Assembly: GCF_037975245.1 (NCBI RefSeq)
Contig: NC_092564.1
Span: 10,950,484 to 11,014,483, forward strand
DNA: 64,000 bases
Direction: 5' to 3'
DNA from: Apostichopus japonicus
Lineage: Eukaryota > Echinodermata > Holothuroidea > Aspidochirotida > Stichopodidae
The notes under the pieces are model-generated. The model was not told the DNA's origin. It ran no database searches and saw nothing but the letters and a program-made list of their open reading frames with translations. How positions within the stretch are numbered: the stretch's first letter is position 1; each line of letters begins with the position of its first letter. Position numbers and translations under genes: made by a program. Below, in pieces: positions 1-64,000 of this stretch.

Positions 1-825
1 TATGAAACCAACTGTGGCTGGCCTCGAACTCGACCGAGTCGTCGGGGAACATGACGCATTTCGGGAAGGGGGCGAACGCCCTCCCCCCCCCCCCGAGTAT
101 ATTTTTTTTATGATATCGCTAGTAATTTCAAAGGAGAAAATGCTTAGATGCAACTCAGAAGGCATGGGAGTGTCATTTCCAGCGATCTGGGAGGCCTTTT
201 TCGGCCAAAATTTTCTTGTATGCTTCGCGCCAACTCGTGGTGGCGCTACGCTTAGATAGTTTGCATACAGGCTTCGCCCGTCCCTTGACAAATTATTCGG
301 TACGCGCCTGTTCGAATTTGTAAAGCAAACAGCAGATATGACATCATATCAGTGAGCATGAAAATGGCGGTTCCAGGTTGAACAGCCTCAAAACTGTCGA
401 TGTGCGTAGTCATAGGAACCCAATTTGATTTGGGGGGCTGTAACGACTTGCCCGAAAGCATAACCTAAATTTTTCGCTAATATGTTAAAGTCAATATTAT
501 ATAAGCAGCATCGGTTATCATCGCATGCCATCGTGTACCGTACGGTCCGTGGAAATTGCGAAGTATACCTCGGGATGCTAATGTAAACAACGAAATGTCT
601 TATGTAGATATAGTAAAAGCACGGAGGTCCAATTATGTCAAATTCTCTTTTACATTAGTAATGGCGAATAAGTCGGCCAAGCTTATAGGACTTTATTTTA
701 ATTATCAAGGAGATTCATTTCCTTTAGCTACATCATTGCAATTTATTTTTCTTTCAGTAGCCCCCCCCCCCCCCCCACCCGCATCCTACGCCTATGTATG
801 TTGTGTTCGGTTTCGGAAATATGAG
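1..825 (+). repeat. Dispersed repeat copy 1 (left end outside window)
   Basis: This stretch matches 2165-2863 over most of its length, with substitutions and indels. The shared blocks run from the opening gaaacca...tggctgg, through the poly-C run near 82, the hairpin module at 132-257, the CGCGCCTG/TTCGAATTTG junction near 310 and the ATGTAAACAACGAAATGTCT block near 580, to the poly-C run near 762 and its CCTATG end. The match begins at base 1, so the element continues to the left. No transposase or reverse transcriptase is visible. The short open frames inside it are not believable genes. Family unknown; it carries hAT-like material inside it. Confidence 0.8.
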
Positions 826-1350
826 AAGAAAGTGTTGAATTTTCTGTTAAAGGGGCTTAAATCGGATTTGAAAAAAGTACAATGCATCCTTTGTCAAATG
901 GTTGTAGCAGTACGTAAATGCCAATGTATAGGGAACAGAATGATTGCTCAAGATCCTGCAAATCCTATTGTACCCAATCAGATTGAATTTTACATCAATG
1001 GCAAGGAAATTTTGTCCAGGCTGACGTAATCCGAATAAAGATTTGATTTTCTTGATTAAGGTGGTTAATCCTGTCTTGATAAGAAAGAACTCAAATTGAT
1101 GAACGGATAATTATACAATGCACTTTCCAGTAGAATGGGCAAATGGAGATTAAAATCGTTGGTAGTTCTCTCCTGAAAGGAATTCTTTAGTGGCGGTCTA
1201 TTGGGAATATGAAAAAAAACGCCATAATTTTTATCGCCATAGTCCTAGTCTGGGGATCTTTCGGAGAGTTAAAACGTTCCAGAATTCTCTGACTAGGTTT
1301 TCTTCATAGTATGTTGTTCCCATATTTTTTATGTCAGAGATTTTTTTAAT

Positions 1351-1488
1351 CACAGCCATACGCAAAGTCTGTACACATTCCTGTGTATTGTATCAAGGCC
1401 AAGCTTAGAGAGATCTTTTGTAGTCACATCCGTACGCAAAGTCTGTTCAATTTCCTGTGTATTGTCTTAAGGCCAAGCTTAGAGTGAG
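1351..1488. repeat. Two-copy tandem repeat, period 74
   Basis: Two adjacent units begin at 1351 and 1425. Both read cgcaaagtctgt, then cctgtgtattgt, then aaggccaagcttagag. A weaker third trace (ggcaaggcttagaa) lies near 1597. The rest of 1030-1738 shows no gene. Confidence 0.75.
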
Positions 1489-2164
1489 AACTGATCGATT
1501 CTGACTAATGTGCCGCACTGACGTCACATCTCGACGTAAGTCGAATTTTACGAATTTTCTGGTAAGACTCATCACAGAAACTAAAATTCATCACAGGGCA
1601 AGGCTTAGAAGGGCGATAGAAAGACAAAAAATGATATGACCTGAAGGACTGGATCACAGTTTTTACTAAAAAAATCCTTTAAATAAAAATGTACATATAT
1701 AAACATTTGTTATCATGACTTGAAAGTATCCTGCATATCAGGCGCATGTCCAGGGAGGGCGTTGGGGCGCGCGCCCCCCGGGTAAGGAAAAGAGGAGAGA
1801 AAAAGAGAAGAAAAAAGGAAAAAAGAGGGGGAAAAAGAGGAGGAGGAGAGGACGGAAGGGGAAAGAAAAAGAAGAAAGAGAGAAAAGGGAGAAAAGGAGG
1901 GAGTAAAAGAAAAACGCCGAGACACCGGGAAGAGAAAGAGGAACAGTGACATCATTACAGCGCTGATCCCCATTATATACACAGGGTAGCCAGTGACGGA
2001 TCAGGATATCGGAAGGGGCGTGTACCTCACCCTACCCCTTTACACCGACAACTCCATTTTTTACGTTTCCAATTTTACCTCTCTCACTCATGATATATAT
2101 ATAATATATATGGTCTATTATAACGCGTGTGTGTGTATACGCCTTAAAAAAATTGTAGAATTGT

Positions 2165-2863
2165 GCTATGAAACCATTTGTGGCTGGTCTCGAACTCGAC
2201 CGTGTCGTCGAGGAACATGACGCATTTCGGGAAGGGGGCGACCGCCCCCCTCCCCCCTTCAGCATGTTTTTTTATGATAGCGCTAGTAATTTCAAAAAAA
2301 AAAGTGCTTAGATGCAACTTACAAAGCCTGGGAAGTGTCATTTCCAGCGATCTGGGAGGCATTTTCGGCCAAAATTTTCTTGTACGCTTCGCGCCAACTT
2401 ATGGTGGCGCTACGCTTAGATACTTTGCCTACAGGCTTCGTTCCTCGCTACGCGCCTGTTCGAATTTGTAAAGCAAACAGCAGATATGACATCATATCAG
2501 TGAGCATGAAAATGGCGTTCCAGGATGAAAAGCCTCAAAACTGTCTGACTTGCCCGAAAAAAATAACCAAACCTTTTTTTGCGCGCGGAGCGCGCGTTCA
2601 ACATGTTAATGTCAATATCATATAAGCAAGCATCAGTTATTACATCGCATGCCATCGTGTACCATACGGTTCGTGAAAGTTGCGCAGTATACCGCGGGGT
2701 GCTAATGTAAACAACGAAATGTCTATATGTAGATGGAGAAAAGCATGAAAGTCCAATTATGTCAAAACTCTCTTTTACATTAGTAATGGCGAATTAGGGG
2801 CTGCACCCCCACCCCCGCCTTGTACGCCTATGTGTATAGTGTTCGCTTTCGGAAATATATGGG
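2165..2863 (+). repeat. Dispersed repeat copy 2
   Basis: Second copy of the repeat seen at 1-825, in the same orientation. It keeps the poly-C run, the hairpin module at 2308-2423, the CGCGCCTG/TTCGAATTTG junction near 2453, the ATGTAAACAACGAAATGTCT block near 2705 and the GCCTATG end. Because both copies share sequence on both sides of the inner CGCGCCTG end, the inner hAT-like end was present before the outer repeat was copied. Confidence 0.8.
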
Positions 2864-3344
2864 TTTTTTTTATTTCCTTCAACGAAGTTTTATAATAGTC
2901 GTTATAAGAGGTTTTAATATTTCTACACCAATAAATTAACTGTGTCTGTATTTTCGCAAATTTCTGACCAACATTCTTCATCACACTTCCCTCTACTCGT
3001 GCAACTTTGACCGGTCTGTAGGGGGTTGAAGGAGGTTTTTCTATATTGGTTGTCCATTGATGAAATTTTGTACAACATTATGGGTATGTTTTGAAGTGAG
3101 TTTATTCACGATAAATGTGAATTTTTAAATTCTGAACGAATAATGGGCTTAAAACATTGAAAAGTGGGGTTGACGGATATTGTGGGCCGCGACGTAGAAT
3201 CACCTACAAAAGCAATGATCCACAGGACATGCGATGAGTTCGAACATGATTTGTGAATGATGACAATCTTCAAAAAGGTTATGGATGGAAAAAACTATTG
3301 GGAAATACTTGGTTCTCAGGCAAAAAGTGTACATCTGGTTGGTC

Positions 3345-3491
3345 ATTTTCAAGCCTGAGAAGTGCCATTTCCGGTGATCTGGGTGGTATCAAAACAAGAA
3401 ATTTTCCTGTACGCTGCGCGCCAACCGATGCTGGCGCTCCGCTTAGACAGTAATTCGCGCCCCGGGTTAGAAAATCCTGGATACGCCCCTG
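3345..3491 (+). mobile_element. Right half of a hAT-like MITE with hairpin module
   Basis: A third copy of the hairpin module (GCGCCAACC...GGCGCTCCGC core) is followed about 40 bp later by a terminal-repeat-like end, ATCCTGGATACGCCCCTG. The two complete MITEs at 17.9-19.0 kb have the same order: module, short spacer, TIR. Confidence 0.55.
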
Positions 3492-3499
3492 CATATAGT

Positions 3500-6298
3500 G
3501 GTTGAAGTTAAAGGTGGATACCGAGTGATATATGGTGACAAACAGATCTAGTCTCCATAGTGCAGCAAAGGAAACAATCTTTTTGCATGTTGTGTGTCAT
3601 GTGCGGACGAGTTGTACCTCGAGGCAGGGGCTTCTTCAGAGCATTATACACGGGGGGGGGGGAGGTTCCATGTTTTATCGACTAAAAACAGAACATACCA
3701 AAGGAAGTGTTGATAAACAAAGCGCGAGTCCAACGGGGTTGGGTCCAGTGGGTTTGATCCCCTAAAGCCTTGCCGAAGGTCCCCTAGTTGGAGTCCATGC
3801 CCACAGAAATGCTAAGGGTTACGGTAATGTTGTGCTAAAATGGGGCAAACTTCGACCTTTATGCTTTCTGGGGGAGAGGTCTTAATGGGAGGGATGGAAA
3901 ATATTATTATGTAAGGTGGTTTAGATGCAAAATGGTGCTGAACTGAATACATGTTGAGTTGTTGATTTTCCTATTGTTTGTTTAAATTATTATTTTTTAG
4001 TAGACCATTTCAATTGAATTAAACCACCACAATGATTTACAAATATAGGGAAGATTTCTACCTTTCCTCTATAGCTGGCCGCCACTAGCATCCCCTTAAT
4101 AATTATTTATTTTGCTGTATTTTTTCATACAAGAACCCAATGTAATGTAGCGTATGTATCATAAGTAAGGTCAAAATGTGATCCAAGCATTATAAGTAAA
4201 GTTAGGGCGTTTGGGAGGAAGCCCCGTAAATAGACTTCCACAATAAGTGTAACAGGTCAATCGACAACAAAAAAATAGTCTGTTCAGCTAAAGGATCATG
4301 TTTCCGTGACGCCAATGAAATCATTCATGTTTTGACATTTTAAGACTCATGGACCTTATCATTCTTCTGATTCAGTGTTTGTCTTCCAACTTCCAAGCGA
4401 TGGTCATTATTGATGTTGACGTCACAAGTAATGTGATTGGCTGAAAACTCCGTAATTGCAAACCTGTTTGGGAAAACAATTCGCGCCCAGCATAGTGCGT
4501 CACTACCTCTCCTTTCTCCCTTCTCTTCTCTCTTCTTTCTCACTTCCTTTTACCTTTCTTCTTTCTCTCCTTCCCTCTTGTTGCTCTTTGATTCATTTTG
4601 CCGACTGTTGCAAAAGTTTGCCCACTGCATGAGTGAATAGGGGTGTCACCCCCCCCCCCCCCTCCCTAGCTACGGCCCTGCGTCGAAGAGCTTTTATGAA
4701 TTACAAAATGACATCCCTCATTTACATAACTTTTAAACTAGGATATCTCCCATGCAAAAGGAACACGATATTTCTTAGCAGTTTGGGGTGGTTATTTTTC
4801 ACAAAGATATGCCTATCTGTTATATAAAGATCAAGGGTTCGTTTTGTGTCTTCTTTAACGTTTTTGATATTTCACGTGGCAGATTGATTGAGCCCGTTTC
4901 TTGTGCGTTTACAAAAAAGGTAAGTGTACACGTATTAACCAACAACTGATGACATAAGAGAACAATCTTAAAATGATTCAGTCTGTAACATATTTTTTTT
5001 TTCAACAAAAAGCTGGAATAAAATTTCTCAAATATTTAAATTTACAGCATCTAGTATATTTATACACTATACTTTTAAATAACGTGTTTAACGCCTATGT
5101 TTTAAGGCCTATATTGAAAATGAAAATGACCTAATGAAAATCTACCAAAATAAGGTTCGTACAATCAATACGCAGAGACACGCTCTATCGAAACGTAATT
5201 TATATTTGGGAAACAGAAAAGCTAATACATTTCTACGCATCTGCTGCTTTGTGCAATTTTAAGTTCGTGCATAAAAAAATCGATCACTTTTGAATGTAAG
5301 ATATTTAAATATGCATTTGAAAACTTGGTTGCACCTTACCTATTCCTAAGTGTCCCGAGTTTTCCCATGCAACATAATTCCAGACATGTAGAACAATGAG
5401 CGTTTATCATTAAATAGAACTGCAATACTATAGTGACTTCTCCACTCCAACCCACCCCTCGCCCCTCCAACTCCTCTCTCCACTCACTTTGTGTATGAGG
5501 AAATAGGCAGTCTAAGGTTGCTTTCCATCGATAATTTCGTAAAGTATCTCTATTACGGGTACTGTAATTTTTCACTATACTACACTTTCTCATGAAGTAT
5601 TAAGAATACTTCCTTCATCGCATTTTTGGTAACGTCAATTTCCAATATGCAATGAATATACCAAAGATGCACGATAAGTTACCCACCCAAATGGCTACAC
5701 AGCCATTTCCCTCATTCCATATGCATTATATTCATCTGTGAGCATACACTGACCTGTAACATCTGCCAAATTGTCCCCATTCGTGAGCCAAACGTCTCCC
5801 TATCCACTTTACCTATCCAACTCTTACACACAAGCAGCAGTGAAGCACTTAATGCACTGTTTCATATAGAAACAAACTAATCTCTATTACTCCATTATGC
5901 TCATTCGTTATTATTTCATTCTCAGAATATATAAATAAGATACTTATAAGCCGATGAATAAGAACTATGTAATATTGCCATCCTACATTCTCGCTAACAC
6001 ATTTTAATATTTTGTAATATTTTTTGATCATTTTATTAGATGAATATACGTTCAAATCGTTCATACTTTATGGTACATTTGCTGATTTGCTCGAACGAAC
6101 CAAAATGTGATAGAGGCTTTTAACTATTGGCAAACTCCTTGAAGCTCATTTCATCTCATTTGATGTTGCTGTAATGTGACGATTTTTACAATGTCGAGAG
6201 TAATCGTCGGTGTTCGTTGTGTCATCGCTTTGTGTTTTGGTCACAGTTGTGAAGACAATTCATTATTAACCAGGATGAAGAGAGCTTCATCATTCAAG
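3500..6298. other. Gene-free flank with repeat remnants
   Basis: No convincing coding exon. It holds a G10 run at 3651-3661, a pyrimidine-rich tract at 4500-4600, and a right-end-like TIR at 4661-4680 (CCCTAGCTACGGCCCTG after a C14 run) with no matching left end. On the minus strand, AATAAA at 6032-6037 lies about 260 bp past the Kelch-like stop codon and is a reasonable polyadenylation signal for that gene. Confidence 0.5.
6032..6037 (-). terminator. Candidate poly(A) signal for the Kelch-like gene
   Basis: AATAAA on the minus strand, about 260 bp beyond the stop codon at 6299. No other good hexamer was noticed between them. Confidence 0.4.
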
Positions 6299-8473
6299 TC
6301 AGGAATCTTTCTTTGACATCCTTGCGACTATGCAGTAGAAAGGATGGCTGAGATTCGGCCATTCTCTCGAATCCTCTACCCACACATTCTTCTTCAAGTC
6401 AAGTTTGTGAGCCTTGCCTGTCTTACTGGCATCCGCGGTCGTAGTTTCAAGGCCATTCTCGCCACCGAAGACATACAATGTCCCATTATTCGAAACGACC
6501 TGATAGCTCATACGTCCTTCCGGGAGCTCTGGTCCAAACCGCCATTCGTTTTCGTCTGGGTTGTAAATCTCGACAGATTTCAACATGTTTTCTGGATCCT
6601 TGTCGTCCTTAGCCACATTGCCACCAATGACGTATATTTCACGGTTGAGTACCCCGACGCCAGCACACGATCTCGGTAAAATCATGCTAGCTACGGTCTC
6701 CCACGAATCTATACGTGGATTGTAACAGTGGACTGTGTCTAACGTCTGGTCGTTCGTTTCACCACCGATACAGTACAATCGACCAAGTACTGCTGCCGAA
6801 CAGTGTTGCTTGATAGGCTTGGGTAAAGGTGCTATAAACCTCCACGAATTGGTAGCTGGGTCGTAACACTCCGCACTATCCAGAGCACCCTCAGCATTGC
6901 AACCTCCTGTGGCATACACGGTACCATCCATAGATGTCATGCTAAACAGCGATCGTTGCACATTCATCGACGACCTTGGCAGCCATTTTCTTTCAAAGTG
7001 ATCGTAGAGAAAGATCCCGCCTCGTCGATAAGATGTGTACGTACGTCGACTGCTGCCGTACTCGGGAGGTTTTCGGCCAGCCACATATATATTATTTTCT
7101 CCGGTAACTGCGCATGCTGCAAACTCCATCATGTCCGGTAGTGCCTTGACACGATAGGTATCACTGTTCAGTGATGCTGCGATAGCCTCAGTATGATTGG
7201 CTAAAAACACAAACATATCACTAAAGGGCATCCCTTTACGGGTGACTGTGTTGATATTACTCAGGTCGAGGTCTTGCCTTCTTTCCCTCAGTACATGGTA
7301 TTGGAGAGCGCGATCAATCATCTGCTGACATGAGCTGTTGCTAGACACGATGCGATCACGCTCAACCACGTCATGGATAAAGTATGGACTCGTTAAAGCA
7401 AACCGGACATTACGCAAAACATCAACGAGATCGTACTTTCTATTATCGATATCACCTCTTATCCATGTTAAGGCAGCTTCGTAGACGGTTTCCTCTCTGT
7501 CGACATTCAGGTCATCCTGAGAGAGAAGGTCGATAACCTTATCTTTGGAGAGACTTAAGAACTCCTCCTCCTTGAATACCTGGTTGAATCGATCACAAAC
7601 CAGCTTCTTGGATTGTTCCTGGAGATTATTACAGTCATGAGCCGCAGCAAAGAAATATATACCGATGCAATTACCAACGGTCACATGATGTTCCAGGAAT
7701 CGTGCACATGCGTCCCGAAGGTTGTTAATTTGAAACATGTTAACCGCTAGCATCAGTCCCTGTACGTTGTCCTCGTTGATTTCAATTTCAGCAGAATACG
7801 CGTACTCTAATATAAGTTTCATCGATGCTGCATCGATTCCACCGATCGAAATTCTGTCCTGATGACTCTCAACGAGTCCACTTGAAAACATGGCGTGAAA
7901 ATATGGACTGCATGCAGCTAATGTCAAACGATGGCACTTGAATTCTTGGTCTTCAACTTCCAAGATAACATCAGTTAAAAGGTCGTCTTCCCACATTTTA
8001 AGCATCTCTTTTAATACAATTGATTTATGTTTTTCGTCTACAAACTTGTATTTGTCTGGGAAGCAACCCATTTCATCAGCTTTATCGGCAACTTTGCTGT
8101 CAGAATCTACACTATTGGCTGATACTAACTTTCCTTGTGATGATCCAGAACCTCGTTTGTCGTCCAATCCTTCGCTAAACTTTTCAAGGCTTGCCAAAAC
8201 AGATGCCAACGACGCACTTGCGGATGAGGCGGAAGATGAGCCTTCCCTAGCCTCTCTATCTCTGGAACTCATGCTGGAGTAATTTGTGGAAAATGAAAAA
8301 GAAGCAGATGGAGAGCTAACGATCATGCTCCGTCTGTCACGTGGTCTGTAGCTAGGTACGGAGTAGTCACTGTCAAGGAGTGCTGCTGCTGCAGATCCAT
8401 CCATGACCGACTTGGCGTTACGTCTCATCGGAGCCGGTGATCTGGTTCCGGAAGCTGATTTGTCTGGATCGGT
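6299..8473 (-). CDS. BTB-BACK-Kelch (Kelch-like) protein, main coding exon
   Basis: An intron-free reading frame of 709 codons from ATG at 8428 to the stop at 6299. Residues 1-120 are Ser/Ala-rich and poorly ordered. Residues about 143-249 form a BTB domain (LLTDVILEV, then FKCHRLTLAACSPYFHAMF). A BACK domain follows to about 355, with the family's L..D.L.V..E..V..A...W pattern. Residues about 435-705 hold Kelch repeats with their GG doublets (YATGGC, YCIGGE, YVIGGN, YVFGGE). Proteins of this build usually recruit substrates to Cullin-3 ubiquitin ligases; that role is inferred from the family. The frame stays open for 15 codons above the ATG, to a TAG that is itself part of a good 3' splice site (cttccattag) at 8474, so the mRNA may enter here from an upstream exon. 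I cannot name the orthologue. Confidence 0.93.
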   Translation of the reverse strand, partial: TDPDKSASGTRSPAPMRRNAKSVMDGSAAAALLDSDYSVPSYRPRDRRSMIVSSPSASFSFSTNYSSMSSRDREAREGSSSASSASASLASVLASLEKFSEGLDDKRGSGSSQGKLVSANSVDSDSKVADKADEMGCFPDKYKFVDEKHKSIVLKEMLKMWEDDLLTDVILEVEDQEFKCHRLTLAACSPYFHAMFSSGLVESHQDRISIGGIDAASMKLILEYAYSAEIEINEDNVQGLMLAVNMFQINNLRDACARFLEHHVTVGNCIGIYFFAAAHDCNNLQEQSKKLVCDRFNQVFKEEEFLSLSKDKVIDLLSQDDLNVDREETVYEAALTWIRGDIDNRKYDLVDVLRNVRFALTSPYFIHDVVERDRIVSSNSSCQQMIDRALQYHVLRERRQDLDLSNINTVTRKGMPFSDMFVFLANHTEAIAASLNSDTYRVKALPDMMEFAACAVTGENNIYVAGRKPPEYGSSRRTYTSYRRGGIFLYDHFERKWLPRSSMNVQRSLFSMTSMDGTVYATGGCNAEGALDSAECYDPATNSWRFIAPLPKPIKQHCSAAVLGRLYCIGGETNDQTLDTVHCYNPRIDSWETVASMILPRSCAGVGVLNREIYVIGGNVAKDDKDPENMLKSVEIYNPDENEWRFGPELPEGRMSYQVVSNNGTLYVFGGENGLETTTADASKTGKAHKLDLKKNVWVEDSREWPNLSHPFYCIVARMSKKDS

Positions 8474-17892
<9,419 letters not shown>

Positions 17893-17900
17893 TCTGAACT

Positions 17901-19013
17901 CAGTGGCGGCGGAACCGGGGGGGGGCTTGGGGGGCTCAGCCCCCCAATAAAAAAGTTGAGGGGCAAATGCATGATAAGCCCCCCCCCCCCCAATATTTAC
18001 CAAGGCTCCGAAACGTGCATCTGCCCATTTTTCAATGCATACTTGTCGATCTGTCCGATGCACACGTTACTATATAGGTGTAATAATTTAAGTAGTAATT
18101 GCTGGGGGATCCTGGTCCCTCGGCCCGTCCCCTGGCTATAGACGACATTGTCACCCCAACCGCGTCTTCACGTCCCGTGAAAAGTGGAAACAGTGGGTGT
18201 GAGTACCGCTAAGCGTAACACAACTTCGTCTTAGGCCAATGACTTGCCTCATTTCAGCCAGTTCTCCAACATCCCCTTACTTAGTGGCGGAGCGTCCATA
18301 TATACAGTCAGGGGGCGGATCCCCCCCCCCCCCTCCTGACGGACTCAAATGGACTGCTGGCGCCCTTTTCAGCTTTTCACTATTTTTAACTTATTCGCGA
18401 TTATTGACTATTTTATTGCGCTCTCATATACCTATTGACATTTGTCATATTCTGTTGGTGTAAGTTTTCCGACAAAATGGCGACGACACCTATTTATTTT
18501 CCGTTTATCTGCAAATTAGCAAGGCCCGGAAAGGGTCATTTCCTGCAATCTAGGGAGTAACTTTACTCAAAAATTGTCTGTACGCTCCGCGCCAACCTGT
18601 GGTGGCGCTCCGCTTAGATAGTGTCGAAAGCGCCCCTACAGACCATTCTTGCTCCCCCCCCTGACCAATACCCCTAGCTCCGCCACTGCCCTTACTACAC
18701 TCAAAAACGTCTTTGCGAGTACACTACGAGTAATAGCTACTCTCTTAAAACACCATCGAATATACAAATTACAATGTTTTTACAGACTTTTACGTGCAAT
18801 CTGAGAAATTGCAGGCTTGAGACCCATATTTTAGGGCTAGGTATTCGCAGCATAAAACACTCGGGAAGTGCCGTTTCCGGCCATCTGGGGGTTTGAAAAA
18901 ACCCAACATTTTCTTGTACGCTCCGCGCCAACCGATGGTGGCGCTCCGCTTAGATAGTCTCCACACATTAGCCCCCCCCCCCCCCCAATAATTTTTCCGT
19001 TCCGCCGCGCCTG
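17901..19013. mobile_element. hAT-type MITE (outer element of a nest)
   Basis: The left end is CAGTGGCGGCGGAAC. The right end, reverse complemented, is CAGGCGCGGCGGAAC, with 13 of 15 positions equal. It is bounded by a perfect 8-bp direct repeat, TCTGAACT, at 17893-17900 and 19014-19021. Eight-bp target duplications and CAG-starting TIRs are typical of hAT elements. Without the second element inside it the original insert would be about 698 bp. No transposase frame remains, so it is non-autonomous. It contains a hairpin module at 18850-18957 near its right end and poly-C/G runs near both ends. Confidence 0.9.
18282..18688. mobile_element. hAT-type MITE (inner element, 407 bp)
   Basis: Ends are TAGTGGCGGAGC and, reverse complemented, CAGTGGCGGAGC (11 of 12). 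A perfect 8-bp duplication, CCCTTACT, lies at 18274-18281 and 18689-18696. It sits wholly inside the 17901-19013 element, so it inserted later. It carries a hairpin module at 18525-18620 and a C13 run just inside the left end. Two different members of what looks like one family are therefore stacked here. Confidence 0.92.
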
Positions 19014-19021
19014 TCTGAACT

Positions 19022-21479
19022 CCCCCTATTTTGTGCCTACGGAGGGGAAGTTATTGCATAATAAAATATGCATTGTACCACCTTTATCGGCCTGTTAAGT
19101 CACTATTGTAACGTTATACTTGATACGTTGTTATTATAATCTATACTGTAGAGTTTTTATTTTCATATGATCTGTTTGTTTACTCTTTTACCTTGCCATT
19201 CTTCTTTGTACTAACTTCATATTTTCAAAGCTTTTTAGCTGTTCTTTAGAGGAGAGAGGTAGAGGGGAGAGAGGAGAGAGGGGAGTGAGAGGTGGGGTGA
19301 AAGGGGGAGAGGGGTTGTCAAGTGCTTGTGTGATTTTCAATGAGATAAGAAAATAAATTATGATTACCAAACTCAAAACTTGTAACACATTCAGCTGATA
19401 TTTACCGTCCAACCACCATTTTATACTTGCATTATAAAATAAACACCTGCATGTGAGTTTCGCACCTTCGGTGCTCTAGTTTATTGCATGACAATGCGAA
19501 TACATTGCAATCTCTGACATATATTTTACCGGGGTTTCTCCATATTTCCCGGGCCCTTAATCGACACACTTACCCTCTCTTTCGTAGAGTTTGAGGAAAG
19601 GAATCCCCTATGGTTCAAACCCTCTAAACTATTTCCAAACACAGTGGAGCGCTAACTTGTACCATGTATGAATAAGGGAAAGTCAAGGGTAACGTTATCT
19701 GCAGATTGACCAACTATTTTACAAGTTTCTTATATTAAGATGGGGTAGGGGTGCGATGGTGTCTTTAAAAGTAAGATGCGGTAATAATATTCGAGTTTAG
19801 CTTTCATTAACTTCTTTTCGCATGGACATCAACAAGATTTGCATTTTTGGAAGTTTAAATTAATATATGTAGTCCAAAGATTATAATTAGCAGTGCATGA
19901 GGAGGGCATTGCATCTTTAAAAACCTTTCATTTTCCTTGGTATTGTTGAAAGCATTGCGCATGGTAAGTCTCTTCAGGAAATAATATCTTCCTTTATCTC
20001 GATATCACCAAATAGAAAAATACCAAACTTGAGTAAATTTATCACTTAAAGCACAAAAATTAAGTTGAACATGTTGAAATAACAGCAAACAGAATATTGT
20101 TGATGACACCTAAATTTGTATTCGTCGACATTTTCTTCATCTTTTTCATCAATGCACAGAATTAAATAGTTAAAATATGTTGTGTTCTTATCCAGATTAC
20201 AGAACTCTAGAATTATTGTTCAATATTCTTATTATTACATCAGCGACTTTGTAGCAACTTTCATGGGAATGAAAAAGAACTATATAATGCAAGTTCTTTA
20301 ACCTGAAAAAAAAAGATTCATTCAAAGAAAATGTTGAAGCTATGAGATTTAACAAGAGTTCAAATTTTTGTATTTTCCAAATATTAAAGTCATACAATTA
20401 TAATTGTAACTTTCCAGATTCATGAACTTCACATAACTTACATTTAGTATCGATTCTGTGAGATAAGTTACACGGATATGAAAATGCGGTCCACCAAGCT
20501 AAGATCGCATTTTGAAATGATCACTTTGAATTCAAATAAAATACGAAGATTCACAAGATTAGGTATCTAGCTACTTTCATTTGCAGAAAAGAAATCTGAA
20601 AAGTGAAAAAAAGTTATTCCAATAACTAGCAACAATAAAACCATTCAAAGAAACATTTATGAAGGCCCAAGATATGATTAACATACTAAGATTTTTTCTG
20701 AATAGGAAGTTTGATAGATATGAGGGATTGTTTGTCCATGACTTTGCTTATTTTTCTTCTTCCTAAAGATCATATTATAGTGGTGTTGGAATCGTATATC
20801 ACCTTGCAGCAGAACAATAATCCAATCATCACACTTAATTTCTCAAGTACCTACTACTCATGTACGATACAACATTGACAACAGGGATGTGTATACAAGG
20901 ACTAGAACATATATATAACATTTGAATCAAATCCTCTCCGAGTTTAAACTTTACAGAGGCATGTTTTCAAGTGCAATTGCTGATGTTGTTCACTTTTGGT
21001 TCTCTAGCAGAAGGGTTTCCTTTCATATCACAAATGATAAGTAGACAATGCATTGACCATAGTTTTTCCGATTGAGACTAGCAATATTTCATATTTGATT
21101 TCTCAGAAAAAGATGACAGCTAGTCAGCAAATCAAGCACCTTTTACTACTGTGTGTGATCTTTCTATGTTGATAGAATCTAAAGAACACTTTATGCAAGT
21201 AATTTTTATTGCAAAGCAATGAAAATGTCCTCATTGTTTCAATTTATTTCATTGAATCAACCTTTCCAATTAATTAAAATTCAGTTCAGAACTGATATTA
21301 CTGTCACCTTGCATCACAAATTGTCAAATTGAATTTTAATTACAATTAACTGGTGAAAGTGTCTTCATACAAACTTGCTCTTCCAATTTCCACTGATTGT
21401 AGCAGACGACATATGACATAAGGATACGCCACTGATACGCCGGTGCTACTGAGATCTCGGCATTGGAACAAACCCAGTG
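19022..21479. other. Gene-free flank
   Basis: No coding exon is recognised. A GA-rich tract lies at 19247-19318. The rest is AT-rich with only short random frames. Confidence 0.5.
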
Positions 21480-21692
21480 TGTCTGTTTTTTGCAATCTTA
21501 CTTCTTAGGCAATCTCTCTGTTTGTATGATATCCTTCTAATATTATTGTAATATTTTCGACTCTGTCGTGTATCTTTAAACTTTTGTTCTACTATGCTGT
21601 ATTTTTGTACTCATTTTGTTTTCTTGTAAAGCGTATTGAGATCGTTGGTATAATGTGCTACATAAATAAGTATTATTATTTTTATTATTATT
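21480..21692 (+). mobile_element. 3' end of a LINE or LINE-dependent SINE
   Basis: The segment ends with TTGTAAAGCGTATTGAGA, then a block ending CTACATAAATAAG, followed by a TATTATT-rich tail. An AAGCGC-TTGAGA...CTATATAAAT ending plus ATT repeats is the usual 3' tail of several invertebrate and fish non-LTR elements. The 5' limit is uncertain and no coding part is visible. Confidence 0.55.
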
Positions 21693-21994
21693 AATACAAC
21701 AAATCCAAAACCTGCAAAAGTCAAATTAGTCTTGTGACAAATACGGCACATGTCTGCTGGTTTTACAAGCCATGATTTGGAAACATCTTAAACTGGCTTG
21801 AATTATATAAGGTTTGGAAGCAAGTGGCTGTTTACCTCTAGCAAATCTGGAGATGAAAGCTGTCTAACCCCAATAGTCAGGTATGTCCCAAACAACAATG
21901 TGACACTAATAATTGTATTAAGAAACTCTGTTTGATATTTGGTTAATCTCTGGCATCTCTGCATCCCTAAATGCTTGGTGAAATATGTCACATC

Positions 21995-24900
21995 TCATTT
22001 CAAAGTGATAAATCCATCCATCTTCTCTTTAAGATATTCCACTCTTTTGGTCTCTGTCTTCAGATTACTCCATTCTTCAAATGAGATCTGAAGAAATAAT
22101 CAAAAACTCAAAACATTTTCTATTTGTTTTTCAACAAACAATGTATGGAAAATGTAGGAAAAAAGATATGGAAAATATCATATAAAGCGTAATAAATTGT
22201 TTTTGAAGGTCGTAAGGGAGCCCGCAAAGTTTACAAAAGAACTTTCACCACAACATTTATGAAGAGAGACCTACGAATAAATTATTCAAATTCATGGTGA
22301 TGGGATGGTGATGTGAGGGGCAGTTTGGGGTGTGAAGAGAGGAAAAGTGGTGTGTGAAACGAGGCAGGTTTAAACTTTGTGGTATTATGTGAAGGGGTTT
22401 GGCTTGTGAAAAGGGGTTGGTCTGCAGAGACACAATCAATCTCCTTGCCTTTTTTTTTTTTTTTTTTACAAACAACAAACATGTGCAAGTTACTCGCAAG
22501 TAGCAGGAGTAACTTGGGAGTAACTTGAGTGTTACAAGCAAAATTAACTCACAAATGCAATATTACTCTAACTTTTCAAACACAATATTCCATAGGAAAC
22601 CACATAGCTATTGCCTAGAGGACCTGTACCAAGGTTTATGGTGTCAATACAATGCTTTAGGAGTCACATGGAAAATGATATAAAACCTTTTAAATCAAAG
22701 TAGGGTTTTTTATAACATCCTCATAGCTATATTCCATATTCCACGTACACAAAAACATTATCTTTTCATCAAGAAAACTTGAAGCATCCTCTAATTTGTA
22801 GGCATTTACGGCTCCAGCTGTTAATCATATGCTGGGTCTACTGCCACACATTATCAACTACATGACATACAGTATCAAGGGAAGTACTGTACCTAAAAAC
22901 TACATGATGTAATCCTATTATTATTAACTTAAGTAATACATTGAAAATAGCCAGATGTAAAGAGGGAGGATATAGTCTTGAAATTTTGTTCAAAGTTTGA
23001 TTTTTCATTTTCTCAATCTTCGTTGCAGATTGAAAATCTACCGCAGCATGATTCTGTGTATAGTGCAAAATCAATGGAATTAGCCTATCAAGATTGGTAT
23101 CATTTGGTCTGGTTTTATAAATGAAATGCGGCTTTAAAAGGAATGGGTATCTTTTATTGGTCTTCTTTACCTGCACAACACGATATTTGAGAGACTGGAG
23201 CTGTCGCACCATTAATTGCCTTCGGCCCATTACCTCAGAGCTGCCGTAGAGATAGCTGTTAGGTCCATTAACAACTACTGCCACTCTGAAAGGTAAAAGA
23301 TCAGTATTCACATATAAGTTAATATCAATTCATAAGTAAACATAAGTAAACACTGAACAAAGATCAGCTTTTGGAATCAAAAGAATCTCCAAAGGAGAAT
23401 ACACTGTCATGCCTTGCTTAAAATCTCAGGCTTCAAATAAAAGCTCTACTGAGTCTGTTTTGGAAAACATTTATATCAATTTCCGCAAACATGGATTCAA
23501 CTGGAAGCAAGGGTAAAGCTGTAACAAAGGACTTAAGACATACAATTATAAATCACCACAGATTAAACCAAATATTACTGATACTATTGTAAAAAAAAAA
23601 AATTCAACTATATTTCATCACAGATTAAACCAAATATTACAGACACCATTGTTGTACCTGAAATTTAGTTCATATAACTTGAAATTTTGTTTGAAGGCAT
23701 ACAAGCATGTACTACTTTACCGTGTTATCCTACCCAGTTACTACCATCCTTGTGTGACACAATATACAACATTTGGTAGGCTTGCAACTAACTGCTGTTG
23801 AACTCACCGTACTGCAGTTTCAGGTAGATCTTTACACAAGGGGCTGTGGTCTCTTGAAGCACTAGAGATATTGTAATCGAGCTTAGAGAATGGTACACCA
23901 TCTTTGTCAACAGCAATCATTGCATCTAGGAGGCAACAAGAAAGGAGAAATCAGCAAAATATGCAAGTTTAACATTTTCACTTGGAAGAATATATCCATT
24001 TAATACATACCAAATGTCTTCTTAGCTATATGTCACCTAGTGAAATTGATAATTGTGAAGATTAAAAAATTCAAAACATATCATAATTTTACAAATAATG
24101 ATTCAATGAATCAAAATGGAAAACCAAGACACATTTCTGATCATAAATATTAGTCATTTCAAATATATAAATGAAACACAAATCTTGCTTTGCTTGACAT
24201 CACAAACATGCAGGTAATGATTGCAATTTGAAGGAAGCATGCTAAACAGTGCAGTATCACCTTTTTTAGTTTCTACATGAAGCACCTTTGTAAACATCTT
24301 ACAGAGGGTTAACTTAAATTGTCTTGATTCCACCGAAACTGTCACAAGGGCAGTTTATGAGTATTAGAAGCTTACCTATCACGTAGCCTGCATCCAGTTC
24401 AACATGAGACACAAAATATTTGTCATTCCCAAGAGCTGCTTCTAGCCTCCCTACGACGTCTCGATGTAGATTGCTTTTGGTAGTAGTCTCGATTTTGGGA
24501 TACCGTGCAAGATCTTCCGACAAGAAAGGTCCTTTGTAACCAGGGCATTCTAATTTAGCATAGGTATTCAGCTGGAGCAGCTTCAGCTGTAACGGAATGT
24601 GTCTTGTCTCACTAGAACCTGTAGATTAGTTGGAGTATTTAAAACACATGTGTGATATTGAGAAACATTATAAGACAAAACTCCCTCCTCTCAAGTAATA
24701 ACAATATACTGTAGCTCTTGGGATTATCTGCTTTACAAAGTAATCATCCCAGGAACAGTTTAGTGACATTCACAATTTGCATTGCAGATTTTGAAGGCCC
24801 TTAGCCCTGTCCCATATAAAATACTAGGGTTTTGTACTTAAATACAAAACCTGCTATTAATTTTGCACTTGTATAGCAATTTGCCCATTTTGTATAGCAT

Positions 24901-26777
24901 GCTGTGATGCAGTACAAGAGAAACTATTCACTGATCATATAGCAATGTACTTTACAAAGTTTGAGAATCGCGCAGCTGGCCCTAGCCTAGGATTGTGGTT
25001 ATGTCTATGACATTTAATTATGAAGGAACAAGTAGTATATAATCGATATTTCAAATCAATTGACAAAGAATGAATCTTCAAGAAAAGTTTGATGAGTGTC
25101 CTGTATCAAGTTTAATAGTCTCTTCTATTTATATAACATGGCATTGGTAGCACTTATGGGGCTTCACACTTGAGAAGGATTGGGTGGGGAGGTGAAGGGA
25201 AGGGAAAGAGGAGGTTTGGTGAGCCTTGTGGAACAGAGCATTGTATTACATAGCAACAGACAATGTGAATGTAGTTTTATTTTGAATGTAAAATTCTTCA
25301 GGATAATTGGTAGTAAGAAATAAATCTTAAGCAAGCAAATTGTTGAAACCATTGGAAGAAGAAATGAGAAGCTCTTAGACTGCATGATGACAGAGCTATC
25401 TCTCATCAAGTAGTTGTTGATCTCTATTATAATATTGTGAGGCTTCTTTAGATCTTACTTTGGGCCAAATCCTCCTTACTGTTTGTTTTGGTACAGTATG
25501 TTAAATTACTCACCCATTATTTCATCAACACTTTTGGTTGCCAACAGTTTTTTCATTTGTTCCGCAGGACAAGCATTGAACACTGCTAGGGCCAAGCAAA
25601 CTTCCATTTGCTCAAAGAAACTCAGTGAGTCAAACTCAAAGACTAGTCTCTTCACTAGCTGTGTGGGTGGTTTCAAATTAAGGACACTCATTCCAAAAGC
25701 AATCGTCTGAAGTTCAGACACTTTGAACTCTGTCATGTGACTACTCAGGTGTTCAATGATTGCATCAAATAACTCCATCTCTGGCATATGAAGGAGCCCA
25801 AAACACTTGACGATTGCAGCTACTTGTCTGCTAGAACATTCCCTGAGGTGTTCTTTGCAAAAAGATGCTACCTCTTTGCAGAGCACATAATTCTGAAACT
25901 TTGATATCCTCATATTATTCAGCAATCTAAGGAGCTGAAAGACCTCCCACTGGCTTCGCTGTTCCTCTACCTGGTAAGATACTGATCGTAAAACCAGAAA
26001 AGATCTACGGGCAGATGATACGAAGTAACTGGAGATGTCTACTAAGTCCTGAAAAGAAAAATCATCAATTAGCTCAAGTGTCTTATCCTCGAGTTTCTCC
26101 ACGAATGATGGAGAAAGGTGAAGTGATGTTTTGAGGAGCCGTTTCAGGACAAATGGATTGTTCATCTCCTTCCATCTCAGCTCCAGAACCCTCAATGCTT
26201 CTTGGGCGAGCAACGCTGAGCCTGGATGTCCGGAGAGGAGCCTGGTGTTACAGACAAGCAGAGCAAGATGACGTACAGCCACTCCTCTCAATCGTTGACG
26301 ACACTCCTTCTCCAGAAGTCTTACTGTAGGAGTTTCCACTTGCTGAAGCTTTAATATATTTATGATTGAGTTCACCAGGCTCTCTGAAGTTAACTTTGTC
26401 AAATCGGTTTCAATTGTGCCAAGTAAAGAAACGAATCTTTCATCAGAAGACAAGTCACTTTGCTCTGCATTTGAGAAAAGATTAGAATTTCTTAATGCAC
26501 TAAGGGCTATGGATGCTTGATTTCCATTCAGCTCATTCGTATGTACAAATGCCAGGATGTCCTCAAATTTCTGAGCAGACTTCAACTGGGATATGACATT
26601 GGAAGCAACATCATCTCTTTTCACTCTACTACCTTCAGCTGTTGAAGAAGATGACATTTGTCGAACTTGAGATAAGTGCGAGTCCCCACAGCATGATGAG
26701 GCTTCAGAAAGTCCTCTCTGATGAAGTCTTAGAGCTCTGAAGGTTGGGCGAATGATTCTCAAGGCTCTCTCCATCAT
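21995..26777 (-). CDS. FASTK-family protein with FAST and RAP domains, five coding exons
   Basis: Coding exons on the minus strand are 26777-25514, 24618-24376, 23925-23808, 23285-23171 and 22087-21995. Each junction has GT and AG borders and the phases join exactly, giving 610 residues. The N-terminus (MMERALRIIRPTFRALRLHQ) is Arg-rich without acids after residue 3, as in a mitochondrial presequence. Residues about 350-415 look like the FAST_1 region. The second exon opens the FAST_2 region (LKLLQLNTYAKLECPGYKGP). The last two exons form the RAP domain (RVAVVVNGPNSYL to ISFEEWSNLK). FASTK-family proteins bind and process mitochondrial RNAs, and that role is inferred here. The length suits FASTK or FASTKD members, but I cannot tell which. 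The gene appears complete. Confidence 0.92.
22449..22467. repeat. T19 homopolymer in the last FASTK-family intron
   Basis: A pure T run (A run on the gene strand), perhaps the tail of an old retroposed insert. The G/T-rich strip at 22295-22430 beside it shows no coding sense. Confidence 0.6.
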
Positions 26778-26819
26778 TAACTTGACATCCCTTTGCTTTC
26801 ATGTAACAGCTCTCAATCA

Positions 26820-28842
26820 CTAAAACAAAGATAACAAATGACAAACATTTATCTTACCATAGTTTATAGGGTTAAACATTTATCATACATGTATCACTAC
26901 TGTATATAAGATTGGTTTTTCCGTTGTTAAATAAACATGGCAAAGTGCAAAGTTTAAAATGGCTCAAGCAAAAAGAGAAGTATGTGGTTCATACAAGATA
27001 CACAAGAGTCATTTCATGAATAGTAAGATCTTTTAGCTGTCCAAAAAATGAAAAGTTTTACCTACTGTACTATCCTCAACACACAGGTCTTTCATCGAAC
27101 ATTTCAGCAAACAATCTTACTGTACCTTCTATGCACAACTGTAAGTACTAATCCAAGACCCTTTATTTCCATTTCAAGTTTAACATAAAATTACTTCCTA
27201 TTAGAGAGAGATATTGTTACAATGATGGTCTCCCTTTACCATATATACTGTACATGTATTATTACTTGTGTATCATGAACTGTGTATCTCAATTAACCCA
27301 CAACCTGCAAAGTGCAGTGTTGGATACAATAAATTGTGCAGAGCTGCTAAAATATGTGGAATTCTTGACAGCCTCTCAAGGACTACCTGTAAAGTTCTTT
27401 CTTACATCTTCGCTTTGAAGTTTTCATTCCACTAAACTGTACTGTAAACATAATTGAACCTGCATTTACACATTATACATGTACCCTACACTGATTGATA
27501 AAAGTAATTGCCAGAGAGACAGTCATAAAATATATACCTTTGCTAAAACCAGCTTCAAAAATAACTCTTGGGTTGCAGACTCCAAAATCCTTTACCATAG
27601 TGTCTAGAGCTATATTCTGATTGGTCAGGTAACTGCCTGGGTAATAGACACAATCCTATTTAATAATTTTACTGCCAAGGCCTTGAGACTAAAATAGATT
27701 TTAGTTTGCAGACTATGAGTTAAGAATTGATCCAGTCGCTTCAAGGCCATCAATTCACAAATAGATACAGTATTTTTGCTTGGGTTTGGTTTCCATTTGC
27801 AAGACATTTTACTTTCTTGCTGTCATAATTTTCTCTAGGTTTGCATTGGGGCATGTCCAAAGGTGGAGTTGGGGGGGGGGAGGTGGTATTGGCCCCCCAC
27901 TTCTCATGATCAATCAGGAAAAATGGTTCAGTCAGGAGATTTGTTGCTTTCAGCCAGGGAAGAATAAGACTTCTATGGGGGCACTGTACATGCCCCTCTT
28001 TTCATCCTCACATAAAGTATTTATTATCTCAGCCTTGTATAAAGTGACTTACTGTACCTATATCTAATTTATTCTCTAAATATGCCTCAGAATGCACCAA
28101 TTGACACTTACAGTATTAGTTTTCTGTGGGATCATGGCCAGACCCTCTACATGATCTGGTCTATAAAGTTTCAGGACCCTAACTAAATCAGTTGGGAGGA
28201 TTTTGTAATATTTATTTCCATAATGTTGGGTTCAGAGAGCTCATCATTAAATCGATCTATCTAAGTTATTGTCTAAGTATGCATCAGAATGCACCATTTG
28301 AAGTCTAATTTGTTGGGTGCAGTGGGTGGATTTCCCCAGATTCCCTTCATAGGGAAGTAAGCTTCAAAAGTTCAATGACCCCAGGTTACATGCCCTCATG
28401 CCCTAACAACTACGAATTGAAAAAAGAAAAAGAAAAATAGGCCAAGGCTAGGGCTCCCACATTGAATTCACTACCAACTTAGGCTAGATTAGAAATGATC
28501 CAGATAACTTCTTTTTTCTCCTTTTTTCCTTATTTTGCGATGCTTACTTACAAGTATGCCTACATACAAGCTTACTTATTTACATTACAAGCGATGCTTG
28601 CAAGTTATTTTCAATTGCTACTAACCATCTGCACAGATGTACCCAAACCTCACTTAACTGTAGTGTTAGGCTACAATTGGCCTAGGCTAGATTCTCGCCA
28701 CAATAGTCGGAGTCCTCCCCAACAGGCAGAGTTACAAAACTTACATAAGTGACCGTTCGCATACAATAAAGCTGATGAAAACATAAATAATAAGATTACT
28801 TTAAAATAACGATGAGGTTGATATTCCTTACAAATCTCTTAC
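26820..28842 (-). other. Probable 5' intron of the FASTK-family gene
   Basis: On the gene strand this runs from a strong donor (GTTAG|GTAAGAG, exon edge 28843) to a strong acceptor (ttatctttgttttag, exon edge 26819), 42 bp before the start codon. Inside, two related blocks with TATGC.TCAGAATGCACCA at about 28080 and 28280 are direct repeats roughly 200 bp apart, and a G-rich/C-rich repeat remnant lies at 27865-27900. Confidence 0.5.
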
Positions 28843-28905
28843 CTAACAATATCTGTCGCCACAATCATACGTCGATAAATCGAACGACCATAGACTTTCA
28901 CATAT
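28843..28905 (-). other. Candidate non-coding first exon of the FASTK-family gene
   Basis: The 3' edge at 28843 is a good donor. Joined to the acceptor at 26819 it would give a leader containing a short upstream ORF of about 10 codons (starts MIVATDIV) that stops before the main ATG. The 5' limit is a guess. cDNA or RNA-seq junction reads would settle it. Confidence 0.45.
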
Positions 28906-29674
28906 GCAACATTTGTGGGCTCGGTAGCACTCAACTTCTTTGCCAACTATATCAAAATTCTACACACCTCCACAGTATTTGAACAGGGAGGACAACATGA
29001 ACGAAAATACAACACGAATGGCTGAGAACACTGGGATTGGTTTGGGGTTGGAGTAGTACGGGTAGGCTAGAGGGGTATTCATTGTGTCTGGTCTGTAGCA
29101 TTATAACTGTTATTATTCTCACAGTCTTTTTTCCGTAATAGTAACAGAAAAGAGAAGTGTAATTAATATATATATTATAATTTGGGAAATTCATCCGGGA
29201 ACAACGATTGTGCTCCTTCATATAACTCAGATTTTCATAGTTTATGCGTTACCTCAAGTAATACATGAATCAACAAATCAAATAGGCCTACATAAATGTG
29301 GTTTGGGAGGGCAAGAGTAACTCGGCACCGGCTTTGTTAATTGAACGTTATTTTAACAGTTGGAACATTTGCCAAACCTGTGTTGGGTGAACCCTCGCTT
29401 AGTTGATATTACCGTAGTTTCGAATTGATCCAAAATAAGTTCATCTTTGTGCTTCGTAACATCTGAAAGATGTCACGTGATAATATAGACTGTTAATTAT
29501 ATCACTGAAATGGCAAACGGAATACAGTATGTACGTATTGTTATATGACATAAATTGACAGGAAGCGATTGTTGCACATTGAACCTCAAGAAGAGCAAAA
29601 CTTGTCAATACCGGATAATTGTGATGCATTTATCTTGTTTTCCGATTACGTATACATTCCTGTTATGTCGATAG

Positions 29675-29677
<3 letters not shown>

Positions 29678-29704
<27 letters not shown>
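29678..29704. repeat. (AT)n microsatellite
   Basis: About 13 AT units at the left edge of the LINE and SINE-like cluster. It is followed by GTGGTGCAGCGGTTAA, which resembles a tRNA A-box region. No B box was found, so I do not call a tRNA gene. Confidence 0.85.
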
Positions 29705-29706
<2 letters not shown>

Positions 29707-29769
29707 CAGCTGCCGTGGTGCAGCGGTTAATTGTGCTCTGTACTTGCAGCGATTACCAATTGTCCACTT

Positions 29770-31335
29770 ATTTCAGGTATCAAATTTAGGGACATCGAGG
29801 TGAAATTGTTTCAGCATGCCGCGATGACACAACGTTCTTTGTGTACAGTCCACCATTACCAGTATGTATTCTTTATTTAATGTGTTTAGACTATATCAAT
29901 ATGCATCTGGTTCCAAGTACAACCTAGACAAAACCGAGCCTTTAGTTTTGGGGAATTCCCAAATTAATTGTCATGACTTCGACTTCCCCGTCAGAAACGA
30001 CTACATTGAAGATGTTGGGGTTGCCATTGGCAACAACAGAGTTTTGATAGAAACTGTTAATTGGAAAGATAGGTGAATAAGTGCAGTTTATTACTACGTC
30101 GCAGGAAGGGCCGTGACTTATCTTTCAGATGTAAATCGATTGTTATTAATTCAATAGTTATTTCTAGACTTGTTTATCTCATCACTGCTCTTCCAACCCC
30201 TGACTGGGTTATTACGACTATGCGTGAGAGTATTTTAGATTTTATTTGGCGCGGCAAGAAGAGTCCCATGAAATAATTCACTCTATTGTTACCGTATGAG
30301 AAAGGAGGTCTTAATTTAAGAGATATAGAAATTGTTCGTGATGCCATTAGAATTAAATTCATAAGTAAATTGTTAAATGGTACATTAAACATTAATCTTA
30401 AGAAACTAATGTTTATACTGTTTGAATCACTACGAAAACATGAACCTTAATGTGAGTATTTCCCAGATGATTCCTAACAGCTAGCAAATCACTTCCATCC
30501 ATTCAGCCTTTTTATCGCGAAATGTTGTTCGCGTGGAAGAAAATTACCCGACGGCCACTTCTGTGACCCTTTAACTAGAGAGGATATTTTATTCCAAGCC
30601 TTGTTCCATAATCCTCTCATTCGTGACGCCAATGGCACTTCTCTTTTTGATCGTTGCTTTGTTGATGGTGGGATCAGTAGAGTAGGCCTAAGCCATCTAA
30701 TGTATGAGATTATATCCCGGCTCAATTACCTGCTGCAGCAGTGCTTGAAAACATCACGTTAACTAACCCCGATAATCCGATTTCTTTGAAACGACGTCGA
30801 AGGGTTACTTCAACACTATTATTGATGCCTTACCTGAAGAGTGGCTAGTCGATATTCATTATTCTTCAGACAAAGTTGTGTCCTCACAGCCGGAAGTTGC
30901 GTGTATATAACGGCGCCGACACTATCAATGCGTGTGATATTTTGCTGCAAAAAAGCCACTCTCCTACTTCGTACTAAGCTTGACTGCACACCAACCGGTG
31001 AAATACATTGGAGAAAGGTTTATGGTGACATTTGTTTTAATAATAGATGGAAAAATATTTACAAACCTCCAAAAAGCTTTTATGATGCCGACATTGACTT
31101 CAAGATAATGCACAGTTTGCAATGTTAGTTTATTCAAATTTGATATATTAGATTCGCCTTTATGCACAATTTGTAAAGCTACCAATGAAACTATTACTCA
31201 TCTATTTATCAATTGTCGTAAATTCAACCCTCTCTGGAGTCACTTAATCCATAAATTGAATAAAATTATTCATATAAATAACATTGACAATTGGGAAATA
31301 GCTACTTTGCTTGGAAGTGGTTCTTAAGAACTCAT
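29770..31335 (+). pseudogene. Tx1-like non-LTR retrotransposon, reverse-transcriptase part, broken
   Basis: Several frames together read as the second half of an L1/Tx1-clade polymerase. They show a DDTTFFV block at about 29821 (the catalytic YADD region, its Tyr-Ala lost at a frameshift), GSKYNLDKTEPLVLG at about 29900, then SIVISRLVYL, ALPTPDWV and DFIWRGKKSP at 30150-30270, then LTLLLPYEKGGLNLRDI at 30280-30325. A C-terminal Cys/His segment (CTICKATNETITHLFINC) ends it near 31220. Stops and frameshifts separate the pieces, so it is dead. The endonuclease half and 5' end are missing here. Clade assignment rests on motif order. Confidence 0.85.
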
Positions 31336-31419
31336 ATATAATTAAACAAAGAAACATGACACAATGATGCCCCCAAACCTCCTTAAGTTTTAGATCTCAT
31401 GGCTTAGAAATTTAGTTTG

Positions 31420-31680
31420 GGGAAATACATATGTATGTATTTTTGTATGTATTTTAGATCCTTCTGCAAGCAGGAACTCGCAAAGAAGCCTCATTGGCTT
31501 ATCAAAGCCGCAAGCTGACAGAAGTCAGTCTGTTACATTCATATTTAACGTCCATGATTATGAATTGTCAATTGTCAACAACTCTCTAACTCGACGACAT
31601 ATATCTTGGAGTGACTCGAACTGGGGACCTTATGATTGGAAGGCACCGGCGTTAACCACTGAGCTAACACGCCCATATAT
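31420..31680 (-). mobile_element. tRNA-derived SINE, minus strand
   Basis: On the minus strand the head has an A box (TAGCTCAGTGGTTAACG, complement of 31650-31666) and a B box (GTTCGAGTC near 31612-31621), spaced as in a tRNA promoter. A body follows with CAGCTTGCGGCTTTGATAAG and CTTCTTTGCGAGTTCCTGC, then a tail of ATACATAC-type repeats at about 31425-31455. The full tRNA fold is not kept, so it is not a functional tRNA gene. It lies just past the LINE remnant. Confidence 0.8.
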
Positions 31681-32008
31681 AGGCGTCTGCATAAAAAATC
31701 AGGGGACAAATAATCCAAGCAGACTTTTGTATACGATGGGTCTGGGGTCCTCTCCCAGAAAACAATTATAGACTCCAGCATATGCGATTTCCGTCCTATA
31801 TCTAACAACTGTGGATAAATATAATAATATGAAAACTGTCCCCACCGGGATCTTCGTCCATGGTTGTATAGTACAGTATCATCATGTGTAATAATGTTAT
31901 CAATTAATGTTGATGAGGTACTGGTAACACGAGTTTAAAAAGCCAGAGGATGCTTTATCATTATTTGATAAGTATATTATGCCACATTTGCAACACGTTG
32001 TGTTATAG

Positions 32009-32014
32009 TTTATT
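32009..32014 (-). terminator. Candidate poly(A) signal of the four-span gene
   Basis: AATAAA on the minus strand, about 55 bp past the stop codon at 32069. Confidence 0.5.
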
Positions 32015-32068
32015 GCTGTTGCCCAAAGGTCGTTTACATGGCTGCATGTTATAAGTAATGTATATTGT

Positions 32069-35000
32069 CTACACGCAACTATAGACCACATCTGCTTCTT
32101 CGTAGATAACGGATGCGTACATCGTGCTCTCGGAAGAGGCTGCTTTCACGTCTGGCTCAGTTATAGCACTTGCGATAGATTCCGGCGGAACCACGACATC
32201 TGTAGTAATCGACAAGTCATCTTTTGGTCCATGGCTTGGTAGTCGCTTCCTGCGAGGAATCGTCCACGAGGCGTAGAATCCCTATCAAAAATCAGGCAAA
32301 TAATATTTTGAGAAATTATGAAGTTTTTTTCCTGGAAATGAAATACCCGATTCAGGGATCTCGACACACGTAAGAGATTTGCCTAACTCATTGCGCCCAA
32401 AACCAAATTCTTCCGATATTGTGGATATTCAACTTACAAGACATATCAAGTGAGTAATGACTTCTGATTGCCAGTTTATACCACTTTTTGGGAATTATTA
32501 CATGTAAAGCCGTTTGGAAGTCAGTCTGCAAAATTTGGGAAAAGGGGAGGAACGAAACGTCCCCGTGACTACGGTCCTTATTGGCATAATCCATAAAAGT
32601 AATATTTCAGAAAAGGCACTATGATACAATGGTATCGACTTGAGTATAGTTCATTTGTCAACTAAAAAGAACAGTTTTAGTGAACTAAAACAGACTAAGG
32701 CAAAACAGACTAAGGCATGGGCCCACCAAACTCTCGGGTGGGGAACCTGCACATTGCGGCCCCGGATGTTAGTGCTGCCGCGGCTGTCTGTGAGTTTCGT
32801 ACGGTTCATATTCTAGTCTCATATATTCTAAATTACCTAGCTGGAAAACCCGCATTAGACAGTTACAATATGTTATACAAGGGTCTCAATAGAAGGACAA
32901 CCGAGCAAATTCGGCACGCCAAACATTTCTTTCCGGTCCACGAGAAAGCCCCCCCCCCCACAAAAAACGGGCCAAAGTCTTGAACTCAGCAGGAATTGCA
33001 GATCCAAGCCTTAGATTTGAGCACCCAATCGGCCCACCTTTCCGAATTATTACCCAATAGGCAAGTAATAGTTTGAATCTGTATGCATACTAGCCCTTGG
33101 ATCTAACCAATGTTTTCTCTGGCTTTCGTAGAAGTTGAGAATCTGATCGTTTTATACCAGGGGTTTCCTAACTGGGTTCATGAACCTCTGCAGGCAGGGG
33201 GTGCGTGAGTCCATCCCAGGAGGTTCGTGAGACGTTTCTGAATTTCAAAACTAGAGTACATTTTTGTTGAACTAAAATCTGATATACCCTATAATTTAGT
33301 AATGCACAAAAGTCGTACCTACTGTATATCGACAAACTCTTTTCGCGTTCCATACGCATATGTTGCCATAGTAGTACGGTACCGTGCATGTGATAAATAA
33401 CTGTATTATGAAACAGACACAGGCTGTTATGCGTATTATAGTATAATAATGACTCAGATCGTGTCTCGAAAAGTTGGAGGTTCGTGGATAACTCTGATAT
33501 CCACAGGGGGTTCGTGGGGGCATAAAGTTAGGGAAACCCTGTTCTATACAATGCAAACTGAGTCACCCTATAGGCTATACTGACCTCCGGCTGGGGTTGT
33601 GCAGTTTGGTAAATAGTATGGTAGAAGATTAATATTGCTCCAATAACACAGGAGGATACTTGCAACGAATATGTGCAGCACAGGATAGCATATGGGCCAC
33701 CAAACGGCGCAGATGAGCCAGCACCAGTGGCCAGTAAGAAACCATCAGTTTCATTCTGTGCAACATGTAAAATAGAAGGAAAGTAATTCTAAAAGAATTT
33801 CGGCTATAATATGTATTATTACAAAATAAATAAATCAGTAACAGAAAACTAATATTGGAATGAATTTTGACTTAACAGAGCCGCAAAGGAGTTATGGTTA
33901 AAGCCATGCAAAATGACATCACCAGACACCAGGGCCTTTAACGTCTGGTGGGGTGTGGGGGGGGGAGAATAGTTAGGGAAATGGGTAAGCATATCTTACA
34001 ATAGTATACTTATGTCCAACGATGAAACATGCATGTATCGCACTTATGTGGACAATTTACAGTCTCAACGAGAAATGTCAAGTCATTCGTATTTTTACTC
34101 TCACACTTTTTACTTTAGAAAACTCACGTCAAATTTGTCGACCGTAACTCTTTGGTGCTAAATGTATCATGAGCCTTAATACTTATGTAATTAAGTTATT
34201 ATTAAATAGGTAATTATGGTGAATGTTTGTGATGCGGAATCACGCAACTTCAGAAATTTACTGTAAGTTATTTGATGCAGACAAATTAGGACTAAGTTAC
34301 TTAAAAGGAGACACAAACCTCGCGCGGGGAGTTGTTCTTCAAAAACATCTCTGTCATTTATAAGCCAAAGATCATGGTTGGATGTGTGTTCCGTATAAGC
34401 CAATTAACCATTAACACTTCCATGCTTTGACTTTTACTAGTGGGCTTTATTTAGCTTTGTATCCACCCCGTTTCCGGTTACCATTTAAAATATATTAATT
34501 TATGGAAAACCAAGTTGCTGTCGATATAAAACTATAGTACGTTTCAACTAAAAAGGATGAATTTGACGTCTCATTGCATGTCTATACTTACTGTTGTGGT
34601 AGCATTGGCTTCCGGAGACACTTCAGGTATATTGGATACAATGATTAAGATGAGACAGGTTGCTGTTGAAACCGTAACTATGCAAGATGATACCATGAAA
34701 CACTGTAACTGTAGGTATAGGACAAAAACAAAGTCGATGGGTCTATTGCAGCCAAACCTGCAATCCGATATACTATATATGTATTGAGTACATATGGTCA
34801 TGAGAGCAATTAACTGGATAGAGAACGAATAAGTTACAAAGGTTATGATAATAGGGGAGGAAAGGGGTTAAGGAGGTTGTAGGGGGAAGACAGAAAACCC
34901 GGCGGTGGTTTTCTCTAAAAGAATTTTAGTTATTAAATGTTACAGTGTTACATTGCAAATGTCCTCTTTCTTTCTCAAAATTTCGACGAATGTATTTTCT

Positions 35001-37524
35001 TTAGAAATTTTCCCTTTTTTTCTGGAAATTCGACCTTTTTATATTATGATAATGTAACAATAATTATAATATTAATAATAATAATAATGATATTATTATT
35101 ATTAATAATAATAATTTTAATAATAATAATAATAATAATACCAAGACAAAATTAATATTTTGAAGAAGGCAAGAAGAGCTCTCGCCGATAAATAATACTG
35201 TATCGTGTATGCCCTGTCAAAAACAGACTTAAAGGAAAATAGAAAATGGAGCCGGCAGGTTCAAGATTTATATCAGGCTGGGACAAAACTTCGTCGTTGG
35301 TGGAGCATGGAGAGGAAGTGATGGAAGACCAAACAACTTTTCTTAGAGCGGGATTGGAGAGTGAAAAAACTTATCAGTTCGAGTCAGACCATGGATATTG
35401 TGATAACACTAGCCTCTTCTCTTCGGTTTCGTCATTATTTTTATATAAAACATCTCTGTCAGCCATGGTTCTGCTTGTAGTCGGGGGGGGGGGGGCTATT
35501 TTATTCAAGCCAAACTTAGATTTTACTGTTATCAAGAAAGAAATTCATCAGTGCGGTAGATACATTATTATTGATTTCCTGATTCACAATATTGTGCTCA
35601 CATTAAGTGCTATATATGCCCTAAAAATCGACTCCCCGCAATTTTTACACAGATTGCCGACAAAGCAAATTCTTTCAAAGGCGATTCCATTCTGTTTGCG
35701 GGAGATTTTAATTTTGTATTCAACTTACAACTGGACAAAATCGGTGGCCAGCCATAGACTAACTTTAAGGCACGTGATGATTGTATCGCATTGACAATAA
35801 AGATAATAATAATAATTAGAATAATAATAATTAGAATAAAAAATAATTAACTAAACCGTCGTACGTAAAACATGTAAATCTTACGATATATTTTATGAGA
35901 TTTAATTCCAAAAGTGATGAGGGTCTCAATATTTTCTGTATGTAACTTCGTCTGAGACATACCTTTGCCAATAACGTTAGCTTGATACGTATATAGAGTT
36001 GGATAAAATCTTGTTATGAACAAATTATAAACATGCCTTTCGTATCAATTCTTTACAAATGGAAGCAAGTGAATATAGGATTTATTGTCGAATTAATTAT
36101 GTAAGTTATACTTACCCTTCGCTTTATTTTCCGGCTGAAAAGACCAATGACTCCAGTGATGACCGCCAGCTTCGGAGAAATGACGGAAACATTAAAAAAA
36201 AATTATGTCATAGAAAGCAAATATTAGTCATAGACGTAGGAAGAAGTGGAGCAGAAGGTGAATTTGTCCCTTACTTTCAAAACGGTGGTTAGAAGTATTT
36301 TTGTGCCCCACCCCAACTTTTGTGATTAGAGATACACCCCACGACAGTGTTGGGTATACGTGAGAAATAAATTCGTAATTGAAATTGAAACCATATATGT
36401 TTACTCATTTAGGTGCCTGTTTATGCATTAGCATTAGCACAAAGATTACCATGGAATTGAAATGATCAATTTTTTTTTTCATAAACAGGCACCTAAATGT
36501 TTCCATAGGCAATGTTTCCCACATTTCCACAACCATATATGGGACGCCAAACGAGTAAACATATATGGTTTCAATTTCAATTATATTTATTTCTCATATG
36601 TTTGTATAAGATAAATACAATACAGTACAATACAATACAATACAATAGGGAAGGTTAACATATTAAGGACACTAGAAAAGCAGCAATGCTGTTATCTTAA
36701 CTCGCTAGTGACCATGATGACATGACATGATATCCAAATAGACATTTCTATAATCTTAAATCTTAATTGATATGTTGCTCATGCATGTAAACTGGTAAGT
36801 TTGTATTTAGGGTTACATATTGAAATAATAGTAAATAATAAATTCAGAGCCCTATTCCGTTTGCCATGTCATATACGTGCCTGGAAAAGGGGGGAAAAAA
36901 GTCTATACATATGGAAGGAGAAATGTATGATTAAAACTACCGAGTAGTAAATTCACCTAATTGAGTGGTACCGTACTATATATTTTACGATTAGTCACGG
37001 TGGAAGTCTGTATATGCCCATATAGCTTATACATTCGTTTGCTGTACTGTAACAGAAATCAGGTGACCTTCCCTGTGAAAAATCACCTGTAAGCTATATG
37101 ACGGCGCTTTAGGAATTCAAGTAAGCCATGCTGCCATTCAGGCCTGATGGGAGGGGAGAGGGTGGACAGGGGAGGTGTCACAGCCCCGGTCCCTACATGA
37201 CTTTGGAAGCCTCGAGCTGGCTGCCACTAAGTTATGTTCCTTTCTATGATTTAGTTCAACAAACGTTAACCTCTTTATACTGTATGCATGACAAGATCAA
37301 ATGAAGCTGGATCTTACCACTCCGTTCCAAGTATCTAACGCTGTGGAGATCAACAAGTCTTCTTCATACCGCTTCGTCATAATCATTGCTCTGCCCACGA
37401 TTATGTCCACCAAACCACACATCATAATCAAGATTCCAATGGAAGATATCACGCGAGCACTCGGTCGGTCGATTTTAATAGTATGTGAAGTCACATAGTA
37501 TTGCTTGTTATTGCGGCGAAGCAT
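32069..37524 (-). CDS. MS4A/CD20-like four-transmembrane protein, five exons
   Basis: I built this gene from short exons on the minus strand: 37524-37318, 36169-36116, 34708-34592, 33755-33585 and 32281-32069. Every junction is phase 0 with GT and AG borders, giving 253 residues. Hydrophobic segments lie at about 23-44 (TM1), 66-81 (TM2, where exons 1 and 2 join as WNGV/LAVITGVIGLF), 90-112 (TM3) and 147-170 (TM4). The loop between TM1 and TM2 is short. The TM3-TM4 loop holds two N-glycosylation sequons (NAT at 122, NET at 127). The 80-residue C-tail is acidic with several Tyr (MYASVIYEEADVVYSCV end). A basic RKIKRR lies between TM2 and TM3. This layout and the W.G...ITG pattern fit the CD20-like/MS4A family. 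Function is unknown; no substrate or partner can be inferred. The exon 4 donor (GAG|GTCAGT) is weak. Confidence 0.82.
33158..33541. mobile_element. hAT-type MITE, 384 bp, in the last intron of the four-span gene
   Basis: The left end is CAGGGGTTTCCTAACT. The right end, reverse complemented, is CAGGGTTTCCCTAACT. The flanks TTTTATAC (33150-33157) and TTCTATAC (33542-33549) match at 7 of 8 positions, as expected for an aged 8-bp hAT duplication. CAGGGGTTCCCAA-type ends are widespread among hAT MITEs. No transposase is present. Confidence 0.85.
35052..35147. repeat. (AAT)n-type microsatellite
   Basis: Runs of TAATAA and ATTATT with interruptions, in the second intron of the four-span gene. Confidence 0.9.
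35400..35860 (+). pseudogene. LINE endonuclease-domain fragment, broken
   Basis: The frames read like an L1/Tx1 apurinic endonuclease: FKPNLDFTVIKKEIHQCGRY, then IVLTLSAIYA and IDSPQF, then (after a +1/-1 shift) SILFAGDFNFVFNLQLDKI with the GDFN box and GGQPR. A G13 run interrupts its beginning at 35483-35495. The end runs into AATAAT repeats at 35795-35850. It lies in an intron of the minus-strand four-span gene, on the opposite strand. Confidence 0.75.
36361..36597. mobile_element. Fold-back (long terminal inverted repeat) element
   Basis: Bases 36361-36407 (TGAGAAATAAAT...GTTTACTC) reappear inverted at 36553-36597, and the inner block CATTTAGGTGCCTGTTTATG at 36405-36426 is also inverted at 36480-36499. 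The whole could fold into one stem of about 240 bp of DNA. No coding capacity. It lies in the first intron of the four-span gene, about 190 bp upstream of exon 2. Confidence 0.8.
36619..36650. repeat. (ACAAT)n short tandem repeat
   Basis: Five or so ACAAT units with one variant. Confidence 0.8.
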
Positions 37525-40012
37525 TTTTGAACAAAATCTTCCAAAACCGTCCCGCAGCCTCGTGTTCGAGTTTCAGTTAGACCTGTTCATGATAACTACA
37601 AACAAACATTTTAATGTGTATATACTCTGTATTTCGGAAACTATCCCATTGTATACTGTTATATAAATACTTTAATACAAACTACTGCAGTTGAACAATT
37701 TGACACCCTTAAACACTTGAAATATAAGTGTTATAACTAAGGCAATTTGCAATATTGTCATTCGTTCTGCAACAGATTCAAGTGTTTTAACCAACACTCA
37801 ATTACGGAAGTACAAACGCGCATCACATTGAAGACTTACACAAATTACAAAAGGAAACAAAATCTGAAAATTAATCGCTGTTTAGCTCTTGCTACCATCT
37901 TTTAACAAACGTCTATATTCTGAAATGTATAGTCTTGACGAGATATAGCCTTTTAAAGCTGTCAAATATTGAATTCACCTTTGATACGGCCAAGGTAATT
38001 TTCAAACTTCGGTATAGCTAGTGTGCAAAACGGTCATTTTATGAGGTTTAATGACATTTTGTTTTATAAAGCGATTATTACAAGCAGTGGCGTAGGAGGG
38101 TACTTTTGCGTGGGGGGCTGAAGACTGATGGCCAGCCTGGGGGAGGGGTATAAGGGGAGGGGGTGTCCCCCTCCCCTTTGGAATTTTTTGCATTTCCAGG
38201 TGGCCTCAGATGCAATTTGGTGCAATATAGCACACTTCAACACCCACTCCATTTTGTAAACTTAATTTTGGCCTCGTTTTTGAGCTCTTCCGAAGTAACA
38301 ATAGCGACTTATTATTCCGAATTGCAGCTTATTAATAAGAGATAAGTGTTTGTATATACACAATTAAGAATGCAAAAGTCAATGGAAGGCTGCATATACA
38401 TGCGACCACACGCCTTAAAGCCCGCCGCACACTTGCCCGACTGATCACGACAGGGCCCGACTCGACCGTCATTACCTGTACAATCGTGGATAGTCGGGTA
38501 GTGTGCGTGTTAAGACTACGACTTATCTCGTCTTTGTCAAGTTTTAGGTCGCATCGGTTTCACTGTCCGGAAAACGAAATATATAGCGTTTTCCTGACTG
38601 GCAATCGGCAGGGTTCGGCGGTTTACGACCAAAAAAATAGAAGAATATTCTGGTTACTCAATTTGATCGCTTAGCAAAATTGCTGGAAATGTACCGAATC
38701 TGTAGGTGAAAACCATATACTCATAACATTTTGTATTGCGAGGATACGAATTTTAAAAGAATTGTGATAGTTTGTCAAAAAATCTGGCAATGGCAGTATA
38801 TGGATGATGTCATCAGGGCAATTCAGCTGAAAAATGTCTTTGTTTTTCTTTCGTATTTGTCATTCATTGATCCACAGAGGACTAGAATATTCTATGAAAA
38901 CATTACGTTTTCATTAAATTACAGAGAACTTTAATTTTTTTTCATGGAGCTATATAATTCAAAACGTAAACTGAAAACATGGCTTTCATAGTACGCGATT
39001 TGTAGTAACACGGTTGGTGTCGGTAAGGGGTAAAAAGCGCTGGTCAGATCTTTGACAACATTAGCCCTTGCAACTTTTCCTAAAGTGTCGGTGGGCGTGT
39101 ATAATGCCACACTATTTGGGTGAATATATGACACCTCCTCAGCCATGTGTATACATATGGTTATTTATTGTAGGCCTACTCACGGTCAGTTACCACTATT
39201 TACGCCTCTCATATCTACTTCTAACACAATGTTACAAATATTCGCGTCGTTTTTATTGACTTCTGGGACGTATCTTTTTTTTTTTGCCGCTGTTATTATT
39301 ATCCTACGCCCTTACCTATTATTACACCTTTGTAAAATTTGATTCATTTGACGCGGTTGTTATCAACTTGTTTCTTTTCGCGTTCCATACTAATATGATT
39401 GATTAACTGCGAACAGCTTCGCTATTCAGCACTAATCATTTCGTTGCATAGCAACGTTTGCCCATGTGACACCACTGATTGAAGACTATCAAAACTGATC
39501 GATAAATGGAACGTTGTCTTGACAGGTTCCATGATTGTGTGTGTGAAAACGAGGTCATGTAGGTCCTAGGCTAGCTACTAATAATATGTGACGGAGCCTA
39601 AGCCTTGGAACTTAAGACAGACTTAGAACAGCGATAAAGGCTAAAACAGTGCTGTTTAGCATGTAACTTGGTCCATGCAAAATGAAAACAATCTAACCAA
39701 TTCATCATCACGCCACATCGTCTCTTTTCAGGTCTTCAAACACCATCACTAACAAACAGTGACTGAATTTCAAGTAACGAAATCCATGGTAGCCTAACCT
39801 AACGTTAGGCCAACACTTGTAGTAAGTTCCGTAACAAATGCATACCTTAGTTGTAAGTTAAACCAACAGTAGCCTAAGCTTCGCGCAAGTAACTCTGTTT
39901 GGTAAACTTGCAGAATTTCTGATGCACACGCTTGCTAGCACCTAAGCCTAGCCAAGTATGGTAACTTTGTGTGGCCCTAGTTAAGGCTTTAGTTCTTGTA
40001 TGTAGTAAGGCC
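37525..40012. other. Upstream DNA between two divergent genes
   Basis: No coding exon is recognised. At 38086-38180 a CAGTGGCGTAGGAGGG left end plus G- and C-rich runs marks an eroded hAT-like element without a right end. At 38420-38515 an inverted repeat (CGCACACTTGCCCGACT against AGTCGGGTAGTGTGCG) looks like the core of another small element. Confidence 0.45.
39442..39456. promoter_or_regulatory. X-box-like palindrome (possible RFX site)
   Basis: CGTTGCATAGCAACG has two RFX-type half sites, GTTGC and GCAAC, with a 3-bp spacer, one base shorter than the usual X-box layout. It lies about 4 kb before the first recognised coding exon of the plus-strand coiled-coil gene, whose real transcription start is unknown. 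The match could be chance. Confidence 0.3.
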
Positions 40013-40786
40013 GTGGCTATTCTTACGACTAGTTGTAACAATTATTTATAAACTATTCTTACGACAAAGGCGAATTCAAGCGCAGTAAAGTAAATAAAGC
40101 AACTGCGCATGTAGTAGGGGTAACCCTAACCCTAAACATATATAACCCTAAACCTCAATCCTAACCCTAAATCTAACCCTAACCGGAAATTATTGTTACT
40201 CCTCGTCGTAAAAATAGTAGGATGGTGACTTCGAAGTTCGGCCACTTAAGACTTAAAACACCCCAAAACTAAATCTTCTGGTATAAATCATTTGAAAATA
40301 TACTTCATATGGTGGGAGAATTTTGTTATAGTATGATACACGGCCAAACTTTCTTTCCTGCAAACTGTTTTCACGTTGTTTTCCAAGAAGATTCTTCGTG
40401 ATTGTGGAACTGGTATTTCTTGCTAGAGTATTGCGAAGTTCGGACACACAACCCACAGTGTGGCGCTGGTGATAAAATTGGTGGCGCAGTTGCTTTTTCA
40501 GTAATTATAACAGACTTCATAGATCTTCGTCATTTTATTGACAAATATGTAAGTAATTTCTTGCACACGGGTCATTTTGGAGAGAAAATAACTGTAGCTT
40601 CGTACTTTTTGGTGAAATTTGACTCTTCCTGTAGATTTTCATGGTGAAATCGTGTGTTTCTTAGGGTGTCCGAACTTTCACAGTATGCAGAACTTCGCAA
40701 TACTGACTATACTCCTGGTCATAAAAATAACAACTGCGCATGCGTAGTTGGAAATTATTCTTACAACTAGTCGTAAGAATAGCCAC
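40013..40786. mobile_element. TIR element, 774 bp, with telomere-like repeats inside
   Basis: The left end GTGGCTATTCTTACGACTAG continues with TTGTAA; the right end is the same 26 bases inverted (40761-40786). Subterminal AACTGCGCATG blocks are also inverted. ATGTAGTAAGG (40000-40010) and ATGTAGTAAAGG (40791-40802) flank it, the right one 4 bp from the TIR, so the target duplication is not clean. Around 40119-40190 are several (C)CCTAA-type units. Superfamily unknown; no transposase. Confidence 0.75.
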
Positions 40787-40792
40787 TTTGAT

Positions 40793-41232
40793 GTAGTAAA
40801 GGCTTCGTAATTGAGGCACCTTCAAATATTACTAGCAAGTATACAGCAGGCAACCCAAACTTTTGCAGCCAAGCAGAGTGACATATTTGATGAGTTTAAT
40901 CCATTTCAGGTATATGCTGATCTAATTTTATTGAAGATTTTGACACCCTCCCCCCAGTTTTTCACATTCTTTTGGCATTTGGAAATCTTACTCCCTAAAC
41001 ATACCCAGAGTTACCTCAGTATGTTAACACTACCCTCTGAGACCTAAAGAACTTGACGCGACAGACATTATGCGCTCAAATTCTGCTTAATTGTACGTTG
41101 CGTAGGCACAGAACAAATATTTTGAGATTATTAATACATTTCTGAGAAACTACACATAGGCCTATATAAAAAATGCATCATTAATCAAATCCTTAATTGC
41201 ATCAACTATGAGCCCACCAAGCTACTGTTTTT
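40793..41232 (+). repeat. Direct duplication, copy 1
   Basis: This block matches 41724-42322 in order: AGTAAAGGCTTCGTAATTGA, ATACAGCAGGC, CACCCTCCCCCCAGTTTT, CATTTGGAAATCTTACTCCC, AATTGTACGTTGCGTAGGCA and ATGAGCCCACCA. Copy 2 has about 120 bp more in the middle (41995-42115). Unit identity is unknown. Confidence 0.85.
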
Positions 41233-41723
41233 TTATTCATATCTAGACCTCGCTACACTGATGATGCTATTACTTGTATTAGTAATTACTATAATTGCTG
41301 TGCTTAGTCATTTAAGTCATAGGTGAAATTGTTACCACTTTCTTAATCGCAATTTTAATCTACAATTACAAAGCCATAATGGAAATTACCAAAATAGCCA
41401 CTGTTAAACAAGAAAACATCAAGTTCTTATGCTTGTTGACACCTTTTTGTGGATTGTTTCACCCGGCCATTTAGCAGATTAATACAGTCAACTTCTTGTG
41501 AGTTTAATTTCCGACCTTTACAAATTCTTTCCATTAATTGCAGTATCAGGTCAAACCATCAATGAAATCATATTGCAAAAGGATTATTATAACTAAACAG
41601 CTGAGCATAATCAGCAAGATTGTCATCACCTCAATCCTATAAAAGAACATCAATGCCCTTACTATCGCAAATTTACCATATACCATCATACCTAGGGAGT
41701 AGGGGGCTTAACTTAGTTGCATA

Positions 41724-42322
41724 GTAAAGGCTTCGTAATTGACGCACCCCAGTAATTGACGCACCTTCAATTATAACTAGCAACGATACAGCAGGCCACC
41801 TAAACTTTTTGCAGTCAAGCATAATTACATATTCATGAGTTTGAATCCATTTCCGCTGTTTGCTGACCAAATTGTGGTTTCTATTAAGCTTTTACCACCC
41901 TCCCCCCAGTTTTACACGTATTTTGGACATTTGGAAATCTTACTCCCAAAAAATTACCAAAATTACTTCAATATGATACAACTACTCTCTGGGACCTGAC
42001 CTGTCTGAGCTAAGTGGTTCAGAGCATAGCAAACAGCATCCAAAGTCAATGGATGTATACTTAGGCCTACTCTACAGTTAGCTTATGGACGTATGTGTCA
42101 ATTTATGGGTATGAAAGAACTTGACACAGCAGACATTTTGTGTTCAAATTCTTCTCAATTGTACGTTGCGTAGGCACAGAACAATCAATATTTTGAGATC
42201 ATTACATTTGTGAGGAACTACACATATGAAAAATGGATGCAGTTGAGTGATTTGGATTTTAGGTTGACAGACATCGTCAATCCAATCCTTAAGTGCGTCA
42301 ATTATGAGCCCACCATGCTACT
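41724..42322 (+). repeat. Direct duplication, copy 2
   Basis: Longer copy of the unit at 40793-41232. Its first motif, GTAATTGACGCACC, is itself doubled. The two copies are separated by 490 bp of unrelated AT-rich sequence. Confidence 0.85.
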
Positions 42323-43482
42323 TAATAACCTATTGCAGTGGTTCTTATATATGTTACTAACAGTAGTGCTAGAGGGATGTTATTGTTCCTCACACAGTTA
42401 ATGTCTACAGTTACAGACTACTTTTTGAGACATTACTGTTGTGTGAAACACTCATGTGGTTGGTTTAATAATATGACGCTACTTCATATATTATTAGCTC
42501 CTCTAGCTTCAGTTAACCACTACAGTATTGGAAATTGATTACCTTTGTGTGAATATGCAAATATCTCTGTAGATCTTGGTGTTGGCCTTGATTCTTTGCC
42601 AAGTTTGTCTAACTTGAAATTTTGTAAGTAGCTTGATTGCCCATTGTCCTGAAATTGTACTTTGGCTATACAAAGGTTAGCAATCAGCCCAGGAGGGGTT
42701 ATTTACACTGAAAGCAAAATTTTATATTTAAATACCATTCCACTCTTTTCTTCATCTTTTTATGTGTTACGTGTGTGTGAATGGCAATTTCCAAATATTA
42801 GCAAATTTCTTGTGAATTTGATTTTAGATGGTTTGCAAATGCAAACGTTTCAGCCTTGCAAATTGCATGTCCTGGTTTTGTAGACATCCCTCCTGTAAGT
42901 TAGTGGTAATGTTACTTGCTACAGTAGTTGGTACAGTTTTAAATGCTGTTTCAGGCAACGTGCATAGTGTAAGGCTGACACTAATGGTCGCAAATTTTTT
43001 ATTACAGGTCCTAATGTCCTTCACCTTTGTATGATCACAGAACAGATATCAAAAGCGAGTGTTTTCTGTGCAAAAATTCTAAAACCATGCACACACAGGC
43101 ACAGAGAATATCACTACAAATCACATGCTTTTGCATAGAGCATGTTGCAGACATTTTACCTTCTGGTTGAAGATATACAGTACCTGCTTAAAGTATTACT
43201 TTCCTTCATGCAAATTTAAAGATAAATCTTTAATCAAATTTAATTTTTTGCCGAGTGTCAAAAGCCCAGCAGTCAAACCATATGTAGTCATTAATATAGC
43301 ATGTTTTCCATCCCTGTAAAGGCAGGATGGACAAGTTGTAACCTCATAGCAATATTATTTACAGACAGAACACATGCATTTAAATCATGCACTTGATTCA
43401 TTCTTGGATGTCACTGAGTTTCCTGACAGTAAAAGTATAATACTACGTGTTAAAGTCTTATTTTCTTTTGGTACATCTGCAG
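42323..43482. other. Upstream DNA of the coiled-coil gene
   Basis: No coding exon is recognised. It ends in a good 3' splice site (tacatctgcag at 43482), so at least one upstream leader exon must exist, here or further left. I cannot place it. Confidence 0.45.
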
Positions 43483-46400
43483 GATGGTTAACTAAATGAG
43501 CACACGCTAACAGTTACAGATCCCACCATGGCTGCATTAGCTGTCGGGAACCCAACTTTGGAGGCTCAGGATTCCGTCAATGAATCCTTAGCGCTTCAAG
43601 TCTTCACTGAGCCAGAGGATGATTCAGCTCTCATCGGTGAAGCTCTGAAAGATCGTGGTGACTCACCAGCTCAGGTTGTTCTCGACAAAACCTTAAAAGC
43701 CCAGGCTGACAGGAGAGCAGAAGAAACTAAATATGAACTCAATAAAATTCAAGCAAGGGTTGATCAGGTAAGTTTTTGATGTTGAAATGAATTTGGAAAC
43801 TGATCGATATTATTATATGCTCTCATAAATGAACACTTCATTTTTGTTGGTACATTGTAATCATTTGCAAAGCTCTCCAACCTACTTCACTCTAGAGTTG
43901 TAATACTGTAGGTGCCATACAGTTCAATATGTCACAATACAGTTATAATCAGAAATCTTTGATAAATGTTGAGTAAGACCCACAACTTACCTAGAGTAAC
44001 TATTGGCAAAGTAGATAATGGGATGAAAATTTAAAGTGAGTTGGTTTATCATAGTATTTGGAAATGTCACTGTTTGTGCTCTATCAATTTTGCAATGCTC
44101 GTCGATACCAATCTGGTTGGAAACGGGAGATGTAAATATGGCAATTAGTAATATCTTCACAAGTGTACTTAAATCTAATCCTATTTGACAGTTAGAAATT
44201 TAGCTAACAGTGGATGTCGTCTATCAATGTCCATTTTAAAGCATTCGTCGTAACCAAAAATTACAACAGCTGGATTAAACTGTTGCAGATAGCTTAAGTT
44301 GGTATGGGAAGCAGTACAGTAAATAATTTGTGCAATTATGTTATCAATAACTCTAGATATTATAATCTGAGTAGAATCTCTGATATGTTGAAGACATTGC
44401 TGTTTTCATCTGATTTATGAGCAACACAATTCTATCGGTTTATTTCCTTTGTATGTTTATCTCTCTCAACAGACTATGGCTGCTTTTGAATTAAATGAAC
44501 AACTCCTTGAAGACAATAAAGCTGCTTACTTTGTTCCAGATTTAGTGAGTAACCGTAGCAACGTTCACTTCATATTCTTAATAACATTGCTATAGTTTGA
44601 AGTCACTCGTGATAGAGAGTGTGGAGTATTTCTAAACCCCTCATTGGTGTATTCCTACACTAATACTTTTCTGAACTAAAAGTTCTTTTTTTCTGGAAAT
44701 TCCAGAGCAAGCATATATCATATAGGCCAACAAAAGTTACTACTTTTTATTCCATAATTGTATCTCATTCTATGACTTTTACACCGATTTATGTCCAAAT
44801 TGGGCCAAATCGGGCTGAAACACAGTTGTAGCAAGCCTTTTTTGCACACGCTCCAAAACTTGTGCGCCCACGTTTCCCTGTTTTTGATGATTAAGCCCCG
44901 CCTCCAAGTCTGGGTTGTAGCAGATTGGCTATGACTCATGGCAGCTACATGTTAGATATACGAAAATGGCTACCCTTGCGACCAATTTTCTCTACTGTTG
45001 TTAGGTACGCGGCTGATACTAGTAGTGTATTGCACACTAATTCCATATACACATTGTTGTACTGCTGAATGCTACGTAGTGCATTTAATTTATATTAGGC
45101 CTTCGTCTGTTTATAGCTCCATGGTTTTAGTAATATCCATTTAAGGATTGTACTGGTGTTCAGGTAGCTTTTCAGAGCAAGGGTCATAATAAGTTTGTTT
45201 GATTGCCCTTGATTGCCCATCAGGTATTTTTGTATAATTACATATAGGCCTACACATTGTTGTACCGCTGAAGGCTGCTTAGGCCTAGTGCATCCTATAT
45301 TAGGCCTTCATTTAGTAATAGCCACATTAGCATTGTACTGGTGTTCAGGCAGATTTTGGGCCAGGGTAAGTTTGTTTGATTGCCTTACAGTGTGTTTTAA
45401 TTAAGTTTAGTTTTCAACTTATATATTAACTGTGACTCCATAATTTTAACATAATGTTAATGGGATAATACAACAACTATTCATTTGGAATAGAGTGTAT
45501 ATTGTGCATTTCTAGAATGAAGCATCATTATGAATTAAAAGCTTGTTTGGTATATTTCTATAGCCCCCCTCCCCCCCCCCAAAAAAAGAATTAAAAACAA
45601 AAATAATAATCTATCACATTTTATTTTCACTGGAGTATGTATAAAAGAGGAGCCGGCCATAGCATCAAAACTTTTATAAAACTATAAAAATTGTATAAGG
45701 TTATGTTTTATTTATAAGGATATAAGATGTATAACTATAAGGTTATAAGAAGTATGTTTAGCTTTCTTTTGAACCTGTGATGTTTGACATCAAATATACA
45801 AAGAACTAAAAGAAAATACTAAAATGGAGAGGAACTGGGGTGGCTATTAGGGGAGGAGGAGGCCACCCATCACTTTCAATTAAAAACTTGTAATCTACTT
45901 GTACTGTACATTATTTTTTCCAAGTCATAAATCCATGAAATCTTCATGTCAGAAAAATTGAGATGGAAACACGTGGGTTGTTTTGATACTTGGAAGTGGA
46001 CACAGTTTTGATGGTAGTCACCACTACAGTCTACAGTAACATACAGTAGGTCGATAGGCCTAGCTTTCTCAAGGCAGGCATCAAGAATATGGTCGAGTTG
46101 TTCGCCTCTTCTTTGGTCGTTGTCATTGACGCCAAACTATATGACCAAAAGGTCCAACAGAGACTGAGCCAAGATGAAGGATACCACATAAAAAACAAGT
46201 TCTTAAATTTTCTATGACATTACTCTACCTTGCAACGCCGTTCTCTTGACAAACAGGCAATGAGCGCTAAAGGCAACACTCGCAGGATGAAGTGTAACCT
46301 GCAGAGACTATTCGTGGCAAAGTAGCGTAAATGCAAGTTCTTTTTGTTGTACCATGAATCCATGATTGATATTGATAATTGTAGAGACAGAGCAAAGATA

Positions 46401-49400
46401 TGAAATTAGGAATCAAAATTAGAACTTCCAGTATTGAGATACTGCGTCATTGATGCTCTTGTCAGTATACTGTTCTGCACGATATTGTATTTGTGTAATA
46501 AAGGGAATGGTTACTAGCATAATTACCGCATGTGCCTGATGAGTAAGAAAAGACAATGTTATTATCAAGTACATACAACTTGCACGAAACATGATAATGG
46601 TCCTGAAACTTTCATATTGCCGTCTCTAAGTAAGATTTTTTTCCTTTTTTTTTTTCCACACTTTTCTGTCTTTGTCCTTCTCCAGTTTATTCCCTACCCC
46701 ATTCCTTTAATCCTCCCTTTGTCCCTCCACTGTTTATCTCCTACCTCTCCTATTCCCCTGTTGTTTTCTTCTCTCCATCCCTTGTCTACTAATCCCCTTA
46801 CATGTATCTCATTGTGTTCACTGTGCTCATTAACCTGTCTGTATTCTGTGCGTGTGTTTGTCCCTTCTGTTACTGTTACTTGTCATTTAGCCTCTGAAGA
46901 AGATCCTGCTAGGATCGAAACGTCAGGCCAACTTACTTTTACACATTCTATTACACAGGCTGTCTAGTGGATAAGCAGTTTGCTAACAGTTTTATTTTAT
47001 TTTGACTAACTAAGATTCAAAGAAAGCAAAGTGTTTCTGTAAGATAAATATAATTTTGGGGGTTCGAATACTGATGTTCAGTTCTTTGCACTTTCAGCTT
47101 GAACTGGAAAAGGTTATTGGAGATGCAATACAGAAGAGAAAATATCAACAGCATGTCATGATTTTTGTCGTCAGCTTTGAGGAAGCAACAGAACAAAAAC
47201 TAAAACTACTCAACCAGATCAACGATGTGAGTATACTTTGAAGTTCAGGTAATTGCCGGGTTGACAACAGGATTGTACTTGGTCAGTGTAAGTCAGATGA
47301 CACACTAGATGCCGACAACGACAAATTGTTATTACGTACATTCAAGGACTTAGTTATTCTTGTTTCGTTGCATGATGAATGATTAAACTCAAGTGAGTGG
47401 TGACTGCTTATGTTCAGCTTGTGATGCATGCCTGCGTCCATGCCCATTCAGGGAATGATGTATCTCAACGTCCAGGCATAGATGCATTGATTGATTAATG
47501 CCACTGCTCATGCTCTGAAGCTGTGAGTCATTCATATCTACATTCAGTATAAAGCAACAAATGTCCATAGCCAGTGAGGGATGAATGTCACATGCTGCTG
47601 TGGTAAAACTGCTGACAAAGTTTCCAATAAGTTTGTCTTTAATATCAGGTACAAGCCCCAAACAGAAGCCTACAGTGGCAAAGTATCAGAATCTGTTATA
47701 TTTTTGCTACAATTTAAATTTAAAAAATGATGAACTCATTGTAAATTTAATTCATACAAGTTTTCTACAATGGTGTAAAAGTCTGCCATATTTGGTTATT
47801 ATGCTATTCTGTATGCATATGCAGTATTTCAAAGAATATTTAAATCTGTCTAAACATTCAGTAGTGTAGCTAACTTCCTTCCATGAAAGGGCCATGTACC
47901 ACTGTGCCATCTACATACAGAAATAATACTCTGTGCTTAATAATTTTCAGATACAGTAAGAGGCAGTGGATTGAAAGGTCTAACAGTATAAGACATGTCA
48001 AGCAACGTATGAGTATTTAATTTATATAACATTATTCTGTTAATCATTTTAGTCTTGCCTCATTTGAGTGTTTGGTGGTTGATGCAGACTTCAATTTACT
48101 TCCCTTTAACTACAGTTTTACTTCTTAAAACATTATTGTGATTAGTTTGTAGGTTGTTTTGCTTGCAGTAATGGAGAGGAAGTCAGTTTTATGAATAGTT
48201 CTCTCTCTCTCCAGTTTTTTACCATTTACATCAACAACATCGATGAGAAAGATCTTCAACCAAAAGCAGCTGAAGTTGACCTTGAAGAAGTTTCCATCAG
48301 TGTTCAGGAGGCTCTGGCTACGGCTGATATGGCGACTCAGAAACTCTCCGAAATAAACCAGGAAATTGTAACATATGTAGAAAAACTGCACAGTGGGAAG
48401 GCATTGACAAAGTTAGTATATCTGTAGGAGAGAATAAAGGATATTGCAAGCATTGTCATGTATTGGTTCTACACTTGTTACAACGAGACTGTCAATTTTT
48501 TTCCCGCAAATCATTAGCACCTTGCTTTTATTCAAGGGTTTTTGTTGCAAGTGAAAAATGCTGGTAGAATGTCACAATTTGACTGATTGTTACTTGTTGT
48601 TTTAAGAAATATCTGTCAACTGATGAATCATTGCTTTTTGACAACACTCACCTCAGGTCTTGAATTAAATGGTGAAAATGGCAAGGCAAATATTTTCTTT
48701 CTTTCTTCTCTCCATCCCTTGTCTACTAATCCCCTTACATCTATCTCTTTGTGTTCACCATGCTCATCAACCTGTCTGCATTCTGTGTGTGTTTTTGTCC
48801 CTTCTGTTACTGTTACTTGTCATTTAGCCTTTGACGAAGATCCTGCTAGGATCGAACATCAGGCCAACTTACTTTTACACATTCTCCTACACAGGCTCTC
48901 TAGTGGATAAGCAGTTTGCTAACAGTTTTATTTTATTTTGATATAAATATTTTTAGGACAGTTTTTAAAGTTAGTAATTCCATAGAAATGGCAGACCATA
49001 GCAATAGTTTTTCAGTTTTCAAAAGAGCAGCTAGGCATCAATTTGAAAGAGACCTGAGCTTTGTTTATTGAAGTGAGAAAACAACAACATGTACAGAAAT
49101 AACAGAAAGCAAGGAAAAATCATAAGGATATTTGTAGAATCATAGTTCTAGATATTTCCGTATCTCCTTCGCTGCTTTCATAGCTGTTTTCTGGCACTGA
49201 TGTCAGGGAAATTTTGAGCCCTGATCAAGATGATGAAATGTAGGAGAAAGGCACTTTGTTGCCATTAGTAATAGATTGTTTAAGGGTATTATGAAAATCA
49301 TAAGTAGTAAATGATAGTTCTATCCAATAACTGTGCTCTCTTGTTAAAATGGGTTAAAACAGTGCTAAAAACAGAGTTGAGAGATAATGACCTTGATAAT

Positions 49401-52400
49401 TTACTTTTGGAAAATTATTGCACATTTTGTGGATACTTTAACTTTGCAGAAGCAAGAAGAAGTTAGAGAAGGCCCTGCTGCAAGCCAAAGATGATATTAT
49501 GGGATTAACAGAGAAACTAATGGGAGCCCAGGCAGGTAAGTTTACCATTAATGCCATGTTACGTACGGAAAGGCTGCAAGCATGGAGGTACAAATTTTAT
49601 GATGGGATTAACATTAAACCTAACAGGAGCCTAGACAGGTAATGCATCTCTTTGATAGCATGAACATTGGGATAAGGATGCAAGCCTGGAGGTACAAATG
49701 TTATTATTTGCATATGAAGTTTGAACAATTATGGTTTCACAAATTCGAAATTAAGCTGCATGTGTGCATAATTTATGCAATGAATATTCAAATCTGACAG
49801 CTGGGTTATGTGTACAGTAACCCCTTTGGGATGTGTATCCTGGCTCAAGATTCTCTCCTTGTGTGTGCGTACCCTGTATACTTCAAGAAGCCCATTACAG
49901 GATTTAAGACTCGGAAGAGACTATATGCAAGCATGGCTGTACATTAGTTTACATGAGAGGTTACTGATTGCATCTAACAATACAAAGCTGATTTGGTTTC
50001 AAATTTAGCTACAATGAAAGAAGAACTTTTCTAATAATATTTCTCAGCAAAATGTTGACAAATTGACAGTTTAAATGTGTTTGACCTCAGGTAATCTTTT
50101 AATACTAATAACTACAACATTTTAAAGACGAAGGACACAAGCTTGCTTTATTCTTCACCACCTCTGTAACAGTGGCAGCAAAAATATGGAACTTTTGGTC
50201 ACAAAGTTTTCCAAAGTATAAACCTATTAATGCTTTGATGGGAGCAATGTTTTGAATACATCTGATTTGTATACACAGACGGAAAAGGCCACAATTCTAA
50301 TCTTACAACAGATAAAGAACCACGGCCAGACACTATGAACTTGTTCTGACAGATGGTCTAGGGTACAATTCATACCATACCTTCTCTTGATGAGTCCCCA
50401 AAGGACAAAACCAATCACTGAGGGGATCTTTTTATATTTCTTTTTCTTATTGAGGATGGGGGAAGGACTGGACTGGCTTTTATGATAGTTTTAAAGCTTC
50501 AAATGGAATCTCTTTATATTTTCAGAAATTGAAGACAAAGAGGACCAAATGACTAAACTCTATAAACAAATCGATCTTAAGAATCTTGAGACAATGAAGT
50601 ACAAAAATGTTGCAGAGAATGCAAAGGTAAGTTCAAATCTTATTTAATGGGACTAAAAAAAAACCAAACATTTTCTCAAGGATTGGCTATTCTACATAGT
50701 GGATAAGTATGTTATGACAATGGTCATAATATGGGCCAACTTGTCTATAATAATTCTATGATAAAACAAAAAATATTTATAAGCTTGCAGCTTGGAGGAT
50801 GATTTTAAAGAGCAAAGAGTAAAATAATAAAAATCAAATAAAAAGGCAGTTGTTGATACTAGTTAGCTAAAAAAGAATACAATTTTTATGGTTTCTAGAA
50901 TGAATTTTATATCAATTAAAGGTTTTATTAAACAGAAAATGCTTGAAATTGAGGAGGTGAACTGTTCAAGGTTTGTGAGGAATCTATTCCCATTTGTGTT
51001 CAATATGCTAGATCTTTATAATGCAAATGCTATAACTTCATCATGATTCTTGTATATGTAAATTCTGCAGTATTAATTTTAGCTGTAGTATAGGAATTAA
51101 GAATATAACATTCAGTTTGGTCAGTGATTTTAATAATGATTTGAACAATAATTAAATTCTTTTTCATAAAGTTATCGCTATTGATCAAATAAATAGAAAA
51201 TGATTACCTTGTAACTTTGAGAAAATTTCAGCAGAGTTTTGGCTGATCACTTTGTAGAACCAAATCAAATGTTTACAATCTGTGGACAAGATCCCTGATC
51301 CAAAGTTAGGGCTTTCGGGTTGCCAACAAAGGTCTCCATAAACTTTGGAAAAAACACAGACTTATGACAATATTGTGGAAAATGTGGAAAAAATCTTGAA
51401 CATAATTGACTTAAAATAATTTCCAAATATAACTGCATTATACAACTGAGCACCCTTTTCATATAACAATTTATCAAAGGGGAGGGAATAACTCCTTACC
51501 ATAGACCCCTTACCTAGGCCTCATCATCATCTACTGGGGGAGTCACCAAGACAATTGGGGGGGTGGGGGGTGGGGGATGGAAGTAGGCAAGTTGTTCTCA
51601 AGCAACTTTAAATGCTAGGCCAGGACATAAATTAGGGGTCCTCATTATGTTACATTATATTGCTTCCTCACTACACACAGAATAAAACAGGTACATGGCA
51701 TTGCATAATGGACACCAGAGTTTTCATAACTTGGACCCCTCATGTAAAGAGTGATCTATTTATTTAACCCATCTTGGACAGAGAAAATGACCTTTGCTAT
51801 TGTAAGGGCTTGATTGGATTGGAAGAAACTGTGGTCATTTTGTATTAAGTGAAGAAGCTTGAATTACTCCTTAACATTTGTGGGGTTTGTGGGTAATGAT
51901 ATTAAGGTGCATGCGAAATTCAAACTCCTATGATCTCTCACAGAAAAAGCTTGAACAAATCGATGACCTAAATTTAGAGATAAAGGAACGTGATGAGGAA
52001 ATAGAACGCCTGAATAAAGCTGCATTTGATCAAGAACTTTCCATCAAGCAAATGGAACAGTCCAAAGAGAAAAGCTATGCAAAGCTCAAAGGTGCCCATG
52101 AAGAGAGTGAGGTAAGTTAATAAATGCTCATCATTTTCTTCCATTTTCTGTGGGGTAGCTAAAGTGCACATCATTCACTTGAATTTTCTGTGGGAAAGAT
52201 TAAAGTGCACATCATTCACTTGAATTTTCTGTGGGATAGATTAAAGTGCACATCATTCACTTCCATTGTGTGTGGGGTAGGCTAAAGTGCACATCATTCA
52301 CTTTCATTTTCAGTGGGAAAGATTAAAATGCACATCATTCACTTTGAATTTTCTGTTGTTTATTTTAAAGTGCTCATCATTCACTTGAATTTTTCTGTGG

Positions 52401-55400
52401 GATAAATTAAAGTGCACATCATTCACTTGAATTGTCTGGTGGGTATGTTAAAGTGCACATTTATTGAATATAATTGTCTCTCTGTATGTCCAGAACCAAC
52501 ATGTACCCTACAGTACACATATATTTGGGTAGCTTTATAGAGGAAACATTGACTCATAAAGAGCAGAACGTGTCTATGTGAATGTGTCTATGTGAATGTG
52601 GAGTGGAACCAGTTTGTCAATGGAACAACACTCTACAGGTATTCAGGTAGTCACCATCACAAGAAACAAAAATCATTGGGGTTTTTATTAAGGGGATTCA
52701 TGTTTAACCTAATTCTAATTGTTCAATCAAAGATTTGAACTCTTATACTCCTCAGATTTGGAACTAGTCATTAGTCATCAATGCCGTTTAGTAGAAGGTT
52801 TCTAAGGAGAGAATGTTTCGACCTAAATGCAATAAAGTAATCCAAATCACAGATTTTGATTTTTGGGGTAAAAAACAAACTGGTTGCTATAATATACATT
52901 CTCCTGTTTTTGTTTTTTTGTTAGTAGGTACATGGTGTAATATCTCTTCTTTGGCTCTGTAAATTAAATTGATGCCATCTATATAGATAAACCTTCATCT
53001 GATAAAAAAGTACAGCTCTTCCTTCAATACTAATTAGGAACCATTTTTGTTTTGATTTGATTGGTCAAAAATTTGCAGTATCATGTAAACTTCAGTGCAA
53101 TATCTGTATGTGGCAATAGGTTTAAATCACAAGAAAAAGGAGTTTAACCCCTGCTCGACCTCGCAAGAGGTCCTACCGGGGGGGGGGGGGGTTTAAACCA
53201 CACTCTGGGAAGTTTCCCTTTAAAGCAGGATTTTCATAATCTGTTGACGCGTTATTCTACATCGTTGTTTGATCTGAAGTTTTATGCATCATGAGTATTA
53301 GCGAGTATTCAATAGAAGGGAACAATGATTCTATAGGGGGCTTTGTGACTAGGGCAATGTGAATGTAATGCTGAAATACAACTAGCTTCTTTACTATGTT
53401 CAACATGTCTTCTTTTTTATTGTCATTACATTCGCTGTACCTACTACATGTCTGTTTATTTCACTTCTTCCATGGTTTGTTTCCTGGCACCACACAAACT
53501 ATCATCTGCACAGACCAAGAAAGTAATGTAGTCATCCATGCTTTATTTGTTTGCTGTGTGAAAGGGGGGAAAAATACATTCTTTGCTGTGGCTTCAATAT
53601 TGTTTTTGTATTAAAGGAAACTGGAGTTTGTAATCCAAATCTTGTTATATAATAATAATCATAATAATCATAACAATAATAAAGTAGATTATATCGGTTT
53701 ATATTAAGTTAACTGTGAGTGGTTTCAGTTCATAACAGTTCCGATTTATATGCTTGCCTTACTTTTGTAACACTGATTTCCAATAAAAAGAATAACACAT
53801 TAATAATTGTATTAAATCTGCCTTTGTCAACAACAGTGCCATTGGAGTGGAAACCTTCAATTGTTTTGCAACAATATGTTTTCATGTCAAGAGCTATTAA
53901 AGATAACATTGTTAAAGGAAAGTGCTCACTTGTCAAAATGGTATCGTCTAATTTCCCAATCCTATTTTCATCACAAAGATACATTGAACTTTTGTAAATT
54001 TTTTAATAGTGTACGTGCTGATCAATGATGTGAAATAATTCAAGCTTGCATTTAACATTATATTGATTATTTCTGGGACTGTTGCATGCTATATATTGAT
54101 CTTTTAAGCACTAATAAAGAAATTTGTCTGTCCTTAAACTGAGAGTAGAAAGTTGTAATAACAAACTTCTAATCTACTATAAAACTTCCTGTGTGGTAGA
54201 TTTATGTATAAAATACCATCAGACAGTTTGAAAGTAGTAGGATCTTTCATCAGTATCATACTTTGATCGAGATTGCCAAAAAAAATCCAGTACCAGGGTT
54301 AAACTTTCAGATGCTCTAACATGCATACTGTTCCTTTTAGAGGAGATTGTATTAAAAAAAAAAAACTAAAGGAGAGGAATACATGTTGTATTCAAGAGAT
54401 AAAAACATCAATTTCTCCTTAAGACTGAAAAGAGGCTTTATTCTCACAGGGCAGAACATTTTTAAAAATACTTTATTCACAGTAGGCTTCCAAATGTATA
54501 TATGACACTTGCATTGTGTTTTTACCATAGGCCTAGTGTTATCTTACACAATCTAACTTAACATCATATTAAGCTTACATTTTCAAAACTATTTTTTGGT
54601 TTGTGCACTGTTTTTAGTTAAATAACAGAGCTAGTAGGCAGTGTCTGGCATTGGACCTACAGGTACTTTAACTAAAGATCTTTTAAAAATGCAAAGGCCC
54701 GTACATTGTTTTAGAAGTCCTTCTTATACTGTATTTACTTTTCTCATCTTTTGATGGTATGTCCTATGACTGTCCCATGTTTAAGTAAGCCATTAATGCT
54801 CATGTAAACTGTATCCTTTGAATCGAAGTAGCGTTACTTCATCTTCCTGTAAATGTCTATGATATCTATCCAACCATCGGTGCACATTCATTCAGTCATT
54901 GCCTGCTGAACCATCTTAAATATCGCTTGTTAATACATACTGACCCATACTGTATATCCTAAGCTCTAACAGTGTACTATGGGACCCCATCTCGTAATAC
55001 ATGACGTTGATGTGTGACTATATGATGCATTGCATTCTAACATGTTGTTCCCATATATTACAATTACAATGATCATTGCATGTTATATCATATATAAATT
55101 GAAACTGCAGTGTAAGAGCCAGAACTAAAATACTAACAAACTCAATGTTGCATTGGTAACAATATATTTAGCATTTGATCATTTGATCATTTAATGTGGA
55201 ACATATACATGTGCTAAAAGCATAATTATTTACTATAATATATAAGCTTTGAAGCCAAGTGTGACAATTTTGGTGCCTCTGTTGCATTGTATCATTAATT
55301 CATATTCTGTGTAACCAAATTAATACATTTTACTAAACAGGAAAGGGTAAGTAGTATTTGGGCACTACAGAGGTTTCATTATATCATGTAGACACAGTGG

Positions 55401-58400
55401 CTACAGTAACCTAAACTTCATACAGAATTAAATAACATTGCAAATGATGCAAAGGTGTAACATTGAAGGCATCAAATGTCACAAAGTTGGAACCCATATT
55501 TATGGAATGTGTTATTACACGTTAGACACTGCAATGTGTTTTTATGGTGTTAAGAGCAGGGTGGAGGGATGGGGAAGGGGAGGGGAGGGGAGGGGGAGGT
55601 TATTTGGGAAAGGGGAGAAATGACAAACATGTACTGTATATATCTTGTGAGAACTCTTTGTGGCAGAAAGCATATGGTGCAATAGTTTCAATGGTTCAGG
55701 GGTAAGTATTTGGGCACTACAGAGATTTCATTATATTTCACTGTATTGGGAAAGGGAGGGGAGGGGAGGGGAGGGGGAGGGGAGGGGAGGGGAGGGGAGG
55801 GGGAGGTTATATGGGAAAGGGGGAGAAATGACAAACATGTATATATCTTGTGAGAACTCTTTGTGGCAGAAAGCATATGGTGCAATAGTTTCAATGGTTC
55901 AGGGGTAAGTATTTGGGCACTACAGAGATTTCATTATATTTCACTGTATTGGGAAAGGGAGGGGAGGGGAGGGGAGGGGGAGGGGAGGGGAGGGGAGGGG
56001 AGGGGGAGGTTATATGGGAAAGGGGGAGAAATGACAAACATGTATATATCTTGTGAGAACTCTTTGTGGCAGAAAGCATATGGTGCAATAGTTTCAATGG
56101 TTCAGGGGTAAGTATTTGGGCACTACAGAGATTTCATTATATTTCACTGTATTGGGAAAGGGAGGGGAGGGGAGGGGAGGGGGAGGGGAGGGGAGGGGAG
56201 GGGGAGGTTATATGGGAAAGGGGGAGAAATGACAAACATGTATATATCTTGTGAGAACTCTTTGTGGCAGAAAGCATATGGTGCAATAGTTTCAATGGTT
56301 CAGGGGTAAGTATTTGGGCACTACAGAGATTTCATTATATTTCACTGTATTGGGAAAGGGAGGGGAGGGGAGGGGGAAGGGGAGGGGAGGGGAGGGGGAG
56401 GTTATATGGGAAAGGGGGAGAAATGACAAACATGTATATATCTTGTGAGAACTCTTTGTGGCAGAAAGCATATGGTGCAATAGTTTCAATGGTTCAGGGG
56501 TAAGTATTTGGGCACTACAGAGATTTCATTATATTTCACTGTATTGGGAAAGGGAGGGGAGGGGAGGGGAGGGGGAGGGGAGGGGAGGGGGAGGTTATAT
56601 GGGAAAGGGGGAGAAAGGACAAACATGTATATATCTTGTGAGAACTCTTTGTGGCAGAAAGCATATGGTGCAATAGTTTCAATGGTTCAGGGGTAAGTAT
56701 TTGGGCACTACAGAGATTTCATTATATTTCACTGTATTGGGAAAGGGAGGGGAGGGGAGGGGAGGGGGAGGGGAGGGGAGGGGAGGGGGAGGTTATATGG
56801 GAAAGGGGGAGAAATGACAAACATGTATATATCTTGTGAGAACTCTTTGTGGCAGAAAGCATATGGTGCAATAGTTTCAATGGTTCAGGGGTAAGTATTT
56901 GGGCACTACAGAGATTTCATTATATTTCACTGTATTGGGAAAGGGAGGGGAGGGGAGGGGGAGGGGAGGGGAGGGGGAGGTTATATGGGAAAGGGGGAGA
57001 AATGACAAACATGTATATATCTTGTGAGAACTCTTTTTGGCATTAAGCATATGGTGCAATAGTTTCCTTCCTTTGCTCAATCAGTCAAAACATGGGAATT
57101 AAAGTTAGTGCAAAATTGGTCACAGAAGCTGCTCAAAAATGTAGTCTCTTGGTTGAGAAGTTATGAAGAATGTTGCTATGGTAATAGATGCCTCATAAAG
57201 TTGGCTTAACTTGTAATATATGTTGTTGTGTTGTTTGCAACCATAAAATTACAACCATAATTATCACAAATACTTTTGCTTGAAAGGAGGATGTATGAAG
57301 TACAGTAATCTGACCCTTGACTTTATAATAAATTCCAATTCAAACAAAGAGGATGCTTTGAAACAAAAGTTTCCTTTCAATAATAGCTGTGCCATGTTCT
57401 CATTAGGTTTTTAATTAGCATATATGAGGGACTTTACTTTTAGTTTGATAGATTAAGTATTATTGATCAGATAAGTTTGTTCAATTACAACTATTGATTC
57501 TGTACCATAGAAGGTCTCTTCCCTAATCCCCTAGCATATTGAGATGAGCACTGTTCAAAGATATCAACAGAAATTGATTTTGAAGCTCCATTGAAAAACT
57601 AACAAGACAATAGTGTTGACAAAGTCCCACTCAATTTACATAACTGTAGCCTTTTGAAATTCTCTGGAGGCAACAGTTGGCAAGGGTTGACTCTGTCATC
57701 GTCGGCCTGGTCACCGTTCACGTGACTGGTCGTTAACTTTCATTTGATACATCGTAACTTCCAGTAAGGTTTAATAAAATCAAAATGCAAGAATTTGTGG
57801 AAAGATAGAGCTATTTATTTGGATTTGTTTTAATCAACAAGATTGCATAAGAGGTGAGGTACTATAAGTATATATGTAAGGACTAAATTATATATTAAAA
57901 TATACACATACAACATGTGTTGTAGGTAATGTGTTTAATGTGTTAGGACAGTAGTGTTTGAGTGTACAGTTAGCTATTTTGTAGAGCTACTTTGTTGTTT
58001 TAGTATCATTGGTTACTTAGTTCCTAAAATTAGGAGGTCAGTATCTACTGTACAGTTATATTTTGATGCCAAAAATATTATGCATCACTTTATTAATATG
58101 GTGCATTGTCAAAGCGCTTTGAAGACAACAACATGTTTTATTTTAACATTTAATTGAAGCTAGGGTTAAATCTCCAAAGTACCCAGTAATAATAAGTAAA
58201 TTTATATCACTAATGTAACTCTAGAGTAAGGGTACATTCTAAACCTAATATGTATTTGTAACACTTCATTAGTGAATTTTTTTTCTGTTACCTGAAGTTA
58301 TATGAATTATGAAGGAAATAGTGAGGTGGTTTTTTGGATGGGGGAGGGGGGGGGGGTGGCAGGTACTTTACTTCAGTCTTAAATTGTAATAGTAAAGAAG

Positions 58401-61400
58401 TGTTTATCCTGAAGGTTTTCACTCTATTGGGGTTATATTATCTTGACTCTAGACTTTGACCTATACAGTAGTAACTAGGTCACTAAGTAAGTATGCTTTC
58501 ATAAACACTTTCCTGTATGGTCACATGACAATAGCATTAAGTCACAGGTGATATCAACACGTTATGTATGTGACTCTGGAGCCATTTCTAACAGATATAG
58601 ATTGCAGGTGAAAAATATAGAATAGTTTAGTTTAGTTTAGTAGAAAAAAAGGATCAGGAGGGAATCAATAATTTTAATTTCCAAACTATGAGTTTTCTAA
58701 AATAAAGTCTGTGCCATCTGTTCTATATGTTCCTTACTCATCATATTAGGAGGGCATTGTGGTCAAGTGGTTAAGGCAGTGGACTTGTGATCTAAGGATT
58801 ACAGGTTCGAGCCCTGGCCAGATCATTGCGTTGTGTCCTTGGGCAAGGCGCTTTATCTCCATTGCCTCTCTTCACCCAGGTGTATAAATGGGGACCTGCG
58901 AGGTAACTTGTAAATATAGTTGCGTGCGCCGGTTTGTGGCTGCACCCTATGGGAAGTCCCCCGTGGGACACATGGTTGTGGTGCACTGTGGTGCCCCAGG
59001 AGAGATTGATTGAATTGTGCACACTTTGGTGTGTGGGTGTGACAAGTTACCAATGACCAGGGGTTAAGTTATTAAGTCGTGTGAGGAGGCATTAGCCTCA
59101 TACAAGACTGTAAACCTTCAACTTTAACTTTTAACTTTTACCAATCGTATTATTTAAAATAATGAAATTTAATTTCAAGACCGTTTTTTTTTTTTAGCTT
59201 TTCATTACTCATTTGGACATAACTTATACATCTGTACTGTAATGCATTACCATAGATGTATATGAGCATCTCCTTATGAAATGATGTGTAATAAGGATAA
59301 AAATTTTGTAAACTGTTGAAGTCTTAAATTGATACGATTAATCAGGCTAGTCAAATTCTCATATTATTTACCTTGTTACTATTTAAATAGCTCAACATCC
59401 AGAAGCTGCAATCCAAGGTTCAGAATTTACAGCTGCTGTTAGAAGACACCAAAGCTGGTAAGTGATTCTTATTAATTGTTTATTAATGGTAATTAATGGT
59501 TGTACAGAACAGATGATGTCATGACTTTGAAAAAGGAATTATCTGATTAGTGTTCTCGTCAATACCGTTTCACTATCAGCTCAAAAAATTTGATTTAAGA
59601 AGACGAAATATATTATGTTTTATATCATAGAATAAGAAAATTGTAATAATTTATTAAAATATTTAAAGTGGAAAATTTAAATAGACAAATTAATCGTTTT
59701 GATCTCTAAATTATGTATGAATATGACCTCTTGTAGATCTTCAGAAACAACACAGAATTCAAGTTGAAGAACTGAAGCAAGCTCATGAAGAAGAAATTAC
59801 TGATCTGACCACAGAACTACAGAAGAAAATAGACCATCTTGAGGTAAGATGCAGGACTCAACAGTTATACTCAATTCCGGATGACATTTTTAAGAATCTG
59901 TCTTTTTAGCATTTTCTTACTCTACGCTACTTCCGTAGAGTATCCTAGACAGGAATAATTCCTTGGTTTTTAAATTGTAATGCTTTCTTAAATATCTGCT
60001 CAATTAATAACACGAAAATTGAGATAGTGAATCAGTTTTTCTGGTTATTTGTAATATGTCTCAGAATGTTTTCTTTCCATGTCTGCTTTTTTTATTAGGG
60101 CGGGGGGGGGGGGGGGGTGGGGTTGTCTACAGCTACCATTCTACTTGGTGTGGTAACACTAGAGGGGAGAGTGCATTCTGTGATAAATGAATGAAACAGG
60201 CCTGACATTCTTCATAGCTATTGTCATGAGTGGCTTAATAAATTCCCACCTGTGTTTTCTCTCTCCGTCTAATGTATCGCTGTCCCAAACTTGATATTTT
60301 TGTTTACGTATGGGCTGTATCTATCCTGTCATGATCTTATGCAGTAACACTGTGGGTTGAACTTTATGTGCTTAATATGGGCTTATATTCAGTGCATTAG
60401 TTGTTCCTCGTTCTTGCATTCTTCAAAGTTAAGTTGCGGAACATGGACAGGATTGGAAGGCATCTCAGGGTACAGTGCCAAATTTAAGATTTTTAAATTT
60501 TGTAAAATGGGTTTACAACTTTCAATAATCTGTTGTATGCTTTGGTTAGACTCTGTTTAGGCCAAATTTTATGGAAATTTATATAGTGTTATTGAAAATA
60601 TTTAAAGAAACCCCTTTTTTTGTGTAAATAGTATGAAAAAGAAAAAGGTAGGCTACTTTACATAACCACTTATCAGATACATTCTTTGGACACATTATTT
60701 GAAATATTTTGGACATAATATCCTGTTTATTAATATTGATATATGTATGTCTTTTTCATTTCAGAGTGAAGCTCTCAATCAGGAGAGAGGTTGGGCGTCA
60801 GATTCAGAGGAGGAGGGAGAGATTATCTCCAGCCCTCACTCTAGCAGCAGACAAACTCAGAGCAGGAAGTCTGTCAGGGTAAATGAACAAGATTGTTGTT
60901 ATTTCTTGTCCCTATGACAACCTAGAAATTCTCTGGTGATTGTTTGAACAGCAAAGTTATTTGTGTGTAATGTACAGTTTGACTGAGTAATCACATTTAC
61001 TTGGACTGGGATAGTTTTGGTCGCCCGACAAGATATTTAATCTCATTTCAGACCTGTCGCAAGTCATAATCCTAGATATTATTCAGTGCTGGTATAGAAT
61101 TGTACACTGCACCACTTATTCATCAGAATCTCCACAATATCTTGAAATAGTTGGTTGTGGTGATATAGAATACAGCATCAGTTACTTATTAAAGAGGAAA
61201 TATTCGGTTCAGTATGCTAGTATGGCAAAATGCACCAATTTAATTGACTGAAAAGTGAATGTGATCGCTGCTTCAACAACAGACATGATTCAATTTTAAT
61301 TTTAATTAATAAAGTCACATTATAAAGAATTTGCTCTTGGAGTAGTATATTCTCTGTTTTGTTTGTCAATGAATCACACTTAGTCTAGGAACTACAGTAC

Positions 61401-63227
61401 TTATCTAGTCTGTTTATCTACAAGAACTATTCACCCACTAGGATCCAAACAGGGAAAGGTATTCCTTGGAAAATTCAAGTACGAAACCTCAGATATTGGT
61501 GTAGATACTTTGCAACGCCATGTATATGTTCTAAAGTATGTGATAAAAATTAAAGTCTTTTTGCAAATAAATGTGCTGAATAATTTAGAATATAACACAA
61601 TTGTTCCACTGACTGCCTCCAAGGATCCTGAAGTTGAATCTAAAATGTCTGAAGCTAGTGTTGCTGCTAGTGGTAGGATGTCCAAAGATAGTGGCAAAGC
61701 TAGTGATGATGGGTCTACTGTAATTGAGGTATGTCACTACATATGCACCCTCACACAAGCCTTGAGAACATGCACAACTTTGTGGTGATTTTTATCTCTT
61801 TCTGATTGTATCAGCGCAGTAATATTTCAAAATGTCTCCAAATCTCTCTACTCAAGCTCACTTTAAAGGCCTGTCCTGTCACTCTGTCCTTTACAGGGCT
61901 TAACATTAATTTCCCTTGCACTGTCTTGTGGAGTATTGTAAGTTCTTGCCATAATTAGCAGTACTTATTCACTATACGGTAGGTTTTACATTAATACGTT
62001 AAAGAAACTGCACCATTTTTGATGTCACAAATATTGAGATTATGCGGATAGTCAAATAATTTAGTCCACCAACCATTGCATTCTGATTTACCTTAAGATC
62101 ACTCACTGTATATTTCTGGACCTACTATTTTCAGCATCTTTGATGTGCACAGTTTTGTCATTGAGCTCTGATCTTAAAAAATAAATTGTTGAAGTGGTTG
62201 TGTGATTTGCTGAGTTTTTTCCCTCCCTTTGCCAGTTCTGACCGATAGTTTTGTATAAACGATTAATATTAAAAGTGCTTTCAGTATAGCTTTTTCGTGC
62301 AGACAAGGGTTCTGTCAAAACATAAAATTACTGGCATTCTCAAAGGGTATTGAGGAGGCTGGGGTCCAGATTATATCAAAACCAACTGAGAGTGCACAAA
62401 CCTTGCAAAGAAAGAAAGAAAAAATCATTATTTAGTTTAACAAATAGATTGGAATGCTCAAAGGACATTAAATTTGCATTGCATTAAATTTAACATAGTT
62501 TTTTCTTGTGGCTGCTTAAAAAGTTCCTAGACCTGAATTTGGAATTAAAAACATTTATTTCCTTTGTTAAATTATAATAACACATTGTTGGAAGGTAAGA
62601 AATTGCAGTTGCACCAGCTATGTTTGTGTTTGCTGTGAATCCACCTACTCTAGACAGAAATCAGTGGATGATCTTCAACTATGAGTGGCAAAGAAACAAA
62701 TACAGTACTTGCCTTTCTTTTTGGGGGAAGGGGGAGGGAGGGGACTAGTAGGGGTGGGTAGGTGGGAGATTAAAACAAAGTTTGGATCTCTGACAGGAGA
62801 CGTTTGAAGACTCGGAAAACATTCCCATCAGACCAGTGCATCACGGTCATTAGAAATAGGCAACCATTGTTGTGTTGGTTGTCTATGGAAACTTTTGACA
62901 AGCTTGATACATAACGTTCGCTTATGGAATGAGCTCTTGTGTGTGAACTAAATAAAATTGTTTGGTACTTACTACAATCAACTGCTTATGTTGGCACTAT
63001 AATGCAAATGACACATTTGATTTAAGATTTCAAAACCCACAGAGTTATTCCTCAAATTAGTTTGCAAATGAACAAGCCAAGATACCCTGATGGATTTTTC
63101 CATCAAATGAAAGTCATTGACCGATTTTATTTCTCGCAGGACCAATTAAGTAGACAGTCTACACGGGTATCTCAAGAGAAGTCTGTGAAACCATCTCCAC
63201 CAGACACCCCTAAGAGAGGGAGGAAAG
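43483..63227 (+). CDS. Coiled-coil protein, 5' part: 12 coding exons, continues beyond window
   Basis: Exons: 43483-43767 (start ATG 43528 in an excellent CCCACCATGG context), 44473-44544, 47098-47226, 48215-48411, 49450-49535, 50526-50626, 51944-52111, 59391-59457, 59737-59843, 60765-60878, 61624-61728, 63140-63227. Borders are GT-AG and all phases agree, giving 491 residues so far. Residues 1-60 are acidic. From about 60 to 390 the sequence is rich in Glu, Lys, Leu and Gln with heptad-like spacing (for example LEQIDDLNLEIKERDEEIER), as in long coiled coils. From about 400 it becomes Ser-rich and acidic (WASDSEEEGEIISSPHSSSR), then basic near PPDTPKRGRK. No catalytic motif or membrane segment is seen. 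I do not recognise the orthologue; a structural, cytoskeletal or ciliary role is only a guess. The 3' end lies to the right. Confidence 0.85.
45050..45390 (+). repeat. Two-copy direct repeat of about 200 bp in intron 2
   Basis: Both units contain CACATTGTTGTAC.GCTGAA, TATATTAGGCCTTC, ATTGTACTGGTGTTCAGG and AAGTTTGTTTGATTGCC. They start near 45050 and 45251. The copies have drifted by substitutions and short deletions. Confidence 0.75.
46640..46995 (+). mobile_element. Penelope-like element 3' end, copy A, with hammerhead-like motif
   Basis: A pyrimidine-rich lead, then conserved sequence shared with 48690-48945, ending TAGTGGATAAGCAGTTTGCT and a T-rich tail. At 46894-46924 it reads CTGAAGA, then a 5-bp stem GATCC/GGATC closed by TGCTA, then GAAACGTC. 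This order matches the hammerhead-type core known from Penelope-like elements, except for one extra A before the stem. No reverse transcriptase is present, so it is a 5'-truncated copy. It lies in intron 2 of the coiled-coil gene. Confidence 0.65.
48690..48945 (+). mobile_element. Penelope-like element 3' end, copy B, motif decayed
   Basis: The same element as at 46640-46995, in the same orientation, in intron 4 of the coiled-coil gene. It begins within the shared CTTCTCTCCATCCCTTGTCT block and ends with the same AGTGGATAAGCAGTTTGC tail. The motif region reads TTGACGA, GATCC TGCTA GGATC, then GAAC instead of GAAAC, so both core strands carry changes. Confidence 0.65.
52125..52460 (+). repeat. 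Minisatellite of about 45-bp units beside a splice donor
   Basis: About eight units built on AAAGTGCACATCATTCACTT followed by GAATTTTCTGTGGG and a short A/T spacer. The first recognisable unit starts about 14 bp after the donor of the exon ending at 52111. Units differ by scattered substitutions. Nothing coding. Confidence 0.9.
53179..53192. repeat. G14 homopolymer
   Basis: Lies in the 7.3 kb intron between the exons ending at 52111 and starting at 59391, next to CTCGCAAGAGGTCCTACC. Other long G/C runs are discussed as a finding. Confidence 0.8.
55562..57066 (+). repeat. Intronic minisatellite, 193-203 bp units with AGGGG runs
   Basis: About eight tandem units in the 7.3 kb intron of the coiled-coil gene. 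The marker GGCAGAAAGCATATGGTGCA recurs at spacings of 203, 203, 198, 194, 193 and 198 bp. Each unit has an (AGGGG)n-type block, then TTATATGGGAAAGGGGGAG, ACAAACATGTATATATCTTG, GGCAGAAAGC and CAGGGGTAAGTATTTGGGCA. A diverged ancestral unit with a longer spacer starts near 55345, and the last unit decays near 57044. Open frames through it are artefacts of repetition. Confidence 0.95.
58621..58642. repeat. (TAGTT)n short tandem repeat
   Basis: Three to four TAGTT units (tagtttagtttagtttag). Confidence 0.75.
58749..59143 (+). mobile_element. Full-length tRNA-derived SINE with target duplication
   Basis: The tRNA-like head has an A box (TGGTCAAGTGGTTAAGG, from 58760) and a B box (GGTTCGAGCCC, 58804-58814). 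The next block, GTCCTTGGGCAAGGCGCTTT then CTCTCTTCACCCAGGTGTAT, is a central sequence found in SINEs of many marine animals. A body of about 200 bp ends in an ACTTTAACTTTTAAC tail. Flanks ATCATATTA (58740-58748) and ATCGTATTA (59144-59152) match at 8 of 9 positions. It lies 250 bp before an exon of the coiled-coil gene. I do not assign a SINE family name. Confidence 0.88.
60103..60117. repeat. G15 homopolymer in an intron
   Basis: GGGCGGGGGGGGGGGGGGG-type run between the exons ending at 59843 and starting at 60765. Confidence 0.8.
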
Positions 63228-63826
63228 GTAATAATTGTTTACAGCCCCTCACATTTATGTATCTCAACACAAATATCGCACCAATTACCCACTATGAGGT
63301 TCCTGGTAGTCTCTTAGTACTTACCCTGCCATCATATGACACAGGTCATGTCTAGTGCTAACCTAATTAACATTTCAGCGTACTCACTAAATTTTACGGT
63401 ACCTTATGCTCTTGTATCTCTGGCATCAAACATGTGATAAATAACTTAAAATGCATAGTATTGTGATATATGAGAATTTTCTCCTTTTTGACAGTTTCCA
63501 TTTGAGGGAAAGGGAATTGTGGATTATCCCTCAGGCCCGATGAGAAGTGGGATGGATCAGTGAGATAAAGCCCTTTGGCACATGCCAGTGAGGGATTCCT
63601 GGAAAATGTGGGATAAAAATAGTGTATTCTCATTTTAAGAATGTACTTGAGGAAAACCGAAGGGTGTAAAAAGAATAGGGTGCCCTTTGAGATATTTATC
63701 TCTGAGGCATGACCTCTATCTCCATGCCTCTGATTGTTCTCAAGCTGTGGGGGGGGGGGCGGTATTAAAGGGTGTGAAGACTCGTGCACAAAGAAACGTC
63801 TCATGCCGGTAATCTGACCTAGTTTC

Positions 63827-64000
63827 GAATGAGGTGTGACAAGTGTTAGACACCACCATCGATCCCAGAAACTACACACACAGCTTGCTACCTTCGGTAA
63901 TTAGACACTAGTGTAGTCAATACATACAGCTATGGTCAATACCCACAGCACAGTGTACATAGCAGGGAATGAGGTGTAACAGAAGTGTTAGACACCACCA
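63827..64000. repeat. Start of a repeat with period about 140, cut by window end
   Basis: GAATGAGGTGTGACAAGTGT and GTTAGACACCACCA at 63827-63860 recur at 63967-64000 (GAATGAGGTGTAACAGAAGT...). The window ends inside the second unit, so a longer array may follow. Confidence 0.65.

Follow-up and report, generated by a model that had tools for sequence, protein, structure and literature searches.

The stretch of Apostichopus japonicus DNA described here very probably represents a composite, non-autonomous hAT transposon that is present in many copies and has spread as a unit. It consists of one hAT-like element (the inner element) lying inside another (the outer element); the inner element was inserted once, ancestrally, after which the pair, 1.1 kb long, moved and multiplied together. 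In the window, i.e., the whole 64,000-nucleotide stretch that was analysed (C4:10950484-11014483; the genome has 35 contigs and 671.6 Mb), only the insertion of the outer element is a local event, and its duplication, TCTGAACT, records the arrival of the pair as a unit.

Nested structure in the window

The outer element occupies positions 17901-19013 (1,113 bp; coordinates read directly), with TCTGAACT exact at both flanks, and the inner element occupies positions 18282-18688 (407 bp) within it, with CCCTTACT exact at both flanks. The features of the composite, in window positions, are as follows.

17893..17900, no strand: left TCTGAACT target duplication of the composite, a perfect pair with 19014-19021
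17901..18281, + strand: left part of the outer element, with the 5' end CAGTGGCGGCGGAAC; its first 250 bp are 86.6% identical to the 5' end of a 5.5-kb hAT element
18274..18281, no strand: left CCCTTACT, the duplication from the entry of the inner element into the outer one (direct reading, aligned copies, empty site)
18282..18688, + strand: inner element, 407 bp, a passenger with hAT-like ends TAGTGGCGGAGC / CAGTGGCGGAGC (direct reading, end scan)
18531..18625, + strand: subterminal module of the inner element, ending 63 bp from its 3' terminus
18689..18696, no strand: right copy of CCCTTACT (direct reading, aligned copies)
18697..19013, + strand: right part of the outer element (317 bp), which matches the 3' end of the 5.5-kb hAT element with 91.5% identity
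18865..18961, + strand: subterminal module of the outer element, ending 52 bp from its 3' terminus
19014..19021, no strand: right copy of TCTGAACT (direct reading)

The outer ends, CAGTGGCGGCGGAAC and CAGGCGCGGCGGAAC, are identical at 13 of 15 positions and have the CAG start of hAT elements. The inner ends agree at 11 of 15 positions and are likewise of the CAG type; the 8-bp duplication found with them, also a hAT property, stands for one event only, CCCTTACT, which is backed by the empty site. An earlier note, made from the sequence of the window, had described one hAT-type element nested in another and a perfect 8-bp duplication for either of them; both its coordinates and its duplications proved to be exact. 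The composite is short, non-coding and present in many near-identical copies, as a MITE should be (longest open stretch of 86 codons, 847 junction matches, divergence of ~1.5%); 1.1 kb is long for a MITE.

A strict scan of the window, which required a perfect 8-bp duplication, CAG-like ends and an end match of at least 11/15, returned exactly two hits, the outer and the inner elements, while 200 first-order Markov windows gave 0.12 hits on average, one at most, and no nested pair. The same scan with looser limits gave 23 hits against a mean of 10.3, and a less specific scan gave six hits against zero to five in 20 shuffles. A 384-bp hAT-like element was also seen at 33158-33541, with the ends CAGGGGTTTCCTAACT / CAGGGTTTCCCTAACT and a duplication with one mismatch (TTTTATAC/TTCTATAC). 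Elsewhere in the window lie a perfect TA run of 179 bases (12499-12677), a tandem array of 7.6 copies of a 198-bp unit with GGGGA runs within it (55563-57066), and two minus-strand frames, one of 724 codons for a BTB-BACK-Kelch protein (6299-8473) and one for a FAST-kinase-like protein (25506-26798).

The pair as a genome-wide mobile family

The left junction between the outer and inner elements had 847 genome matches (408 + 439) with up to three mismatches, against none for the reversed-pattern control; these counts, like those of the empty sites given below, are matches to 28-base junctions in one assembly and not whole elements. The genome contains many matches to the entire 1,113 bp, with 93-97% identity (40 scored of 4,187 first-look candidates). 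Among the best matches, 39 copies were fetched, and 36 of them reached both ends, the three that did not span 1-1113 being left out. A perfect 8-bp duplication flanked 32 of these 36 full-length copies, with 31 different sequences; two further copies (L016 and L046) had one mismatch, and two (L014 and L020) had no duplication. Best matches are a biased sample, and so a second one was taken in list order, its copies likewise coming from exact junction matches: 19 of the 20 fetched regions were used (L116 was left out), three were not full length, and all 16 full-length copies had perfect duplications, each different from the others. A different duplication therefore stands at nearly every copy, and the outer CAG-type inverted ends are retained in the full-length copies.

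Some composites share their flanks: L039 and L040 are identical over 250 bp on both sides, L030 and L047 share both flanks, and L014 and L016 share the right one only. Together with the two copies lacking a duplication, this indicates that some composites arose by segmental duplication. The 48 different target duplications (window included) follow no strict motif, with positions 1 and 2 deviating from the background base composition (chi-square p of 1e-4 and 5e-6).

Divergence from the majority sequence, with CpG and long homopolymers excluded, amounted to 1.46% in the outer part and 1.78% in the inner part across 17 list-order copies including the window. In the best matches, with only CpG excluded, it was 1.26 and 1.72%, slightly higher for the inner element (Wilcoxon p = 0.007). 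Such similar values point to similar ages of the inner and outer sequences as parts of one unit. An older nest was found at L011, where the composite lies inside an older outer element with the duplication GCTGAAAT, and this older outer element holds another small element flanked by TTTGCGAG.

By eye, the CAGTGGCGTAGG end at window positions 38085-38250 resembles that small element, and the 3' end downstream of a 752-codon hAT frame (C22:2240220) has the sequence CAGTGGCGTAGGAAGG; window 38085-38250, L011 and L151 perhaps show a second MITE/partner pair.

Single entry of the inner element

Among 37 aligned full copies (window included), which were chosen for matching the whole pair, CCCTTACT was intact on the left in 33, on the right in 30 and on both sides in 27, and the remaining duplications showed base changes and one gap. 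The inner element thus occupies a single site in the copies read, and its intact CCCTTACT pair is inherited rather than local. The preserved CCCTTACT shows only that the pair was amplified recently enough, at ~1.5-1.8% from the majority sequence. The earlier note had taken the undamaged duplications as a sign of two recent insertions at this locus. This holds for the outer element, that is, for the pair, and fails for the inner one, because the same CCCTTACT site is occupied in copies at other loci; shared borders within one larger repeat, which the note itself had named as speaking against it, are exactly what the 847 junction matches reveal for the inner element.

A genome search for the inner 5' end with any base except T in front of it gave 21 matches. 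No free inner copy was found among them: all 20 fetched candidates follow the left flank of the outer element with a base change or small indel at the junction, and the 21st (C17:92010) lies inside a composite, L043. In four of the 20, the usual form of the inner right end could not be located. This search used an exact 23-base stretch after the first two positions and was blind to copies that follow a T; free inner copies that are older or divergent may therefore be present. Similarly, no transposase-coding element with the ends of the inner element occurred among 20 hAT frames whose downstream sequence was read.

Empty outer elements and the order of events

Empty sites are present in the same genome: the outer element without the inner one, carrying a single CCCTTACT, had 236 matches (135 + 101) with up to three mismatches, against none for the control. 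Forty empty outers were fetched, all from exact matches, a choice by which excision footprints could not show and older free outers would be missed. According to short marker strings, 33 of them lie in a further element, X, four in a different context, Y, and three elsewhere. In the direct flanks of the 25 full-length empties, a perfect 8-bp duplication was seen once and one with a single mismatch seven times; so few direct duplications are to be expected if most empties go back to a single old insertion in X and another in Y. The only clearly free-standing outer among the 40 fetched, L090, has GCTAACAC on both sides, a duplication that is slightly less certain because GCTAACAC recurs 13 bases further to the right.

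Element X, the third hAT-like element, has the ends CAGTGGCGTCGCC / CAGTGGCGTCACC. Its upstream part was fetched for five copies, and both ends were examined in four, L078 with a broken outer being left out. In three of these four (L057, L076 and L084), the unit of X and outer has its own perfect 8-bp duplication (CTGCTAGT, CACTTAAA and CCCCTCGG); in the fourth, L077, the similarity stops short of the 5' end. The duplications around the whole unit indicate that a second, independent nest became mobile too.

The outer sequences of 17 composites, 23 X copies, two Y copies and L090 were compared, 14 of the 40 empties having been left out as not full length. Five sites separate the majority of the composite outers from the majority of the X outers; relative to the Y outers and L090, the composites differ at three of the five and the X outers at two. 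There are exceptions: two of the 23 X outers have the composite base at one site, and a different site has the X base in one of the 17 composites and a gap in two. If Y and L090 are taken as ancestral, each nest would have its own derived changes. This pattern supports a probable single origin of each nest from an older outer, as opposed to empties produced by excision, the order of events resting on 43 full-length outers, of which only three lie outside both nests.

The outer element multiplied when nested, both as the host of the inner element (847 junction matches) and as the passenger of X (33 of the 40 fetched copies, of 236 matches). On its own, it seems to have spread little, with one of 40 fetched empties clearly free-standing in an exact-match sample that would miss older free outers. 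That nesting itself made a better jumper is a rather doubtful idea with some small chance of being right; if nesting did raise mobility, this may have come from the additional copy of the module, from a length better suited to movement or from avoidance of silencing.

A candidate source of transposase

In a profile search with PF05699, 150 matches were scored among 633 candidates, and several of them lie in long open frames. The 900 bp downstream were read for 20 of these 150, selected because their frames were long or repeated. Two of the 20, both on C17 (L161 and L162), run into the 3' end of the outer element with 94-96% identity over the 79-90 bp covered; a third, L154, has just 68 bp at 84%. 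For the L162 frame, a full-length element was delimited with the help of L164: C17:6832476-6837994, 5,519 bp on the minus strand, flanked left and right by perfect TATCCGAT. Its 5' end is 86.6% identical to bases 1-250 of the outer element and its 3' end 91.5% identical to the last 317 bp, and between these matching ends lies an uninterrupted hAT frame of 796 codons with DUF4371 (E 5e-19) and Dimer_Tnp_hAT (E 4e-8) domains, in which ADETRD, YDGASN and AERSFS stretches can be recognised as putative motifs. L161 is without the 5' part and shares 97.7% of 609 residues with the L162 frame. Additionally, L034 and L016 carry relatives of the outer element with a different interior, and the interior of L034 is also present in the 5.5-kb element.

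The outer element looks like a shortened derivative of the 5.5-kb family, and the 5.5-kb element is a likely candidate for the transposase source of the composite. The earlier note had raised mobilisation in trans and proposed looking for an autonomous hAT with matching ends; C17:6832476-6837994, with its open frame and perfect duplication, is such an element, and mobilisation in trans is judged probable in view of it. The partner is 87-91% identical to the outer ends and the composites lie ~1.5% from their majority, so the C17 copy itself need not have driven the burst.

A course of events can be proposed from these data. Most of the outer element (~700 bp) would stem from both ends of a 5.5-kb hAT element; it would have taken up a small, related hAT element a single time, at CCCTTACT, and the filled outer would then have multiplied as a single 1.1-kb unit with the inner element as passenger. 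Transposase of the 5.5-kb family, supplied in trans by the C17 element or a close relative, would recognise the outer ends and subterminal regions, with the conserved end module as its putative binding place. It would cut at the outer ends and insert the whole unit elsewhere, presumably by cut-and-paste, producing a new 8-bp duplication.

Among the other frames read, a hAT-like one of 231 codons, which appears repeatedly in the PF05699 list, is followed downstream by the end TAGTGGCGGGACGG (L160, C2:28462817-28463717), and a further partner family is possible.

The shared subterminal module

The inner and outer elements have in common a module of ~100 bp near the 3' end, 61 bp of which are 85% identical; the related ends and shared internal module reported in the earlier note are confirmed. 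Three further occurrences lie in the window (149-269, 2313-2422 and 3359-3451, each on the + strand), and all five are on the same strand. In the two elements with certain ends, the module ends 52 bp (outer) and 63 bp (inner) from the 3' terminus. This near-terminal position suggests that related hAT families have the module as a conserved part of their ends and that it is not a separate insert. The inner module is 77% identical to that of the 5.5-kb element, a likeness that fits an inner element derived from a related but probably separate family. Viral contigs and prokaryote genome contigs contained no exact matches to the module patterns used.

GTGGC was tried as a transposase-site signal and rejected: the outer element has two occurrences, a number reached by 253 of 500 shuffles, and the inner element three, reached by 17 of 500; the Hermes transposase site is now reassigned to AAGT, according to PMC10368747. 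A single-strand hairpin of the module was likewise no strong case for structure (z of -1.3 to -2.0, with 10-19 of 200 shuffles folding equally well).

Several neighbouring observations concern the window copies. A repeat with the module in its middle has two copies, at 1-672 and 2167-2797, with 81% identity. A possible longer element at 1739-3491, with the ends CAGGCGCATGTCCAGG / CAGGGGCGTATCCAGG and flanked left and right by CATAT, which has 5 bp instead of 8, has the same module near its 3' end and the repeat 2167-2797 nested inside. An element bounded by TAGTGGCGG at 1188 and 4087 was rejected, its flanks being unequal (GAATTCTT vs GCATCCCC).

Alternative explanations

Two separate recent insertions at this locus, the outer element first and the inner one later, would explain why both duplications are perfect here; this explanation can be regarded as refuted by the 847 matches to one junction and by the presence of the same inner element at the same site at the other loci read. 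The joint travel of the pair and the lack of a free inner copy among the 20 candidates, all of which follow the left flank of the outer element, would also suit a single ordinary element whose middle merely resembles an inserted one. Such an element deserves hardly any credence in the face of 236 empty-site matches with a single CCCTTACT and of an inner element that has inverted ends and a subterminal module to itself.

The empty outers themselves could be clean excision products of composites rather than ancestral forms, as hAT elements excise and the 40 exact-match empties cannot reveal footprints. This is very unlikely, given that the two Y outers and L090 are without all three composite-specific bases and that, in the 23 X outers, two of these bases are absent throughout and the third in 21. 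Somewhat less remote, and still unlikely, is movement of the composite by a transposase of the inner element or of another hAT family instead of the 5.5-kb family: hAT frames are plentiful in this genome (150 scored of 633 candidates), and their ends are similar between families. Against it stand the two of 20 frames that run into the outer 3' end at more than 90% identity and L162, which has both ends and a duplication. A composite amplified as a unit, with the 5.5-kb family as the likely source of enzyme, is the explanation retained here.

Significance and comparison with known systems

When a nested element is flanked by a perfect duplication, this does not tell when it was inserted at that locus, as the whole nest may have been copied, and the present case corrects a common inference in the dating of nested insertions. 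Moreover, empty and filled forms, a parallel nest in another element and a candidate driver coexist, so the steps from a nest to a mobile unit can be ordered and tested in one animal. A literature search, thin on subscription journals, found no account of this nest family, its ends or its module.

In their ends, the present elements agree with the Pegasus-like entry in the table of PMC2997013 (CAGTGGCGG ends plus 8-bp duplication), and they may belong to this hAT group. The silkworm Pegasus-like BmMITE-14 and BmMITE-16, described in the same source as separate elements of 265-431 bp, share with the present elements the 8-bp duplications and the CAGTGGCGGATT ends, the comparison being by end bases alone (PMC2997013). 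Hermes, also a hAT element, has an 8-bp target site and inverted ends as well, and its transposase makes extra contacts in subterminal repeats (PMC10368747). The Hermes transposase is only distantly similar to the 5.5-kb frame (best PDB match E 0.012, over the C-terminal 53 residues). The Anopheles P-MITEs belong to the P superfamily and reside with P elements; as here, a MITE and a related element with matching subterminal regions and 8-bp duplications are found in one genome, and, unlike here, the "composite MITE" of that source mixes two ends and involves no nested insertion (PMC1562414).

The closest parallel is MER6/MER6A of mammals, which PMC6887750 presents as a Tc1/mariner composite MITE with a SINE inside. 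In both cases, a non-autonomous DNA element captured another mobile element and was amplified with it as a unit. Unlike MER6, with its Tc1/mariner host and SINE passenger, host and passenger are both hAT-like here, and an empty form, a candidate full-length driver and a second composite (X with the outer element) are present in one genome. Composite MITEs are thus a known kind of element, of which the nest described here is a clean new case.
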